From: Candidatus Pelagibacter communis
Lineage (GTDB): Bacteria > Pseudomonadota > Alphaproteobacteria > Pelagibacterales > Pelagibacteraceae
Reading direction: 5' to 3'
Assembly (NCBI RefSeq): GCF_001180105.1
Contig: NZ_CVSO01000070.1
Coordinates: forward strand, 1 to 64,000
DNA: 64,000 nt
The notes under the pieces are model-generated. The model was not told where the DNA came from and searched no databases. It was given only the letters and a program-made list of their open reading frames with translations. Position numbers and translations under genes: made by a program. The first letter of the stretch is position 1. Each line of letters opens with the position of its first letter. Shown piece by piece: positions 1 through 64,000 of the stretch.

Positions 1-200
1 ACTTCCATTTACCTTATTTTTTTTTAGATCTACTATTTTTTGTAAACTAAATCTTTCCTTTTGTCACAAGTGTAATAATTGGTGCTACTACTATGCAACA
101 GTTGAAAACAAATGTAGAAAGTGTAAATGTAAAATTAAATAATGAAATTATTAACCAAATTAACGAAGTTCAAAAAACATATCCAAATCCATGTCCTTAA
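1..200 (+). pseudogene. 3' end of an aldo/keto reductase gene, apparently disrupted
   Basis: The frame that ends with TAA at 198-200 translates after position 51 to a typical aldo/keto reductase C-terminus: PFVTSVIIGATTMQQL, then a helix and a PNPCP end, as in E. coli Tas-type enzymes. Just upstream, in the same frame, is a TAA at 48-50 within FVN-stop-IFPFVTS. The residues further upstream fit the family better in another frame (LPFT at about 2-13), with a T9 run at 17-25 between the two. The 3' end therefore seems to carry both a nonsense codon and a frameshift. The 5' part lies outside the window, so I cannot say whether the whole gene is dead or whether this is a sequence error. The stop overlaps the next gene by 10 bases. 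Confidence 0.6.
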
Positions 201-697
201 TTAATAAAATTACAGTATTGTTACTTTGTCTTTTTATTCTCACTGAAGCCTCAGCTCAAGAAATTAAAAAGGTAGGTAAATTTAAAGACTGGGAAACAAT
301 AGTAGTTACTGATGGAGCAAAAAAACTATGTTTTGCACAATCGAAACCAGTTTTACAATCACCAAAAAAAAATCCAAGAGAGGCAAGACTATTTATTAGT
401 TTCAGACCAGCTGATAAAATTAAAGATGAAGTAAGTATTACATCTGGTTATCAATATAACACTCAAAATTCAATTACAGCTAAATCTGGAAAAAATAAAA
501 TTAAGTTTGATGTTAAAAAAGAAAACTTTGCTTGGATAGGCGACACAGGTTTAGAACGAAAGATGGTTAATGTAATGAAAAAAGGATCAAGAATTATGAT
601 TACGGGATATAATCAATCTGGATCTCAAACAATTGATCACTATTCTTTAATGGGTTTCACAAAGGCTTATAATACTGCAAAAAAAAGTTGCGCTTAA
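191..697 (+). CDS. IalB-family (invasion associated locus B) secreted protein
   Basis: The 168-residue product starts with a Sec signal peptide (residues 1-22, hydrophobic LLLCLFILTEA, cleavage after ASA). The rest is a small beta-rich domain with the family's opening GKFKDWET and a central FISFRPADKIKDEVSI segment. C47 and C167 could form a disulfide. These traits fit the periplasmic IalB family (PF06776), which is common in Alphaproteobacteria. Its molecular role is unsettled, and the name comes from Bartonella and says nothing about pathogenicity here. It starts inside the 3' end of the aldo/keto reductase remnant, and argG follows after 8 bases, so the two are probably co-transcribed. Confidence 0.75.
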   Translation: MSLINKITVLLLCLFILTEASAQEIKKVGKFKDWETIVVTDGAKKLCFAQSKPVLQSPKKNPREARLFISFRPADKIKDEVSITSGYQYNTQNSITAKSGKNKIKFDVKKENFAWIGDTGLERKMVNVMKKGSRIMITGYNQSGSQTIDHYSLMGFTKAYNTAKKSCA

Positions 698-705
698 TAT
701 CTTAA

Positions 706-1890
706 ATGAAAAAAAACAAAAAAATTGTTTTAGCCTACTCAGGCGGACTTGATACATCTATTATTTTAAAATGGTTACAGGAAAATTACGATAGTGAAGT
801 AATTGCCTACACTGCAGACATTGGTCAAGAAATAGACCGAAAGAAAATTATTAAAAATGCAAAAAATCTTGGTGTTAAAAAAATAATAATTAACAATTTA
901 AAAAATACGTTTGTAAAAGAATATGTCTTCCCAATGATCAGAGGTCATGCAATTTACGAGGGGGTTTACCTTCTTGGGACATCAATTGCGAGACCATTAA
1001 TTGCAAAAGATCAAATTAAAGTCGCAAAAAAATTTAAAGCTTTCGCTGTTTCACATGGGTCAACTGGAAAAGGAAATGATCAGGTTAGATTTGAACTTGG
1101 ATATCATTATTTTGGTCCAAAAATAAAGGTTATTGCTCCTTGGAGAATTTGGAAATTAAAATCAAGAACAGATTTAATTAATTATGCAAAAAAACATAAC
1201 ATTCCAATTCCAAAAGATAAAAAAGGTGCACCACCTTTTTCAGTAGATGACAATTTATTTCATACATCTACTGAAGGTAAAGTTTTAGAAAATCCAAAAA
1301 ATTCAGCACCTGAATTTATTTTTCAAAGAACAACTTCACCTGAAAAGGCACCTAATAAACCCACTTATGTTTCTATTGGTTTCAAAAACAGTGATCCAGT
1401 TAGTATTAATGGAAAAAAGTTAACACCAGAAAAACTTTTAGAAAAATTAAATCAAATCGGTGGAAAAAATGGAGTTGGAAGAGTTGATTTAGTTGAAAAT
1501 AGATTTATCGGAATTAAATCAAGAGGTGTTTATGAAACGCCAGGCGGGACATTACTTTTAATCGCTCATAGAGCAATGGAGTCTGTGACACTAGATAAAG
1601 ATACTATGCATAAAAAAGATTCTATAATGCCAAGATATGCAGAATTAATTTATAACGGTTATTGGTTCTCAAAGGAAAGATTTAGTTTACAAAAAATAGT
1701 AGATCTAAAAAAAAATAAGGTAAATGGAAGTGTTAAGTTAAAACTTTACAAAGGTAATGTTATAATTCAATCGAGAATGACAAAAAGCAGTGCTTACTCA
1801 ATGAAAAAAGTTTCTTTTGAAGAAAATAAAACTTTTAACAAATCCAATGTTGAAAGATTTATAAATTTCCATAAAAAAAAATTAAATTAA
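706..1890 (+). CDS. argG: argininosuccinate synthase
   Basis: Joins citrulline and aspartate with ATP to make argininosuccinate, the penultimate step of arginine synthesis in the cytoplasm. The 394-residue length is normal. The ATP pyrophosphatase loop AYSGGLDTS lies at residues 10-18, and the STGKGNDQVRFELG segment (about 121-134) is characteristic of the citrulline/aspartate site. The GGTLLLIAHRAMESVTLD block is also conserved. The gene follows the IalB-like gene by 8 bases and precedes a photolyase-like gene by 4, so all three look like one rightward transcription unit. Confidence 0.95.
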   Translation: MKKNKKIVLAYSGGLDTSIILKWLQENYDSEVIAYTADIGQEIDRKKIIKNAKNLGVKKIIINNLKNTFVKEYVFPMIRGHAIYEGVYLLGTSIARPLIAKDQIKVAKKFKAFAVSHGSTGKGNDQVRFELGYHYFGPKIKVIAPWRIWKLKSRTDLINYAKKHNIPIPKDKKGAPPFSVDDNLFHTSTEGKVLENPKNSAPEFIFQRTTSPEKAPNKPTYVSIGFKNSDPVSINGKKLTPEKLLEKLNQIGGKNGVGRVDLVENRFIGIKSRGVYETPGGTLLLIAHRAMESVTLDKDTMHKKDSIMPRYAELIYNGYWFSKERFSLQKIVDLKKNKVNGSVKLKLYKGNVIIQSRMTKSSAYSMKKVSFEENKTFNKSNVERFINFHKKKLN

Positions 1891-1894
1891 AAAT

Positions 1895-3037
1895 ATGAAT
1901 TTCGAAGCATCCAGAGCGAAAGCTATTGATAAATTAAATAATTTTTTAGAAAAAAATCTTTCGGATTATTCAAGGTTGAGAAACTTCGATTTTGGGCCTG
2001 ATAAAAGAGATAACGTATCGTGCTTATCGCCCTATGTTACTCATGGGGTCCTTAATGAAATTGAAATTATTAAAAAATCGCTAGCGAAGTTTTCCTTTTC
2101 AAAAAATGAAAAGTTTATACAGGAGGTTCTTTGGAGAACTTATTGGAAAGGTTGGCTTGAGTTAAGACCAAACGTCTGGACCGATTATTTGGTAAGCTTA
2201 AACAGTATAAGAGAAAAATTTAAAGATAATAAAGAATACTTAAATGCGATAGAGGGAAATACTAACATCGAATGCTTTAATGAATGGGTAAAAGAATTAA
2301 TAGAAAATAATTATCTTCATAATCACACGAGAATGTGGTTTGCAAGTATCTGGATATTCACATTGGATTTACCTTGGCAGCTAGGCGCAGAATTTTTTAT
2401 GCAACATCTTTATGATGGTGATGCTGCATCAAATACACTTGGATGGAGATGGGTTGCTGGAGTACAAACACAAGGAAAACATTATCTAGCTAGTGAATGG
2501 AATATCAAAAAATTTACCAATAATAGATTTAACAATATTAAATTGATTGAAAACGCGCCACCAAAAGTTTCTGAAAAGACATACTCAATTGTAAAACAAA
2601 ATTTTGCTAATCCTCAAGATATCGACTCTGAAAATTTATTAATTTTTGAAAATAACCTATCTTTTGAAATCACTGACTTTAAAGATTTTAAATTTAAAAA
2701 GATTTATTTGGTATCAAACAAAAATGAAAACAGATCCATCAAATTAAGTGATAAAGTAATTAAATTTAAATCTCTTTTAATTAAAGACCAAGAACAAAGA
2801 ATAAAGAATCAATCAATTGAGTGTGAGATTATAGATATAAGTGAGGTCAAAAAAATAGGTGAAAATATTATTGGTTTATATCCAACAGTTGGTGAAAACT
2901 TAGATTATTTAAATTTAAATAACATTAAACTTAACTTCTTGTTCAGAAAGCTTGATCAGTATTCCTGGCAGTATTGCAATAAAGGTTTTTTTAATTTTAA
3001 AAATCATATTCCAAAAATTATTACAATGTTCACTTAG
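1895..3037 (+). CDS. FAD-binding photolyase/cryptochrome-family protein lacking the N-terminal antenna domain
   Basis: Residues about 5-215 match the helical FAD-binding domain of DNA photolyases (PF03441). Visible are [53 protein letters not shown] and TQGKHYLA. The usual N-terminal alpha/beta antenna domain of about 130 residues is missing, because the protein begins almost directly with the FAD domain. The remaining 160 residues alternate short hydrophobic strands and helices (IYLVSNK, CEIIDIS, NIIGLYP) and could be an alpha/beta domain placed at the C-terminus. A light-driven DNA repair or light-sensing role is inferred from the family. Its 3' end overlaps a DUF2256 gene on the other strand by 8 bases, and a second photolyase lies nearby. 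Confidence 0.8.
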
Positions 3038-3155
3038 AAGAACATCTTTTTGAACAGTATTTGACTTTATCCCAATTCAATCTCCATTTTTTTCTCCATT
3101 TAAATGGCCTTTGACAAACTGGACAAATTTTAGTTGGAAGGTTTTGTTTCTTCAT
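3030..3155 (-). CDS. DUF2256 small zinc-ribbon-like protein
   Basis: This 41-residue product is encoded between the two photolyase genes. It contains [16 protein letters not shown], then [12 protein letters not shown], so two CxxC-type pairs (CPVC and CSKRC) flank an Arg/Lys/Trp-rich core. This is the signature of the DUF2256 family (PF10013), which is often found beside cryptochrome/photolyase genes; its function is unknown. The ATG lies 26 bases inside the end of the upstream DCC-family gene on the same strand, which suggests translational coupling. The stop lies within the last codons of the convergent photolyase gene. The Cys pattern suggests a bound zinc ion, which is an inference. Confidence 0.8.
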
Positions 3156-3501
3156 TAAGTTGATGTTTGTTTTTCAAAAAAAGAAAGTAGGCAACAAATT
3201 CATAAAGATAATGAAAAATTATAAATAAAGGTTTGAAACTAAATATTTTAGCTAAAAATTTATATTTTGGAATTTTTGACCAAATTATTACAAATGCTTT
3301 CGCCCCACCTATAACTTCTCCATTTTCGATGACATGCAATCTTCTTAGAAGCTCTGCTTGAGATTTTGAAGTCAAATTAATTGCTTCCTGATTATTGGTT
3401 ATATCGACCCACTCTAAATTTTCATCAGAATTTTTTTTATAATGATCAATTTCCATTTTACAAATGTTACAGGAGTTATTGAAAAAAACTTTAATTGGCA
3501 T
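3130..3501 (-). CDS. DCC-family thiol-disulfide oxidoreductase-like protein (DUF393)
   Basis: A 123-residue protein that opens with a strand and then [12 protein letters not shown], giving a CxxC at C11 and C14 as in the thioredoxin-like DCC/DUF393 family. The mid-part ([19 protein letters not shown], then [10 protein letters not shown]) also matches the family. A hydrophobic stretch near residues 87-110 may lie against the membrane. It overlaps the upstream photolyase by 11 bases and the downstream DUF2256 gene by 26 bases, so the three form one tightly coupled leftward unit. The substrate is unknown. A redox role for the neighbouring flavoproteins is possible but only inferred from position. 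Confidence 0.75.
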
Positions 3502-4984
3502 TTGTATTTTCTTTAATAAATTTATCCGCTGCAGCCAGAATCATTTTTTTTCTAGATGAATTCATTTTATCATAAATTCTAACCATCATCGATAGTCTTG
3601 GATTTTGTAAAAAAAATTTTCTATTTTTATTAATAAATCTCCAATAAAGACCATCCATAATATTACACCAATCACCCTTTTTAAAATCCATCATTTTTAA
3701 AAAATAACTTGAACCACAAATATATGGTTTGGTTGCAAATATTCCTCCGTCACTAAATAGCCCCATGCCATAAACATTTGGTAACATTACCCATTCAGAT
3801 GAATCAACAAACATTTCCATAAACCATTTATAAACAAAGATTGGTTTGATCTCACATAGATTCATTATATTAGATAAAATCATTAGTCTTTCTATATGGT
3901 GAGACCAGCCATGATCTTTAGCGTTTTTAATTGCATAATCTAGAGGGGGTAAACCGGTGTTTCCTTCATACCACGAAGGTTTCATTTTTCGGTTATGTTT
4001 AAAGAAATTTCCAGTTTCTAATTTATTATGGAAATTTTGGTAAATTCCTCTCATAAATTCACGCCAACCAATTACCTGTCTAATGTAACCCTCCAAAGAA
4101 TTAATTCTTATTTTTTTCTTTTTGTGGCTTGTTAAAATTCTATCTAATATAATTTCAGGTGTAATTATTCCTAAGTTTAAATAAGGACTTAGTGCACTAT
4201 GAAATAATATATTATTACTCTGATCAACAGCATCCTCATAATCTCCAAATAAATTTGATTTTTCTTTGATAAAAAAATCTAAAAGTCTCATTACATCTTT
4301 AAGTTCAGTTGCAAACCAGAAATTTTTTGTTGAACCAGGATGTTTTGAAAAATTTTTTTCTATAATTGATTTCAAATTTTTTGTATGAGAAGTTTCATTT
4401 ATTTTTGGGAAGACTGGAATTTTGGTTCCTTTAGGAAGTTTTTTCCTATTGTCTTCATCAAAACTCCATTTTCCTCCTACTGGATCTTCACCATTCATTA
4501 AAATATTCATTTTTTTTCTTGTCTCTTTATAAAACACTGCCATGAAAGGTTTTTTTGATTTAGATAAATATTTTTTAAAATCATCTCTAGAATTTAAAAA
4601 CATTGGGGTTTTGATTATATTTAATTTTATTTTATTTTTTTTAATAAAATCTAAAATTTTCTTTTCAAATGGTTTATCTTCTATCTCAAAAAAAGAAATT
4701 TCTTTAATTTTGTTTTTTTTAACAACCTTTTGTATTTTTGTTAAATAGTCACTTTTAAAATCTGCGTTATCAATTTTTGAATAAATTAGTTTAAATCTAT
4801 TTTTCTTTAAATTTTCTGCATATGATCGCATTGAAGATAAAAATAGTAATATTTTTAATTTATGATGTTTTTCATAGGTGCATAAGCCATAATCCTCTGC
4901 CATAAAAAAAAGATGGTCATTTTTGAAGCGGCTTAAGTATTTTAATGGAAATAATTGGTTTCCAAGTGTAATAAACAATTTCAT
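3491..4984 (-). CDS. FeS-BCP-type (DPRP) photolyase/cryptochrome-related protein
   Basis: The 497-residue length and the domain order, an N-terminal alpha/beta antenna domain (about 1-140) and a C-terminal helical FAD domain, match the deoxyribodipyrimidine photolyase-related family (PF04244, COG3046). Agrobacterium PhrB, a (6-4) photolyase with an iron-sulfur cluster, belongs to this family. Visible hallmarks are YIRQVIGWREFMRG, HHIERLMILSN, EWVMLPNVYGMG and LYWRFINKN..NPRLSMM. The usual DYCxxC cluster motif is replaced by DFKKGDWC, so the 4Fe-4S cluster may be lost or differently bound. The gene starts the leftward unit with DCC and DUF2256 and is divergent from an SDR gene 28 bases away. 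Confidence 0.8.
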   Translation of the reverse strand: MKLFITLGNQLFPLKYLSRFKNDHLFFMAEDYGLCTYEKHHKLKILLFLSSMRSYAENLKKNRFKLIYSKIDNADFKSDYLTKIQKVVKKNKIKEISFFEIEDKPFEKKILDFIKKNKIKLNIIKTPMFLNSRDDFKKYLSKSKKPFMAVFYKETRKKMNILMNGEDPVGGKWSFDEDNRKKLPKGTKIPVFPKINETSHTKNLKSIIEKNFSKHPGSTKNFWFATELKDVMRLLDFFIKEKSNLFGDYEDAVDQSNNILFHSALSPYLNLGIITPEIILDRILTSHKKKKIRINSLEGYIRQVIGWREFMRGIYQNFHNKLETGNFFKHNRKMKPSWYEGNTGLPPLDYAIKNAKDHGWSHHIERLMILSNIMNLCEIKPIFVYKWFMEMFVDSSEWVMLPNVYGMGLFSDGGIFATKPYICGSSYFLKMMDFKKGDWCNIMDGLYWRFINKNRKFFLQNPRLSMMVRIYDKMNSSRKKMILAAADKFIKENTNAN

Positions 4985-5012
4985 AATTTATTTATAAATA
5001 CTATTATAAGAT

Positions 5013-5729
5013 ATGTCAGGAAAATATTTAATATTTGGTGCGACAGGTTCTATCGGCTCAAATTTGTCAAAAATGATGGCTGAAAATAATGAAGATGTTC
5101 AGCTTATTGGAAGAGATGAAGAAAATCTAAAAAATATTTCTTCTGAGATAGGTTGCAAATATACTGTTGTGGATGTTCTTGACTCTGCAAAAATTGAAAG
5201 TTTAAAAAATGAATTTGCAAGTGAAGAAATAAAAGGGATTGCATATTGTGTGGGTTCAATAGACTTAAAACCTATTAGAATGGTAAAAAAAGAGGACTTT
5301 CAAAAATGTTTCGATTTAAACTTTTACCCAATTGTTGAAACAATTAAAAATTTTCAAGAAAGTTTAAAAAAAAATAAAGGCTCTGTTGTAATTTTTTCAA
5401 CAGTTGCAGTCAGAAGAGGATTTACTAATCATAGCATTATCGCATCTGTAAAAGGAGCTTTGGAGGGATTGACTGTATCTTTAGCAGCTGAATTTGCTCC
5501 AAACATAAGAGTTAATTGTATTGCACCAAGTCTAACTAAATCAAAAATTGCTGAACCGATGCTGAAGAATAAACTAATCGCTGAAGGTATAGCAAAAGCA
5601 CACCCCATGAAAAGAATTGGTGAAGGTAAAGACGCTGCGGCGATGGCAAAATTTTTGCTAACCGATGAAAGTTCGTGGATAACTGGTCAAATTATAGGTG
5701 TGGATGGTGGAAGATCAAAATTAACATGA
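5013..5729 (+). CDS. short-chain dehydrogenase/reductase family protein
   Basis: The 238-residue protein has an SDR Rossmann fold. It shows a GATGSIGS nucleotide-binding loop (residues 9-16), a DV pair near 50-55, a CVG turn (about 88), a Ser in IFSTVAV, K147 in ASVKGALEG and the C-terminal GQIIGVDGG. The residue four before K147, normally the catalytic Tyr, is Ile143, so classical SDR chemistry may be absent or altered. Substrate unknown. It is divergent from the photolyase-DCC-DUF2256 unit with 28 bases between start codons, so a shared promoter zone is likely. Confidence 0.8.
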   Translation: MSGKYLIFGATGSIGSNLSKMMAENNEDVQLIGRDEENLKNISSEIGCKYTVVDVLDSAKIESLKNEFASEEIKGIAYCVGSIDLKPIRMVKKEDFQKCFDLNFYPIVETIKNFQESLKKNKGSVVIFSTVAVRRGFTNHSIIASVKGALEGLTVSLAAEFAPNIRVNCIAPSLTKSKIAEPMLKNKLIAEGIAKAHPMKRIGEGKDAAAMAKFLLTDESSWITGQIIGVDGGRSKLT

Positions 5730-5781
5730 TCTAAATTATTAAAATACCATTTTTAATAAAATAATATATTCTTGAAGTATT

Positions 5782-7449
5782 GTGAACAAATATTCAGCAG
5801 ATGAGCTTTTTAAAATTGCCTATAATCATCTTCAAAAAAAAGAATTTGAAAAATCTACTAAGTTGTTCGAGAAACTTTTAAATGATTATCCTAATAATTT
5901 ATCCATACTCCGTAACTTAAGTCACTCTTATGCTTTTTCTGGAGCTTTTAAAAAAGCCGAAGAATGCATTAAAAAAATTATAAAAATTAAACCTGATGAA
6001 CCATTTGCTTATCAATTTCTAGCTAGTGTTTTAAAGAGCCAAGATAAGATTGAGGAAATGATAAAGATAGTGAATGAGGGATTAAAAAAAAACTTAATTA
6101 ATGAAAAATGGGAAGTACAAAAAAAAATACTTTCTCCGTTAATTGCAAGTGACAAAAAAGAGATAGATGATTATAGACAAAAAATTAATAAAGGTTTAGA
6201 TGAAGTTATTAGCTCAGATATAAAATTAGACTATGATAATGATCAAATAATTTCACCTCCATTATTTGAGCTTACTTACACCGATAAAGATAATTTAGAA
6301 ATAAACAAAAAAATGGTGAAAGCTCTAAAAAAAATTTATCAACCGCTCAATCGTAAAATTGCAATAAATCAGAAATTAAATGATAAAATTAAAATTGGCT
6401 TTGTTTCTGAATTTTTTACTGATCATACAATAGGCAAATTGTTTAAAGATTTAATTTTCAGCCTAGATTTGAAATTTTTTGATGTTGTTATTTATCATTC
6501 TTACAAAACAAAAAAGGGCGAAATATTTGAAGAATTTTTAAACAAAAATAGTAAAGGTTTTAAAAATGAAATATTGCCTAATAAATTAATTGATAAAATT
6601 AAAATTCTAGAAAAAGAAAATTTTGACATTCTTTTTTATCCAGATATTGGCATGTCAATTGAATTTTATTTTTTATCTTTAGTTAGATTGGCGAAATATC
6701 AAATTATGTCTTGGGGCCATCCAGAAACAACTGGATCTGAATCTATCGATTATTTCTTATGTTCTAAAAATCTAATCTTGGAAAACTCTAAAAAATTTTA
6801 CTCTGAAAATTTTTTAATAATAGATAAGCTTCCAATGATTTATAATAAACCGATTATTAGAAATAAATTGGATGATAAGGATATATCAAAAAAAAATATT
6901 TATTCTTGTCCCCAGACCTTATTTAAATTTCATCCAGACTTTGATGACTATTTATTTGATATTTTAAAAAAAGATAAAAAAGGAATTTTATATTTATTAA
7001 AAGACACTCACAAGGTTTACTACCAAAAGTTATTAGAAAGGTTTAAAAAAAATAAAAATTTCGACTCTAATAGAGTTGTTTTTCTAGATCCGTTAAATTT
7101 AAATCAGTTTATCAATCATTTGGGAACTTCTTCTGTGTTACTTGATCCAATTTATTTTGGCTCTGGAAATTCTTTCCATGAGTCAATGTTTTATGGGACG
7201 CAAACAGTGACATATCCAACCAAATATATTAAATCAAGAATCGTAAGCGCTGCATATATTCAAATGGAGGTTAAAAATCCACCAATAGTTAAAGATAAAA
7301 ATGATTATGTTAATAAAGCAATTGAAATAGCTAATGACGAAAATATTTTAGACAGAAAAAAATATTATCAACAAGCAGCAAATAAAAAACTTTTTAATAC
7401 TGAAGATGTTGGTGAAAAGTTTAATTCTATTTTAAAGGAATTATTTTAA
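5782..7449 (+). CDS. TPR protein with SPINDLY/OGT-like glycosyltransferase domain
   Basis: Residues 1 to about 120 form helical tetratricopeptide repeats (ADELFKIAYNHLQKKEFEKS and two more). Residues about 205-550 match the SPINDLY/O-GlcNAc transferase-like group (COG3914): KIGFVSEFFTDHTIGKL, then SWGHPETTGSESIDYFL, SCPQTLFKFHPDFDDYL and LLDPIYFGSGNSFHESM. Such enzymes transfer a sugar from a nucleotide sugar to protein or another acceptor; the acceptor is unknown. I accept the GTG start at 5782, because no good ATG lies nearby and the first TPR begins at once. The end overlaps the convergent folD gene by 9 bases. A relative lies at 45032-46726. Confidence 0.75.
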   Translation: MNKYSADELFKIAYNHLQKKEFEKSTKLFEKLLNDYPNNLSILRNLSHSYAFSGAFKKAEECIKKIIKIKPDEPFAYQFLASVLKSQDKIEEMIKIVNEGLKKNLINEKWEVQKKILSPLIASDKKEIDDYRQKINKGLDEVISSDIKLDYDNDQIISPPLFELTYTDKDNLEINKKMVKALKKIYQPLNRKIAINQKLNDKIKIGFVSEFFTDHTIGKLFKDLIFSLDLKFFDVVIYHSYKTKKGEIFEEFLNKNSKGFKNEILPNKLIDKIKILEKENFDILFYPDIGMSIEFYFLSLVRLAKYQIMSWGHPETTGSESIDYFLCSKNLILENSKKFYSENFLIIDKLPMIYNKPIIRNKLDDKDISKKNIYSCPQTLFKFHPDFDDYLFDILKKDKKGILYLLKDTHKVYYQKLLERFKKNKNFDSNRVVFLDPLNLNQFINHLGTSSVLLDPIYFGSGNSFHESMFYGTQTVTYPTKYIKSRIVSAAYIQMEVKNPPIVKDKNDYVNKAIEIANDENILDRKKYYQQAANKKLFNTEDVGEKFNSILKELF

Positions 7450-8286
7450 ACTTCTTTTAAAGCATTCAATTGTGTTTTTTAATAAGCAAGCAATCGTCAT
7501 TGGTCCTACACCTCCTGGTACTGGGGTCAATGCTTTAGCTACCTTAGATACCTCTTCAAATGCAACATCCCCTACGATGCCTTTATCTGTCTTATTAATT
7601 CCTACATCAATTACTATTGCGTCTTTTTTGATCCAGTCCGCTTTAACTAGCTCTGGAATTCCTACAGCAGCAATAACAATATCACCTTTCAAACACTCGT
7701 TTTTTAAATCTTTAGTTTTTGAATGAGTAATAGTTACTGTGCAATTTTCTTTTAAAAGAAGCTGGGCCATCGGTTTACCATTTAAGTTAGATCTTCCAAT
7801 CACAATTGCCTTTTTGCCACTTAAATTTGGTTCAGTCCTTTTTATAAGTAAATAACATCCTAATGGTGTACAAGGAACTGAGCTTTCATATCCAGATGAT
7901 AAATTTCCTACATTGTAAGGATGAAAACCGTCAACGTCTTTATCAGGATTAATTCTTTCAATTATTTTTTGTTTATCAATATGATCTGGAAGGGGAAGTT
8001 GAACAAGTATGCCCGAAACTGTCTCGTCTTTATTGAGTTCATCAATTTTGTTTAATACTGAAATCTCCTGAATATCCTCGGGGTACTTTATAATCTCTGA
8101 TTTAAGACCAATTTCCTTTGCGGATTTTTCTTTGTTTCTTACATAAATTTGACTTGGAGTTAAATCTCCAATTAAAATTACTGTCAAGCCTGGAACTTTT
8201 TTAAATTTTTTCTTAATTTCGTCAACTTCAACTTTAAGTTCGTTCCTCAGTTCAGCAGCAATTTTTTTTCCGTCAATTAAATTCAT
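7441..8286 (-). CDS. folD: methylenetetrahydrofolate dehydrogenase/cyclohydrolase
   Basis: Bifunctional cytoplasmic enzyme that interconverts 5,10-methylene-, methenyl- and 10-formyl-tetrahydrofolate. The 281-residue length is normal. Visible are the catalytic YVRNKEKSAKEIGL (Tyr and Lys, about 48-61), the LPLPDHID block, the NADP-binding VIGRSNLNGKPMAQLL (about 162-177) and the C-terminal TPVPGGVGPMT. It heads a leftward run with a YggT protein and a MscS channel upstream on the same strand. Its product supports purine synthesis, including the PurH step encoded at 22 kb. Confidence 0.95.
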   Translation of the reverse strand: MNLIDGKKIAAELRNELKVEVDEIKKKFKKVPGLTVILIGDLTPSQIYVRNKEKSAKEIGLKSEIIKYPEDIQEISVLNKIDELNKDETVSGILVQLPLPDHIDKQKIIERINPDKDVDGFHPYNVGNLSSGYESSVPCTPLGCYLLIKRTEPNLSGKKAIVIGRSNLNGKPMAQLLLKENCTVTITHSKTKDLKNECLKGDIVIAAVGIPELVKADWIKKDAIVIDVGINKTDKGIVGDVAFEEVSKVAKALTPVPGGVGPMTIACLLKNTIECFKRSLK

Positions 8287-8292
8287 GATATT

Positions 8293-8580
8293 CTATATTA
8301 TTGGTCTTATGTAATACTCCATACACATTTGCATGATCCATATCAACATAAGCAATATAACAGGCGAGATGTCAAATGCGCCAAGATTTGGCAAAAAGGC
8401 TCTTATTCTATTAAGAAACGGTTCAGTCATCCTATAAGTAAAGTCTAAAACAGAGTAAACAAATCTATTTCCAGTATTAATTATATTAAAAGCTACTAAC
8501 CAACTTAAAATGACGTTTGCAATTACTATGTATGAGTAATACTTGAGTATTGTCATAGCAACTATATAAATTATTATCAT
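8293..8580 (-). CDS. YggT-family integral membrane protein
   Basis: A 95-residue protein with two hydrophobic segments (about 10-32 and 70-90) around the family motif YRMTEPFLNRIRAFLP and a conserved F-DISP before the second membrane segment. YggT proteins (PF02325) are inner-membrane proteins tied loosely to division, osmotic stress and chloroplast CCB3; the exact activity is not established. The start overlaps the end of the upstream MscS-type channel gene by 4 bases, and folD follows after 6 bases, so the three are one unit. Confidence 0.85.
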   Translation of the reverse strand: MIIIYIVAMTILKYYSYIVIANVILSWLVAFNIINTGNRFVYSVLDFTYRMTEPFLNRIRAFLPNLGAFDISPVILLMLIWIMQMCMEYYIRPII

Positions 8581-9662
8581 TTTTTTTCTACGTAAATTGA
8601 TTGACTAGGAAACGCAAACGATGCTTTATTTTTTTCAACAATTTCTTTAATACCAATTGCTAATCTTTCCTTAACTTTAAGCCACTCATTCCAGCTATCT
8701 GTTTGTGTAAAACATCTAACATACATATCTATAGAGCTATCCGAAAATTTATCTACTCTTACAGCCAAGCCTACCTTTGTGTCAAAATCTTTATTTTCAA
8801 TGATAAAATTTTCAATTTGGTCCCGTATATTTTTTAATTGTTCTATAGTAGTGTCGTACTGAAGTGTAATTGTCCAGCTAATAAGCCAATTTGTAGTTTG
8901 GCTTATATTTATTACAGCGTTTTCAGCAAATTGAAAATTAGGTATTATAGCTAATGATTTATCAAACTTTCTGATAGTAGTTGATCTAAATCCAATTTTT
9001 TCAACAATACCTTCTATTGTGCCTTCAACTAAAATCCAGTCACCCATTTTAAATCTTTTTTCAACAAGTACTAAAATCCCTGAAATTAAGTTTTTAAATA
9101 AGTCTTGTGCGCCTAATGCTACTGCAACACCAAACAAGCCAAGTCCTGCTATAATTGGACCGATCTTAATTCCCCATAATTCTAATACAGCGGCAGCTCC
9201 AAGTATAAAAATAAGTATTTTTAAAGACTTAATTATCCAACCAATTAATTCACGTGTTAAAATTCTGTCTAGTCCACTTAAGATATAGGAAATTGGTTCT
9301 ATTATTTGATGAATAATCCAGAACAATAGTATGGTAATTAATGTTCTATTAACATTATCAACGAATGAACTAGTCTCATCACTGAATGTCATATAATAAC
9401 TTGCAAAAAAGAAACCCAACACTATTGGTAAAAATCTTGCTGGACCAACTAAAGATTTCACGAATGTATCATCTAATTTATTAGTTGTTTTTTTAGATAT
9501 AATTTCCAATTTTTTTAAAATTAGTTTGCTAATAAGGCCTCTAAAAATTAGAAATATTAAAAATATTCCTAAACCAATCAGAATTTGACCAATATTAATT
9601 CCGAGAATTCCCTGGTCCCAAACCGAAAGAAATAGATCTTTAAAATTTATAAAAACTTCCAT
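8577..9662 (-). CDS. MscS-family mechanosensitive ion channel
   Basis: The 361-residue protein has four or five membrane segments in its first 190 residues. The pore-lining helix is rich in Gly and Ala (GLGLFGVAVALGAQDLFKNLISG, about 172-194). A cytoplasmic beta-domain follows (FKMGDWILVEGTIEGIVEKIGFRSTTIRKFD, then IPNFQFAENAVINIS), which is the MscS signature. It would release solutes on hypo-osmotic shock. Its gene overlaps the downstream YggT gene by 4 bases and begins 2 bases after hemD on the opposite side of the leftward run hemC-hemD-mscS-yggT-folD. Confidence 0.9.
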   Translation of the reverse strand: MEVFINFKDLFLSVWDQGILGINIGQILIGLGIFLIFLIFRGLISKLILKKLEIISKKTTNKLDDTFVKSLVGPARFLPIVLGFFFASYYMTFSDETSSFVDNVNRTLITILLFWIIHQIIEPISYILSGLDRILTRELIGWIIKSLKILIFILGAAAVLELWGIKIGPIIAGLGLFGVAVALGAQDLFKNLISGILVLVEKRFKMGDWILVEGTIEGIVEKIGFRSTTIRKFDKSLAIIPNFQFAENAVINISQTTNWLISWTITLQYDTTIEQLKNIRDQIENFIIENKDFDTKVGLAVRVDKFSDSSIDMYVRCFTQTDSWNEWLKVKERLAIGIKEIVEKNKASFAFPSQSIYVEKK

Positions 9663-9664
9663 AT

Positions 9665-10363
9665 CTAAATTTTATATAATAAAAATTCTTCTTCACCAGG
9701 ATTAAATAAGAAGATTTTCTTCCATTTTATCTCATTTAACACAGATGATGTTTTTTCACCTATACACATAAGATTAGTTTTCATCCAATAATCATGTAGT
9801 TTATATTTTTTGATCAAATTTAAAAAACTCTCTGCACTATTTTGAGAATAAATATAAATAATATCAGGAATTTTTTTTTTAAGCTCATTTAAAAAATCAG
9901 GATTTAGTTCTTTAGTGTGTGAGACGCTATAATTAATTAACCTTTGAACATTTAATCCTTCTTTAATTAGGTCTTTGTCCAGATCATATGAGACTAATTC
10001 ACCACTTATATACAAAATCTTCTCAGTCTTTTTTTCCAAATTTTGCAAAATTAATTCTTTCAAACTTCTTACATTTCCACCTGCCGAAAATGTATTATGA
10101 AAACCTTTTTGTTTTGCAGTTTTTTCTGTTGCATCACCTACACAAAAACATAAAATTTTTTTATCAAGGTGTTTAATATCTAAATTTCTAATTGCATTTG
10201 AGCTTGTAAAAACAACGTTATTATACTCTGAGCCATTAAGTTTAGGATGGCTTATTTTATCTATTTTAATTAAAGGAAGATGAGATACTGTGAAACCCTT
10301 GTCTTTGAATTTTTTTATGAGTTCTATTGAGTCTTCCAAAGGTCTAGTTAACAAAACATGCAT
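9665..10363 (-). CDS. hemD: uroporphyrinogen-III synthase
   Basis: Closes hydroxymethylbilane to uroporphyrinogen III, the branch point to heme and other tetrapyrroles. The sequence is weakly conserved, as usual for this family, but the opening VLLTRPLEDSIELIKKF, the NVVFTSSNAIRNL segment (about 48-60) and IIYIYSQNSAESFLNLI (about 148-164) are typical, and the 232-residue length fits. Position is decisive: it starts directly after the hemC stop on the same strand. Later heme genes (hemE, hemH, hemJ) lie at 41-43.6 kb. Confidence 0.85.
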   Translation of the reverse strand: MHVLLTRPLEDSIELIKKFKDKGFTVSHLPLIKIDKISHPKLNGSEYNNVVFTSSNAIRNLDIKHLDKKILCFCVGDATEKTAKQKGFHNTFSAGGNVRSLKELILQNLEKKTEKILYISGELVSYDLDKDLIKEGLNVQRLINYSVSHTKELNPDFLNELKKKIPDIIYIYSQNSAESFLNLIKKYKLHDYWMKTNLMCIGEKTSSVLNEIKWKKIFLFNPGEEEFLLYKI

Positions 10364-11263
10364 TTATTTTTCCATTTCAAACTGTTTTTTTAAATCATCG
10401 CCGGCTTTTTTGGCAATTTCTAAAGATTCTTCTATTTTACATTCATCTTTATAAGTAAATTTTTTGTCACCATCACTAGAAAATAATTCAGCCACAATGT
10501 TTACATTTTTACCTCTTACATTAGCATATATACCTGCAGCAGTGTTGCAGTCTCCCTCCAAAGCAGTTAAAATTTTTCTTTCAATTTTAGCTTCAATTGA
10601 AGTTTCAAAATGGTTAATTTTTGAAAGAATTCTATTTACTCTATCATCTTCTTCTCTGGACTGAAGAACGATAGTCCCTTGACCAGCAGGAGGAACTATT
10701 CTTTTACATTCAAATATTTCTGATATTCTATTTTCTAATGATAAAGCAACTAAGCCAGCCTTTGCTAAAATAATTGCATCGTATTGATCTTCATCTAATT
10801 TTTTAATTCTGGTGTCTATATTTCCCCTTATTAATTTAAATTTTAAGTCTGGTCTTAAACGTTTTAATTGAAATTCTCTCCTTAATGAAGAAGTACCAAC
10901 AACTGAGTTTTTTTTAATTCTATCAAGAGTTAAATTTTCTTTATTGACCAAAACTTCTTGGGGATCGTTTCTCTTAAGAAAACATTCAGTTCTTAGGCCC
11001 TTAGTTTCATTGGATGGAACATCTTTTAAAGAATGAACAGCTATATCAATATTTTTGTCTATAAGTTCTTTTTCAATGTTTTTTATAAATTCTCCTTTTC
11101 CTCCAATTTCACTAGTCCTTCTATCTAAAACTAAATCACCTTTTGTGGTTATTTTTATAATTTCAACCTCAACACCTGATTGTTTAATTTCGTCTTTTGC
11201 AATTTCAGCATATTTTAGTGCTAAAGAGCTTCCCCGAGTTCCAATTTTTAATTTTTTTATCAT
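10364..11263 (-). CDS. hemC: porphobilinogen deaminase (hydroxymethylbilane synthase)
   Basis: Polymerises four porphobilinogens into hydroxymethylbilane. The 299-residue length is normal. Conserved pieces are IGTRGSSLALKYAE (residues 7-20), DIAVHSLKDVPS (about 74-85), VGTSSLRRE (about 123-131), IRGNIDTRIKKLD and PAGQGTI. The dipyrromethane cofactor Cys sits in LEGDCNTAAG (about 240-249). hemD follows with no gap. The gene is divergent from tsaD with 44 bases between starts. Confidence 0.95.
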   Translation of the reverse strand: MIKKLKIGTRGSSLALKYAEIAKDEIKQSGVEVEIIKITTKGDLVLDRRTSEIGGKGEFIKNIEKELIDKNIDIAVHSLKDVPSNETKGLRTECFLKRNDPQEVLVNKENLTLDRIKKNSVVGTSSLRREFQLKRLRPDLKFKLIRGNIDTRIKKLDEDQYDAIILAKAGLVALSLENRISEIFECKRIVPPAGQGTIVLQSREEDDRVNRILSKINHFETSIEAKIERKILTALEGDCNTAAGIYANVRGKNVNIVAELFSSDGDKKFTYKDECKIEESLEIAKKAGDDLKKQFEMEK

Positions 11264-11307
11264 TTTAAATATTTTTTATTTTTAAAATTAATTATACTAA
11301 TTAAATA

Positions 11308-12381
11308 TTGAAAAAGAAAAAAACTATAATACTTGGTATTGAAACTAGCTGTGATGAAACGGCAGTGTCTGTTTTAGAGCATGAAAACAATAAAAGACCC
11401 AAAATATTGTCTAATATTGTGTCAAGCCAATTCGATATTCATGAGAAATTTGGTGGTGTAGTACCTGAATTAGCTGCCCGATCACATTTGGAAAAAATAG
11501 ATTTGATTACAAATGAGGCTCTTAAAAAGAGTAAAATTAACATTAATAAAATTGATGCAATAGCTGCTACCGCTGGGCCAGGTTTGATAGTTTGTTTGTC
11601 TGTTGGATTAAATTTTGCCAAGGCTTTATCAGTCTCTCTTAGAAAACCTCTAATTGCTGTTAATCATCTTGAGGGACATGCTCTAAGTCCTAAACTTAAT
11701 TCTGAATTAAAATTCCCATATTTGCTTTTTTTGATTTCAGGTGGTCACACTCAATTTTTATCAGTCGATGGACTTGGAAAATATAAAAGGCTAGGAACGA
11801 CTATTGATGATGCATTGGGTGAAGCTTATGACAAAGTCTCAAAAATTATGAACTTTACTTATCCTGGTGGTCCAATTATTGAACAACTTTCAAAGAAGGG
11901 AAACAAAGATCGATTTAAATTACCAAAACCAATTTTTTATAAAGGTGGATCTAATATGTCTTTTGCAGGTTTAAAAACAGCAGTTTTAAGATTAAAAAAT
12001 TCGTTAAAAACGAATAAAGACAAATGTGATCTAGCTGCAAGTTTTCAAAAAACTATCATAGAAATCTTAATTAAAAAAACAAAGAATGCTATTGATGAAC
12101 ATATTGAAAATTATCCTAGTAATAGAAGCTTGGTTGTTGCTGGTGGTGTTGCATCTAATAAAGAAATTAGAAAAAATTTAAAAAAACTATGTAATCAGGA
12201 AAATTTCGAAATTTTTTTTCCAAATATAGAAATTTGTACTGACAATGCGGCAATGATTGCCCTTGTTGGTTTAGAAAAATATAAAAAAAAAAAATTTGAT
12301 AGTTTAGATTTCGAAGTTAAACCTAGATGGCCTTTGGATAGAAAAGCAAAATTTTTGAAGGGTGCGGGTGTAAAATTATAA
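11308..12381 (+). CDS. tsaD: tRNA threonylcarbamoyladenosine biosynthesis protein TsaD
   Basis: Transfers threonylcarbamoyl to A37 of tRNAs that read ANN codons, working with TsaB and TsaE. The 357-residue protein has the ASKHA-fold start GIETSCDETAVS (10-21), the metal-binding His pair in NHLEGH (H120, H124), ISGGHTQ (about 143-149) and the C-terminal CTDNAAMIA. The start is TTG at 11308, chosen because the N-terminal strand begins at once. An A12 run near 12284-12295 encodes four Lys codons plus flanks and is in frame, which is notable beside the A8 frameshifts elsewhere. Confidence 0.95.
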   Translation: MKKKKTIILGIETSCDETAVSVLEHENNKRPKILSNIVSSQFDIHEKFGGVVPELAARSHLEKIDLITNEALKKSKININKIDAIAATAGPGLIVCLSVGLNFAKALSVSLRKPLIAVNHLEGHALSPKLNSELKFPYLLFLISGGHTQFLSVDGLGKYKRLGTTIDDALGEAYDKVSKIMNFTYPGGPIIEQLSKKGNKDRFKLPKPIFYKGGSNMSFAGLKTAVLRLKNSLKTNKDKCDLAASFQKTIIEILIKKTKNAIDEHIENYPSNRSLVVAGGVASNKEIRKNLKKLCNQENFEIFFPNIEICTDNAAMIALVGLEKYKKKKFDSLDFEVKPRWPLDRKAKFLKGAGVKL

Positions 12382-12397
12382 TTGCAAATTTAAATAG

Positions 12398-13966
12398 ATG
12401 AATGGAAAAAAATACAGTATCCAGGAAGCATTAAGGTTAGCCTCAAATTATTTACATAAAAGCGAACTAAAAATTGCTAAAGATATTTATAAAAGTATTC
12501 TTAGTTCAGATTCATCAAATATTATTGCTTTGTATAATCTCGGACTAATACATTTTAGATTAGCTGATTATCAAAGCTCTATTAACTATTATAAAAAAGT
12601 AATTAGTCTTAATCCTGAAAGGATTGAGGAAGTTTATTTAGGTCTCAGTATTGTTTATAAAAATTTAGATGATACCGAAAATGAAGTCTTTAATCTTCAG
12701 AAAGCAACACAAAAAAATCCTAATTATTTTGTTGCCTTTAATAATCTTGGAAATTTAAATCGACGATTAAAAAATTATAAAGATGCAATTTTTAATTATC
12801 AAGAAGCTATAAAAATAAAAAAAGATTATGCTTTGGCTCATAATAATCTAGGAATTGTTTGGCAAATACTTGGAGATAAGATGAAATCAATAGATAGTTA
12901 TAAAAAAGCGGTAAGTTATGAACCCTCAAACTTAGAATATGAATACAATCTTAGCAATCTTGATGATAAAAATTTGAATTCTAATTTAAATCACAAAGTT
13001 TCAAACATCATAAAAGAAAACCAGACTGATTTCAGGAATTTAGCATTTGGAAATTTTTTATTATCTAAATTTGAAAACAAAAAAAAAAATTACAAAGATG
13101 AATTCAAATATTTGATGGAAGGACATCAATTTTATTTTGATTCTAACAAAGAACAATTTTCTAAAGATCTAAATTTTTATTTTAATGACTTTCCAAAAAT
13201 AAATGAAAAAATCAAATCAAACTTTAATAAAGAAAAATTAGGTTTAGATTGTAAAATAAGACCAATCTTTATCATCGGCTTGCCAAGGTGTGGCTCTACA
13301 CTTGTTGAGAAAGTAATTGCATCAGGTTTAAAGACAATACCCGTTGGAGAAGAAACTGGAATAATAAGCTGTGAGATAAGAAACTATATTCATAAAGCAG
13401 AAACTATTCAAATTGATATAAACTCACTAAAAAATAAAATTATTAAAAAATATAAAACCTTAAAGCTAATTCAAAAAAAAAATAACTTAATATTTACTGA
13501 CAAAAGTTTAGAAAATTTTTTATATGTTGATTTTTTAAAAATTATTTTTCCAAATGCAAAAATAATAAATTGTTTAAGAAACCCGCTTTCATCTTTAGTT
13601 TCTACTTTAAAAAATAATCTTCCTTTTTTGGCTTGGTCTCATAACTTAGATAATATATTCAAGTACTATGATTTTTATTATGAAACTATAAATAGAACAA
13701 AAGACTGTAATTCAGATTTAATATATAATTTAAACTATGAAGAATTCACTAAAAACCCCTTGATGGAGTCAAAAAAATTATTCAAATACTGTGAATTAGA
13801 CTGGGATCCAAAATGCCTAGAATTTTATAAAAGAGACGATTTGACTTCTCAAACTATGAGTAATCTTCAAATAAGGAAAGCAATCGATAATAATACGAAT
13901 TCGAAATATTTGATTTATAAAAAGTTTTTTTCTGAGTTTCAAAAAAAATATAGTTGGTTTTGTTAG
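12398..13966 (+). CDS. TPR-repeat sulfotransferase
   Basis: Residues 1 to about 190 are tetratricopeptide repeats, with repeated A-x-x-N-L-G motifs such as FNNLGNLNRRLKNYKDAI and HNNLGIVWQILGDKMKSI. From about residue 285 comes a PAPS-dependent sulfotransferase domain. Its 5'-phosphosulfate loop is PIFIIGLPRCGSTLVEKV (about 288-305), and the 3'-phosphate segment is AKIINCLRNPLSSLVST (about 387-403). This two-part architecture is common in SAR11. The acceptor is unknown and could be a protein or a surface glycan. The gene follows tsaD by 16 bases and precedes the EVE gene by 21. Confidence 0.8.
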   Translation: MNGKKYSIQEALRLASNYLHKSELKIAKDIYKSILSSDSSNIIALYNLGLIHFRLADYQSSINYYKKVISLNPERIEEVYLGLSIVYKNLDDTENEVFNLQKATQKNPNYFVAFNNLGNLNRRLKNYKDAIFNYQEAIKIKKDYALAHNNLGIVWQILGDKMKSIDSYKKAVSYEPSNLEYEYNLSNLDDKNLNSNLNHKVSNIIKENQTDFRNLAFGNFLLSKFENKKKNYKDEFKYLMEGHQFYFDSNKEQFSKDLNFYFNDFPKINEKIKSNFNKEKLGLDCKIRPIFIIGLPRCGSTLVEKVIASGLKTIPVGEETGIISCEIRNYIHKAETIQIDINSLKNKIIKKYKTLKLIQKKNNLIFTDKSLENFLYVDFLKIIFPNAKIINCLRNPLSSLVSTLKNNLPFLAWSHNLDNIFKYYDFYYETINRTKDCNSDLIYNLNYEEFTKNPLMESKKLFKYCELDWDPKCLEFYKRDDLTSQTMSNLQIRKAIDNNTNSKYLIYKKFFSEFQKKYSWFC

Positions 13967-13987
13967 TTATGAAAAAAAAATAAAAAA

Positions 13988-14401
13988 ATGAAATACTGGT
14001 TATTAAAGTCAGAGCCTTACGTATGGTCTTTAAATCAACAAAAAAAAGCAGGTGAGAAGGGATCAATTTGGGATGGTGTTAGAAATTATCAAGCAAGAAA
14101 TAATTTAAAAAAAATGCGAGTTGGTGATCTTTGTTTTTTTTATCATTCAAATATTGGAAAGGAAATCGTTGGTATTGTAGAGGTAATAAAAGAGGCTTTT
14201 TTGGATCCAGCCGATAAAAAAAAGATGTTTGTAGCTGTAAAAGTGAGGTTTAAAGAAAAACTTAAAAATCCTGTAAAATTAGAGGATATCAAAAAAAATA
14301 GCTCTTTAAAGGATATTCCCTTGATTAAACAAAGTCGATTATCAGTTATGCCCATTGACTCTAAAAGCTGGAAAATATTATATAATATGAGTAATATTTA
14401 G
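13988..14401 (+). CDS. EVE domain-containing protein
   Basis: The whole 137-residue protein is one EVE domain (PUA-like fold). It has the start [28 protein letters not shown] (about 29-44), the strand [10 protein letters not shown] and the C-terminal LSVMPID. EVE proteins bind modified bases in RNA or DNA; the human relative is THYN1. The partner here is unknown. It lies between the TPR-sulfotransferase and acs, 2 bases before the acs start, so it is probably co-transcribed with acs. Confidence 0.9.
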
Positions 14402-14403
14402 TT

Positions 14404-16494
14404 ATGGCAAAAAGATCTAAAAAAAAAAGAAAAGTTAAAAAAAGAAAATCTTTGAAAAAAAGTAAGAAAAAAAATCTTCAAAATTCAAAAAAAAGAAAAA
14501 CCTCTAAATCAAAAAAGAAGAGGAAAAATAAATTATCTTTAAGTCCAAAAAAAGAAAATATAGAAAAAATTTACAAAACAAAATCTGAGTGGATAAAAAA
14601 AGCTTTGGTATCAAAGACCGAGTACGAAAAAAAATATAACAACTCACTTAAAGAAAACGACTCTTTTTGGAGAAAAGAGGGAAAAAGAATTAGCTGGATA
14701 AAACCATACTCAAAAGTAAAGGATGTTAAGTATAGTAAATCTGATGTTCATATAAAGTGGTATTATGATGGTACTTTAAATGCCTCTAGTAATTGTATCG
14801 ATAGACATCTCAAAAACAACAAAGATAAAACAGCAATTATCTGGGTTGGAGATGATCCAAAAGTTCAAAAGAAAATCACATATAAACAACTTCACACAGA
14901 AGTTTGTAAAGCTGCAAATGCTTTAAAAAATTTAGGGGTTAAGAAAGGTGATAGAGTTACAATTTACCTCACTATGATACCCGAACTGGCATACACCATG
15001 CTAGCATGCGCAAGAATAGGTGCGATACATTCGATAATTTTTGGTGGATTTTCTCCCGATAGTATTTCTGGGCGTATTAATGATTGTAATTCCGATTTTG
15101 TAATTACAGCAGATGAGGGTCTGCGGGGTGGGAAAACAATTAATTTAAAATCTATCACTGATGAAGCTTTATTAAGTTGTCCGAATGTAAAAAAATGTAT
15201 TGTTGTAAAAAGAACAGGGAATAGAATTAATTGGAATGAGGACAGAGACGTCTGGTACCATGAAATAACAAAAAATGTACCGTCTTTATGTGAACCCGAA
15301 GAGATGAGCGCAGAAGATCCACTTTTCATTTTATACACATCTGGATCAACAGGTAAGCCAAAAGGGGTTTTGCATACGACGGGTGGTTATATGGTTTACG
15401 CATCTATGACACACCAATATATTTTTAATTATAAACCCAAAGATATTTATTGGTGTACAGCTGATATAGGTTGGGTTACAGGTCACAGCTATATTATTTA
15501 TGGACCATTGTCCAACTGTGCAACAACACTTATGTTTGAAGGCATACCTACTTACCCCGATATTTCAAGATGGTGGCAAATTGTAGATAAATACAAAGTT
15601 AATATATTTTATACAGCCCCAACTGCAATTCGAGCGCTAATGAGAGAAGGAGATGCTCCTGTAAAAAAAACTTCTAGAAAAACTTTAAAACTTTTAGGAA
15701 CTGTTGGTGAACCAATCAATCCTGAGGCTTGGGAGTGGTATTATAAAACGGTGGGAGACTCGAGATGTCCTATAGTTGATACCTGGTGGCAAACGGAAAC
15801 AGGAGGCATTTTGATAAGTCCTCAAACTGGAGCAATAGATCTTAAACCGGGATCTGCGACTAAACCGTTTTATGGTATTAAACCTGTAATAGTTGATAAA
15901 GACGGGAAAGTACTCAAAGGAGAAGCACAAGGAAGATTGTGTATTGCTCAATCCTGGCCAGGTCAAATGAGAACAGTTTATGGAGATCACAATAGATTTA
16001 TTGAAACATATTTTTCACAATTTGATGGAAAATATTTTACAGGTGATGGGTGTCGAAGAGACAAAGACGGTTACTATTGGATAACTGGGAGAGTTGATGA
16101 TGTTATAATAGTGTCGGGTCATAATCTTGGAACTGCAGAAATAGAAAGTGCATTTGTTGCGCATCCAAAAGTAGCTGAAGCTGCTGTTGTTGGATATCCT
16201 CATGATATTAAAGGTAATGGTCTTTACTGTTATGTAACTCTTAATGCGGGTGAAAAACATGATGGTGATTTAGAAAGAGAGCTTAAAAACCATTTAGTAA
16301 GATCTCTTGGGCCAATTTATAGGCCAGAGATAATTCAGTTTGCCCCTAGTTTACCTAAAACTAGATCAGGGAAAATAATGAGAAGAATTTTAAGAAAAAT
16401 TGCTGCTAATGAACATGACCAACTTGGGGATACAACAACTTTGGCAGATCCAAGCGTAGTAAAAAATCTCGTCGACGAAAGAAAAAATATTTAA
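14404..16494 (+). CDS. acs: acetyl-CoA synthetase with a Lys-rich N-terminal extension
   Basis: Activates acetate to acetyl-CoA through acetyl-AMP. The core from about residue 55 is a normal ADP-forming-fold Acs. It shows [11 protein letters not shown] (about 313-323), [10 protein letters not shown] (about 459-468), the GRVDDVI hinge and the C-terminal [12 protein letters not shown], whose Lys is the usual acetylation site. The 50 residues before it are unusual: 29 of them are Lys or Arg, in KKRK and KKSKKK clusters resembling histone H1-like tails. I keep ATG 14404, because it lies 2 bases after the EVE stop and no later start is clearly better. The symporter genes just downstream probably import the substrate. 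Confidence 0.93.
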
Positions 16495-17114
16495 AAATTA
16501 ATTCTCTTTTCGAATTCTTCTTTAATATTATCCCACTTCAGTATCATAGAGTTTAAAACAATTTTTCTGTCCAAAGTTTTAAGCTCTTCAGCAATTGGCG
16601 CCCATTCATACAAAGCCAAAGCGCTCTTATTAAATGGCAAAGAGCTAAAATATTTTTTCCAATCAATTTCTTCTAATCTTTTGTCAAAAGTTGCTTTTCC
16701 TTTTGCAATAATATCATCTGGCATTCCATTCTTTAGTTCATCGTGCAAGATCTCTTCATAAATCATTTTGGATTTGGTTGTGTCTTCGTATTTAAAAAAA
16801 TAGTTTAAATACGAAAAGCTGTAGAAAGTAAGATCTTGAAGGGCCACATAATAAATATTCCATTTTGCTTTGTTTATTGAAGATAAAAAAACTTCGTTAT
16901 CAAAATGCAAAACGTATCTAGTTCCCATTCTTGTTTTTAAGTAATTGTAAAGAGTAACCTGGGTCACCCAAGCTGATTTTTGTTGAATAAATTTTTTCAG
17001 GTCGTCCAAATTCCTTAATTTGCTCTTAGGAAGCACTGCTTTGAACATTGCTCCTAAATAGACTTTGAAATCAGCAAGACTTATATCTTTTAGATTGAAT
17101 TTATATTTTAGCAT
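16491..17114 (-). CDS. conserved alphaproteobacterial protein of unknown function
   Basis: The 207-residue protein is soluble and mostly helical, with many aromatic residues. Clear blocks are [20 protein letters not shown] (about 40-59), [32 protein letters not shown] and [17 protein letters not shown] recall similar unnamed proteins from other Alphaproteobacteria but no assigned function. It lies between acs and the acetate-type symporter on the opposite strand, overlapping the acs end by 4 bases. It is divergent from the symporter genes with about 120 bases between them, so shared control with acetate uptake is possible. Confidence 0.6.
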
Positions 17115-17236
17115 TATTTTCTACTACAAGTTGTCTAATTGTGTAAAAACACACTCAATTGTAACATTTTTAGGGGTTCCAATCTATGTCATTTTGGGTA
17201 ATGTTTCGTCTTTTAACCTATAGGGAGGGAAAAAAA

Positions 17237-17500
17237 ATGTCAAAACAACAACAACACTGGGAAAAAACTAGAATGTTGCTATTTATAACATTAGCAATCT
17301 GGTTTGTTTTCTCTATTGGCATCTTTTTCTTCGGCGCCGAGATGGAAGCGTCATCAATAAGACCACTTGGATATCCGTTGTCTTATTACATGACATGTCA
17401 AGGTTCTCTTGGAATTTTCGTAATACTAATTTTCTGGTTTGCGAATAGACAAGAAAAAATTGACGAAGAGTTCGGCTACACTGAAAGAGAGGATGACTAA
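17237..17500 (+). CDS. DUF4212 small subunit of a sodium/solute symporter
   Basis: The 87-residue product has two membrane segments (about 14-36 and 50-72), with the family pieces HWEKTRMLLFITLAIWF and GYPLSYYMTCQGSL and an acidic tail. DUF4212 proteins accompany the large VC_2705-type sodium/solute symporters. I chose ATG 17237 over 17186 because a strong purine-rich ribosome-binding site (GGGAGGG, 17223-17229) lies 7 bases upstream and the first domain residues follow. The stop overlaps the start of the symporter gene (TAATG). Confidence 0.9.
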   Translation: MSKQQQHWEKTRMLLFITLAIWFVFSIGIFFFGAEMEASSIRPLGYPLSYYMTCQGSLGIFVILIFWFANRQEKIDEEFGYTEREDD

Positions 17501-19320
17501 TGTTTAAAGGTAAATTTATAGACAATCTTCCTAAGATTTATGGAACATATACCGGCGGGTTTATTGTTTTCATAATCTTAATGGCGATTGCTGAACAAGC
17601 TGGAATGTCTGCGAAGTTAATTGGTATTTTCTTTGTTGCGTTCACAGTTTTAATTTATGCGTTAATTGGTTACCTATCACGTACAATGCAAACAGATGCA
17701 TATTACGTAGCTGGAAGACAGGTTCCAACAGTATTCAACGGAATGGCAACTGCTGCAGACTGGATGTCTGGTGCTTCATTCGTTGCGATGGCTGGAGGAA
17801 TTTACTTCAAAGGTTACGGCTATATGGCATTGCTTGTTGGTTGGACGGGTGGATACGTACTAGTTGCTTCGCTTTTAGCACCTTACTTGAGAAAGTTTGG
17901 TTGCTACACAGTTCCAGATTTTATCGGAACTAGATATGGCGGAAACATGGCTAGACTATCTGCGGTAATAGTCTTAACAGTTGCATCATTCACATACGTG
18001 ACTGCACAGATAAACGCGACAGGAACAATTGCATCAGTTGCACTTGATATTCCTTTCGAGATTGCTGTGTACGTTGGTCTTGCAAGTATATTGATGTGTT
18101 CAATGCTTGGTGGAATGAGAGCAGTTACTTGGACGCAAGTTGCTCAGTACATCGTACTGATTATAGCATACTTGTTACCAGTTTTCTGGATCAGTAACAA
18201 AATGGGTGCAGGAGTATTTCCACACCTAATGTTAGCAGATGAAGTAGCAAGAATCGCTGAGTTAGAAGCTCAGTTCGGTCTTGGTGAAGTTAAAAACTCT
18301 GCAGCTGACCTAAAACAGGTACCAAAAGGACTATCTGGTATAACTAAAGCGCACGCAGAAGTTAACACAACACCTTGGAAATTTATTTCATTAGCGGTTT
18401 GTATGATGGCTGGAACAGCTTCATTACCACACGTTATGATGAGATATTTCACAACTCCAAGTGTGAAAGCTGCAAGAAGATCAGTAGGTTGGTCACTATT
18501 CTTTATATTCCTACTATACTCTTCAGCACCAATGTTAGCGACTTTGTCTAAACTATCACTAATGGATCCAAACTTAGCTACTGGAATTATTGGTAAATCA
18601 ATCACTGAAGTTCAAGCGATTGACTGGTATCAAAACTGGAACCAAGCAAACTTAATGTTTGTAAGCGACTTTAACGGAAATGGAACGCTTGAATTAAACG
18701 AGTTTTTCATGGGTGGTAAAGCCGTTGTATTGGCTACTCCAGAGATAGCAGGATTACCATATGTAATTTCTGGTCTAGTTGCTGCTGGAGGTATGGCTGC
18801 TGCCATGTCAACAGCTGACGGATTAGTGTTAGCGATATCAAATGCTCTATCGCATGATATTTACTACAAGATGATTAACCCAAGAGCAGAGACAGCGAAA
18901 AGACTTATCGTTGCAAGGGTATTACTTGTATTAATTGGTTTTGCAGGAGCAACAATTGCAGCTCTTGAGATTCAAGGTATCTTAGGTTCAGTCATCTGGG
19001 CTTTTGACTTTGCGATGTCAGGATTGTTCTTCCCACTTGTGTTAGGAGTATGGTGGAAGAGAGCTAATGCTCAAGGAGCAGTCGCTGGAATGTTAGGTGG
19101 TTTAATCGCTGGTTCAGCATATCTAATTGCTGTAAGAAGTGGTTACCCTGGATTCTGGGGAGTTACTCAATTAACATTTGGTATTGTTGGATCTTTAGTA
19201 AGCTTAGTATTAATGGTGGTAGTCAGCTTGATGACTAAAGCACCTGATGCTGCTACTCAAAGAATGGTTGACGAAGTACGAATACCTAGCGGTAAAGCGA
19301 TACTTGGTAAACAACACTAA
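17500..19320 (+). CDS. actP: sodium:solute symporter, acetate-permease type (ActP/VC_2705 family)
   Basis: The 606-residue SSS-family transporter has about 13 membrane segments. Family pieces are YYVAGRQVPTVFNGMATAADWMSGASF (about 66-92, first 20 residues diagnostic), GLVAAGGMAAAMSTADGLVLAISNA and the C-terminal WWKRANAQGA. It most likely imports acetate or a similar small acid, given acs 1 kb upstream. A cytosolic or periplasmic loop holds an EF-hand-like calcium loop, DFNGNGTLELNE at residues 390-401. Codon choice is richer in C- and G-ending codons than in neighbours, which suggests strong expression. A strong hairpin terminator follows. Confidence 0.85.
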   Translation: MFKGKFIDNLPKIYGTYTGGFIVFIILMAIAEQAGMSAKLIGIFFVAFTVLIYALIGYLSRTMQTDAYYVAGRQVPTVFNGMATAADWMSGASFVAMAGGIYFKGYGYMALLVGWTGGYVLVASLLAPYLRKFGCYTVPDFIGTRYGGNMARLSAVIVLTVASFTYVTAQINATGTIASVALDIPFEIAVYVGLASILMCSMLGGMRAVTWTQVAQYIVLIIAYLLPVFWISNKMGAGVFPHLMLADEVARIAELEAQFGLGEVKNSAADLKQVPKGLSGITKAHAEVNTTPWKFISLAVCMMAGTASLPHVMMRYFTTPSVKAARRSVGWSLFFIFLLYSSAPMLATLSKLSLMDPNLATGIIGKSITEVQAIDWYQNWNQANLMFVSDFNGNGTLELNEFFMGGKAVVLATPEIAGLPYVISGLVAAGGMAAAMSTADGLVLAISNALSHDIYYKMINPRAETAKRLIVARVLLVLIGFAGATIAALEIQGILGSVIWAFDFAMSGLFFPLVLGVWWKRANAQGAVAGMLGGLIAGSAYLIAVRSGYPGFWGVTQLTFGIVGSLVSLVLMVVVSLMTKAPDAATQRMVDEVRIPSGKAILGKQH

Positions 19321-19332
19321 ATAATTACTTTC

Positions 19333-19365
19333 GAAGGGGCGAATTTCGCCCCTTCAATCTTTTTA
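19333..19365 (+). terminator. intrinsic terminator of the symporter operon
   Basis: A perfect GAAGGGGCG / CGCCCCTTC stem (19333-19341 with 19347-19355, extendable by AA/TT) and a tiny AT loop are followed by AATCTTTTT. The G+C-rich stem stands out in this A+T-rich DNA. It lies 13 bases after the symporter stop. Confidence 0.88.
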
Positions 19366-19370
19366 AAATC

Positions 19371-19721
19371 ATGTACGCAAATTTTCATCCAATGGTTTAT
19401 TTAATCGATTACGTCATGGGCGTAATTATGTGGACATTAATTGGAAGAGTTGCGATGAATATATTTCAAAGGGAAGACTCAAATTTCTTCTTTATGAGGA
19501 TATTTGTGAAGATGACTGATCCGTTTATAAGGATATTTGCGTTTATCACTCCATCCTTCATTATAAAACCTTTGGTGCCACTTTATGTTGCTTGGTTCTT
19601 CTATATGTTTAGATTTTACTTAATGCCTTACCTGTTGGGGTATTCTGTAATGGGAATGTTGTCATTTCCATTAGAAAGTGAAATTGCTATTCAGATATAC
19701 CAAATTTTCGGTAAAAATTGA
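19371..19721 (+). CDS. YggT-like small membrane protein
   Basis: A 116-residue protein with two or three hydrophobic helices (about 8-28, 64-92) and the central motif RIFVKMTDPFIRIFAFITPSFI. This resembles the YggT motif, in which a TDPFL segment precedes an amphipathic stretch and a second membrane segment. It is longer than the YggT protein at 8293-8580, and the match is by motif only. It begins 6 bases after the symporter terminator, so it probably has its own promoter or relies on read-through. Confidence 0.6.
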   Translation: MYANFHPMVYLIDYVMGVIMWTLIGRVAMNIFQREDSNFFFMRIFVKMTDPFIRIFAFITPSFIIKPLVPLYVAWFFYMFRFYLMPYLLGYSVMGMLSFPLESEIAIQIYQIFGKN

Positions 19722-19764
19722 TTCAAAAAAAAAACAAAAATTGATACTAGTATTCTAAGTATCA

Positions 19765-20424
19765 ATGAAAAAAATTCAAATATCTCCATCAATTCTTTCA
19801 GCTGATTTCAGCAATTTGGAAAAAGATATTAAAAAACTTGAAACGGCAGGAGCTGACATGATTCATGTAGATGTGATGGATGGTCACTTTGTACCCAATA
19901 TTACTATTGGTCCACCTGTTATTAAAGCGCTGAGAAATAAAACGTCACTTCCATTTGACGTTCATTTAATGATTAGTCCAGTTCATAAATATATAAAGGA
20001 TTTTGCAAACGCAGGGGCAGATATTATTACAATTCATCCAGAGGCTACTCCTAATTTGCAAGAGTCCATCGATGAAATCAGAAGTTTTAAAAAAAAGGTT
20101 GGTATATCTTTAAACCCAGATACTAAAATTGATATTGTTGAAGATTATTTGGATAAGGTAGACTTAATACTTATCATGAGTGTTTACCCAGGTTTTGGTG
20201 GTCAAAAATTTATATCTGATGTTTTAGAAAAGATTAAAAGCTTAAAAGATTTAAAGGATAAAAGAAAATTAAATTTTGATATTGAAGTTGATGGTGGAAT
20301 TAATTTTTCAAATTTCAAATCAGTAATTGATGCTGGGGCAAATGTCTTGGTATCAGGGACTACAATTTTTAAAGAAAACAATGGAGATATAAAAAAGAAT
20401 ATAGATTTTCTAAAATCGATTTGA
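19765..20424 (+). CDS. rpe: ribulose-phosphate 3-epimerase
   Basis: Interconverts ribulose 5-phosphate and xylulose 5-phosphate in the pentose phosphate pathway. The 219-residue TIM barrel shows ISPSILSADFSNLEKDI (6-22), the metal-binding HVDVMDGHFVPNITIGP (about 35-51), FDVHLMI, MSVYPGFGGQKF (about 139-150) and EVDGGI. All expected metal ligands (two His, two Asp) are visible. The heparinase-like gene follows after 6 bases, then purH. Confidence 0.96.
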   Translation: MKKIQISPSILSADFSNLEKDIKKLETAGADMIHVDVMDGHFVPNITIGPPVIKALRNKTSLPFDVHLMISPVHKYIKDFANAGADIITIHPEATPNLQESIDEIRSFKKKVGISLNPDTKIDIVEDYLDKVDLILIMSVYPGFGGQKFISDVLEKIKSLKDLKDKRKLNFDIEVDGGINFSNFKSVIDAGANVLVSGTTIFKENNGDIKKNIDFLKSI

Positions 20425-20430
20425 TTTATC

Positions 20431-22057
20431 ATGATAGCTAAAGAAAAATTTTTTAATAATTCTCTTTCTTATCTTTATAAACAAATTAGAAAAGTATATC
20501 TCAACTCAAATATTTATAACCGGAAGATATCTAGAGTATTTGACGGAGGCTTGAATTATGTTCCAAATTTAAGTTTACTAAATTGTATTATTAAATCGAA
20601 AGAAAGAAATTTTAGGATTGAAGATTTTAGTCTTGAAGATGTTTGGAACAAAATTGATCTTAATGATAAAGATTTTAAAAAGATTCATAGTTTTTATTGG
20701 TTGTTTACAATTAACTTAAAATCATCAAAAAAAATTACTCAAAATATAATATCGAACTGGATTGGAAATTATGAAAGCTATTCACCTAAAAGTTGGGAAA
20801 CAGATACCTTGGCAAAAAGAATTATTTCATGGATTGCTAATAGCCAGATTACTTATGAAAACGCGACAGAAAATTATAAAATTTTATTTTCTAGAAACAT
20901 TAAAAAACAAGTAAATCATTTAATTAATGAGATTGATAACTCTTCAACTTTAAACGACAAAATGTTGGGATGTGCTGCGATAATTCTTGCCAGTTTATCT
21001 TTTAATGGCCAAACAAAATATCTAGACTTTGGACTAAATTTGTTAAAAAAAATTATTAATTCATCTTTTGAATTAGATGGATTTCCAAAATCTAGAAGTC
21101 CAAGACAACTACTTTTTTACATGAAGTATTTGATATTTATAAGGGAACTTCTTAGAGACTCACAGAATGAAATTCCTGAACATCTAAATGAAATTATCTA
21201 TTACTTAGGAAAATGTTATGCATTTTTCTTTAAAGAAAATGAAAAGAAATTTTTGTTTAATGGCAACCAAGAAATAAGTAACCTAGATTTTCAAAATTTT
21301 CTTAAAATCCATGATTATAAATTTAAGAATAACCTAAATAATTTAGGCGGATACGCAATTCTCTCACATAAAAAAAATTGTTTAGCGATGGATGTTGGTT
21401 CATCCCCAGAAAAGAAAAATTCATCAGAATATCAATCTGGAGCGTTATCTTTTGAATTTTTTCATGAAAATGAAAAACTCATTACTAATTGTGGGTACTA
21501 TCAAGATTTTAAACATAAATTAAATATTATTTCAAAATCAACAGCATCGCATTCAACTATTTCAATTGATGACAGTTCTTCATGTTCTTTTTCGAAAAAT
21601 CCTAATGGTCAAAATTTTCTAAAAACTAACTTAAAAATATTTGATAAAAAAAATAGAGGACGATCAAGATAAATGGCATATCTCAGCAAAACATGATGGT
21701 TACCAAAAAAAATATGGCCTAAATATTCAGAGAGACCTTATCTTTTTCAAAAATAAAAATAAATTTATTGGAACTGATAAAATCATATCCAAAAGAGGTT
21801 TTCAAAATTTAGAATATGAAATTCGATTCCATCTTATGCCAGGTATAAATGCGATAAAAACACAAGATCAAAAATCTATATTAATACAACTGAAAAAATC
21901 GGGTTGGAAATTTACCTGTGATAAAGAAATTTTTGATATTGAAAAAGGTCTTTATTTTGGAAGAAAAAACTCTTTTTCTGAAAATTTAAATATATTTATA
22001 AATGGGTTTATCTCGAATGAAGAAGAAGAAATAAATTGGTCGATTGAAAAAATATGA
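20431..22057 (+). pseudogene. heparinase II/III-family protein gene split by a +1 frameshift in an A8 run
   Basis: The first part (20431 to about 21645) encodes a helical N-terminal domain (SWETDTLAKRIISWI, LGCAAIILASLSF, LDGFPKSRSPRQLLFYM) and the start of a beta-rich domain (YQSGALSFEFFHENEKLITN, ASHSTISIDD). The frame is lost at eight As (21646-21653). Removing one A gives the read-through FDKKIEDDQDKWHISAKHDG, and the beta domain then continues to the stop at 22057. This is the heparinase II/III-like lyase architecture (PF07940 type), found in many Alphaproteobacteria directly before purH, and the stop overlaps the purH start (ATGA). It could be a true pseudogene, a sequence error, or a gene rescued by slippage. 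The first ORF alone would give 413 residues. Confidence 0.8.
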
Positions 22058-23601
22058 ATTTAAAAAAGATTAATCGAGCTCTAATTTCAGTTTCTGACAA
22101 ATCTGAACTTTCAAAAATTTTAAAAGTTCTTAAAAGATTTAAAGTTGAAATATTAAGTTCTGGAGGTACTTATAAAAAAATTAATAGACTAGGTTATAAA
22201 AGTATTGAAATAAGTGATTTTACTAATTCTCCAGAAATATTAGATGGAAGAGTAAAAACCTTACATCCAAAGCTTTATGGAGGAATCTTATTCAAAAGGA
22301 ACAATAAAAAACATCAAAAACAAATTAAAAAAATTGATATCAAAAAGATAGATTTAGTTATTGTAAATTTTTATCCTTTTGAAGATGCAGTAAAAACAGG
22401 AAATGATAAAAAAATAATCGAAAATATCGATATTGGGGGACCAACTTTGGTTAGAGCAGCAGCAAAAAATTATGAGGATGTAACAGTTATTACAGACACA
22501 AATCAGTATATTGCACTTCAAAATGAAATGAAAAAATATAGAGGTTCAACAAGTCTTGATTTTAGAAAAATATTATCAAGAGACGCTTTTCTTGAAACCG
22601 GGTATTACGATACAAAAATTACTGAATATTTGAACAAATCAAACAATTACTCGCTACCACCAAAAAAGAAATTGATTGGTGGAAATTTAGTTGAAAATTT
22701 AAGGTATGGAGAAAATCCTCATCAAGATGCAAGTGTCTATTCTTTAAACAAAGAAATTAATATAAAACAACTAAATGGAAAAAAATTAAGTTACAATAAT
22801 TATAACGATATTTTTACAGGTATATCCTTATCAAAATCATTTACTAAAAATTATTCGACAGTAATTATCAAACATGCAAACCCTTGTGGAGTTGCATTAG
22901 ATAAAAGAAAAATCAATAGCTATCTAAAAGCATATGAGTGTGACCCCACAAGTGCTTTTGGAGGTATTATTTCATGTAATTATAAAGTTGATAAAACTGT
23001 TGCAAAAGAAATTTCAAGTAAGTTTTATGAAGTAGTTGTTGCTAACGGTTTTGAAACTGGCGCTTTAAAAATATTAAAAAGGAAAAAAAATTTAAGATTG
23101 ATTGACTCTAGTTCATTGAGAGAACTTAATTTTGAACAAAATACATCAATTATGAATAATTTTCTTTCGCAAACTTCTGACACTGGGATATTTAAAAAAG
23201 GCGACTTTAAAGTTGTCTCTAAAGTTAGACCTTCCAATGAGACTCTGAAAAATCTTTTGTTTACATTTAATGTATGTAGATTTGTAAAATCAAATGCAAT
23301 TGTGATCTCACAAAGTAATGCAACTATTGGAATAGGATCAGGACAACCAAGTAGACTGGATAGCTGCAAGATTGCTGTTAGTAAAATGAAAAAATTAAGA
23401 AAAATTGATAGTAAAGAAAAAGTTGTAGCTGCATCTGACGCTTTTTTTCCTTTTGTAGATGGGATTGAAACTTTAGTACAAGCTGGTGTTGAGGCTATAA
23501 TTCAACCAAGTGGATCTATTAGAGATAAAGAAATTATAAATTTTGCAAATAAAACAAATACTATTCTTGTCTTTTCCAAGACAAGACATTTTAAACATTA
23601 A
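22054..23601 (+). CDS. purH: bifunctional AICAR formyltransferase/IMP cyclohydrolase
   Basis: Catalyses the last two steps of IMP synthesis. The 515-residue protein has an N-terminal cyclohydrolase domain (ALISVSDKSELSKIL, SSGGTYK, DGRVKTLHPKLYGGIL) and a C-terminal formyltransferase domain (LRYGENPHQDA at about 212, KHANPCGVA at about 272, with the catalytic Lys-His pair, ASDAFFPFVDGIE near 462). The start overlaps the heparinase-like gene by 4 bases, implying translational coupling across that frameshifted gene. It uses 10-formyl-THF supplied via FolD. Confidence 0.96.
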   Translation: MNLKKINRALISVSDKSELSKILKVLKRFKVEILSSGGTYKKINRLGYKSIEISDFTNSPEILDGRVKTLHPKLYGGILFKRNNKKHQKQIKKIDIKKIDLVIVNFYPFEDAVKTGNDKKIIENIDIGGPTLVRAAAKNYEDVTVITDTNQYIALQNEMKKYRGSTSLDFRKILSRDAFLETGYYDTKITEYLNKSNNYSLPPKKKLIGGNLVENLRYGENPHQDASVYSLNKEINIKQLNGKKLSYNNYNDIFTGISLSKSFTKNYSTVIIKHANPCGVALDKRKINSYLKAYECDPTSAFGGIISCNYKVDKTVAKEISSKFYEVVVANGFETGALKILKRKKNLRLIDSSSLRELNFEQNTSIMNNFLSQTSDTGIFKKGDFKVVSKVRPSNETLKNLLFTFNVCRFVKSNAIVISQSNATIGIGSGQPSRLDSCKIAVSKMKKLRKIDSKEKVVAASDAFFPFVDGIETLVQAGVEAIIQPSGSIRDKEIINFANKTNTILVFSKTRHFKH

Positions 23602-23936
23602 GAAATTTTATCTATTTTAGCTGCAAGAATGAAGTCACTTTCGGCAAGACCATTTATAGCGTGAGTAAAAATTTTAATTTTTGCATATCCCCAACCAAAC
23701 CAAATATCAGGATGATGACCTTCGCTTTCAGCAATGCCTCCAACTTTGTTTACAAATTCCTGGCTTTCAAGGAAATTTTTAAATTTAAATTCTTTAATTA
23801 AATAATAGTTTTTACTTTCATCAGGTTTAACGTCCCAACCGTCAACTTTTTTAAGATATTTATGTATCTCATCAATCTTAAAACTTGGAATTCCACCTTC
23901 GCACGGAATACATCTTTTTTCTGCTAAATCACTCAT
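23598..23936 (-). CDS. 4a-hydroxytetrahydrobiopterin dehydratase (pterin carbinolamine dehydratase)
   Basis: The 112-residue protein matches the PCD family in length and motif: IAESEGHHPDIWFGWGYAKI (about 68-87) with the catalytic His pair and the HHPD core, then a third His in FTHAINGL. It recycles the carbinolamine of oxidised pterin cofactor after aromatic hydroxylation. The N-terminal CIPCEGG is also common in bacterial members. It overlaps the purH end by 4 bases, convergently, and lies just downstream of the tRNA-Gly gene. Confidence 0.92.
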   Translation of the reverse strand: MSDLAEKRCIPCEGGIPSFKIDEIHKYLKKVDGWDVKPDESKNYYLIKEFKFKNFLESQEFVNKVGGIAESEGHHPDIWFGWGYAKIKIFTHAINGLAESDFILAAKIDKIS

Positions 23937-23947
23937 AATACTTTAAA

Positions 23948-24022
23948 TGGAGCGGGCAATGGGACTTGAACCCACGACCTTCTCGTTGGCAACGAGACGC
24001 TCTACCACTGAGCTATGCCCGC
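23948..24022 (-). tRNA. tRNA-Gly (GCC anticodon)
   Basis: On the minus strand the gene runs from GCGGGCATAGCTC to TGCCCGCTCCA and folds as a full cloverleaf. The acceptor stem GCGGGCA/TGCCCGC is perfect. The D arm is AGCTCAGTGGTAGAGC. The anticodon stem TCTCG/CGAGA holds loop TTGCCAA (GCC), and the T arm contains GGTTCAAGTCC. Discriminator T (U73) and an encoded CCA follow. It reads GGC and GGT codons. Confidence 0.97.
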
Positions 24023-24147
24023 CTATTTAATTACTTTGAAGTTAAAGGCTTTTTAAAAATTAAGCAAGCGACAAATTGATTAGTCTAAATTAAGAATTCT
24101 TTAAGCTTTGGTATAGAAATTTTCTAAACTCTTTGCTACAATTTATC

Positions 24148-24792
24148 ATGAACAACCAAACAAAATTACCAAAAAAAATCCCTGTCTTTCCGTTGTCAAA
24201 TTTCATATTTTTTCCAAATACGAGTGCTCCTCTGAATATTTTTGAACCAAGATATATCCAAATGATAGACGATAGTATGAAGAGTGACAGGATAATTGGA
24301 ATGATACAACCAAAAAAATCTGGAGACTCAAAAAAACCTGATCTATTTAAAATTGGATGTATGGGAAAAATTACAAGTTTTAATGAGACTGATGATGGTA
24401 GGTATATAGTTATCTTAAATGGCTTAATAAGATTTAAAATTATCAATGAAATTGAAAGTGATAAATCATATAGAATGTGTGAAGTTGATCATAAAGATTT
24501 TGAACAAGACCTAAATGAAAAAAAGGAACCTATTAAATTTTCAGATTTAAGACTTATCTTTGATAATTTAAGATCATTATTTGAAAAGCAGGGTTATTTG
24601 ATTAATTGGAAAGAATTCGAAAAACAAGACTTGAGTCAAACAATTAATACTTTAGCGATGGCTTCACCTTTTACACTTGAGGAAAAACAAATGCTATTGG
24701 AAACAAAGAATCTTAATTATAGAAAAGAAAAATTAGAACAAATTATTAATACTTATCTTAAAGATAACTTTAGTAATAAAACTATACAGTAA
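24148..24792 (+). CDS. LON N-terminal (substrate-binding) domain protein
   Basis: A stand-alone LON-domain protein without the AAA and protease parts. The 214-residue product shows IPVFPLSNFIFFPNTSAPLN (about 11-30), FEPRYIQMIDD, IGCMGKITSF and ASPFTLEEKQMLLE near the end. Such proteins are widespread in Proteobacteria next to housekeeping genes and are thought to bind peptides; the function is unproven. I use ATG 24148 instead of the upstream TTG (24133), because the conserved part begins close after it. It ends against the UbiH-like gene on the other strand. Confidence 0.85.
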   Translation: MNNQTKLPKKIPVFPLSNFIFFPNTSAPLNIFEPRYIQMIDDSMKSDRIIGMIQPKKSGDSKKPDLFKIGCMGKITSFNETDDGRYIVILNGLIRFKIINEIESDKSYRMCEVDHKDFEQDLNEKKEPIKFSDLRLIFDNLRSLFEKQGYLINWKEFEKQDLSQTINTLAMASPFTLEEKQMLLETKNLNYRKEKLEQIINTYLKDNFSNKTIQ

Positions 24793-25881
24793 TTAAAAGT
24801 TAAACCCCTTATTTGCAAATTTCTCTGAGATTTTCTTTAAAAAGAAACTATTATCTAAAGTTTCTGAAATTTTTTTGTTATCTAATATTTTAAATCTATT
24901 TTCTTTTTCAAAAAAATTGTGAATAAAATCAATTCCATATGCAAAAAAGAAGTTATTATGTTTTCTTTCTTTTTCAAAGGATAGGATAGCAGTTGATAGC
25001 TCTAAACCAAGATCTATATTTTTTTGAATTTGATCAGTTAAAGATTTTATATCTCTTACTGTCATGTTAAATCCCTGTCCTGCTAAAGGGTGGACTTTAT
25101 GAAGATTGTCTCCAAATGATAAAATATTTTTAGAAGTATATTTTTTTGATAAAAAGAAATTTAACTTAAATTTATCAACATTATAAAATCTTTTGATTTT
25201 GTAGAATTTATTATACTTTTTAACCAGCTCTTTGAATTCATTTTCATTTATATCTAACTTATCGGTTACCGAATAAACTAGGGAAGTTTTTGAATTAGAA
25301 ATTGGTAAAAAAGCTAAGGGACCCCTTTTTGTAAAAATCTGAACTGATGTATTATTTTTTAATTTTTGATGATCAATCACGGAAATATAGGATGTGCTTT
25401 TGTAATCTTTTTTTATGTTTTGAAAAAAGAATTTTTTATTAATAATGTTATTTGTTTCTGAATTAACAAAAATTTGAAAATCTTTTTTCTCTAATAATTT
25501 TAAATAATCAGAGTCCTTTTTGATATTGCTTTCTTTGAAATCTTTTCTTTTCTTTAATTTTTTATAAACACTGTCAAATAAAACGTGATTTTTCACTATA
25601 AAGAAAAGCGAATTTTTATTATCAAACTTTAAAAAAGTTTCTTTGGAATCATTTTTATAAAGAAAAATTTTACTTATTTTTTGACCAATTTCTTCAACAT
25701 CTAAGTCGTACTTTTTCAAAAACTTAATATTTTCAAAAGATAATCCAATAGTCCTGTTATAGTTAATTTTTGCTAACTTATTTTTTTTTTGATGGTGCAG
25801 ATGAACTGATATCCCTTTTTTAATTAAAACTTGAGATAAAATTAAGTTCGTTAAGTTTTTTCCAAATAAGCAAATTTTCAT
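24793..25881 (-). CDS. UbiH/VisC-family FAD monooxygenase, degenerate N-terminal FAD motif
   Basis: The 362-residue protein ends with a clear flavin-hydroxylase signature: LSFGDNLHKVHPLAGQGFNMTVRD (about 262-285), where the GD and HPLAGQG pieces bind FAD. The upstream GPLAFLPIS segment also fits ubiquinone hydroxylases. The N-terminal GxGxxG loop is degenerate (FGKNLTNL), although FAD family members normally keep it. A role as a hydroxylase of ubiquinone precursors is inferred from the family. I chose the ATG at 25881 over the in-frame start at 25902, because the first strand (MKICLFGK) begins there. It is divergent from ftsK, with 60 bases between the starts. Confidence 0.75.
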   Translation of the reverse strand: MKICLFGKNLTNLILSQVLIKKGISVHLHHQKKNKLAKINYNRTIGLSFENIKFLKKYDLDVEEIGQKISKIFLYKNDSKETFLKFDNKNSLFFIVKNHVLFDSVYKKLKKRKDFKESNIKKDSDYLKLLEKKDFQIFVNSETNNIINKKFFFQNIKKDYKSTSYISVIDHQKLKNNTSVQIFTKRGPLAFLPISNSKTSLVYSVTDKLDINENEFKELVKKYNKFYKIKRFYNVDKFKLNFFLSKKYTSKNILSFGDNLHKVHPLAGQGFNMTVRDIKSLTDQIQKNIDLGLELSTAILSFEKERKHNNFFFAYGIDFIHNFFEKENRFKILDNKKISETLDNSFFLKKISEKFANKGFNF

Positions 25882-25941
25882 AAATATTTTTAATTTTAAC
25901 AATAAATATTAAATGATACAAAGTGATAAATTTGATTCTTT

Positions 25942-27996
25942 ATGAATTTAAAAATTAAGAATATCGATCTAAAAGCATTTATATTTAATCGCTTAATTGA
26001 AATTTTTGCAATTGGGCTGTTTCTATTGGCAATTTTACTGTCTTTGGCAGTGGTAACTTACACGCCAGATGATCCAAACTTTATTTTTTCTGAGGGACAA
26101 AAAGTTAAAAATTTGCTCGGAATTAATGGAAGTATAATATCAGACTTTTTTTTTCAATCAGTTGGATTAATAAGTTATTTCATTCCTATAACAATTATCT
26201 TTTCAGCAATTAATATTTTTTTTAAAAAGACGCCAAGTATAATTGTAAATAATATTTTTTTAGTAGTTTGTTATAGTTTAATCGGAACTTTCTTTTTAAG
26301 TGTTTTTTTAACATCGCCCTACTTTCTTTACATTAATGGAAATGGTGGATTTGTTGGTAATTTCTTAAATGAGTCATTTTTTTTAAAACTTGAGTTCTTG
26401 AATAATAAAATTACTTATTATTTTTCTTTAATAACTTTTATTATCTTATTTGTATTAAGCTTAAATCCAAATTCTTATTGGATTAAAATTTTCATAAGAA
26501 AGAAAAAAGGTAATCAGGTTAAAGATCAAATCATAAGTCAGGATCCACAATTTAAAGAAAAAGAAACTGTTCAAGAAACTTTTAACCTCAGTGAGTCCAT
26601 TTCAGAGCCTAAAAAGGTAGGTGCTTTCAAACTTCCATCACTTGATTTCCTTAAGGTTCCAGAAAAGAAAGTTAAAAATGCAAAAGAAGAAAAAAAAGTT
26701 GATGCTGATTTTTTAGAAAAAGTATTGTTAGATTTTGGTGTACAAGGAAAAATAACAAAAATAAGTACGGGTCCAGTTGTTACTCTTAATGAGTTTGAAC
26801 CTGCTGCGGGAGTTAAAGTCTCAAAAATCGTAAACCTGTCGGAAGATATAGCGAGAAATACAAGCTCTGAGTCTGCGAGGATTTCTACAATTCCAGGATC
26901 TAGTACAATCGGTATTGAACTCCCGAATTCATTTAGGGACAATGTTATGTTAAGAGAAATAATATCTAGTCCAAAATTTAACAATAAGGATTTAAAATTA
27001 CCGATAGCTCTTGGTAAAAGTATTTCTGGTCAACCATTGATTGGAGATTTAACTTCAATGCCACATCTTTTGATTGCTGGAACCACCGGCTCTGGTAAAT
27101 CTGTATGTATAAATACGATTATTCTTTCATTGCTATACAGACACAAACCAGAAATTTGTAAGTTCATTTTAATTGATCCTAAGATGTTAGAGCTTTCGAC
27201 ATATGAAGGAATTCCCCATCTATTATGTCCTGTGATAACTGAGGCAAAAAAAGCTGCCTCAGTTTTGGGTTGGGTAGTAAAAGAAATGGAAAATAGATAC
27301 AAATTAATGACTAAAGTTGGCGTTAGAAATATTGACAGTTACAACGCTAAACATAAAATTTCTATGCCTTACATTGTAGTTATAGTAGATGAAATGTCAG
27401 ATCTTATGTTGGTTGCCAGTAAGGACATTGAAAATTGTATTCAGAAACTTTCTCAAATGGCAAGGGCCGCAGGTATTCATATAATAATGGCAACGCAAAG
27501 ACCTAGCGTTGATGTTATAACAGGTACTATAAAAGCAAATTTCCCAACTCGTATTTCTTTTCAAGTATCTTCAAAAATTGACAGTAGAACAATTCTTGGA
27601 GAACAAGGTGCTGAACAACTATTAGGGAAAGGGGATATGCTTTACATGTCTTCTGCAAATCGAATTACAAGAATCCATGCGCCATTTGTTTCGGATAATG
27701 AAATTGAAAAAATCAATTCTTTTCTTAAATCGCAAGGAGATCCAGAATATGTTGATGAAATTTTAAATTTATCCTCTGAAAGTCCATCTGATGATGGCTC
27801 TAATGACTCAGATCAAGATGACGAACTTTACAATAAAGCTTTAGAAATAGTTAAATCTGAGGGAAAGGCATCAACCTCCTTTTTGCAGAGAAAACTTCAA
27901 ATAGGTTACAATAGGGCTGCAAGAATAATTGATATTATGGAAAGTAGAGGCGTTGTCAGTAAAGCTAATCACGTTGGCAAACGAGAATTGTTGTAA
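25942..27996 (+). CDS. ftsK: DNA translocase FtsK
   Basis: Pumps chromosomal DNA through the division septum. The 684-residue protein has four membrane helices in its first 175 residues, a short linker rather than the very long one of E. coli, and a RecA-like motor. The motor carries Walker A AGTTGSGKS (about 379-387), LIDPKMLEL and Walker B VVIVDEMSDLM (about 474-484). A C-terminal winged-helix gamma domain follows (about 615-684, TSFLQRKLQIGYNRAARIID), which would read KOPS. lolA follows in a TAATG overlap, an order common in Alphaproteobacteria. Confidence 0.96.
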   Translation: MNLKIKNIDLKAFIFNRLIEIFAIGLFLLAILLSLAVVTYTPDDPNFIFSEGQKVKNLLGINGSIISDFFFQSVGLISYFIPITIIFSAINIFFKKTPSIIVNNIFLVVCYSLIGTFFLSVFLTSPYFLYINGNGGFVGNFLNESFFLKLEFLNNKITYYFSLITFIILFVLSLNPNSYWIKIFIRKKKGNQVKDQIISQDPQFKEKETVQETFNLSESISEPKKVGAFKLPSLDFLKVPEKKVKNAKEEKKVDADFLEKVLLDFGVQGKITKISTGPVVTLNEFEPAAGVKVSKIVNLSEDIARNTSSESARISTIPGSSTIGIELPNSFRDNVMLREIISSPKFNNKDLKLPIALGKSISGQPLIGDLTSMPHLLIAGTTGSGKSVCINTIILSLLYRHKPEICKFILIDPKMLELSTYEGIPHLLCPVITEAKKAASVLGWVVKEMENRYKLMTKVGVRNIDSYNAKHKISMPYIVVIVDEMSDLMLVASKDIENCIQKLSQMARAAGIHIIMATQRPSVDVITGTIKANFPTRISFQVSSKIDSRTILGEQGAEQLLGKGDMLYMSSANRITRIHAPFVSDNEIEKINSFLKSQGDPEYVDEILNLSSESPSDDGSNDSDQDDELYNKALEIVKSEGKASTSFLQRKLQIGYNRAARIIDIMESRGVVSKANHVGKRELL

Positions 27997-28541
27997 TGAG
28001 AACAATTTTTCTGATTTTGATCATTTTTTTTATGTTAGCGCAAAAAAATGCTCATACAGAGCCTAAAATTATTAAAAAGATTTCTGAGATCAAAAATTTT
28101 GAATTTGATTTTGAACAACTTATTAACGACAAAAAAGAAACTGGCAATTGTATTATTTCATTTAATAATAAAATGATATGTAAATACATTGAAACTGGAA
28201 AGTTAATTGTATCTAACGGAAATACACTTTTAATTAAAAACAAAAACTCAAACTTTGCAAATACTTACAAAACCGAAAATACTTACTTTAAATATTTTCT
28301 TAATAAAGAATTTTTAATCACAAAAATCGAGGGAAATGTTATTGAAAAAGACCAAAATTTTCTCCTACCAATTAGCGATCAAAGTAATCGATTAAATATT
28401 TTTTTTGATAAGAAAAATTATTTAATTAAAGGATGGGAAACTACTGATTTATATGGCAATAAAGTAAGATCCTTTATTGTCGTTAAGAATATTAATCAAG
28501 AATTATCTGATAATATTTTTAATCTCAATCTTTATAACTAA
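27996..28541 (+). CDS. lolA: LolA-like periplasmic outer-membrane lipoprotein carrier
   Basis: The 181-residue product has a signal peptide (about 1-21). The mature part is a beta-rich carrier fold: FEFDFEQLINDKKETGNCI, LIVSNGNTLLIKN, WETTDLYGNKVRSFIV and ISDNIFNLNLY-like end. LolA ferries outer-membrane lipoproteins, such as the LptE-type protein at 54 kb, from the LolCDE complex to the outer membrane. Its placement after ftsK, overlapping by one base, supports the call. The 3' end overlaps the GNAT gene on the other strand by 4 bases. Confidence 0.82.
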   Translation: MRTIFLILIIFFMLAQKNAHTEPKIIKKISEIKNFEFDFEQLINDKKETGNCIISFNNKMICKYIETGKLIVSNGNTLLIKNKNSNFANTYKTENTYFKYFLNKEFLITKIEGNVIEKDQNFLLPISDQSNRLNIFFDKKNYLIKGWETTDLYGNKVRSFIVVKNINQELSDNIFNLNLYN

Positions 28542-29048
28542 CTCGCTCTAATATTCAGATTTTCTTCTTTGAAAATTTTCATTCCCCTTGCTAAGTAATT
28601 TTTTATCGCATTAGGATGATCTAGTGTACAGGTGTGAACCCACATTCTTTTAATTTTTTTTTCAAATGATTTTATGATCGCAGTAGTTAAAGCATAGCCC
28701 CCAACTCCCTTACCAAAATAATCTTCAAACAAACCTAAATATGCAAGCTCTGTCTCATTTTTTTCTGGGTGATGTATCAGTTCAAAATATCCAACTAGAT
28801 CTTTATTATTCTTGATTACGTAAGTTTCAAGATTTTTATTAGAAACATAGTTAGACCACTGAAGATCAGTCCAAATCAATCTATCAGTCCATCTATATTT
28901 CTTACCGATTTGTTTGTAAAAAAAACTTATTTAGTTGAAAATCTGGTTTCGTTTTTTCGATAGAATAATTATCATCTGGTTTACTCTTTTTAATAAGTTC
29001 ATTTATATTTTTTAATTCTAAAAAATTCCTTTTGACACTAATAATCAT
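28538..29048 (-). pseudogene. GNAT acetyltransferase gene split by a +1 frameshift in an A8 run
   Basis: The gene should start with the ATG at 29048-29046, overlapping the HIT stop (ATGA). The first 44 or so codons read MIISVKRNFLELKNI..KPDFQLNKFF, and the frame then breaks at eight As on the + strand (28918-28925). Removing one base restores FFYKQIGKKYRWTDRLIW and joins the open frame for the rest of the domain (LVGYFELIHH, LGLFEDYFGKGVGGYALTTAII, VHTCTLDHPNAIKNYLARGM). The repaired protein would be 169 residues, a normal GNAT size. The acetyl-CoA loop (GKGVGGYAL) is intact. The downstream part alone has no ATG in a sensible place. Substrate unknown. Confidence 0.82.
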
Positions 29049-29410
29049 TGAACCATTCTCCCTACTTTTTCGCCACCAAATAAATGAAAGTGCAAATGAG
29101 GTACTTCTTGGCCACCATTTTCCCCTACGTTTGATAAAGTCCTAAATCCACCATTGTCTATACTTGATATACCAATCTTTTTTGCAACAGTTGAAATGCC
29201 TTTCATTAAACCTGCAATTTCCTCAGAAGTGGCTTTAGAAGTAAAATCCTCTAAATTTACATATTTACCTTTTGGAATTACCAAAGCATGAACTTTTTTT
29301 TGTGGATTTATATCATGAAAAGATAAAACAAATTCATCCTCATAGATTTTTTTGCATGGTATCTCGCCTCTCAGGATTTTTGCAAAAATGTTATTGTCGT
29401 CGTAGCTCAT
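29045..29410 (-). CDS. HIT-family (HinT-like) nucleotide-binding protein
   Basis: The 121-residue protein has the histidine triad in VPHLHFHLFGGEKVGRM (about 101-117), the N-terminal IFAKILRGEIPCKKIYEDE and the HALVIPKGKY segment. HinT-type proteins hydrolyse nucleoside phosphoramidates and adenylated lysine. It overlaps hisE by 4 bases upstream and the GNAT gene by 4 bases downstream, so it is the tail of the histidine operon. A direct role in histidine synthesis is not implied. Confidence 0.93.
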   Translation of the reverse strand: MSYDDNNIFAKILRGEIPCKKIYEDEFVLSFHDINPQKKVHALVIPKGKYVNLEDFTSKATSEEIAGLMKGISTVAKKIGISSIDNGGFRTLSNVGENGGQEVPHLHFHLFGGEKVGRMVQ

Positions 29411-29679
29411 TTTTTTCTTTTATCTAGTTCTTTCATAACATCTTCCATTTTGACGTTATTTGCTTCGAGATACACAATCAGATGATACAATACATCGGCT
29501 GTCTCATGAACTTTATTTGTATTATTTTCCACAGCCTCAATTAATTCTTTAACTTCCTCTTTTACCTTTTCTACTGACAATTCTTTGTTAGCTAATAATT
29601 TATTTGTATAAGATTCGCTTTGAGGTTTAGTCTTCCTCTCTCTTACCATTAAAATTATATCTTCCAGAGTTTTAAGCAT
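29407..29679 (-). CDS. hisE: phosphoribosyl-ATP pyrophosphatase
   Basis: Hydrolyses PR-ATP to PR-AMP, step 2 of histidine synthesis. The 90-residue, all-helical protein shows PQSESYTNKLLANKELSVEKVKEEVKELIEAV (residues 18-49, MazG-like EExxE metal motif) and HETADVLYHLIVYLE (about 58-72). It is the stand-alone form; the partner hisI is not in this window. hisF ends one base upstream. Confidence 0.95.
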   Translation of the reverse strand: MLKTLEDIILMVRERKTKPQSESYTNKLLANKELSVEKVKEEVKELIEAVENNTNKVHETADVLYHLIVYLEANNVKMEDVMKELDKRKK

Positions 29680-29680
29680 A

Positions 29681-30436
29681 TTATGTTCTAACAGGAATTC
29701 CTTTGGACTCCAAATATTGCTTTGCTTCTTTCACTGAGTATTTACCATAATGAAAAATTGATGCTGCAAGAACTGCACTAGCTTTACCTGATTTAATACC
29801 CTCTACTAAGTGATCAAGATTTCCAACACCACCAGATGCAATTAAAGGAATATTTACCTTGGAAGATATTTTAGACATTAACTCAATATCGTAACCAACC
29901 TGTGTTCCATCTCTATCCATTGAAGTAACTAACAACTCGCCAGCTCCGCTATCTTCCATTTTTTTAGCATATTCCAATGCATCAATCCCGCTATTATTTC
30001 TACCTCCATGAGTGAAAACTTCCCACTTATCTCCGTTTTTTTTTGCATCTATTGCAACAACAATACATTGGGAACCAAATTTTTTAGAACTATCAACCAC
30101 GACTTTGGAATTTTCTACTGCAGCAGTATTAATTGAAACTTTGTCAGCTCCACAGTTCAATAATTTATTTATATCATCAACACTTCTTACTCCACCACCT
30201 ACTGTTAGAGGCACAAAACATTTCTTTGAAGTCTTCTCGACAACCTCATAAATAGTATCCCTATTCTCATTTGAAGCAGTAATATCTAAAAAACAAATTT
30301 CATCTGCTCCACCATCACTATAGATTTTTGCTTGCTCAACAGGATCGCCAGCATCTTTCAGATCAACAAAGTTTATACCCTTAACTACACGACCATTTTT
30401 AACGTCTAAGCAAGGTATAATTCTATTTTTAAGCAT
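29681..30436 (-). CDS. hisF: imidazole glycerol phosphate synthase, cyclase subunit
   Basis: With HisH, it closes the imidazole ring using ammonia from glutamine. The 251-residue TIM barrel begins [19 protein letters not shown] with catalytic Asp11, has [10 protein letters not shown] with the second catalytic Asp (about 131), LTVGGGVRS and LIASGGVG phosphate loops, and a GTQVGYD segment. It overlaps hisA by 8 bases. Confidence 0.96.
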
Positions 30437-31145
30437 CTTCTTTAGCCAGCTCCTCTAATTTAATATCACCATCGTATATTGCTTTGCCAACTATAACACC
30501 TTCAATATTTTTTAATGTCTTAGCTTTTTTGATATCCTCTATTGATGATACACCACCAGAAATTATTACAGGACAATTGGAAATTTCAGCAACCTTTAAT
30601 GTTTCATCAAAATTTGGGCTTTCTTTTGTGCCATCTTTATTAATATCAGTAAAAATTAGTCTACTAATACCGTAGTCATTTACTTCAGTTAAAAAATCTA
30701 AAGTTGATATGCCTGAACTTTCTTTCCAACCTGATAACGAGAGTTTTCCATCTTTTGCATCCAAACCTAATGCAATTTTTTTTGGAAATTTCTTACAAGC
30801 CTTTTTCAAAAAATTTTTATCTTTAATGGCCGCACTTCCTAAGATTATTTTATCTACACCTATATCAGCATATTCTTGAATACTATCAAAATCTCTCACG
30901 CCTCCTCCTACCTCTACTTTAAAATCAAATTTACTCACGATCTCTTTAATGATATCAAGATTAACTGTTTCTCCCGCCAAAGCTCCATCAAGATCAACAA
31001 TGTGTAAATTTTTAAACCCTTTATCAATAAATTGTGTTGCCTGTTCGACTGGTGACATTTGGTATTCTGTCTTTTGACTAAAATCACCTTTAATTAATCT
31101 TACACACTTTTTATCTTTAATATCAATTGCTGGAAATATTTTCAT
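30429..31145 (-). CDS. hisA: phosphoribosylformimino-5-aminoimidazole carboxamide ribotide isomerase
   Basis: Amadori isomerase of histidine synthesis. The 238-residue TIM barrel starts [20 protein letters not shown] with the catalytic Asp at 8. It shows [15 protein letters not shown] (phosphate loop, about 78-84), FTDINKDGT with the second catalytic Asp, and VIISGGVSS. It starts directly before the stop-ATG joint of a 20-codon micro-ORF upstream and overlaps hisF by 8 bases. Confidence 0.96.
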
Positions 31146-31208
31146 TTATAAAAAGTAAAATGCTATTATTAAAGCGACTATTTCTAAAGCAATTAGAGTT
31201 TCAATCAT
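31146..31208 (-). CDS. 20-residue single-span membrane micro-protein (candidate)
   Basis: The 63 bases between the unknown gene 31209-31769 and hisA form one exact ORF, MIETLIALEIVALIIAFYFL. Its ATG follows directly after the upstream TAA, and its own TAA comes directly before the hisA ATG. The peptide is nearly all hydrophobic and would span a membrane once. The seamless fit between two genes argues for a real coupled gene, or for a leftover of gene shrinkage. There is no homology I can name. It may simply keep ribosomes moving to hisA. Confidence 0.4.
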   Translation of the reverse strand: MIETLIALEIVALIIAFYFL

Positions 31209-31769
31209 TTAATCTGTGTACCTATAAGCCCAAACAAGTTTTTGTTCTAAAATTTTCTCAACCGCAGATCTATAAGCATCTGTGACGATATTTTCATAAT
31301 CTCTAATCACATACAATGAATTTTGTAATTTATTTTTAAAAATTTCTTTGGACAATCTTTCCCCTTTTATTGGTTGGCTTGCATCATTTTTTTCTTTATA
31401 AAATCTTACTAAATCGAGAAAATTAGGAATTCCTTTTTTTGACTTTTCAAGGATATTCTCCCAAATAAAATTATAATCCTTTTTTGATATTAGATTATCT
31501 CTACATGCTATAAAAAGGCTTACTTCCATATTCACTGCTATTAAAGCTTTCAAATGAATTTTCAAGTCCTTGTATTGCTCTGGATAAATTGGTTCTTTTT
31601 TATAATCATTCAGTATTTTATCTATATTGTCCTCAAAATTAAATTTTAAGTCAAATTGACAAATGCGGTATAAAAAAAGAAATTTATCTCTTTCAGGTTT
31701 GTCTTCATTTAAAAATAAAAGAGCTGCATCCAAAAGTTTTTCTTTTTTAGATTTTCCAAATATTCCCAT
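31209..31769 (-). CDS. uncharacterised soluble protein in the his operon
   Basis: I do not recognise this 186-residue protein. It is helical and charged, with no signal peptide or membrane span. Features are a basic N-terminus (MGIFGKSKKEKLL), CRDNLISKKDYNFIWENIL (about 97-115), a central IPNFLDLVRFYKEKND and a C-terminal helix with AYRSAVEKILEQKLVWAYRY. It lies between a membrane protein gene and the hisA micro-ORF, inside the leftward histidine operon, so it is co-transcribed with histidine enzymes. No catalytic motif is obvious. Confidence 0.6.
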   Translation of the reverse strand: MGIFGKSKKEKLLDAALLFLNEDKPERDKFLFLYRICQFDLKFNFEDNIDKILNDYKKEPIYPEQYKDLKIHLKALIAVNMEVSLFIACRDNLISKKDYNFIWENILEKSKKGIPNFLDLVRFYKEKNDASQPIKGERLSKEIFKNKLQNSLYVIRDYENIVTDAYRSAVEKILEQKLVWAYRYTD

Positions 31770-31779
31770 CCGCTTTTAT

Positions 31780-32442
31780 TTATTCTTTTCTTCGGTCTCT
31801 TGATTGCTCATTTATTTTGTCCCCATAAGCCTTAATTTTGTTTAATTCATTTTTTTGATCCTTATTTTTTTTAAAAGCTTTAACTCCAAGAAATCCCACT
31901 ATTGCTCCTATCCCGGCTAAAACTATGCCACCATTTAAAGCTACCCCAACACCAACAATTTTTCCTGCAACACCAAGTGATCCTCCAAGCGCACCACCAA
32001 TAACTCCACCACCAATTGCTCCTATTCCCTCTTTTGTTGTAACGATACCTGTTGCTTTTCCGACTGGATTTTTTTTTAATTCTTCTAGTTTTCTCATCGC
32101 CTCTTGTTTCATAGCTAAAGCTTCAGCTTCTTTTCTTTGACGTTCTGCCTCTTCAAACTCAATTCTTTTCTTTCTCTCATTTTCTGCACTAAATGCAGAA
32201 ACGACTAAAATAAGCAAAATTGTTAAAATTATTAAGGGCCTCAGATAATTTAAGATTAATCCAATATTATCTTCGGGATATTTCTCTTTGAATTCTAAAA
32301 TGTTTTCATACTCATAAGGAATATAAAAAGCAGCAAATATTAAAGCTATAAAAATAAAAATAATAGGAACTTTGGGACCAAGTTTTTCGACAAGTTTTCC
32401 TATCAAAGTAACTTTTGTGATAAGTTTAAAAAGCCAATTCAT
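31780..32442 (-). CDS. membrane protein with coiled coil and glycine-zipper region, in the his operon
   Basis: The 220-residue protein has two N-terminal membrane helices (about 25-42 and 68-86). A charged Glu/Lys/Arg-rich coiled coil follows (about 88-124, ERKKRIEFEEAERQRKEAEA), then a glycine-rich hydrophobic part (about 140-188, GAIGGGVIGGALGGSLGVAG) with GxxxG spacing like glycine-zipper proteins, and a Lys-rich tail. The function is unknown. It sits directly after hisH (2 bases), a slot where other Alphaproteobacteria also keep an uncharacterised membrane protein. Confidence 0.6.
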   Translation of the reverse strand: MNWLFKLITKVTLIGKLVEKLGPKVPIIFIFIALIFAAFYIPYEYENILEFKEKYPEDNIGLILNYLRPLIILTILLILVVSAFSAENERKKRIEFEEAERQRKEAEALAMKQEAMRKLEELKKNPVGKATGIVTTKEGIGAIGGGVIGGALGGSLGVAGKIVGVGVALNGGIVLAGIGAIVGFLGVKAFKKNKDQKNELNKIKAYGDKINEQSRDRRKE

Positions 32443-32444
32443 TT

Positions 32445-33071
32445 TTATAAATCTATAAAATTTTTGATTATTTGTAATCCTAATTTATCACTTTTTTCTG
32501 GGTGAAATTGGGTTCCGTAAATATTGTTTTTCTCAACAGCACAAACATGTTTTGACGAATAGTCAGTTGTTGCTGATATAGAATTTTTGTCGATTGGTAC
32601 AAACTCATAACTGTGAACAAAGTACATGTGTGATTTATCTTTTATATCTTTAAAAATTTTACTCTCTTTGACTAAATTTATTTGATTCCATCCTATGTGA
32701 GGGAGCTTATATTTCCCATCTTGATTGTCTATTTTTGTCACTTTCCCCGGGATCCAGCCTAATCCTTTTGTCTCTGACTCTTCATATCCAACATCAGCGA
32801 ACATTTGTAATCCAACACATATTCCAAGAAGAGGTTTTTTCTTATTCATTACAAAGTCATTTAGGCAGTCAACAAGTCCATTAATAGATTGTAATGCATC
32901 CACACAACTTTTAAATGATCCCTGGCCTGGTAACACAACTTTGTCAGTAGATTTAATTTTGCTTAAATCAGAAGTTACTTCAATTTTAACTTTATTTTGG
33001 GCTACCTCTTTAAATGAATTAATGACAGAGCTTATGTTCCCTGATTTGTAATCAACAATAGTTACGTTCAT
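32445..33071 (-). CDS. hisH: imidazole glycerol phosphate synthase, glutaminase subunit
   Basis: Supplies ammonia to HisF. The 208-residue class I glutamine amidotransferase has the oxyanion PGQGSF (about 49-54), nucleophile Cys in LLGICVGLQMF (about 81-91) and the C-terminal His/Glu pair in YGTQFHPEKSDKLG (about 185-198). The VHSYEF segment is also typical. It follows hisB by 6 bases. Confidence 0.95.
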   Translation of the reverse strand: MNVTIVDYKSGNISSVINSFKEVAQNKVKIEVTSDLSKIKSTDKVVLPGQGSFKSCVDALQSINGLVDCLNDFVMNKKKPLLGICVGLQMFADVGYEESETKGLGWIPGKVTKIDNQDGKYKLPHIGWNQINLVKESKIFKDIKDKSHMYFVHSYEFVPIDKNSISATTDYSSKHVCAVEKNNIYGTQFHPEKSDKLGLQIIKNFIDL

Positions 33072-33077
33072 TAATTT

Positions 33078-33668
33078 TTATAAAGAGCCTTTAGTAGATG
33101 GCACGACTTTTTTATTTTTTGGATCTATTTCTAATGCAGCTCTAAGTGATCTTGCTAAACCTTTAAAACACGACTCCACTTTGTGGTGACTATTATCGCC
33201 ATACAAATTCTCAATATGCAATGTAATTCCTGCAGATTGTGAAAAAGCTTGAAACCATTCCTTAAAAAGTTCTGTGTCCATTTCTCCAAGTTTTTCTACT
33301 TTTAAATCTACTTTCCAAATTAAATACGGTCTGTTTGAAACGTCTAATGCAACTCTAGTTAAAGTTTCATCCATTGGTATCATTGCGTGAGCATATCTTT
33401 TAATTCCAATGAATTTTTTTGATGCTTTTTTAAGACATTCACCAATAGCAATACCAGTATCTTCTGTTGTGTGATGGAGATCTATGTGTGTATCTCCTTT
33501 TGCTTTAACCTTTAAATCAATCGATGAATGTTTAGAAAGTTGTTCAAGCATATGATCAAGGAAACCTATGCCGGTATCTATTTTATATTGACCTTTACCG
33601 TCAATATTTAACTCAACGTCAATTTTTGTCTCTTTTGTTTTTCTTGTTATTGATGCTTTTCGCTTCAT
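33078..33668 (-). CDS. hisB: imidazoleglycerol-phosphate dehydratase
   Basis: Mn-dependent dehydratase of histidine synthesis, monofunctional (196 residues, without the phosphatase domain of E. coli HisB). Metal-binding motifs are [23 protein letters not shown] (about 67-77) and [14 protein letters not shown] (about 157-170), with Glu and His ligands as expected. It heads the leftward his operon and is divergent from hslV with 89 bases between starts. Confidence 0.96.
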
Positions 33669-33722
33669 ATATACCTACGTATATCTATATTATTTAGTCA
33701 TATCAACAAAACTAATTTGCCA

Positions 33723-33752
33723 CTTGAAGAATAGAAATTCATATCCATCTAT
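33723..33752 (+). promoter_or_regulatory. candidate heat-shock (RpoH-type) promoter of hslVU
   Basis: CTTGAA at 33723-33728 is followed after 14 bases by ATCCATCT (33743-33750), which matches the sigma-32 elements CTTGAAA and CCCCATNT in most positions. hslVU is a classical heat-shock operon in other bacteria. If real, transcription would begin within a few bases of the hslV ATG (33758), giving a leaderless or nearly leaderless message. No Shine-Dalgarno sequence is visible there. Confidence 0.4.
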
Positions 33753-33757
33753 ACCTC

Positions 33758-34273
33758 ATGACAACAATTGTATTAGTAAGAAAAAAAAATGACGTAGTTG
33801 TGGCAAGTGACGGCCAGGTCAGTATGGGAAATACTGTAATTAAAAGCAATGCAAACAAAGTTCGTAAAATTGAGAAACGAAATGTGATTGCAGGTTTTGC
33901 TGGTTCAACAGCAGATGCGTTAACTCTTTTTGAAAGATTAGAAGCTAAACTTGAAAAACATGCTGGAAATTTAACTCGAGCTGCAGTCGAACTTGCGAAG
34001 GATTGGAGAACCGATAAATATTTAAGGCGACTTGAAGCATTAATGGCAATTGGTGATAAAGAAAAAAGTTTTATAATTTCAGGTACCGGAGATGTTTTAG
34101 AGCCTGAAGGAGATGTTATTGGAATTGGATCAGGTGGAAATTACGCACTTGCAGCTGCAAAAGTTCTAATGGATACAGAATTAAACGCTGAAGAAGTAGC
34201 AAAAAAAGCAATTAAAGTTGCAGCTGATATTTGCGTTTTTACAAACGATAACGTTAGAATTGAAAAAATATAA
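33758..34273 (+). CDS. hslV: ATP-dependent protease subunit HslV
   Basis: Peptidase half of the HslUV proteasome-like protease. The 171-residue protein opens [22 protein letters not shown], so Thr2 would be the N-terminal nucleophile after Met removal. Conserved pieces are [21 protein letters not shown] (about 46-66) and [16 protein letters not shown] (about 127-142). It overlaps hslU by one base (TAATG). Confidence 0.96.
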
Positions 34274-35637
34274 TGGAAAAATCAAATATTAAATCGTTCC
34301 CAAAAAAAAATTCTGAGGAAAAAAAGAATCACATAGATTCTCTTTCACCAAGAGAGATCGTATCTGAATTAGATAGATACGTTGTGGGACAAAATAAAGC
34401 TAAAAGGGCTGTTGCTATTGCTCTTAGAAATAGATGGAGAAGACAAGCTTTAAAAGGTGAAATGAGAGATGAGGTTTTACCAAAAAATATATTAATGATT
34501 GGGCCAACTGGTGTTGGTAAAACTGAGATATCAAGAAGGCTTTCAAAATTAGCTGAGGCACCTTTTGTTAAAGTTGAGGCTACAAGATTTACTGAAGTTG
34601 GTTATGTTGGAAGAGACGTAGAACAAATTATTAGAGACTTGCTAGAAATTGCAATTGCAATGGAAAAGGTTAAAAAAAGAAAAGAAGTTCACGCAAAAGC
34701 ACAAAAGCTTGCAGAAGAAAGAGTTTTAGATGCGCTTGTAGGAAATAAAGCGAGTGTAGCAACAAGAGAAAGTTTTAGAAAGAGATTGAGAAATGGAGAT
34801 TTAGACGACAACGAAATTGAAGTTCCAGTTAATGAGAGTGGAAATATGCCGAGCTTTGAAATACCTGGAATGCCTGGAGCAAACATTGGAATGATAAATA
34901 TTGGTGACATGCTTGGTAAATCAATGGGCAATAAATCAAAAAAGAAAAAGATGACAGTAAAAGAGTCTCATGAAATCTTGTTAAATGACGAAGCTGATAA
35001 ACTTATTGAACAAGATAAAATTATTAAATCTGCAAAAAACGTGACTGAAAATAACGGAATTGTTTTCTTAGATGAAATTGATAAAATTTCCGCAAGAACT
35101 GATAGGGTTGGCGGAGATGTATCAAGAGAAGGAGTTCAGAGAGATTTGTTACCACTAATAGAAGGTACTACTGTTAGTACAAAGTATGGACCAGTAAAAA
35201 CAGATCATATATTATTTATAGCATCAGGAGCTTTCCAACTCGCTAAACCTTCAGATTTACTTCCTGAATTACAAGGAAGATTACCAATAAGAGTTGAACT
35301 TGATGCATTAAACAGTTCTGACTTTAAAAGAATTTTGAAAGAACCAGATAATAGTTTAATTAAACAGTATAAAGCTTTATTAAAAACTGAAAATGTTGAT
35401 TTAGAATTTTCAGAAGATGGAATTGATACTATTGCAAATTTAGCAAGTGAAGTAAACTCGTCTGTTGAAAATATTGGTGCAAGAAGACTTCATACTATTA
35501 TTGAAAGAGTTTTAGATGAAATTAGTTTCACTGCGACAGATAGATCAGGTGAAAAAATTGTAATTGATTCAAAGTATGTAAAAGAGAATCTTGGACAATT
35601 AGTTAAAGATAATGATTTATCTAAATTTATTCTTTGA
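34273..35637 (+). CDS. hslU: ATP-dependent protease ATPase subunit HslU
   Basis: AAA+ unfoldase that feeds HslV. The 454-residue protein shows [23 protein letters not shown], Walker [12 protein letters not shown] (about 76-86), the pore GYVGRDVE (about 116-123), Walker [13 protein letters not shown] (about 260-271), sensor [11 protein letters not shown] and the family C-terminal DLSKFIL, whose end docks into HslV. The N-terminus is about 20 residues longer than in E. coli. Confidence 0.97.
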
Positions 35638-36039
35638 TCTTAAATAAACATTAAAAGAACCTAAGTTTTTTTCTTTAGTGTTATCAATATTTTTAATCTT
35701 TTTCATAAGCTCAACATTGGAATTAATAAACTCAGGTATAGAATGTTTTAATATGCTTAATTCAGACGATTTATAAGGATCTTCAGCAGATTTAGATCTC
35801 ATTCCTTTGCCTGTAATTATATTTACTTTTAAGATATGTTTCTCGAAACATTCATTAATAGTTTTTTCAACAAATTTATTTGCTTGGTCCAAGCCATAAC
35901 CATGCAAATCTATAACAAATGTAGATTTATTTTTATTAATTGAAGGTTCATTCAATTCATCTTTAGATATTATCTTATCTTTGCTTTTTACAAATTTATT
36001 CCAGTCCTTAAGATCTTTATCTGATGGTTTTTTGTTCAA
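35617..36039 (-). CDS. Smr-domain protein
   Basis: The 140-residue protein carries a Smr (MutS2 C-terminal) domain: [19 protein letters not shown] (about 41-59) with the DLHG motif, and [12 protein letters not shown] (about 77-88) with the TGKG motif. Small alphaproteobacterial Smr proteins are thought to act as nucleases on nucleic acid, including stalled mRNA; the target is not known here. It is convergent with hslU, overlapping by 21 bases, and follows the Tim44-like gene by 3 bases. Confidence 0.9.
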
Positions 36040-36042
36040 ATA

Positions 36043-36630
36043 TTAAATATTAGTCTCAACTAATACCCAATTAGGATCATTAGAGTTTAAGTTCCTAGAG
36101 AATCTCCAAGTATCATAAACTTTTTTGACTTTTTCTGGGTCGCCTGTAAGAATCTTGGAATTTTTGTCCCTATTACATGATATTATTTCACTTATAAAAT
36201 CTACTGTAACTTCAAGCACATTATCTTTTTGTTCATGTTTTTTAATTTCAGCTGAGTTTATTCCAATAAAGGTTGTCTCTGACTTTATCCCATTTTTTTC
36301 TCTATTAGAAATTGCTTCCTGAAATTGACTCAAAACTTTTCTATCTAATAAGTTTTTAATATCTTTTATGGATCCTTTTGAAAAATTTGTGATGATCGTT
36401 TCGTAAGCAACCTTTGCTCCTTCAATAAAATCTTTTTTGGCACTTTCGTCAAAATTTCTGTAATTTGGTTTTTCTGCAGACTTCATTTCTGGCATTTCAT
36501 GGGGGAAGCTGTTAGAAATATCGTCTTCATAACCTGATCTTTTGCCTAAAATTCCTCTTAACCTTAAAAAAATAAAGCCGGCTATCATAGCCAACAAAAT
36601 AATGTCTAAATATTCAAAACTATAATTCAT
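36043..36630 (-). CDS. Tim44/TimA-like membrane-anchored protein
   Basis: The 195-residue protein has one N-terminal membrane span (about 8-22, DIILLAMIAGFIFLRL), a linker, then a Tim44-like domain (PF04280): FIEGAKVAYETIITNFSKGS, IKDLKNLLDRKVLSQFQEAI-like helix, TFIGINSAEIKK and the final VYDTWRFSRNLNSNDPNWVLVE. In Alphaproteobacteria this protein (TimA) is an inner-membrane relative of mitochondrial Tim44. The Smr gene follows after 3 bases. It is divergent from fxsA, next to secB, in a protein-export neighbourhood. Confidence 0.87.
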   Translation of the reverse strand: MNYSFEYLDIILLAMIAGFIFLRLRGILGKRSGYEDDISNSFPHEMPEMKSAEKPNYRNFDESAKKDFIEGAKVAYETIITNFSKGSIKDIKNLLDRKVLSQFQEAISNREKNGIKSETTFIGINSAEIKKHEQKDNVLEVTVDFISEIISCNRDKNSKILTGDPEKVKKVYDTWRFSRNLNSNDPNWVLVETNI

Positions 36631-36650
36631 ATTTAAATAATATTTACTCT

Positions 36651-36673
36651 ATTGCTTAATTTCAACAAGCAAT
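36651..36673. promoter_or_regulatory. inverted repeat between Tim44-like gene and fxsA
   Basis: ATTGCTT (36651-36657) and AAGCAAT (36667-36673) form a perfect 7-base inverted repeat with a 9-base spacer, in the short divergent gap. It could be an operator or a weak hairpin. There is no U-tract, so a terminator is unlikely. Confidence 0.25.
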
Positions 36674-36688
36674 TTAGATTAATGACAA

Positions 36689-37114
36689 ATGAACACAGTA
36701 CTTTTATTGATAATTTTGGTCCCAATTCTAGAGATTTATTTATTTATCAAAATTGGAAGCCAAATTGGAGCTTTCACAACCATCTCATTAATATTTGTTA
36801 CAGCTATAATTGGGGTTTATTATGCCAGATATGAGGGTTTAAATACTCTAAAATCAGGAGTGTCTCAAATTTATAAAAATCAAATGCCTTTATTTGAATT
36901 AATATCAGGGGCTGCATTAGCTTTAGCGGCTCTATTATTGATAATACCTGGGTTTGCTACTGATGTATTGGGGTTCTTAATAATATTTCCATTAACTAGA
37001 AAATTCATTTTTCGAGTACTTGCAAAAAACCATAAAAGTTCTCAGCACGCCAAAGATGATTTGATTGATGGAGAATATGAAGATAAGGAAGATGGACATG
37101 ACAAAAAATTATAA
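36689..37114 (+). CDS. fxsA: FxsA-family membrane protein
   Basis: The 141-residue protein has an N-terminal pair of membrane helices (VLLLIILVPILEIYLFIKIG, residues 4-23; then IFVTAIIGVYYARYEG) and a third Gly/Ala-rich one (FELISGAALALAALLLIIPGFATDVLGF, about 69-96, first 20 diagnostic) containing the conserved PGF-TD motif. FxsA of E. coli relieves T7 exclusion by F plasmid when overproduced; its native role is unclear. The last codons overlap the secB start region, so the two genes are coupled. Confidence 0.9.
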   Translation: MNTVLLLIILVPILEIYLFIKIGSQIGAFTTISLIFVTAIIGVYYARYEGLNTLKSGVSQIYKNQMPLFELISGAALALAALLLIIPGFATDVLGFLIIFPLTRKFIFRVLAKNHKSSQHAKDDLIDGEYEDKEDGHDKKL

Positions 37115-37526
37115 AATTTTAACGACTTTTGTAAAGGATGTATTATCAAAAATTCAAAATATTGAAAGTTATTTGTATTTAAAGGATAATATTCCAAAAT
37201 ATACTTTAAATATTGATATCAACTCAATTCCTCTAAAAAATAATATGGCAGAAGTTGATGTTAAGCTTACTTTCGACGATAAAAGTAAAAAAGATAATAA
37301 GGGATATTTTGAAATGACACATGCGACCATTGTTAGAGTGGAGCAAGAGGCCGTAAATAAAAATGAACTTCAAAAAATATTTCTAAGAGACGTGCCGACA
37401 GATGTATATCCAGAAATTGAAAAAATTTTCTTAGAAATAGTAAAATCAATCGGATATCCAGATTTAAAATTAGAGAAAAAAATCAATTTCGTTGAGCTAT
37501 TTGAAAAAAATATGGGTCAAAAGTAA
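37098..37526 (+). CDS. secB: SecB-like export chaperone
   Basis: Keeps preproteins unfolded for SecA. The 142-residue protein shows YLKDNIPKYTLNIDINSIPL (about 29-48), VDVKLTFDD, MTHATIVRVEQ and the conserved FLRDVPTDVYPEIEKIF helix region, which fits a SecB with diverged sequence. I prefer the ATG at 37098, because AAGGA (37086-37090) lies 7 bases upstream, over in-frame starts from 37065. It overlaps the fxsA end by 17 bases. It is convergent with dnaQ. Confidence 0.82.
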   Translation: MTKNYKILTTFVKDVLSKIQNIESYLYLKDNIPKYTLNIDINSIPLKNNMAEVDVKLTFDDKSKKDNKGYFEMTHATIVRVEQEAVNKNELQKIFLRDVPTDVYPEIEKIFLEIVKSIGYPDLKLEKKINFVELFEKNMGQK

Positions 37527-38179
37527 TGTTTTTTTTGAGATTTTTTTAAATAAATTTCGTGATTTTTTAATTCCTCATTGGAGGGTTTAATTATCCTTTT
37601 GCAATAATCGCTGTTTGATTTTTTAAGATTGTCTATACCAATATTTTCTAAAAAAGCTAATCTAGGTTCCTTTTGATCTATAAGATTGATATAAACCTTT
37701 GAAAGAAGTTCACAGTCAATGAGTGCAGTGTGATAAGTTCTTCTCGAATTATCGATTCTAAATCTTTTACATAATGCATCAAGACTTATCTGAGAGCCAG
37801 GAAACTTTTCTCTTGCGAGTTCGAGAGTATCTATTACATTTTTTTTATCTATAGGTTTTTTCCCCAATATTTTCAACTCATTGTTCAAATGGGATAAGTC
37901 AAATTGAGCATTGTGAATGATTAAAATTTTATCTTCAATAAACTTTAAAAAATTTTCAACAATCTCGGAAAACTTTTTTTTATCTGCCAAAAATTCATCT
38001 GAATAACCATGAACTTTCTTAGCTTCATCAGAAACTTTTCTTTGAGGATTTAAGTAGCAGTGGAATCTCTTATCTGTAATTATCTGATTATCTAATTCTA
38101 TACATCCAATTTCAACGATTCTATGACCGTTTTCAACAGATAGACCTGTAGTTTCGGTATCTAGAACAACTTCTTTCAT
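37517..38179 (-). CDS. dnaQ: DNA polymerase III epsilon subunit (3'-5' exonuclease)
   Basis: Proofreading subunit of the replicase. The 220-residue DEDDh exonuclease has motif I VVLDTETTGL (3-12), motif II IIHNAQFDLSHLNNEL (about 94-109) and motif III YHTALIDCELLSKVY (about 148-162), with all Asp/Glu/His ligands. It overlaps coaE by 4 bases and ends the leftward unit ppsR-like, maf, aroE, coaE, dnaQ, an order seen beside alphaproteobacterial origins. Confidence 0.95.
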   Translation of the reverse strand: MKEVVLDTETTGLSVENGHRIVEIGCIELDNQIITDKRFHCYLNPQRKVSDEAKKVHGYSDEFLADKKKFSEIVENFLKFIEDKILIIHNAQFDLSHLNNELKILGKKPIDKKNVIDTLELAREKFPGSQISLDALCKRFRIDNSRRTYHTALIDCELLSKVYINLIDQKEPRLAFLENIGIDNLKKSNSDYCKRIIKPSNEELKNHEIYLKKSQKKHYF

Positions 38180-38748
38180 TGTAAAATTTTACCTTTTAAA
38201 AATTTAACTTTTTTTTTTGCTTCAGAATTATTAAAGTCGTTATTAATTATAAAAGAAGCAATTTTTTTTTTTTTACTTAAAGGCATCTGGTTTTTTCTCA
38301 AAATATATAACAACTTATGATTAAATCCTCGTCTTTTGTTTAAATTTTTTATCATTTTTTTTTTATCCGCTTTAATAAAAATAATTATATCTTTTTTTTT
38401 ATTTAAATTATTTTCAACATATAATGGGACATCTAATAATACAAATGGCTTTTTTTTGTTCTTCTTTAAGAAATTAGACATTTTTTTTCTTACAATTGGA
38501 TGAACGAATTTCCCAATTATTTTTAAATTATTCGGTTTTGCAAAAATAATGTTGAGAATTTCGTTTTTATTTATGGGATATTTTTTTATAAAGTTGGGAA
38601 ATTTTTTTTTGAGTCTCCTAAATATATAGTGATTATTTCTATATATCTTACCAACTTCTTTATCAGCGTTAAATGTTGGTGCTTTGAAAAGTTTTGCAAA
38701 GTGAGTTTTTCCTGAACCTATATCTCCAATTACAGCTATTTTTTTCAT
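38176..38748 (-). CDS. coaE: dephospho-CoA kinase
   Basis: Last step of coenzyme A synthesis. The 190-residue kinase has a P-loop GDIGSGKTHFAKLF (8-21), the NADKEVGKIYR segment (about 29-39) with substrate-binding Asp, HPIVRKKM (about 82-89) and LLDVPLYVE (about 104-112). It is Lys-rich and lower in similarity than usual, probably from base-composition drift. It overlaps aroE and dnaQ by 4 bases each. Confidence 0.92.
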   Translation of the reverse strand: MKKIAVIGDIGSGKTHFAKLFKAPTFNADKEVGKIYRNNHYIFRRLKKKFPNFIKKYPINKNEILNIIFAKPNNLKIIGKFVHPIVRKKMSNFLKKNKKKPFVLLDVPLYVENNLNKKKDIIIFIKADKKKMIKNLNKRRGFNHKLLYILRKNQMPLSKKKKIASFIINNDFNNSEAKKKVKFLKGKILQ

Positions 38749-39533
38749 TTTATTAAATTTATGGTTTTATCATCAATTTTAGGAAATACTTTGTTCCAAA
38801 TAGCAAAGGATTGATGAGCTTGATAAATAAACATCATTTTTCCGTTTTCTGTCTTATTTCCATTTTCCCTAGCCTGCTTAAGAAAATGTGTTTCTGACGG
38901 ATTATATATCACGTCATAAAAAAATTTGTTTTGGTGAGGAAAATTAAGATCCAAATCGATTGTATCATTGTCTAGTCCGACACTGGTAGCATTAATTACT
39001 ATGTCAAAGTCTGGTATTTTTCCCCATTTTACAATTTCAATCTTTTTGAATATCTTTTTGATTTTCTGAGACTTTTCTAAAGTTCTATTTGTTAGGAATA
39101 TATTTTCACAACCCATATTTTCCAAAGCACATATAATTGATGAACAAACGCCACCGGCTCCAATTATAAAGATTTTTTTTCTCTTAATTTCATAATTTAT
39201 ATATCTAATCGCTAATTCAAAACCGGCTATATCTGTATTATGTCCAATAACCTTATCTCCTTCATTGAAAATAGTATTGACTGAATTAGTTTTTTGGGCC
39301 TCTACACTTAACTTATCTAAAAACGGAACTATTGAATTCTTAAATGGAACAGTTACATTGGCTCCAGTAATTTCTAAACTACGAAGTTTTTCAACAAATT
39401 TTTCAAGCTCCGATGTTTGAAGTAAATTTTTTTTATATACGGCATCTATTTTATTTTCATTGAACCAATGATTGTGTATTTTTGGCGACAAAGAATGATC
39501 TATTGGATTTCCTATTACGCAAAAATTTTTCAT
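38745..39533 (-). CDS. aroE: shikimate dehydrogenase
   Basis: NADP-dependent reduction of dehydroshikimate in the aromatic amino acid pathway. The 262-residue protein shows IGNPIDHSLSPKIHNHWF (7-24), GANVTVPFKNSI (about 57-68, catalytic Lys), GHNTDIAGFELAI, the NADP loop GAGGVCSSII (about 125-134) and NATSVGL. It is part of the overlapping maf-aroE-coaE-dnaQ run. Confidence 0.95.
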   Translation of the reverse strand: MKNFCVIGNPIDHSLSPKIHNHWFNENKIDAVYKKNLLQTSELEKFVEKLRSLEITGANVTVPFKNSIVPFLDKLSVEAQKTNSVNTIFNEGDKVIGHNTDIAGFELAIRYINYEIKRKKIFIIGAGGVCSSIICALENMGCENIFLTNRTLEKSQKIKKIFKKIEIVKWGKIPDFDIVINATSVGLDNDTIDLDLNFPHQNKFFYDVIYNPSETHFLKQARENGNKTENGKMMFIYQAHQSFAIWNKVFPKIDDKTINLIK

Positions 39534-40114
39534 CCGTAACTTTCTAAATATTTTTTAATTTCCTTGATTGGAAGTCCCATTATTGTATCAGTATCTCCAT
39601 TAATTTCATCGAATAATTTTCTGCCTTCCCCTTCTATTTGATAAACGTTGTAAGAAAATAGATTTTTATCTGACACTTTTTTGAGATATCTTTTTAATTC
39701 ATCTTCAGAAAACGTTTTCATAACCATTTCTGCTTTATCTGTGTAGTTCCAAATCATCTTTCCATCCAATGAAATACATACGGAACTTATAAGATAGTGA
39801 GTCTTGCCGTTTAAATCTTTTAGAATTTCAAAAGCCTTCTTTCTATCTTTGGGTTTCGAAATAATTCTTCCATTTAAATCAATGACACTATCTGCTCCTA
39901 GAACAAATTCACCCAATTTATTTTGGCTTACTTTTGCTGCTTTAAGTTCGGCTAAATTTTTTGAAATCATCTCTGGATCTGCGCCCTCTTTGACAAGACT
40001 CTCTTTAATCTCATCTTCATCTAAATTTGATGGTATTACATCAAATTTTATGTTGTTCTTACTTAAGATTTGTTTTCTTACTTCGCTTCGTGAAGCTAAA
40101 ATTATTTTTCTCAT
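39530..40114 (-). CDS. maf: Maf-family nucleotide pyrophosphatase
   Basis: House-cleaning hydrolase of modified or non-canonical nucleoside triphosphates. The 194-residue protein has the entry motif ILASRSEVRKQIL (5-17, SxSxxR), EFVLGADSVIDLNGRIISKP (about 67-86, catalytic Asp) and GLPIKEIKKYL near the end. It overlaps its two neighbours by 4 bases each. The same gene stands near the origin in Caulobacter. Confidence 0.94.
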   Translation of the reverse strand: MRKIILASRSEVRKQILSKNNIKFDVIPSNLDEDEIKESLVKEGADPEMISKNLAELKAAKVSQNKLGEFVLGADSVIDLNGRIISKPKDRKKAFEILKDLNGKTHYLISSVCISLDGKMIWNYTDKAEMVMKTFSEDELKRYLKKVSDKNLFSYNVYQIEGEGRKLFDEINGDTDTIMGLPIKEIKKYLESYG

Positions 40115-40932
40115 TTTTGATTAAATATTTCATGAATTTTCAGAACTGAAGCTGCTGTTTCCTCGACTGATTTTCTTGTCACATCAATGCTTGGCCACTT
40201 ATATTTTTGAAATAATTTCCGAGCATCCTCCATCTCCTTTTGAACTGTATCTAAGTTTATATAATTTTTATTTTCATTTTCATTAATAGATTGCATTCTA
40301 TTTTTTCTAAGATCTACAAGTCTTTCTGGCTCTGCTGTGAGACCTACAATACATTTTTTAGTCGGATTTTTTTTGAGAGTTTCTGGAACAGAATTTTCAT
40401 TAACTAACGGAATATTAGATATTTTCATTCCTTTGTTTGCTAAATAAATTGCTGTTGGTGTTTTACTGGTTCTACTTACACCAAGTAGGACAATATCAGA
40501 TTTATCAATATCATCTACGGAATTACCATCGTCATGATTCATAGTGAATTGTATAGCTTCAATTTTTTTATAATAGTCATCATCCATAATATGTTGTCTG
40601 CTTGGTACATGAAGAGCTTCTTGATCCAACAACCTTGAAAATCTTAAAATTAGATCGCCGAGAATTCCAAAACAGGGAATTTTTTTTTTGTTGCATTTAT
40701 CAGACAAAAATTTAGCTAATTTATTATCAACTATAGTATATAAAACTATTGAATTTTTACTCATCTCTGAAGATTCTAATATTTTTGAGATTTGATTTTC
40801 TGTTCTTGTAAATGAATAAAAATGAGTTTTATATTTAAAACTTTTAAATTGTGCTTTGATGGCTAGAAATATCCTTTCTAAAGTTTCTCCTGTTGAATCT
40901 GAAATTAAATAAATGTCGTATGTATTAATCAT
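40111..40932 (-). CDS. ppsR: DUF299 pyruvate/PEP regulatory kinase-phosphorylase (RP001 family)
   Basis: Family members phosphorylate and dephosphorylate PEP synthase or pyruvate,phosphate dikinase to switch it off and on. The 273-residue protein begins IYLISDSTGETLERIFLA, has QHIMDDDYYKKIEAIQFTM (about 111-129) and the P-loop LGVSRTSKTPTAIYLANKG (about 150-168). It is the homologue of Rickettsia RP001, which flanks the chromosomal origin opposite hemE. The symbol is a family-based guess; the partner enzyme is not in the window. It heads the leftward unit. Confidence 0.88.
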   Translation of the reverse strand: MINTYDIYLISDSTGETLERIFLAIKAQFKSFKYKTHFYSFTRTENQISKILESSEMSKNSIVLYTIVDNKLAKFLSDKCNKKKIPCFGILGDLILRFSRLLDQEALHVPSRQHIMDDDYYKKIEAIQFTMNHDDGNSVDDIDKSDIVLLGVSRTSKTPTAIYLANKGMKISNIPLVNENSVPETLKKNPTKKCIVGLTAEPERLVDLRKNRMQSINENENKNYINLDTVQKEMEDARKLFQKYKWPSIDVTRKSVEETAASVLKIHEIFNQK

Positions 40933-41210
40933 GTATAAATAGTTTATATTTTTAAAGAATTGACATCATATTGTTCCTCTAAATTAATAGTAGAGATTAA
41001 TTTGTATAACCTCATATTTATAAACATTTTTAAACATGTTAAATAATATTATACTTTTAATACCTCAAAAATGTAAATTGTAAAAAATATAACAAATCTA
41101 TGACAAATTTATTAAATCATATGTGAAAAAACTGTTATAAAGATGTTAAAAAAATTAAGTTACCATTATTAACAGGACATAAAACTAATACTATAAATAA
41201 TATATCATAA
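40933..41210. other. candidate chromosomal replication origin (oriC)
   Basis: This 278-base gap, the longest in the window, lies between the divergent DUF299/RP001 homologue and hemE. Published work places oriC in this context in Caulobacter and Rickettsia. It is extremely A+T-rich (few G or C over 41005-41160). TTTTTCACA on the minus strand (41122-41130) fits the DnaA-box consensus TTWTNCACA; TTATACAAA (minus, 41001-41009) and TTATTAACA (plus, 41166-41174) have one mismatch each. Genes on both sides point away from it, as on leading strands. parS and parAB are 10 kb away. I see no CtrA pair with the usual 7-base spacing. Confidence 0.55.
40960..40988 (+). promoter_or_regulatory. candidate sigma-70-type promoter upstream of hemE
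   Basis: TTGACA (40960-40965) is a perfect -35 element, followed after 17 bases by ATTAAT (40983-40988), or after 18 by TTAATA. It points to hemE, 220 bases downstream, through the candidate origin. Caulobacter has a similar promoter inside its origin reading toward hemE. Confidence 0.4.
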
Positions 41211-42215
41211 ATGAATAATACGTTGATCAGAAATTGCATAGAAAACAACACAACTAAAATACCTATTTGGTTAATGAGGCAAGCAGGTAGGTATTTGCCT
41301 GAATTTCGATCAATCAGAAAAAAGAATGAGGATTTTATTAAATTATGTTTAAATAAAAAACTATCTTCCGAAATTACTCTACAACCTTTAGATAGATTTA
41401 ATTTCGATGCCGCAATATTGTTCTCTGATATTTTATTAGTCCCTTATGCATTGGGACAAAAAGTAAAATTTATGAAAAATTATGGACCTGAACTTGGTAA
41501 ATTAGATATAAATATTTTAAACAATATAAGCAAACAAGAGTTTATCTCTACTTTAAATCCAGTTTATGAGTCTTTAAAACTCGTTGAAAAAAAATTGTCT
41601 AAAAAAAATAAAGATATAATAGGATTTGTTGGTGCCCCTTGGACTTTGTTGGTTTATATGCTTAATAGAAAGTCTCCAAAAGAAAACAATTTTAACTCCA
41701 TACCAAAAAATAAAGAAGTAAATATATTATTAGAGAAAGTTATTGAATTTCTTAAAATTCATATTGATGCACAAATTAAAAATGGCGCCACAATAATTCA
41801 AATATTTGATAGTTGGGCAGGTTTATTAGAAGAAGATGATTTAGAGTATTTTGTTTACAATCCAACACAAAAATTAACTAATTTTATAAAAGAAAAATCT
41901 TCCACATCAATTTGTTTTCCAAGAAATATTAAAAATTATAGAAAATATGTTGAAAAAACAAAAACAGATATAATAAGCATTGATTACAACGTAGATCCTA
42001 ACGTTATAAAACATGAAATTGAGATACCAATACAGGGAGGTCTTGATCCTAAAATTTTACTAGAAGAATCTAAAATAGTGAAAAAGGGAGTTTTAAAATA
42101 TTTAGATGCGTTCAAAAATAATAGATACATTTTCAATTTAGGTCATGGTGTCTTGCCTAAAACAAATCCTGAAACAGTCAAATATATGGTAGAGTTAGTG
42201 AAAGATTACAAATGA
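41211..42215 (+). CDS. hemE: uroporphyrinogen decarboxylase
   Basis: Decarboxylates uroporphyrinogen III to coproporphyrinogen III. The 334-residue protein begins with the family motif IPIWLMRQAGRYLPEFRSIR (18-37), has FNFDAAILFSDILLVPYALG (Asp at the active site), GFVGAPWTLLVYML (about 143-156) and the C-terminal NLGHGVLPKTNPE. It overlaps hemH by 4 bases. It continues the pathway from hemD/hemC at 10 kb. Confidence 0.97.
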   Translation: MNNTLIRNCIENNTTKIPIWLMRQAGRYLPEFRSIRKKNEDFIKLCLNKKLSSEITLQPLDRFNFDAAILFSDILLVPYALGQKVKFMKNYGPELGKLDINILNNISKQEFISTLNPVYESLKLVEKKLSKKNKDIIGFVGAPWTLLVYMLNRKSPKENNFNSIPKNKEVNILLEKVIEFLKIHIDAQIKNGATIIQIFDSWAGLLEEDDLEYFVYNPTQKLTNFIKEKSSTSICFPRNIKNYRKYVEKTKTDIISIDYNVDPNVIKHEIEIPIQGGLDPKILLEESKIVKKGVLKYLDAFKNNRYIFNLGHGVLPKTNPETVKYMVELVKDYK

Positions 42216-43213
42216 ACAACGATCATCCGAAAGTAAATTTTGGTAAAACAGGTGTACTATTAGTTAATTTAGGAACCCCAGATTCTACTAGTTGGTGGGA
42301 TATAAGAAAATATTTGAAAGAATTTTTATCTGATAGAAGAGTAATAGAAGTAAATCCTTTCTTATGGAAAATTATTTTAAATTTATTCATTCTTACTTTT
42401 AGACCATCCAAAACAGCGAAAGCTTATAAAGAAATATGGATGAAAGAGGAAAATATATCACCGCTACGCTATTACACTATTAAGCAGACCGAAAAGGTGA
42501 AATCTATTATATCTAGTGAAAACTTGATCGTTGATTTTGCGATGAGATATGGGAACCCAAGCATCAATAGTAAAATGTTAAGTTTACAAGAAAGCGGATG
42601 TGAAAACATTATAGTACTTCCACTGTACCCACAGTATGCAGCAGCAACAACAGCAACAGTTTGTGATGAGGTTTATAGGACATTAATGAAAATGAGATGG
42701 CAGCCTAGCCTTCAAATTATACCTCATTACGAGTCTGAACCCTTATATATTCAAGCTATTGTAAATTCTATTAATCACAAACTTAGTAACATTAACTGGA
42801 AGCCTGATTTGATATTGGCTTCTTATCACGGCATACCAAAAAAGTATTTTGATAAAGGCGATCCATATCACTGTTATTGTCACAAAACATCTAGATTGAT
42901 TAAAGAAACTTTTAATAAAGACATACCTATTTTAACAACTTTCCAATCAAGATTTGGTCCTCAAGAATGGCTTCAGCCTTATACAGATAAAACTTTAGAA
43001 AATTTACCTAAAGATGGAAAAAAAAATGTTTTGGTAATTTCTCCTGGCTTTTCTTCTGATTGCGTTGAAACCCTTGAAGAAATTTCTATTCAGGGAAAAG
43101 AAAGCTTTTTAGACTCCGGTGGAGAAAAATTTGATACAATACCTTGCTTAAATGATAACGAGGATCACATAAAATTATTAGTGCACTTAATCAATAAAAG
43201 CATAAGAAAATGA
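42212..43213 (+). CDS. hemH: ferrochelatase
   Basis: Inserts iron into protoporphyrin IX. The 333-residue protein shows KTGVLLVNLGTPDSTS (about 11-26), FAMRYGNPSI (about 109-118), VLPLYPQYAAATTAT and the catalytic His in ASYHGIPKKYF (about 203-213), with YHCYCHKT after it and the FQSRFGPQEWLQPYT block. It overlaps hemE and hemJ by 4 bases each, so the three are translated as a coupled set. Confidence 0.96.
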   Translation: MNNDHPKVNFGKTGVLLVNLGTPDSTSWWDIRKYLKEFLSDRRVIEVNPFLWKIILNLFILTFRPSKTAKAYKEIWMKEENISPLRYYTIKQTEKVKSIISSENLIVDFAMRYGNPSINSKMLSLQESGCENIIVLPLYPQYAAATTATVCDEVYRTLMKMRWQPSLQIIPHYESEPLYIQAIVNSINHKLSNINWKPDLILASYHGIPKKYFDKGDPYHCYCHKTSRLIKETFNKDIPILTTFQSRFGPQEWLQPYTDKTLENLPKDGKKNVLVISPGFSSDCVETLEEISIQGKESFLDSGGEKFDTIPCLNDNEDHIKLLVHLINKSIRK

Positions 43214-43650
43214 ATTTTTATTTAATATTTAAATCTTTACATTTAGTTGCAGTGATTTCTTGGATGGCAGGACTGTTATATTTACCAAGAATATTTGTTT
43301 ATCACACAGAAAACTCATCAAATGTGGAGATTTGTAAGGTCTTTAAAGTAATGGAGAGTAAATTGTATTTCTACATTATGTATCCAGCAATGTTACTTTC
43401 ATGGATATTTGGTTTGGCCTTAATACATTCTGTTGGTGCTGAATTACTAAGTGCACTTTGGATGCAGGTTAAATTCTTTTTGGTTGTCGTTTTAACGGCT
43501 TATCACTTTTACCTTGGATCGTGTTTAAGAGCATTTAAAGACGACAGAAATACATCAAGCTCAAAATATTTTAGAATTATTAATGAAATACCAACTATAC
43601 TGTTAATTTTGATCATTTTTTTTGCAATTTTAAAGCCATTAGGAGGTTGA
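43210..43650 (+). CDS. hemJ: protoporphyrinogen oxidase HemJ
   Basis: The 146-residue protein has four membrane helices. The motifs are FKSLHLVAVISWMAGLLYLPRIFVYH (8-33, first 20 diagnostic; His13 and the WMAGLLYLPR block) and VKFFLVVVLTAYHFYLG with a second conserved His. HemJ oxidises protoporphyrinogen IX in Alphaproteobacteria and cyanobacteria that lack HemG or HemY. Its place after hemE-hemH supports the assignment. Confidence 0.93.
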   Translation: MNFYLIFKSLHLVAVISWMAGLLYLPRIFVYHTENSSNVEICKVFKVMESKLYFYIMYPAMLLSWIFGLALIHSVGAELLSALWMQVKFFLVVVLTAYHFYLGSCLRAFKDDRNTSSSKYFRIINEIPTILLILIIFFAILKPLGG

Positions 43651-43702
43651 AATATTATAAATATATATTATATTAGCTTAATCAAATTGTTTATTTCCCC
43701 AC

Positions 43703-44974
43703 ATGAAAATCCAAGAACTTAAAAAAAATAGCCCGGCACAACTAATTGAACAGGCTGAAAAATTAGGCATTGAAAATGCAAGTACACTTAGGAAACAAGA
43801 AATTTTATTTGCAATACTAAAAAAACTTGCTGAAAAAGGTGAAGAAATTACTGGAATGGGTGTTCTTCAGCTTCTCCAAGATGGATTTGGATTTTTAAGA
43901 GCTTTAGAGTCAAATTATTTACCGGGAGCAGATGATATTTACGTCAGCCCAAGTCAAATTAGAAAGTTTGGTTTACGAACAGGCGACACGGTTGAAGGAC
44001 CTGTAAGAGCCCCGAAAGAGGGAGAAAGATATTTTGCTTTACTTCAAGTGAGCAAGATTAATCTTGAAGATCCTGAAAAATCCAGACATAAAATAGCCTT
44101 TGATAACTTAACCCCGTTATATCCAAACAAACAAATAGTTATGGAAGTTGAGAGTAAAACGGTTGAGAAGAAACCAAATTTAACACCAAGACTGATTGAT
44201 TTAGTTAGTCCAATTGGAAAAGGACAAAGATCTTTAATCATTTCTCCCCCTAAAGCAGGAAAAACTATGATCTTACAAAGTATAGCAAACTCAATAACAG
44301 CTAATCATCCAGAGTGCTATTTAATGGTTCTTTTAATTGATGAGCGTCCTGAAGAAGTAACTGATATGCAAAGAACGGTTAAAGGTGAGGTTATAAGCTC
44401 AACATTTGACGAGCCGGCTCAACGGCACGTCGCTGTTGCAGAGATGGTAATAGAAAAAGCCAAAAGAATGACAGAGCACAAAAAAGATGTTGTAATATTA
44501 CTTGATTCAATCACAAGATTGGGAAGGGCATATAACGCAGTAGTACCAAGTTCAGGAAAAGTTTTAACTGGAGGTGTAGATGCAAATGCACTTCAGAGAC
44601 CTAAAAGATTTTTTGGAGCCGCTAGAAATATAGAGGAGGGCGGATCTTTAACAATAATTGCAACTGCTCTTATTGATACAGGAAGTAGAATGGATGAGGT
44701 AATTTTTGAAGAATTCAAAGGGACAGGAAACAGCGAAACAATATTGGATAGAAAAATTTCTGAAAAGCGAATATTTCCGGCAATTGATATCACTAAATCT
44801 GGCACTAGAAGAGAAGAACTCCTTTTTGAAAAAAATGATCTTCAAAAGATGAATGTCCTAAGAAGAATAATTGCTCCAATGGGTTCAATGGATGCAATAG
44901 AATTTATAAATTCTAAGCTGAAAAACACTAAAAGTAATTCAGAGTTTTTTAACTCCATGAACAAGCCTTCCTAA
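43703..44974 (+). CDS. rho: transcription termination factor Rho
   Basis: Hexameric RNA helicase that ends transcription. The 423-residue protein has the N-terminal helical domain ([18 protein letters not shown]), the RNA-binding OSB fold ([31 protein letters not shown], first 20 diagnostic), Walker A SPPKAGKT (181-188), Walker [17 protein letters not shown] and the R-loop [20 protein letters not shown]. It begins 53 bases after hemJ, an arrangement shared by many Alphaproteobacteria. Confidence 0.97.
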
Positions 44975-45031
44975 GAAAAAGTACATTTAATAATTCATTT
45001 AAAATAATCTCTTATTTGATAGTATTTGTTT

Positions 45032-46726
45032 ATGTCCATTGATATGCAAAAATTAAAAAAACTCTTTCAGGAAAAAAAATACTCTGAGGTTGTTTTTGCG
45101 ATTGAGTCATTTACAACAGAAAAAAATAGATCTGCGGCCTTATACAATATCCTTGCAGTTTCTAGAGCATCACAAAAAGGTAAAACAGATAGAGATGTCC
45201 AGTATGCTTTGAATGAATTTGAAACTGCCTTTTATAAAGACAACCTAGGTGAAATATCACTTAACTCTGTATGTAGCCATATAAAGCTTTGTGTTGAAAT
45301 GGGTCGAAAAGATTCTGAATTAATAAATAATATTTTGATATCTGAAAAGATGTATCTTGAAGCAGAAAAAAAATTTTCTAAAAACGACAGATACTTAGCA
45401 CACGGCATCGACTTGTACAAATATCTTATAAGACATGAAGAAAAAATCGCCGCCGTAAAAAAAGTTATAAATAAAAATGGGTTAAGTAAAGTTTTAGGAT
45501 CTTCGTATATTACAGGTCAAATGTATATAAGTGATTGGAAACAAAAGAATTTTGCGGAGTTTCAAAAAAAGTTTTCTAATATATTTAGTGTCCTCAATTC
45601 AAAGAAACTTGGCAAGATTGATTTAGCAAAAAAAAAAATTAAAGTTGGTTTTTACTCACCTGATTTTAAACAACATCCAACTTTTTACTTTATAAAAGAT
45701 CTAATTAAAAATTTAAAACAAACAAAATTTGAGACTATTGCTCTATCTCTCTCAAAAATCCACCAACATGATAAAATTACTGATGAATATTTAAATCTTT
45801 TTGATGGCTGGATTAATCTTGGCGATAAATTAGATCAAGAAATAGTCAATACGATTCAGAATGAAAACATAGATATATTGATAGATCTAGTTGGTTTATG
45901 GGCATATAATAGAATAAATATTTTCAATACAAGAATATGTCCTCTTCAAATTAGTTGGTTAGGTTTTAATAATTCTACTGGTCTTAAAGAAGTAGATTTT
46001 ATTTTGGCTGACAAGAACACTGTGAAAGACGAAGAGAAAGAATATGAAACAAAAATTTATAAACTTCCAAAAATTTGGAATTCACATTGTGGATTTGAAT
46101 ATAAAAGAGTTTATAATGAATTACCTTATAAAAAAAATAACTATTTTACATTCGGTTCATTCAATAATTTTATGAAAGTAAATGACGAAGTGCTAGATAC
46201 ATGGATTGAAATTTTGAAAAAAGTTAAGAATTCTAAGCTAGTCTTAAAATCATCTTTGTTGCTTTGCGAAGAAGTTATAAAGAAAAAATTTGAAAAAGAA
46301 GGATTAAAAAATTCTGTTGAAATTTTAAAAAAAACAAAAAGGGAAGATTTTATATCTCACTTAAACCTTTATAATAAGATAGATTTATGTCTTGATACTT
46401 TTCCATTTACTGGTGTGACAACAACTTTTGAAGCATTATGGAAAAATGTCCCTGTAATAAGTAAGGCAGGATATAACTTTAATTCCAGGTGTGGTGAAAG
46501 CATTTTAAGAAATGCAAATATTGAAAATTTTATTGCTAAAAGCAACTCTGATTATGTTCAAAAGGCTGTTTTTTATGCTAAAAATATAAACGAATTAGAA
46601 AAAACAAGAAATAATCTTTTTGATAAAATTCAAAAAACACCCTTATTTGATACAAAAGGATTTAGTGATGATTTTTCTGAAGCACTTGTAAATATGCAAA
46701 AGTTAATAAGTAAAAATTATAAATAA
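45032..46726 (+). CDS. SPINDLY/OGT-like glycosyltransferase
   Basis: The 564-residue protein has a helical N-terminal part (about 1-195, weak TPR-like: SRASQKGKTDRDVQYALNEFE). A two-Rossmann GT-B domain follows with VGFYSPDFKQHPTFYFIKDL, CPLQISWLGFNNSTGLKEVD (about 304-323), FGSFNNFMKVNDEVLDTW and DLCLDTFPFTGVTTTFEALW (about 447-466), typical of the COG3914 SPINDLY group. Donor and acceptor are unknown. Start: ATG 45032 is preferred over TTG 45026. It is related to the protein at 5782-7449 and convergent with a sulfotransferase. Confidence 0.78.
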   Translation: MSIDMQKLKKLFQEKKYSEVVFAIESFTTEKNRSAALYNILAVSRASQKGKTDRDVQYALNEFETAFYKDNLGEISLNSVCSHIKLCVEMGRKDSELINNILISEKMYLEAEKKFSKNDRYLAHGIDLYKYLIRHEEKIAAVKKVINKNGLSKVLGSSYITGQMYISDWKQKNFAEFQKKFSNIFSVLNSKKLGKIDLAKKKIKVGFYSPDFKQHPTFYFIKDLIKNLKQTKFETIALSLSKIHQHDKITDEYLNLFDGWINLGDKLDQEIVNTIQNENIDILIDLVGLWAYNRINIFNTRICPLQISWLGFNNSTGLKEVDFILADKNTVKDEEKEYETKIYKLPKIWNSHCGFEYKRVYNELPYKKNNYFTFGSFNNFMKVNDEVLDTWIEILKKVKNSKLVLKSSLLLCEEVIKKKFEKEGLKNSVEILKKTKREDFISHLNLYNKIDLCLDTFPFTGVTTTFEALWKNVPVISKAGYNFNSRCGESILRNANIENFIAKSNSDYVQKAVFYAKNINELEKTRNNLFDKIQKTPLFDTKGFSDDFSEALVNMQKLISKNYK

Positions 46727-47550
46727 CCTAATTCAATCATTTCTTTATTAAAAAGGGTCTCGATCTTTTTTATTAAATTAGCTGGTAGTTCCTTTTTCCA
46801 TTCACCAGTTTTTCCACTTCTAAAAAATAATTCTCCTTTACCCTTTTCTGAAAAACCCTCAGCTTTTTCTATTTTTTGCAACTCTTCGAATTGAGTTTGT
46901 TTTATTGCTTTTCTTAGTTTCTCCTCGTTTAATTTAGTACCATCAACTTCCTTTAAATAATTTATTATTTTTTCAAATGTATTGAACTTATCCAAGAGCA
47001 TATCTTCATATTTTACAATTAAAGTTTTACAAGATTTATAATTTTTCCAAGATTTATAGTGATCCGACCAGGTACCGATTAAGGTTTTTTTATATCTTTT
47101 ATCCCCTGATAAAGGATATTCAAAATAGAACGAAGAGGATAAATTTTCATATGTTTTTTCATAATTAAGGCCCATGTGATGTGAAAGAGAGATCAAAACG
47201 TCTCTAGGATCTCTAACTATGTAGATCGCGCCTTTAGTATTTCTATTTGTAGTAAACTGGTATTGGCCTATTGTACACATTGCATTATGAGTTTTAACAA
47301 AGTTCGTTATATTATTAAGATTTATATAGTCTTGCATTGTTTCCCAATTTTTTACTATTTCTTCAAATTTGAAATAATCTACTTTAAGTCGATCTAATAA
47401 TAATTGATCTGGAAAACCTTGTGGTTTAAAATTATCAAGAATTGAACCTTCCAGGTTAAGTTTTTCATTTGATTCCATGAAATAACTTTTTAAAAACATA
47501 CGCATCCATGTGTTGCCACTCTTAGGATATGAAGCCAACCAAATTATCAT
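46717..47550 (-). CDS. PAPS-dependent sulfotransferase
   Basis: The 277-residue protein opens IIWLASYPKSGNTWMRMFLK (2-21), whose PKSGNTW is the 5'-phosphosulfate loop, and has IYIVRDPRDVLISLSHH (about 108-124) as the 3'-phosphate site. The GDKRYKKTLIGTWSDHYKSW and C-terminal FRSGKTGEWKKELP blocks are typical of cytosolic-type sulfotransferases (PF00685). I start it at the ATG at 47550, because the upstream extension overlaps mnmE and shows no domain sequence. It overlaps the SPINDLY-type gene by 10 bases, convergently. Confidence 0.88.
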   Translation of the reverse strand: MIIWLASYPKSGNTWMRMFLKSYFMESNEKLNLEGSILDNFKPQGFPDQLLLDRLKVDYFKFEEIVKNWETMQDYINLNNITNFVKTHNAMCTIGQYQFTTNRNTKGAIYIVRDPRDVLISLSHHMGLNYEKTYENLSSSFYFEYPLSGDKRYKKTLIGTWSDHYKSWKNYKSCKTLIVKYEDMLLDKFNTFEKIINYLKEVDGTKLNEEKLRKAIKQTQFEELQKIEKAEGFSEKGKGELFFRSGKTGEWKKELPANLIKKIETLFNKEMIELGYL

Positions 47551-47599
47551 GATATATTTTAATGATATCCTTATATAAAATTCAATATATAATATAATC

Positions 47600-48931
47600 A
47601 TGACAATTTGTGCTTTATCAACTGGAATAGGAGCTTCAGGAGTTGCAATTATTAGAATTTCTGGCCCAGAGACTAGTTCCCTTATCAAGTCTTTAACAAA
47701 TAAGGCGCTTCCAAAGCCTAGAGAGGCCACCCTTCTGGAATTAAACAATATCAATAATTCTAGACCAATTGATCAAGGAATAGTTTTATGGTTTCCTGGC
47801 CCAAAAAGCTATACAGGCGAAGATATGGCTGAATTACATGTGCATGGAAGCAAAGCTGTAGTTAAAGAGCTTCAAGAAACCCTTTTAAGCACAAAAAAAT
47901 GCAGATTAGCCGAGCCCGGAGAATTTACCAAGTTAGCATTTTTAAATGGAAAGATAAATCTACTGCAAGCAGAGGCGATAGGCGATTTAATAGCAGCAGA
48001 AACAGAAATTCAAATGGAACAGGCCCAAAATATTATAAAAGGTAAGTCTTTTTTAAAATTTAATGAACTAAGAGAGAAATTAATAAAAGTTTTGTCAAAA
48101 ATTGAGGCAAAGATTGACTTTCCAGATGAAGACTTACCCTCTAATGTTCTTGATGATGTTAAAAAAGATGTATCTATTATTGAGAATGAAATCAAAAAAA
48201 TATTATTAAGCTACGAAGTCGGAGAAAAAATAAGATCAGGTTATAAAATTGCTATAGTTGGTCCTCCCAACTCTGGTAAATCAACTTTAATGAATTATTT
48301 AAGTAAAAGAAATGTAGCAATAGTGTCTGATGTTGCAGGAACTACCAGAGATGTGTTGCAAACAAATCTAAATTTTTATGGTTATCCAGTTATAATTTCT
48401 GACACTGCGGGTATAAGAGACTCTAAAGATCTAATTGAGAAAGAAGGTATTAAACTTGCTTTCAAAAAAGCAGAAGAAGCGGATCTTAGAATAGTCGTTA
48501 TAGAGCCAAAAAATGTTGATTTTTATGGTTTTTTGAATGATTTATTTAATAAGAATACAATTTTAGTTATTAACAAATCAGACCTTAATAAATTTGACGT
48601 TAAGGATAGACTCAATAAATATGATCCAATCTCAGTATCTTTTCTCAAAGAAAAAAACATAGATGAATTGATAAATCGTATTAAAAAAAATTTAATTACT
48701 GATATGAAGTTCAGTGACGACATTTTTGTAACTAGAGAAAGACACAAAAATAATTTGAAAGAATGTTTAATAAATTTGCAAAACTTTAGAGATAAAACAG
48801 AAGCTTTAGATTTTGATAAAGGTGCTGAAGATCTTAGACTAGCACAAGTGAGTTTAGGCAAAATTGTTGGAAAAGTTGATGTAGAGGCCATATTAGGCAG
48901 TATTTTCAATGATTTCTGTATAGGTAAATAA
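47600..48931 (+). CDS. mnmE: tRNA modification GTPase MnmE
   Basis: With MnmG, makes the 5-carboxymethylaminomethyl group on wobble uridine 34. The 443-residue protein shows the folate-binding N-terminus (GASGVAIIRISGP, PKSYTGEDMAELHVHGS), a helical domain, the GTPase G1 loop GPPNSGKSTLMN (about 219-230), DTAGIR (about 265-270), NKSD and the C-terminal FCIGK whose Cys is essential. mnmG follows after 116 bases. Confidence 0.97.
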   Translation: MTICALSTGIGASGVAIIRISGPETSSLIKSLTNKALPKPREATLLELNNINNSRPIDQGIVLWFPGPKSYTGEDMAELHVHGSKAVVKELQETLLSTKKCRLAEPGEFTKLAFLNGKINLLQAEAIGDLIAAETEIQMEQAQNIIKGKSFLKFNELREKLIKVLSKIEAKIDFPDEDLPSNVLDDVKKDVSIIENEIKKILLSYEVGEKIRSGYKIAIVGPPNSGKSTLMNYLSKRNVAIVSDVAGTTRDVLQTNLNFYGYPVIISDTAGIRDSKDLIEKEGIKLAFKKAEEADLRIVVIEPKNVDFYGFLNDLFNKNTILVINKSDLNKFDVKDRLNKYDPISVSFLKEKNIDELINRIKKNLITDMKFSDDIFVTRERHKNNLKECLINLQNFRDKTEALDFDKGAEDLRLAQVSLGKIVGKVDVEAILGSIFNDFCIGK

Positions 48932-49047
48932 TGCCAATTTTGCTCGATTTTTCATCTCTTTTTTTAATAAATCGTTGGTATTAGCCAGTTTTTTAATGTT
49001 TTTTTGTAAAAACTTGTAAAATTCGTTATCGATTATAAATTCAATGT

Positions 49048-50919
49048 ATGAAAAATAATTTTTCATTTGATGTTGTTGTTATTGGTGGTGGTCACGCTGG
49101 TTGCGAAGCTGCTGCTGCATCTGCTCGTATGGGTGTTAAAACTGCATTATTTACAAATGATACTAATACTATAGGCGAGATGTCTTGTAACCCTGCAATC
49201 GGTGGGTTAGGTAAAGGGCATTTAGTAAGAGAAATAGATGCTTTAGATGGTGTTATGGGAAACATAGCTGATAAGTCTGGCATTCAATTTAGATTACTAA
49301 ATAGAAGCAGAGGACCTGCTGTACAGGGACTACGAACTCAAAGTGATAGGTCTATTTATAAAAAGGAAATGCAGTCAAAACTGCTAAACTACTGTAATTT
49401 AAGCATATTTTCGATGTCGATAAATCAATTTATAATTGAAAATAATGAGATAAAAGGTCTCAAGGCAGTAGATGGTACTGAAATCAAATGTTCTAAGGTA
49501 ATTCTCACAACGGGCACTTTTTTAAATGGTTTGATACATATAGGTGATAAAAGAACGCCAGCTGGTAGGTATGATGAAAAACCAACGTTAGGTTTATCGG
49601 ATCAATTAAGAAAATATGATTTTAAATTAGGTAGACTAAAGACAGGAACTCCTCCAAGGTTAGATGGTACAACAATCAATTATGATAATCTTGAACGGCA
49701 AGATGCAGATAAAGATATTTCTTTTTTTTCTTTCTTAACTAAGAAAGTTTATAACGATCAAATTTCATGTAGTATGACTTACACAAATAAAAAAGTTCAC
49801 GATATTATTTCTGAAAATTTAAAAAAGAGTGCAATGTATTCTGGAAGTATTCAGGGTGTTGGTCCTAGATACTGTCCATCTATTGAAGATAAAATTTATA
49901 AATTTAAAGATAAGACTAGACATCAGATCTTTTTAGAACCTGAAGGCCTCAACGATAATACAGTGTATCCAAATGGTATTTCTACATCTCTTCCAGAAGA
50001 GATACAGTATAAAATTTGTCACAATATCAATGGTTTAGAAGATGTGAGAATTATAAGACCTGGATATGCAATAGAATATGATTATGTTGACCCTAGAGAG
50101 CTTTTCTCAACCTTAGAGACTAAGAAGATTAAAAATTTCTATTTAGCAGGACAAATAAATGGAACTACAGGTTATGAGGAAGCTGCAGCACAAGGATTGA
50201 TTGCCGGGGCCAATGCAGCGTTGTCGATACAAAATAAAGAACCATTAATTTTAGATAGATCTCAAGCTTATATCGGTGTCATGATAGATGACTTAGTGAC
50301 CAAGGGGGTTGCTGAACCTTATAGGATGTTTACTTCAAGAGCGGAGTACAGATTAACTCTTAGATCTGACAATGCTGATTTAAGATTAACTGATATAGGA
50401 ATAAATATTGGCTTAGTTTCAAAAGAAAGAGCTGAGGTTTTTAATTCAAAAAGTAAAAATTTAAGGAATATTTCTAATAAAATGGATGAATTAAAAATCT
50501 CACCCTCAAAGGTATCTAAATTTGGTGTAAAAATAGCAAAAGACGGTATTTTAAGGACTGCTAGCAACATATTGGCCCAAAAAGGGGTGACTATGGACAA
50601 GATTAGAGTGATTTGGCCTGAATTAAGCTTTATATCAAAGGAAATAGATGAGCAATTGGAGACTAATGCCCATTACAAGGGTTATTTGAAGAAACAAAGT
50701 GCTGATATATTAGCTTTTAAAAGAGATGAAAATCTTAAAATCCCAAATAATATTAATTATGACAGTTTTTCTGGGTTTTCAAACGAGGTCAAGTCAAAAT
50801 TCAAGCAAATTAAGCCAAAAACAATGGGTCAAGCACTCAGAATTGACGGTATAACCCCAGCTGCAGTATTTATTCTGTTGTCACATCTTAAAAGAAAGTC
50901 TATTAAGAAGATAGCTTGA
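49048..50919 (+). CDS. mnmG: tRNA uridine 5-carboxymethylaminomethyl modification enzyme MnmG
   Basis: FAD-dependent partner of MnmE. The 623-residue protein has the dinucleotide loop [20 protein letters not shown] (10-29), [20 protein letters not shown] (about 46-65), [10 protein letters not shown] and [12 protein letters not shown]-type FAD motif [20 protein letters not shown]. The C-terminal helical domain ([20 protein letters not shown]) binds MnmE and tRNA. The stop overlaps the rsmG start (TTGA). Confidence 0.97.
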
Positions 50920-51554
50920 TAGATTCGCATAAAATTGATTACTCAAAACTAGACACTTTGAATGTTTCACGTGAAACATTTCTTGAATTAGATGAATTTA
51001 GAGAAATGATTTTGGATGAGAACAAAAAAATTAATTTAATTAGCCAAAATACTGTGGAATTAGCCAGAGATAGACATATAGTTGACTGTGCACAAATCAT
51101 TGATTTAATTGACGAAAATCACCTATCTTGTACTGATCTAGGTTCTGGCTCAGGTTTACCTGGTTTAGTTATAGCCATTATCAAAAAAAAACAAAAATCG
51201 AAGATGAAATTTTTTCTTTATGAAAAAAGTTTTAAAAAAAGCAATTTTTTAAAAAAAGTTATTAATAAATTTGAACTAAACGCTGAAGTAATAAATCAAA
51301 ATATATTTGATCAAAAAAAATTAAATTCAGATTTGATTGTAGCGAGGGCATTTAAACCTTTGCCGGTTATTTTAGATTTAGTAACGAAGAACTTCGATGA
51401 TTTTAAAGACATCATTTTGTTTTTAGGAAAAAGTGGAAAGAGTTCTATTGAGCAAAGTTTAAAAAAGTGGAATCTAGAATTTTTAGAAAAAAAAAGTGTA
51501 ACAGAAAAAGATTCAATCATAATTAAAATTAATAAAGTGAGTAAAAAAAAATGA
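50916..51554 (+). CDS. rsmG: 16S rRNA (guanine-527-N7) methyltransferase RsmG
   Basis: Methylates G527 of 16S rRNA. The 212-residue protein has the SAM loop [15 protein letters not shown] (about 67-81), the N-terminal [23 protein letters not shown] and [15 protein letters not shown]. The start is TTG 50916, overlapping the mnmG stop; the domain needs these residues. The NVSRETF codons near residues 15-21 are the parS site. The end overlaps parA by 4 bases. Confidence 0.95.
50963..50978. promoter_or_regulatory. parS: parS centromere site inside rsmG
   Basis: TGTTTCACGTGAAACA is a perfect 16-base palindrome identical to the universal chromosomal parS consensus bound by ParB. It lies in the 5' part of rsmG, whose codons here spell NVSRET, the known parS-bearing position. 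parA and parB begin 570 bases further on. The site supports an origin close by. Confidence 0.95.
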
Positions 51555-52351
51555 AAGAGAAAATTATTTCAGTCATCAATCAAAAGGGTGGTGTTGGAAA
51601 AACGACAACTGTAATTAATTTAGCTGCAGGACTTAGTTTAAATGGAAAAAAAATACTAGTTATAGATTTGGACCCACAAGGAAACGCGACAACAGGATTA
51701 GGTTTGTCAAATGTAGCAGATACTAGCAAATCAATTTATGGAGTTTTGAATGGAAAAGAGGAGATTCAAAGTTCAATTCAGAAGACCAATTTTCAAAACT
51801 TAGATATCGTAACATCAAATGTTGATTTATCTGGTTTGGAAGTTGAAACCGCAGATGACGAAAATAGGGCATATCTTTTAAAGACTAAATTAACCTCATA
51901 TTTAAACAATTCTAGCCACTCTTACGACTACGTCTTGATTGATTGTCCACCTTCTTTAAGTTTATTAACTGTGATGGCTTTGGTTGCATCAGACTCATTA
52001 GTTGTGCCTTTACAGACAGAATTTTTTGCCCTTGAAGGGATAACTCAGCTTATAAAAACAATAGATCGTATTAAGGTCGGTCTTAATCCAAATTTATTTG
52101 TAAGAGGAATTTTGTTAACGATGTATGACAAAAGAAACAGACTATCCGCACAAGTTGAAACAGATGCAAGAGATTATTTTAAAGAAAAAGTCTATCAAAC
52201 AGTAGTTCCTAGAAATGTCCGTTTATCAGAAGCACCTTCACATGGGGTCCCTGTTTTAATATATGACAAACATTGTCCAGGAAGTAAATCTTATATTAAA
52301 TTTACAGAGGAGTTTTTGGCTCAAGAATCGAGTTTCGTAACAGCAGCATGA
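51551..52351 (+). CDS. parA: chromosome partitioning ATPase ParA (Soj)
   Basis: Walker-type ATPase that moves ParB-parS complexes. The 266-residue protein has the deviant Walker A NQKGGVGKTTTVINLA (10-25), LDPQGNATTG (about 41-50), the VLIDCPPSLSLL Walker B (about 127-138) and EAPSHGVPVLIYD near the end. It overlaps rsmG and parB by 4 bases each, so rsmG-parA-parB are translationally coupled. Confidence 0.97.
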   Translation: MKEKIISVINQKGGVGKTTTVINLAAGLSLNGKKILVIDLDPQGNATTGLGLSNVADTSKSIYGVLNGKEEIQSSIQKTNFQNLDIVTSNVDLSGLEVETADDENRAYLLKTKLTSYLNNSSHSYDYVLIDCPPSLSLLTVMALVASDSLVVPLQTEFFALEGITQLIKTIDRIKVGLNPNLFVRGILLTMYDKRNRLSAQVETDARDYFKEKVYQTVVPRNVRLSEAPSHGVPVLIYDKHCPGSKSYIKFTEEFLAQESSFVTAA

Positions 52352-53196
52352 CCAGTATTTTTAAAAATAAAAAAGGTTTAGGAAGAGGATTGTCATCTTT
52401 AATAGGAGATACGAAAACTGTTTCGAAAAACAATAAGATTTCAGTGAGCGACCTAATACGTAATAGATATCAACCTAGAAAAAATTTTGATGAAGAAAGT
52501 TTAGTTGAATTAACAAATTCAATTAAAGCAAGGGGAATAATACAGCCAATTATAGCTAGAAATTCTGACAAAAAAGGTAAATATGAGATTATTGCTGGTG
52601 AGAGAAGATGGCTTGCCGCACAAAAAGCAGGTCTTCATGAAGTGCCAGTCGTAATTGTTGAAGCGGATAATAAAAAAGCCTTAGAATTTGGAATTGTTGA
52701 GAATGTTCAAAGGCATGACTTGAATCCAGTTGAAGAAGCCGAAGGATATAAGAGATTGATAGATGAGTTTGCTTATGACCAAGAACAAGTTGCCAATTTT
52801 ATTGGCAAAAGCAGGAGTCACATAACTAATTGTCTAAGGTTACTTACTTTGACTGATGATATATTAGATTTATTAAAGAAAAATAAAATTTCTCAAGGAC
52901 ATGCAAAAGTTTTAGTTGGCCATGAAAATGCAAGCAATATTGTTAAGAAAATTATTAAAAAAAATTTATCAGTCAGACAAACTGAAAATTTAGTAAGAAT
53001 TCATAAATCTTACTCAAAATCTCAATCTGCCTCAAAGGATCCAAATATCAGGAAGCTTGAAAATGATATATCGGAGAAAATTGGATTATTAGTTAAGATA
53101 CAAAATAAAAGAAATAACAGGGGTTATCTCACATTTAGTTATAGAGATCTAGATCAACTCAATTATTTAATTGAAATAATTAAAAAGCACTTTTAG
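52348..53196 (+). CDS. parB: chromosome partitioning protein ParB (Spo0J)
   Basis: CTP-dependent DNA clamp that loads at parS. The 282-residue protein starts GLGRGLSSLIGD, has NRYQPRKNFDEESL, the CTP-binding IIAGERRWLAAQ (about 75-86) and ENVQRHDLNPVEEAEGY, a helix-turn-helix (FIGKSRSHITNCLRLLTL, about 151-168) and a C-terminal dimer domain. The parS 1.4 kb upstream is its expected target. It overlaps the holA end by 17 bases, convergently. Confidence 0.97.
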   Translation: MTSIFKNKKGLGRGLSSLIGDTKTVSKNNKISVSDLIRNRYQPRKNFDEESLVELTNSIKARGIIQPIIARNSDKKGKYEIIAGERRWLAAQKAGLHEVPVVIVEADNKKALEFGIVENVQRHDLNPVEEAEGYKRLIDEFAYDQEQVANFIGKSRSHITNCLRLLTLTDDILDLLKKNKISQGHAKVLVGHENASNIVKKIIKKNLSVRQTENLVRIHKSYSKSQSASKDPNIRKLENDISEKIGLLVKIQNKRNNRGYLTFSYRDLDQLNYLIEIIKKHF

Positions 53197-54181
53197 TTCC
53201 TTTTGTTGACGTCTTGAATATAAAATCATACACATGCAGAAGACCAATTGAACTATTTTTTTTTAAACGGAGTTCGATCTTATTTATTTGTGCAATTAAT
53301 TTTTTAATCTTTAAATAAGACCAATTTTCTAATTGTTTTTTTACTATTGGCTTATCTTTCCAAAAAATAGGTGGATAACAATTATTAACTAAATCATCTA
53401 TACTTTCTTTTGTATTCATTTGCTCAATTAGGTATAAAAGTCTCTTTGCTTTATGAATGAATACTCTTAAAATCAATATTGCATCCTCTGATTTATAATT
53501 GCTTTCATGCAATATTTCAGAAGTTTTTCTTAAATTTTTTAAAAGTGAATTATCTACAAGTTCATTTATATTATAATTTTCTGAAAGATTGGTGAGTTTG
53601 TAAATTTCCTCAATGGTTATATCTTTTCTATTTTGAGAGTATAAATATATTTTATCTAATTCTTTTCTAAGATGACCTCTGTCTCCGTTGCACCTATTTA
53701 TTAATAGATTAATTGTCTCTTGTGAAATATTCACATTTATTTCTTTAAAAAATTTACGTGATATCTCAATTAAAGTTATATTCGTGTCTTTGTAAGTAGG
53801 GACTATTACTAAGCTTTTTTCTTTTTCAAAATAACTTCTTAATTTTGATTTTTTTTCCAAAATATCCGCATCTAGGATTACTTTAATATCTTTAACATCT
53901 TTACTTAAAATATTTTCAATTACTTCTAAAATTTTTTCGGAACATCTTTTGATTATAAAAATTTTTTCTTTATCAAATAAAGATCGGTTTAAAACACTGT
54001 CCATAAAATCATTGTTCGAGTCTAATATTTGGTTTTCATCATAAATTTCTGTTTTTCCATTAAAATCTTTTTTTAAATTACTTATTATCTCTTTTTTTAA
54101 TCCATCGTTATCTCCGTAAACTAAGAAATAATTATTATTGTTTATTTTTTTTGTGTTTATTTCGAAATGTTTAACAATCAT
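53180..54181 (-). CDS. holA: DNA polymerase III delta subunit
   Basis: Opens the sliding clamp during loading. The 333-residue protein matches HolA in length and plan: an N-terminal NNYFLVYGDNDGLKKEIISN (15-34), DIKVILDADILEKKSKLRSYFEKE (about 98-121, first 20 diagnostic), NLLINRCNGDRGHLRKELDKI (about 166-186, first 20 diagnostic) and a helical C-terminus. Sequence is Lys/Asn-drifted, so the context (leuS-lptE-holA beside parAB) is important support. It overlaps lptE by 4 bases. Confidence 0.9.
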   Translation of the reverse strand: MIVKHFEINTKKINNNNYFLVYGDNDGLKKEIISNLKKDFNGKTEIYDENQILDSNNDFMDSVLNRSLFDKEKIFIIKRCSEKILEVIENILSKDVKDIKVILDADILEKKSKLRSYFEKEKSLVIVPTYKDTNITLIEISRKFFKEINVNISQETINLLINRCNGDRGHLRKELDKIYLYSQNRKDITIEEIYKLTNLSENYNINELVDNSLLKNLRKTSEILHESNYKSEDAILILRVFIHKAKRLLYLIEQMNTKESIDDLVNNCYPPIFWKDKPIVKKQLENWSYLKIKKLIAQINKIELRLKKNSSIGLLHVYDFIFKTSTKGTKSAF

Positions 54182-54636
54182 TTTAAAGTTGTGATTAAAA
54201 AAATTATATCTGTAGCAATTTTGTTGTTTAGGTTTCTTTTTATGTTTTCTTCATATTCAGCCATACTAAATTTGTCACTTTGTACATCATATCCAAATTC
54301 TTGAGTAAAATTCTTTTTTACGATTTGTGTATTCTTTTCATTTAATACCTTTACATTAGCTGTAATTACAATTTTGTATTTAGAAGGATTTCCCTTATTA
54401 TCTTTTAGTATAACTTTAACCTTTTCTTTATGATCTAACTCTAGCTTAAGTTTTCTTATCGCGTCATTTTTAGATGTAGATAAAATAGATCTTTCAATTA
54501 AATTTGATCCTCTGCTTAAATTATTATTTTTAAATTCTATTATTTCGAAGTTGCTATCCTTTGAGCCATAGATTGGTGTAAATCCACAACCTGTTAAAAA
54601 AAATAGAGATATGTATAATGAAATTAAAATTTTCAT
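54178..54636 (-). CDS. lptE: LPS-assembly lipoprotein LptE
   Basis: The 152-residue product has a lipoprotein signal with lipobox LTGC (Cys17), then [12 protein letters not shown], which is typical of LptE after the lipid anchor. The rest is mixed alpha/beta with [18 protein letters not shown]. LptE plugs LptD in the outer membrane for LPS delivery. It is coupled to leuS and holA by 4-base overlaps, the standard alphaproteobacterial order. Confidence 0.85.
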
Positions 54637-57173
54637 TTAATAATTAAATTTACCAGTTTGTTTTTAACAATAATATGCTTAAAAATACCTTTATTGTTCA
54701 AGATACTTGAGATTTTGGTATCTTTTTTGATACTCTCAATTAATTGTTTATCTTCAAGATCTTTTTCAATTTTAATCAATGATTTTTTTTTACCATTTAT
54801 TTGTATAACAATATTTACAAATTTTTCCTCCAAATACTTCTTTTCAACAGATGGCCATTTTATTTTATCACTTATTTTTAAACCATTAATACATTCTGAC
54901 ACTAGGTGAGGTAGCAAAGGGAACATAAGTGTTAAAATTTTTAAATAGTTGTCTTTTAAATTATTAATTTTTGTTTTGTTTATTTCTTTATTGAGAAAAT
55001 TATATGTTTCATGTAAATAAGCGATTATTACATTTAAATTAAATTTCTCTAAACTTTGTGTAAATTTCTCAATAAGTTTGTTTGTATAAATTGTAAGCTC
55101 ATTGTCTTCACCATCAATATCTTTTTTATTTATGTGTTCAATAATTTTTTGATGTAATAACCAAAATTTCTGAACAAACTTGTAAGAGGCAATCATCCCT
55201 TGATCTGACCATTGTACATCTTTTTCTGGTGGACTATCTGAAAGTATAAAAAGTCTTACAGAGTCTGCACCATATTGAGAAATTATTCTTTCTGGATCAA
55301 TCGTATTTTTTTTTGATTTCGACATCGACTCTGAGGGCCCTACGATAACTTTTTTTTGTTTATTTTTATTTTCAAAAAAATTTTTTCCATCCTCAGAAAA
55401 AACTTCATCTGGACTTAGCCAATTATTGTTTTCGTCTTTATAGGTTTCGTGGCAGACCATTCCTTGAGTAAAAAGGCCTTTAAAAGGTTCGGTTGGGATG
55501 AAATTTGAATTTTTAAATGCCAATGCTTGCATAAAAAATCGAGAATATAACAAATGTAAAATAGCGTGTTCAACTCCTCCTATATATTGATCGACAGGCA
55601 TCCAGTATTTTATATCTTCACTATCGAAACCATACTCATTTTCTGATGGAGAACAAAAACGTAGAAAATACCAAGATGAATCCACAAAAGTATCAAGTGT
55701 ATCAGTGTCAAGGATGCAAATTTCACCATTAATTTTAATTTCTTTCCATTTTTTTTGATGGTCTAGAGGGTTTCCTTTTGTATTAAGATTAATTTTTTCT
55801 GGTAGCTTAATAGGCAACATTTTTCTTGGTACCTTAACAATGTTCCCACTTTTATCGTATGCGATGGGAATAGGACAACCCCAATACCTTTGACGTGATA
55901 TTCCCCAGTCTTTAAGTCGAAAATTTATTTTTTTTTTCCCTAAATTATTTTTTGTTAAATAATCAATACTTTTTTCAATCGCTTCTCCAGGTGTTTTAAG
56001 ACCATTTAAAAAAGATGAATTAATCATCACACCGTTTTCTTCAAAGGCTGCATTTTTTACTAGATAATCATCGCTTTGATCCTCTGGCCTAACTACAGTT
56101 TTTATATTTAATTTATATTTTTTAGCAAACTCAAAGTCTCTTTGATCATGCGCCGGACACCCAAATACAGCTCCAAATCCATAATCCATTAATACAAAAT
56201 TTGCAAAATATACAGGAACTTTCATTTTAGGATCTATTGGATTGATAGCTTGAAGATTTGTCTTAAAACCTATCTTCTCAGCTTGGGCAATCGACTCTTC
56301 TGTAGTCCCCGTTTTTGAACACTCACTCTTAAAGTTTTGGAATTCTGGATTTTTTTCAAAATATTTAGAAAGAGGATGATCTACAGATAGAGCAAGAAAA
56401 GAAAAACCAAACAAAGTATCAGGTCTTGTAGTATAACATTTGATGTTTTTTATGGGCAAATCACCTTCGATTTTAAAGTCTATTTCACACCCATAAGATT
56501 TGCCAATCCAGTTTTTTTGCATTACTTTTACTTTGTTTGGCCACTCACTAAGATTATTTAAACCATCTAAAAGTTGTTCTGAAAATTTCGAAATATTAAA
56601 GAACCATTGACTCAATTTTTTTCTTTCAACTTGAGCACCTGATCTCCATCCCTTTCCATCAATAACTTGTTCATTGGCTAGCACTGTTTGATCTATTGGA
56701 TCCCAATTTACATAATTCTCTTTTCTATAAACTAATCCTTTATCGAACAATTCAAGAAAAAAATTTTGCTGATGTTTATAATAATCTGGCGAACATGTAG
56801 ATATTTCCCTATCCCAATCTATTGAAAGACCCAATTTTTTAAGCTGGGTTTTCATGGTAGAAATATTTTTTTCTGTCCAATCTTTAGGGTCTAAATTATT
56901 TTCTCTTGCAGCATTTTCAGCGGGCATACCAAAAGAATCCCAACCCATTGGGTGCAATACATTAAAACCCTGTAATTTTTTATATCGTGCTAAAACATCA
57001 CCAATAGTATAGTTTCTGACATGACCCATATGAATTTTCCCAGAGGGGTAAGGAAACATTTCCAAGCAGTAAAACTTTTTTTTATTTTTATCGGCACCAC
57101 TTTTGAAAGTTTGATTTTTCTCCCAAAACTTTTGCCATTTTTCCTCAACTAATTTGAAATTGTATCTGTCCAC
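54633..57173 (-). CDS. leuS: leucyl-tRNA synthetase
   Basis: Class I synthetase. The 846-residue protein has the HIGH-type [20 protein letters not shown] (about 38-57), the editing domain ([17 protein letters not shown], then a [16 protein letters not shown] block), the [20 protein letters not shown] segment and the KMSKS-type [15 protein letters not shown] (about 628-642), then the anticodon-binding helices. Length and all domains are normal. It is followed by lptE-holA on the same strand. Confidence 0.97.
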
Positions 57174-57183
57174 TTAAAAAAAC

Positions 57184-57756
57184 TTATTTTTTTTTAATTA
57201 CACTATTTCCTCTTTTTTTGCCTTCTGTTTCTCTATACTTTTTAAAATCATCTTTCTCAAACAAAGCAGCCTTTTTGAGTATGGCTAGCTTAAGTTCACT
57301 TTCAAGTTTTGATTTGATCTTTTTGGTTTTGCAATTATTTTGTATGCATTTTTTTTCAAAGACAATTACTTTTAATGCATCAGCTCGAATTTCATTAGTT
57401 AAAAATCGAACTGAAAGTTTCAACTCTCTGTTATTTTCTTCTTGGTCCTTTTGAGATGAAAACCAGTCAGTTATAATTATGCCCCCAGAATAACTCGCAT
57501 TCGTCAAGGGAACGAAATCTAAAACCTCTATTGAAGCACGCCATAAAGGATTTGCGGAGGCAAAGTCGAATGTACCCCCACGAACTGACCCCTTTCCAAA
57601 TCTAATACCTCTACCTTCTTTAATATTTTCCCTAACTCTTTCATCTACATTGACAGGGTTATCTTTCACGTCAGATCTCTTATAAAAATTACAAGAATTT
57701 AAAAAAAATATTGCTGTTAGTAAAATTGTAAGGATTTTGAGCTGATTTATTTTCAT
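57184..57756 (-). CDS. DUF3576 lipoprotein
   Basis: The 190-residue product has a lipoprotein signal with Cys22 (FFLNSC). The mature part carries the DUF3576 hallmarks (PF11349-like): a LWRASIEVLDFVPLTNASYSGGIIITDW block (about 70-97, first 20 diagnostic), then LSVRFLTNEIRADALKV. This alphaproteobacterial family is thought to sit in the periplasm or on the outer membrane; its function is unknown. It lies 10 bases upstream of leuS on the same strand, an order I recall from other Alphaproteobacteria. Confidence 0.82.
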   Translation of the reverse strand: MKINQLKILTILLTAIFFLNSCNFYKRSDVKDNPVNVDERVRENIKEGRGIRFGKGSVRGGTFDFASANPLWRASIEVLDFVPLTNASYSGGIIITDWFSSQKDQEENNRELKLSVRFLTNEIRADALKVIVFEKKCIQNNCKTKKIKSKLESELKLAILKKAALFEKDDFKKYRETEGKKRGNSVIKKK

Positions 57757-57819
57757 GAGTAAGATAAATATCAGAAAATTTAAATTATCTCAGATATATT
57801 TAAAATTGGGCATTTTTAA

Positions 57820-57889
57820 GTGATAAAAATATCACACTTTGATAAAAAAACCCTATTAATTTGAAAAAAAACACTAAAAATCGGGTTTT
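57820..57889. promoter_or_regulatory. inverted repeats upstream of the porin gene
   Basis: GTGATA (57820-57825) and TATCAC (57830-57835) form a perfect 6-base inverted repeat with a 4-base spacer. Further on, AAAACCC (57847-57853) and GGGTTTT (57883-57889) could pair around a 29-base loop. They lie in the 185-base divergent gap before the porin start. An operator or a leader structure is possible; I could not fix the promoter itself. Confidence 0.3.
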
Positions 57890-57941
57890 CTGATAATTAT
57901 CTCGTGTTCATATGAATACAACAAATAATAAGGAGTACTTT

Positions 57942-59027
57942 ATGAATAACTTTAAAAAAATAGGACTTACAGCATTAGCAGGTTCGCTAATGACTTTAGG
58001 TTCTGCTCAAGCAGGCGAAATGTCTGTTTCGGGTGCTGCTAACGTTACCCTAAAATTCGGTAAAGGTGGCGGTAACACAAGTAGAAGTATTGGTACAGAT
58101 AAAGACGTAACTTTTACAGGTGGTGGTGAATTAGATAACGGTACAACGTTCTCTATGTCTACTACTGTAGCTGATAACTACGAGCTATCTGCTTCTACAA
58201 CAACTATAAACACGCCATCATTGGGTTCATTCTCATTTGGTACAAGTACAGGTTCAGCTTCATACAAATTTGATGAAGAAGTACCACAAGCTTACGAGCA
58301 AGTATCAGATGGTAAGCAAACTATGGCAAACCAAATTGGTAACTACATGGATAATAACTATGTATTATACACATCTCCGACATTAGAATTCGGTGGTGCT
58401 GGTATTACACTAGATATTGGTTACACACCACAAGCAACTGACACAAGTATAGTTGATGGTGGTCAAGCTACTTACGATCCAGATATTGGAGCAGGTAAAG
58501 AAGCTGGTGTAACAATAACGTATGATGCACTTAAAGTTGGTATCTATGGTTCAGAAAGAGAAAGAACAACTCCATTTGCAACGTCTACAACTGGTCAACA
58601 ATCTCATGACGAGTTCAACGGTGTATGGTATGCTACTTACTCAGCTGGTCCAGTTTCAATCGGATACTCAGAGTCATACATGGACGCTGGTGTAACATCT
58701 ACTATCGAAACAGTAAACTCAGCTAAAACTGTGAGAACTGCTGGTGGTTTATTTGAAGGTGAGCAAATGTCAGTTGCGTTTAACGTAAATGATAACTTAT
58801 CTATCTCTTACTCACAATCAGAAGAAACTTACGATACGCAGGATGACGTAGCAACTGCTGTTACAACTGACGATGACGTAACAGAGACTATCGATGCACT
58901 TCAGATCGCTTACTCAATGGGTGGTATGTCAATTAAAGCATACAACATGGAAGTAAGTAATCCAAGTCAAGACGATAACGCTGCAGATCAAAGCGTAACT
59001 GAAATTGCTTTAGGACTTGCGTTCTAA
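57942..59027 (+). CDS. outer-membrane porin (major)
   Basis: The 361-residue product has a signal peptide (GLTALAGSLMTLGSAQA, cleavage after residue 25 or so) and then a Gly/Thr/Ser-rich beta-barrel of short amphipathic strands. It starts EMSVSGAANVTLKFGKGGGN and ends in ...TEIALGLAF, a terminal Phe as in trimeric porins. Repeated ISYS/GYSES strands support the fold. It begins at ATG 57942, because AAGGAG (57928-57933) sits 8 bases upstream; an in-frame ATG at 57912 lacks such a site. Codons end in C far more often than in neighbours, a sign of very high expression. A strong terminator follows. Confidence 0.88.
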   Translation: MNNFKKIGLTALAGSLMTLGSAQAGEMSVSGAANVTLKFGKGGGNTSRSIGTDKDVTFTGGGELDNGTTFSMSTTVADNYELSASTTTINTPSLGSFSFGTSTGSASYKFDEEVPQAYEQVSDGKQTMANQIGNYMDNNYVLYTSPTLEFGGAGITLDIGYTPQATDTSIVDGGQATYDPDIGAGKEAGVTITYDALKVGIYGSERERTTPFATSTTGQQSHDEFNGVWYATYSAGPVSIGYSESYMDAGVTSTIETVNSAKTVRTAGGLFEGEQMSVAFNVNDNLSISYSQSEETYDTQDDVATAVTTDDDVTETIDALQIAYSMGGMSIKAYNMEVSNPSQDDNAADQSVTEIALGLAF

Positions 59028-59602
59028 TTTAATTTAAGTTTTATTTTAAAAAACGGCCCAGTATTTATACTTGGGCCGTTTTTTTTTATCCAAGATATTG
59101 CCGCAACACCACTAGGAGAACATAGTTTAGATCTTTTAAGAGTTTTTTCGTTAATTCCACCAAGTAAAACAATTTTATTTTTTGACATTTTTTTTAATAA
59201 ATTAGTTTTTATGATATCGAGAAATTTTTTATTTTTGCTATTTTTAAAAACAGGACTTAAAAAAATACTTGAACAACCCTGTTTTTCTTTTATTTTAAGC
59301 TCAATTGCGTTGTGTGCAGAACCAATTATTTCAAGATTTTTTTTTGTTATGTTCTGAAATCTTAAATGTTTTTGGAATGCGGGGATATATAAACCATCGA
59401 AATTATACTTAATTGCATCTTTTAAATTATTAGAAATATAAACTTTCCTTCTATTAATTTTACAATGAATAACTAATTTTTTTAGCTCATTAGGGTTATT
59501 CTTGTTATTATAATTTCTATATATTAATGAAATTTGAGTAGATAATTTTTCAATTTCATTTTTGTTAAATTCATCTATAAAATAATAATACTTAATATTC
59601 AT
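59024..59602 (-). CDS. thiamine-phosphate-synthase-like (ThiE/TenI family) protein
   Basis: The 192-residue protein is a probable TIM barrel of the ThiE/TenI group. It shows GLYIPAFQKHLRFQ where ThiE has GVHLGQxD, then IIGSAHNAIEL, IFLSPVFKNSKNKK, IVLLGGINEKTL and GVAAISWI near the end, the last being phosphate-binding. Since key substrate residues differ, TenI-like or an unknown role is as likely as true thiamine phosphate synthase. Its last 20 or so codons run through the porin terminator (GPSINTGPFFK). It is divergent from yggS with no gap. Confidence 0.7.
   Translation of the reverse strand: MNIKYYYFIDEFNKNEIEKLSTQISLIYRNYNNKNNPNELKKLVIHCKINRRKVYISNNLKDAIKYNFDGLYIPAFQKHLRFQNITKKNLEIIGSAHNAIELKIKEKQGCSSIFLSPVFKNSKNKKFLDIIKTNLLKKMSKNKIVLLGGINEKTLKRSKLCSPSGVAAISWIKKNGPSINTGPFFKIKLKLN
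59050..59088. terminator. bidirectional intrinsic terminator of the porin gene
   Basis: AAAACGGCCCA pairs perfectly with TGGGCCGTTTT (59050-59060 with 59072-59082), and the loop AGTATTTATACT itself extends the stem. T runs follow on the plus strand (59079-59087) and A runs precede it (59048-59053), so it can stop transcription from both sides. It starts 23 bases after the porin stop and lies inside the 3' codons of the opposite-strand TenI-like gene. Confidence 0.93.
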
Positions 59603-60244
59603 ATGGAGAATGTAGTAAAAAATTTTGACTTAGTAAAAGAGGAAATAAGCAATTTTAAAAATGCTAATATTGTTGCGGTATCAAAAACATTTCCAATAAA
59701 CCATATATTACCTCTGATAAATCATGGCCATCAACATTTTGGAGAAAATAAAGTTCAAGAAGCTCAAGAAAAATGGACATTAATCAAAAATGATTTTCCT
59801 AATTTAAAATTACATTTAATAGGTAAATTACAAACTAACAAAGTAAAGTTTGCCTTACCTTTATTCGATTATATCCATTCTTTAGATAGCATCAAACTCG
59901 CAGAAAAAATTTCGTTAGAACAGGAAAAAAAAAATTTTAGACCGAAAATCTTTATTCAAATAAACTTAGGAAAAGAAAGTCAAAAATCAGGCATTGATCA
60001 AGATGACTTGGAAAGTTTTTATAAAAGATGTGTAACTGAATTCAACCTTAACATTATAGGTATTATGTGTTTACCTCCATTTGATGAAGACCCGACTCCT
60101 TTTTTTAAAAAGATGCAAAACTTATCAGAAAGTTTGAAGTTAAAAGAAATTAGTATGGGAATGTCCAATGATTATATGGATGCGCTAAGGTTTAGCGCAA
60201 CATATATAAGAGTGGGTTCTAAAATATTTGGAAACAGAAGTTAG
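59603..60244 (+). CDS. YggS-family pyridoxal phosphate homeostasis protein
   Basis: The 213-residue TIM barrel binds pyridoxal phosphate and buffers it in the cell. The PLP Lys is in NIVAVSKTFPI (about 22-32). Also visible are FGENKVQEAQEKW (about 49-61), HLIGKLQTNK (about 73-82), IGIMCLPPF and the C-terminal phosphate loop ISMGMSNDYMDALRFSATYIRVGSKIFG. The start is divergent from the TenI-like gene with adjoining start codons. Confidence 0.93.
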   Translation: MENVVKNFDLVKEEISNFKNANIVAVSKTFPINHILPLINHGHQHFGENKVQEAQEKWTLIKNDFPNLKLHLIGKLQTNKVKFALPLFDYIHSLDSIKLAEKISLEQEKKNFRPKIFIQINLGKESQKSGIDQDDLESFYKRCVTEFNLNIIGIMCLPPFDEDPTPFFKKMQNLSESLKLKEISMGMSNDYMDALRFSATYIRVGSKIFGNRS

Positions 60245-60732
60245 GATATCTTAACTTTTGAATTTTTTTTTATTATCTTCAATAATATTTCAATATCATT
60301 CAAACTTAATGCTATGCATCCTCTAGTGGGTCTATAATTATTTGTAACGTGAATAAAGATAGCGCTCCCTTTATTCTTGATTATTCTTCGGGTGTTATAG
60401 TTTATTACAATAATAATGTCGTAAATTTTATCTTTTCTATACAACTTTTCGGCTTTAGTTTTTTTATTTAATTTGATTTCTTTATTGTAATTAATATTGT
60501 TAGGGTCATCACACCAACCCATTTGTTTATTTATTCTAATAGTCTTTAATTTTGTATTAGGTTTATCTAACCTATCTTTTCTATAATAAACTGGTCCTAA
60601 TGAAAATATTCCTGTTGGAGTACAATTATCTCCTTCTAGTTTATTTTTTTTTAAACCATTCTTTCCAATAGAGCATTTAAATTGGAATTCATCACAAATT
60701 AAGGTGTCTTTATTTTTTAGTTTAATTATCAT
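60241..60732 (-). CDS. L,D-transpeptidase (YkuD-fold) family protein
   Basis: The 163-residue protein has NGLKKNKLEGDNCTPTGIFSLG (about 24-45, first 20 diagnostic), the conserved MGWCDDPN segment (about 73-80) and the catalytic region SAIFIHVTNNYRPTRGCIALS (about 128-148, first 20 diagnostic) with His and the GC nucleophile. This is the short cytosol-like or periplasmic L,D-transpeptidase type seen in Alphaproteobacteria. I see no signal peptide, although the N-terminus is short. It is convergent with yggS by 4 bases and divergent from the winged-helix gene. Confidence 0.85.
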   Translation of the reverse strand: MIIKLKNKDTLICDEFQFKCSIGKNGLKKNKLEGDNCTPTGIFSLGPVYYRKDRLDKPNTKLKTIRINKQMGWCDDPNNINYNKEIKLNKKTKAEKLYRKDKIYDIIIVINYNTRRIIKNKGSAIFIHVTNNYRPTRGCIALSLNDIEILLKIIKKNSKVKIS

Positions 60733-60746
60733 AAGTTCTAAAATAT

Positions 60747-61337
60747 ATGGTAAATCAAAAATTATATATAATTAATTTATCAAACTTTTACGACATCATT
60801 AGCGAACTTAAAGAACATATTGATTACGAATTATTAAAATTTGATAATAAAGAAATTTTTTTTGATAAATATAAGAGTGAAAGTATTTCTTTAAGTAACT
60901 CAATCTTGGTTGTGCATGAGAAAGAATATAATTTTTTTGTTAAAAATATAAATGAGGATCAAATTATTAAATTTAAACCTCCAGTAAATATTTTTACATT
61001 TATTGAAAATTTAAATGTAAAATTCATCCAGAAAAAATATCAAGACCAATCGAATGTAAATGTTAAAGATTTTTTTCTAGACATCAATTCAAGAGAATTA
61101 AAAAAGGGCAACTCAAGTCTAAAATTGACTGAACGAGAAACTGACATGATATTATTTCTCAATAATTCAAAGAAACCAGTAAATGTCGAAACATTGGAAA
61201 AAAAAATTTGGCAACATTCCTCGGAACTCGAGACTCATACAGTTGAAACCCATATTTATAGACTTAGAAAAAAAATAAAAGCTGAGTTTGGAAATGATGA
61301 GTTAATTATAAGCAATAAGGACGGATATACTATCTGA
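60747..61337 (+). CDS. winged-helix (OmpR-type) transcription regulator with a degenerate receiver-like N-terminus
   Basis: Residues about 120-196 form an OmpR/PhoB DNA-binding domain: LKLTERETDMILFLNNSKKP (125-144), VNVETLEKKIWQHSSELE, HTVETHIYRLRKKIKAEFG and the wing ISNKDGYTI. The first 110 residues are receiver-sized, but I cannot find the phosphorylation Asp in its usual strand position or the switch Lys, so control by phosphorylation is unlikely. A conserved regulator of this shape exists across Alphaproteobacteria. The stop overlaps the start of a 35-residue ORF (TGATG). Target unknown. Confidence 0.8.
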   Translation: MVNQKLYIINLSNFYDIISELKEHIDYELLKFDNKEIFFDKYKSESISLSNSILVVHEKEYNFFVKNINEDQIIKFKPPVNIFTFIENLNVKFIQKKYQDQSNVNVKDFFLDINSRELKKGNSSLKLTERETDMILFLNNSKKPVNVETLEKKIWQHSSELETHTVETHIYRLRKKIKAEFGNDELIISNKDGYTI

Positions 61338-61444
61338 TGAAGAAAAAAAATTTTATTGCTAAAGATCTATTTTCAAAAAAGTACAAGCCAAAGGTCATTA
61401 AACCAAAAAAAGGAAAGGGAAGTTTTAAGAGAAAGAAAAAGTAA
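61337..61444 (+). CDS. ArfA-like alternative ribosome-rescue factor (candidate)
   Basis: The 35-residue ORF reads MKKKNFIAKDLFSKKYKPKV and then IKPKKGKGSFKRKKK. It matches the core of ArfA, where E. coli has [21 protein letters not shown]: an acidic-LF pair, a gap of about 13, then KKGKGS-aromatic and a basic tail. ArfA recruits RF2 to ribosomes stalled without a stop codon. Alphaproteobacterial versions are short and basic in this way. The start overlaps the upstream winged-helix stop (TGATG), so the two are coupled. The match is by motif only, and a Lys-rich chance peptide is the alternative. Confidence 0.6.
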   Translation: MKKKNFIAKDLFSKKYKPKVIKPKKGKGSFKRKKK

Positions 61445-62374
61445 TTAAATCCGAGCACCTATTTGTTGAATTACTTTCGATGACATCTCAGTACCCTTTT
61501 CTAAGCATTCTTTCTGAGACATATTGTTAACATGACCATGCAAGAAACCTGCCGCAAATAAATCACCAGCACCTGTGAGATCAACTATTTTAAGATTTTT
61601 TTTAATCCCACATTCTGTTATCTCGCTTCCATTAATAGATATGGCACCTTTCTCACCTCTTGTTATTACCAATAACTTTCTTAATTCTTTAGCAAAATTA
61701 ATTACATCCTCGAAACTTTTCGCATCAATTAAAGACATAATCTCTTGTTCGTTAGCAAAAGTTATATCTAGTTTATTTTTAACTAATTCTAGGAAATGAG
61801 GTTTGTGTCTATCTACACAAAATTGATCAGATAATGACATAGCAACCTTATTTGCATTATTTATTGCTTTATCAAATGCTTTCCTTGGATCACCTTCATC
61901 CCAAAGATATCCCTCTAAAAAAATAATTTCACTTTTTTTGATAGCATTTGCATCTACATCATTCTCATTAATCTTTCCAGCTGTTCCAAGGAATGTACAC
62001 ATAGTTCTCTCAGAATCTGGAGTGACCAATATTAAACATGTACCAGTTGGTAACTCTTCTTTCTTTTTAGAATAAAAATATTTAACATTCTCTGTCTTAA
62101 GACCATCCTCATATTTTCCACCAAGATCATCATCATTTACTTTACCAATAAATCCAACATCATTTCCTAATTGCGATAATCCAACGATTGAATTAGCAAC
62201 TGACCCACCAGAAACAGTTTTTTCAATTTTTAAGTTTGAAAGCAATTGTTTAAACTCTTTTTCATCAAAAATTAATTTCATCGTACTTTTTGTGAGGTTA
62301 TTTTTTTTTATAAATTCATCATCAACTTTACAAATAACGTCAACTATTGCGTTTCCAATTCCCAAGATTTTCAT
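61445..62374 (-). CDS. PfkB-family carbohydrate/nucleoside kinase (adenosine-kinase-like)
   Basis: The 309-residue protein has the PfkB N-terminal GGSVANSIVGLSQLGNDVGFIGKV (about 57-80, first 20 diagnostic), GTCLILVTPDSERTMCTFLG and the C-terminal KIVDLTGAGDLFAAGFLHG (about 266-284) with the catalytic Asp. The spacing and DSERTMCTFLGTA block resemble the adenosine-kinase subgroup found in many Alphaproteobacteria; other sugars are possible. It is convergent with the ArfA-like ORF (adjoining stops) and follows nth by one base. Confidence 0.85.
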   Translation of the reverse strand: MKILGIGNAIVDVICKVDDEFIKKNNLTKSTMKLIFDEKEFKQLLSNLKIEKTVSGGSVANSIVGLSQLGNDVGFIGKVNDDDLGGKYEDGLKTENVKYFYSKKKEELPTGTCLILVTPDSERTMCTFLGTAGKINENDVDANAIKKSEIIFLEGYLWDEGDPRKAFDKAINNANKVAMSLSDQFCVDRHKPHFLELVKNKLDITFANEQEIMSLIDAKSFEDVINFAKELRKLLVITRGEKGAISINGSEITECGIKKNLKIVDLTGAGDLFAAGFLHGHVNNMSQKECLEKGTEMSSKVIQQIGARI

Positions 62375-62375
62375 T

Positions 62376-63044
62376 CTAAGCTTTCTTTGTTTTGACCGGT
62401 TTTTTTCTATTAGGATAACAAGATGTGCAGATTTTACAAGTTATTCCATAGCAATCTCGAGCTCTGCAAAACTCCCTTCCATAATAGATTATTTGTAAGT
62501 GAAGTTTATTCCAATATTTTTTCGGAAATAATCTTTTAAGATCTTCCTCTGTTTGTACTACATTTTTACCATTAGTAAGTCCCCATCTTTGTGCTAATCT
62601 GTGAATATGTGTATCTATTGGGAATGCTGGACGACCAAAACCTTGGGACATAACTACACTCGCAGTTTTATGCCCAACCCCAGGAAGTTCTTCTAGTTCC
62701 TGAAAAGTTTTTGGGACCTTACCATTATATTTTTCCATCAATATTTTTGAAAGATTAAAAATGCTTTTAGCTTTGATCCTAAAAATACCTATTCTTTTAA
62801 TTAACTTTTCTATTTTTTTTCTACCAAGTTTTACAAAGTGTTTTGGTTTATGATATTTTGGGTAGATATCTTTTGTGACATTATTTACATTAACATCCGT
62901 ACATTGAGCAGAAAGCAATACTGAAATTAAAAGTGTAAATACATTTCTGCTATGTAGAGGCACAGAAATTTTGGGATAAGTTTTGTTTAAAATTTTAAGA
63001 ACTATTTTAGCCCTTTTTTTCTTTTCAGCTTCTAAGAGCCTCAT
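62376..63044 (-). CDS. nth: endonuclease III with a variant iron-sulfur loop
   Basis: Base-excision glycosylase and lyase for oxidised pyrimidines. The 222-residue protein shows VFTLLISVLLSAQCTDVNVN (about 35-54), the helix-hairpin-helix LPGVGHKTASVVMSQGFGRP (about 119-138, with the catalytic Lys) and AFPIDTHIHRLAQRWGL with catalytic Asp. The 4Fe-4S loop is unusual: FCRARDCYGITCKICTSCYP spaces the Cys as C-x4-C-x4-C-x2-C-x2-C instead of C-x6-C-x2-C-x5-C. It overlaps dapB by 4 bases. Confidence 0.93.
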   Translation of the reverse strand: MRLLEAEKKKRAKIVLKILNKTYPKISVPLHSRNVFTLLISVLLSAQCTDVNVNNVTKDIYPKYHKPKHFVKLGRKKIEKLIKRIGIFRIKAKSIFNLSKILMEKYNGKVPKTFQELEELPGVGHKTASVVMSQGFGRPAFPIDTHIHRLAQRWGLTNGKNVVQTEEDLKRLFPKKYWNKLHLQIIYYGREFCRARDCYGITCKICTSCYPNRKKPVKTKKA

Positions 63045-63817
63045 TTAAAATTTAAAACATTTCTCATTGAGTAAAGCCCAGGTCTTTTAGAAATGAGCCA
63101 TTTAGCAGCCGTTAGAGCTCCTTCTGAATATAAAGCCCTATCAAATGCCTCGTGATTAAGAGTTATTATTTCTTTACCGCTTGAAAATTTTACCTCGTGT
63201 TCCCCAACAGTCTCACCTTTTCTTATAGAGTTAAAGTTAATTTTTTTTCCGTATGGAAACGTTTTTTTATTAAAGTATTTATTACCAATTATTCTATAAA
63301 AATCTTTCTTTTTGCCAATGGCTATACCTTTGCCAAGCATTAAAGCAGTGCCTGATGGATGATCTTTTTTGTGTTTATGGTGCACTTCATAAACTTTACT
63401 TAAGAAATTATTTCCCAATGAACTTGAAGCGATTTCAGTAAGATACATTAAAAGATTAATCCCCAGACTCATATTTCCTGCTTTTAAAATCGGGATTTTT
63501 CTTGAGTATTTTTTTATTAATTCCTCTTCTTTTTTTGTAAATCCGGTAGTGCCTATTACTACTCTTTTTTTTAGTTTTGATGCTATTTTCAAAACCTGGA
63601 AGGTGCACTTTGGTACTGTAAAATCGATAATGATATTTGCTTTTTTAAATGCATTTTCATCATTTAATTCAGGTTTGATCCCAGAAATTTTCCTATTTAT
63701 TTTTCTATTTTCCGTGAGAGTAACAAGTTTAAATTTTTTATCTAATTTTGAAGATTTGATAATTTGTTGACCCATTCGGCCGAGGCAACCAGTTACAGCT
63801 AATTTAATTTTATTCAT
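63041..63817 (-). CDS. dapB: 4-hydroxy-tetrahydrodipicolinate reductase
   Basis: Lysine and diaminopimelate synthesis. The 258-residue protein has the NADPH loop VTGCLGRMGQQIIK (8-21), IIDFTVPK (about 77-84), GTTGFTKKEEELI (about 100-112), the catalytic EVHHKHKKDHPSGTALMLG (about 148-166) and the C-terminal GALTAAKWL. I start it at ATG 63817, because the upstream extension (to 63868) overlaps a small membrane ORF in a coupled ATGA manner and shows no family residues. Confidence 0.95.
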   Translation of the reverse strand: MNKIKLAVTGCLGRMGQQIIKSSKLDKKFKLVTLTENRKINRKISGIKPELNDENAFKKANIIIDFTVPKCTFQVLKIASKLKKRVVIGTTGFTKKEEELIKKYSRKIPILKAGNMSLGINLLMYLTEIASSSLGNNFLSKVYEVHHKHKKDHPSGTALMLGKGIAIGKKKDFYRIIGNKYFNKKTFPYGKKINFNSIRKGETVGEHEVKFSSGKEIITLNHEAFDRALYSEGALTAAKWLISKRPGLYSMRNVLNFK

Positions 63818-63984
63818 GCAAAAACTAAATATGAAAGTATCACAACAACTAAAATAATAATACCCCAAATAGACAAGTTTTTAAAAAGTTGTTTTTTTTC
63901 AGAATTACTTCTTAAAAAATTTGGTAATACCAAAATTAAAACTGCAATTAATGCTATAGCTGGTATTATTTGTTCAAGACCCAT
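63814..63984 (-). CDS. 56-residue membrane protein upstream of dapB
   Basis: The ORF starts at the ATG at 63984 and its stop TGA overlaps the dapB start (ATGA), which suggests a translated, coupled gene. The peptide begins MGLEQIIPAIALIAVLILVL, then has a short basic loop (RSNSEKKQLFKNL) and a second hydrophobic stretch (WGIIILVVVILSYLVFA). So it has two membrane spans with a cytoplasmic positive loop, and I do not recognise a family. The window ends 16 bases upstream, so its promoter cannot be seen. Confidence 0.6.
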   Translation of the reverse strand: MGLEQIIPAIALIAVLILVLPNFLRSNSEKKQLFKNLSIWGIIILVVVILSYLVFA

Positions 63985-64000
63985 TATTTAATTTTTCCAA

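Follow-up and report, generated by a model that had tools for sequence, protein, structure and literature searches.

Introduction

The closest described counterparts of the locus studied here are Cori of Caulobacter crescentus and the hemE-linked origins of Rickettsia and Wolbachia, which are flanked by hemE and COG1806/RP001, are AT-rich and carry DnaA boxes (PMC1914354). As far as the available text of that study goes, an origin of the hemE/COG1806 type is intergenic between these two genes or beside one of them, is richer in AT than the genome average, holds several DnaA boxes, more than occur elsewhere, and shows a shift in GC skew; it also carries an IHF site and, without these being taken as required, CtrA sites, with the reservation that not all origin elements may occur in all genomes; the origins of Caulobacter and R. 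prowazekii are over 400 bp long, and that of Wolbachia, placed between COG1253 and hemE, stays beside hemE after its other neighbour has changed (PMC1914354). In Caulobacter, parS is found within 8 kb of the origin (PMC4468827), and the G- and W-boxes are weaker than the E. coli consensus (PMC4285127, PMC4468827).

A further point of reference is the basal unwinding system of B. subtilis and others, which combines a DnaA-box with DnaA-trios (PMC8287927, PMC6669920). The published rule, in the excerpt available, asks for a box with no more than two mismatches, followed after a spacer of up to 16 bp by three or more trios of the form 3'-NAN-5', with spacer lengths peaking at 10–13 bp and GAT being the commonest trio beside the box (PMC8287927).

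Regarding SAR11, a figure legend states that the oriC of HTCC1062 was identified manually (PMC4033161), and the accessible part of another report notes that an ortholog of ctrA was not found in Pelagibacter (PMC2877005). Among the literature matches listed, we recognised no description of a SAR11 origin at the sequence level. SAR11 predictions may be contained in DoriC.

Results

The gap between RP001 and hemE

The window, by which we mean the whole stretch of 64,000 nt analysed here, is contig C70 of an 80-contig, 860-kb, 78%-complete assembly, and its named relatives are Pelagibacteraceae (SAR11). A first-pass annotation of this DNA had singled out the gap at 40933–41210, described as long, very A+T-rich and bounded by divergent RP001/DUF299 and hemE genes, as a candidate chromosome origin. 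The coordinates are exact, the bounding ORFs running from 40111 to 40932 on the minus strand and from 41211 to 42215 on the plus strand, and Pfam identifies both genes: the left flank is the RP001/DUF299 Kinase-PPPase gene (PF03618, E=5e-90) and the right flank is hemE, for uroporphyrinogen decarboxylase (PF01208, E=8.6e-87). The gap is consequently intergenic between hemE and COG1806/RP001, as are origins of the hemE/COG1806 type. With 278 nt, it is indeed the longest non-coding stretch between the 72 called ORFs of the window, where the second-longest gap, with a tRNA in it, measures 196 nt and the median length is 0. Its GC content of 16.9%, against 21.7–40.3% in the 1-kb bins of the window, bears out the description as very A+T-rich and puts the AT content above the genome average. 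Several genes on both sides are directed away from the gap.

The chromosome-partitioning genes also lie where the annotation had put them, about 10 kb to the right. A perfect parS, a palindrome of 16 nt where rsmG begins (50963–50978, plus strand), is found 9.75 kb from the gap and is followed on the same strand by parA (51551–52351; PF13614, E=2.5e-61) and parB (52348–53196; PF02195, E=5.6e-34, with PF17762 and PF23552). In the relatives G012 (with one mismatch), G042, G083 and G085, parS is likewise found 7–17 kb from the gap.

Between rho and mnmE, at 45026–47754, there is a segment with a GT41-type glycosyltransferase and a sulfotransferase. A GT41 match is present in 21 of the 35 loci of relatives that include rho, in some cases ending at the locus edge, and was not found in the other 14; the segment is a small variable cassette a few kilobases from the proposed origin. 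As listed, the sulfotransferase ORF (46717–47754) begins with TTG and overlaps the mnmE ORF, which is encoded on the opposite strand; the true start of the sulfotransferase is therefore probably located further in.

DnaA boxes and their conservation

The first-pass annotation had counted one consensus DnaA box and two one-mismatch boxes in the gap, and we recover the same sites. TTWTNCACA occurs once, as TTTTTCACA at 41122–41130 on the minus strand (shuffle expectation 0.03), and TTATNMACA is found at 41018–41026 and 41166–41174, both on the plus strand (expectation 0.26). In the window as a whole neither pattern is enriched (10 sites against 11.8 expected and 14 against 13.3), so single boxes mean little and the weight is carried by their clustering and conservation. 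TTATNCACA was not found in the window.

Conservation was followed in the genus of the window (g1), in other genera (g5–g9) and in the families f1 and f2. For the same-genus set, 67 of 71 entries had both flanking genes, giving 61 distinct gaps of 255–285 nt; L002, L050, L068 and L070, lacking hemE or both genes, were left out. A held-out set, of the same genus and outside the alignment, comprised 34 loci (30, plus 4 same-genus loci of another 20), from which 8 were dropped as duplicates of the first set, the remaining 26 giving 25 distinct gaps; the 30 were read out of a search in which hemE was present in 191 of 198 genomes. The hemE genes of other genomes are only 54–68% identical to that of the window, and a search for RP001 succeeded in 41 of 49 genomes of the same genus and in 0 of 32 from family f2. 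In one genome (G180:C1:358209-359176), hemE is matched by two segments that overlap but differ in frame, one of them with two stops, so this copy may be frameshifted or contain an assembly error.

Seen across the genus, the annotation's view that the DnaA sites are few, and the origin minimal, turns out to be an undercount: six positions are box-like, most of them degenerate, and the boxes are thus degenerate rather than few. On the left, a rightward box, TTATAAACA (41018–41026, plus strand), matches TTWTNNACA exactly in 37 of the 61 gaps and with at most one mismatch in 59. It is followed by a weak and poorly conserved rightward box, TTTTAAACA (41028–41036, plus; 3 exact, 30 within one mismatch), and by a leftward box that is degenerate in the window (TATTTAACA; 41037–41045, minus) and often reads TTAT[ATC]AACA in relatives (38 and 50). 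Further right there is an array of three leftward boxes at 11-nt intervals on the minus strand, the first being the consensus box of the first-pass annotation (43 and 53), the second TTTATAACA (41133–41141; only 5 exact, 53 within one mismatch) and the third TTTTTAACA (41144–41152; 36 and 52). Lastly, 22 nt from the third array box, lies the rightward hemE-side box TTATTAACA (41166–41174, plus), which comes within one mismatch in 59 of the 61 gaps and is the proposed anchor of an unwinding filament; its variants are TTATTAACA in 22 gaps, TTATTCACA in 15 and ATATTAACA in 14. The box-like rate over all gap positions, these conserved sites included, is 2.6%. Across the 53 nt from 41122 to 41174 none of the 61 gaps has an indel, and the 11-nt and 22-nt spacings are preserved throughout; as the gap sequences are related by descent, these conservation counts are not independent events.

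Relative to shuffled sequences the boxes are strongly enriched. TTATNMACA has 159 sites and is present in all 61 gaps, against 11.3 ± 3.2 sites in dinucleotide shuffles, and in the held-out gaps it has 72 sites in 24 of 25, against 5.1 expected. TTATNCACA occurs 37 times, in 29 of the 61 gaps (2.1 in shuffles), and TTATCCACA was not found in any of them. We also scanned for box clusters in 280-nt segments at two thresholds, with a matrix trained on relatives, the window and G012 being left out of the training set. At the lower threshold the gap is the top cluster of the window (score 58.8, the runner-up reaching 29.4), and it comes first in the scanned 46% of G012 (53.5 against 37.3), in the scanned ~30% of G083, by a near tie (36.5 against 36.4), in the scanned ~30% of G086 (46.1 against 35.4) and in the scanned 200 kb of G042 (67.2 against 41.5), the gap of G042 being itself in the training set. 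At the higher threshold it ranks first in all these stretches too. The gap therefore has several DnaA boxes, degenerate ones, and more of them than elsewhere.

The family box consensus is TTATN[A>C]ACA. Family f1 gaps have TTATNNACA boxes in which A usually occupies position 6 (122 of 179 in g1), unlike in TTATNCACA, and A predominates there in g5, g6, g7 and g8 too, not in g9; base composition may contribute to this preference. Domain IV of DnaA was read in 16 of 26 dnaA loci, including 11 without an extracted protein. It has VRPRQ[TVI] and NRDHTT in g1 (loci L111–L122 and L252–L257), against ARPRQ and GRDHTT in the f2, g5, g6 and g7 proteins read. A coupling of the A at position 6 to the g1 changes in domain IV is not supported, since g5–g7 combine such boxes with the usual domain IV.

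A candidate unwinding module beside hemE

Between the last box and hemE there are triplets whose second base is T and whose third is A. In the window, a 10-nt spacer (41175–41184, plus strand), within the reported peak of 10–13 bp (PMC8287927), leads from the hemE-side box to CTA ATA CTA TAA ATA ATA (41185–41202, plus strand; lower strand 3'-GAT-TAT-GAT...-5'), a candidate DnaA-trio tract and AT-rich unwinding zone. The window follows the rule for the basal unwinding system: TTATTAACA has two mismatches to TTATCCACA, and after the spacer CTA ATA CTA supplies three 3'-NAN-5' trios in a row, the one closest to the box being GAT. In family f2, two of the 18 loci (L145 and L156) have CTACTACTACTA, with GAT four times, and shorter runs occur in other loci. 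Unlike in that system, breaks are frequent in the putative trios of the SAR11 genus, which read TAT or GAT, and a single good box stands beside them.

Summed over the 61 gaps, NTA triplets are distributed over the three phases as 189/24/107, and the largest phase total reached in mononucleotide shuffles is 109. At least four trios, with one break allowed, are present in 41 of the 61 gaps, against 5.3 in dinucleotide shuffles, under a trio definition that is loose in AT-rich DNA. Box plus triplets are found in 14 of the 25 held-out gaps, against 0.5 expected.

For a wider comparison, 30 RP001 loci were read from 79 genomes of the class that have RP001 and belong to other families; hemE adjoins RP001 in 28 of the 30. 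The pattern CACA[GC], a spacer of 2–12 nt and three C[ACT][ACT] triplets occurs on the hemE-directed strand in 13 of these 28 gaps, against 1 on the other strand and 0.5 in shuffles, and CTACTA occurs in 6 of 28, against 0.7, both patterns having been picked post hoc, after the sequences had been viewed. Three strict [ACT]TA triplets are not enriched in this class sample (2 of 28, against 1.0).

We consider it probable that the hemE-side triplet tract acts as the unwinding element. An arrangement in which the gap is oriC and unwinding takes place elsewhere within it, for instance in the AT-rich centre at 41046–41110, with the hemE-side triplets reflecting the hemE promoter or mere AT-rich chance, seems unlikely, if well short of negligible. 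In its favour, NTA triplets come easily in a gap that has 17% GC in its entirety, the best triplet phase is shifted in 17 of the 61 gaps, and the class lacks enrichment of the strict triplets; moreover, the trio counts of g5, g6 and g9 (2, 2 and 3 sequences) rise no higher than the shuffle range, the g9 sequences having two in-phase trios only. On the other side stand the leading phase total, which is well above the shuffle maximum, the persistence of a discernible tract in g5 in spite of the distance to hemE there, and a pairing of box and trinucleotide tract with matching side and strand in 13 of the 28 gaps of other alphaproteobacteria.

Loss of either neighbouring gene

Two lineages have lost one of the genes that border the gap. 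Of the f2 genomes, 20 were searched for hemE, with 18 giving a match, and 15 for RP001 with the Pfam model, with none giving one; the place of RP001 is taken in 18 of 18 loci by a divergent ORF of 194–201 aa, identified by Pfam as Maf in L156 and similar-looking in L150. The block of box and triplets beside hemE is retained in spite of this loss, much as the Wolbachia origin stays with hemE (PMC1914354). Unlike Wolbachia, genus g5 (G081 and G084) presents the reverse case. Here the element is kept beside rho, which follows it at ~350 nt from RP001, and box-like TTATAAACA and CTA triplets persist without an adjacent hemE; since hemE is found hundreds of kilobases away as a more divergent copy, it has been moved or replaced.

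These losses bear on the reading of the gap as nothing but a divergent promoter/leader region of RP001 and hemE, with the conserved blocks as promoter or regulator sites. A gap that separates two divergent genes must contain their promoters, one conserved block is close to hemE, and the origin of Caulobacter overlaps promoter elements too. As the element outlasts the loss of RP001 in f2 and of adjacent hemE in g5, promoters alone do not explain it; besides, clusters of DnaA boxes with 11-nt phasing are foreign to promoters, and an Rfam search of 40000–42300 returned zero matches up to E=1. We regard this reading as very unlikely.

GC skew and the position of dnaA

According to the first-pass annotation, a skew minimum at another place, such as the neighbourhood of dnaA, would speak against an origin in the gap. 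GC skew was evaluated in sampled stretches of four complete relatives that share ancestry, at a resolution of ~30–60 kb. The best equal-arm axis lies at +27 kb from the gap in G012, +20 kb in G083, −8 kb in G086 and −34 kb in G085; the axis of the gap itself ranks 3, 4, 1 and 1 among 100 in these genomes, with permutation p values of 0.063, 0.073, 0.007 and 0.007. The dnaA gene lies 63–71 kb from the gap and, in each of the four, at a greater distance from the axis than the gap does, which runs counter to that objection. This agreement is rough: free-arm fits for two of the genomes, G086 and G012, put the origin ~230 kb away from the gap, and GC skew mirrors gene orientation. At fourfold-degenerate sites of G012, GC skew carries no origin signal at the gap axis (leading minus lagging = −0.028). 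Gene orientation is accordingly what drives the raw skew, and fourfold-site skew was dropped as an origin marker. Leading-strand coding in G012 peaks (0.64–0.65) for an origin at 1260–1300 kb, with the gap at 1262 kb.

In many bacteria oriC is found beside dnaA. For the upstream check, 15 of 26 dnaA loci were extracted, 14 of them with 300 nt upstream (G085 has 9 nt only); TTWTNMACA was not found upstream of 11 of these 14 genes and has one site in the other 3. That the true origin lies beside dnaA, ~61–73 kb off, and the gap is a DnaA-titration or regulatory cluster is highly improbable, for even though the skew resolution leaves room for a position tens of kilobases away, the equal-arm axes favour the gap, TTWTNMACA sites are lacking upstream of most of the dnaA genes extracted, and the dnaA-bearing stretches scanned in G012 and G042 have box scores below that of the gap.

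The side on which dnaA lies is variable. In 12 genomes dnaA is 61–73 kb from the element, in the direction of hemE in g1 and g7 and in that of RP001 or Maf in g5, g6 and f2, a contrast that sets G085, G081, G084 and G049 against G012, G083, G086, G087, G088, G082, G090 and G180. In G085, mnmE-parB has switched side too, its orientation still being away from the gap. These switches fit inversions spanning the origin; the same picture would result if just the core block had undergone a small inversion.

CtrA and IHF motifs

The window has no IHF site, and a conserved one was not found in the 61 same-genus gaps, where WATCAN5WTR occurs 10 times, in 8 gaps, against 22.1 in shuffles. The CtrA motif TTAA-N7-TTAA is also absent from the window; it is present in 24 of the 61 gaps, where no conservation of its position was found. 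The motif is mildly over-represented, with 54 occurrences against 32.7 in the 61 gaps and 34 against 14.8 in the 25 held-out ones, at scattered positions. An origin of this surplus in the 11-nt phasing of TTAACA boxes was rejected because only 5 of 27 occurrences overlap a box.

Discussion

In this study, we have described the gap between RP001 and hemE in the genome of a SAR11 bacterium, abundant in the ocean, and its counterparts in relatives. The cluster of DnaA boxes, its order-wide conservation, its survival of the loss of either neighbour and the rough agreement with the skew axis support its annotation as a candidate chromosome origin, and conserved box spacing and in-phase triplets add to the same picture. 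We put at about 90% the probability that the gap is the chromosomal oriC of this genome, in the hemE/RP001 position of the Caulobacter and Rickettsia origins; that DnaA binds, unwinds and fires there is what we infer from this sequence evidence.

More generally, the SAR11 gap is almost certainly a hemE-side alphaproteobacterial origin, of a known type and in its usual place, that is compact and has weakened initiator boxes. Compared with the hemE/COG1806 origins as far as the available text describes them, it matches in gene neighbourhood, AT content and DnaA boxes and departs in the IHF and CtrA sites (PMC1914354), the equal-arm and free-arm skew fits pointing in different directions. It differs from Caulobacter and Rickettsia in having no conserved CtrA or IHF site, in the A that mostly occupies box position 6, and in its length of 255–285 nt, which is shorter than the origins of Caulobacter and R. 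prowazekii. Its boxes are, like the Caulobacter G- and W-boxes, weaker than the E. coli consensus, and parS lies nearby, at ~10 kb in the window, as it does in Caulobacter.

The anatomy of the gap fits an assembly of DnaA on a phased array of low-affinity boxes, and the growth of a filament that starts at the hemE-side box and reaches the triplets. In such a scheme, DnaA would bind the degenerate boxes of the left cluster (41018–41045) and of the 11-nt-phased array (41122–41152), the latter closed by the inward-facing box at 41166–41174. From this box, a DnaA-ATP filament would extend rightward across the 10-nt spacer, engage the lower strand of the tract at 41185–41202 and open the very AT-rich stretch beside hemE. 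The helicase would then be loaded at the opened stretch, with forks departing both ways, and ParB-parS, 10 kb off, would separate the origin copies afterwards.

A broader proposal, which we put forward tentatively as a possibility, is that the hemE-side combination of CACA, spacer and trinucleotide tract is an ancestral alphaproteobacterial unwinding module that predates CtrA control. SAR11 would have kept it with a drifted box, TTATNAACA, and without CtrA or IHF. Under this proposal, the tract being kept as CTA/ATA trios in SAR11 and as C-N-A/C in other members of the class, the DnaA of the class would tolerate a variable middle base in the trio.

If the gap is the SAR11 oriC, its base-level map would provide a fixed anchor on the chromosome, and the initiation mechanism would become testable with purified DnaA and a 280-bp fragment. 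A CtrA-free alphaproteobacterial origin would be available for comparison with that of Caulobacter, and the two one-sided gene losses, in f2 and g5, would serve as natural experiments that separate the origin from the promoter.
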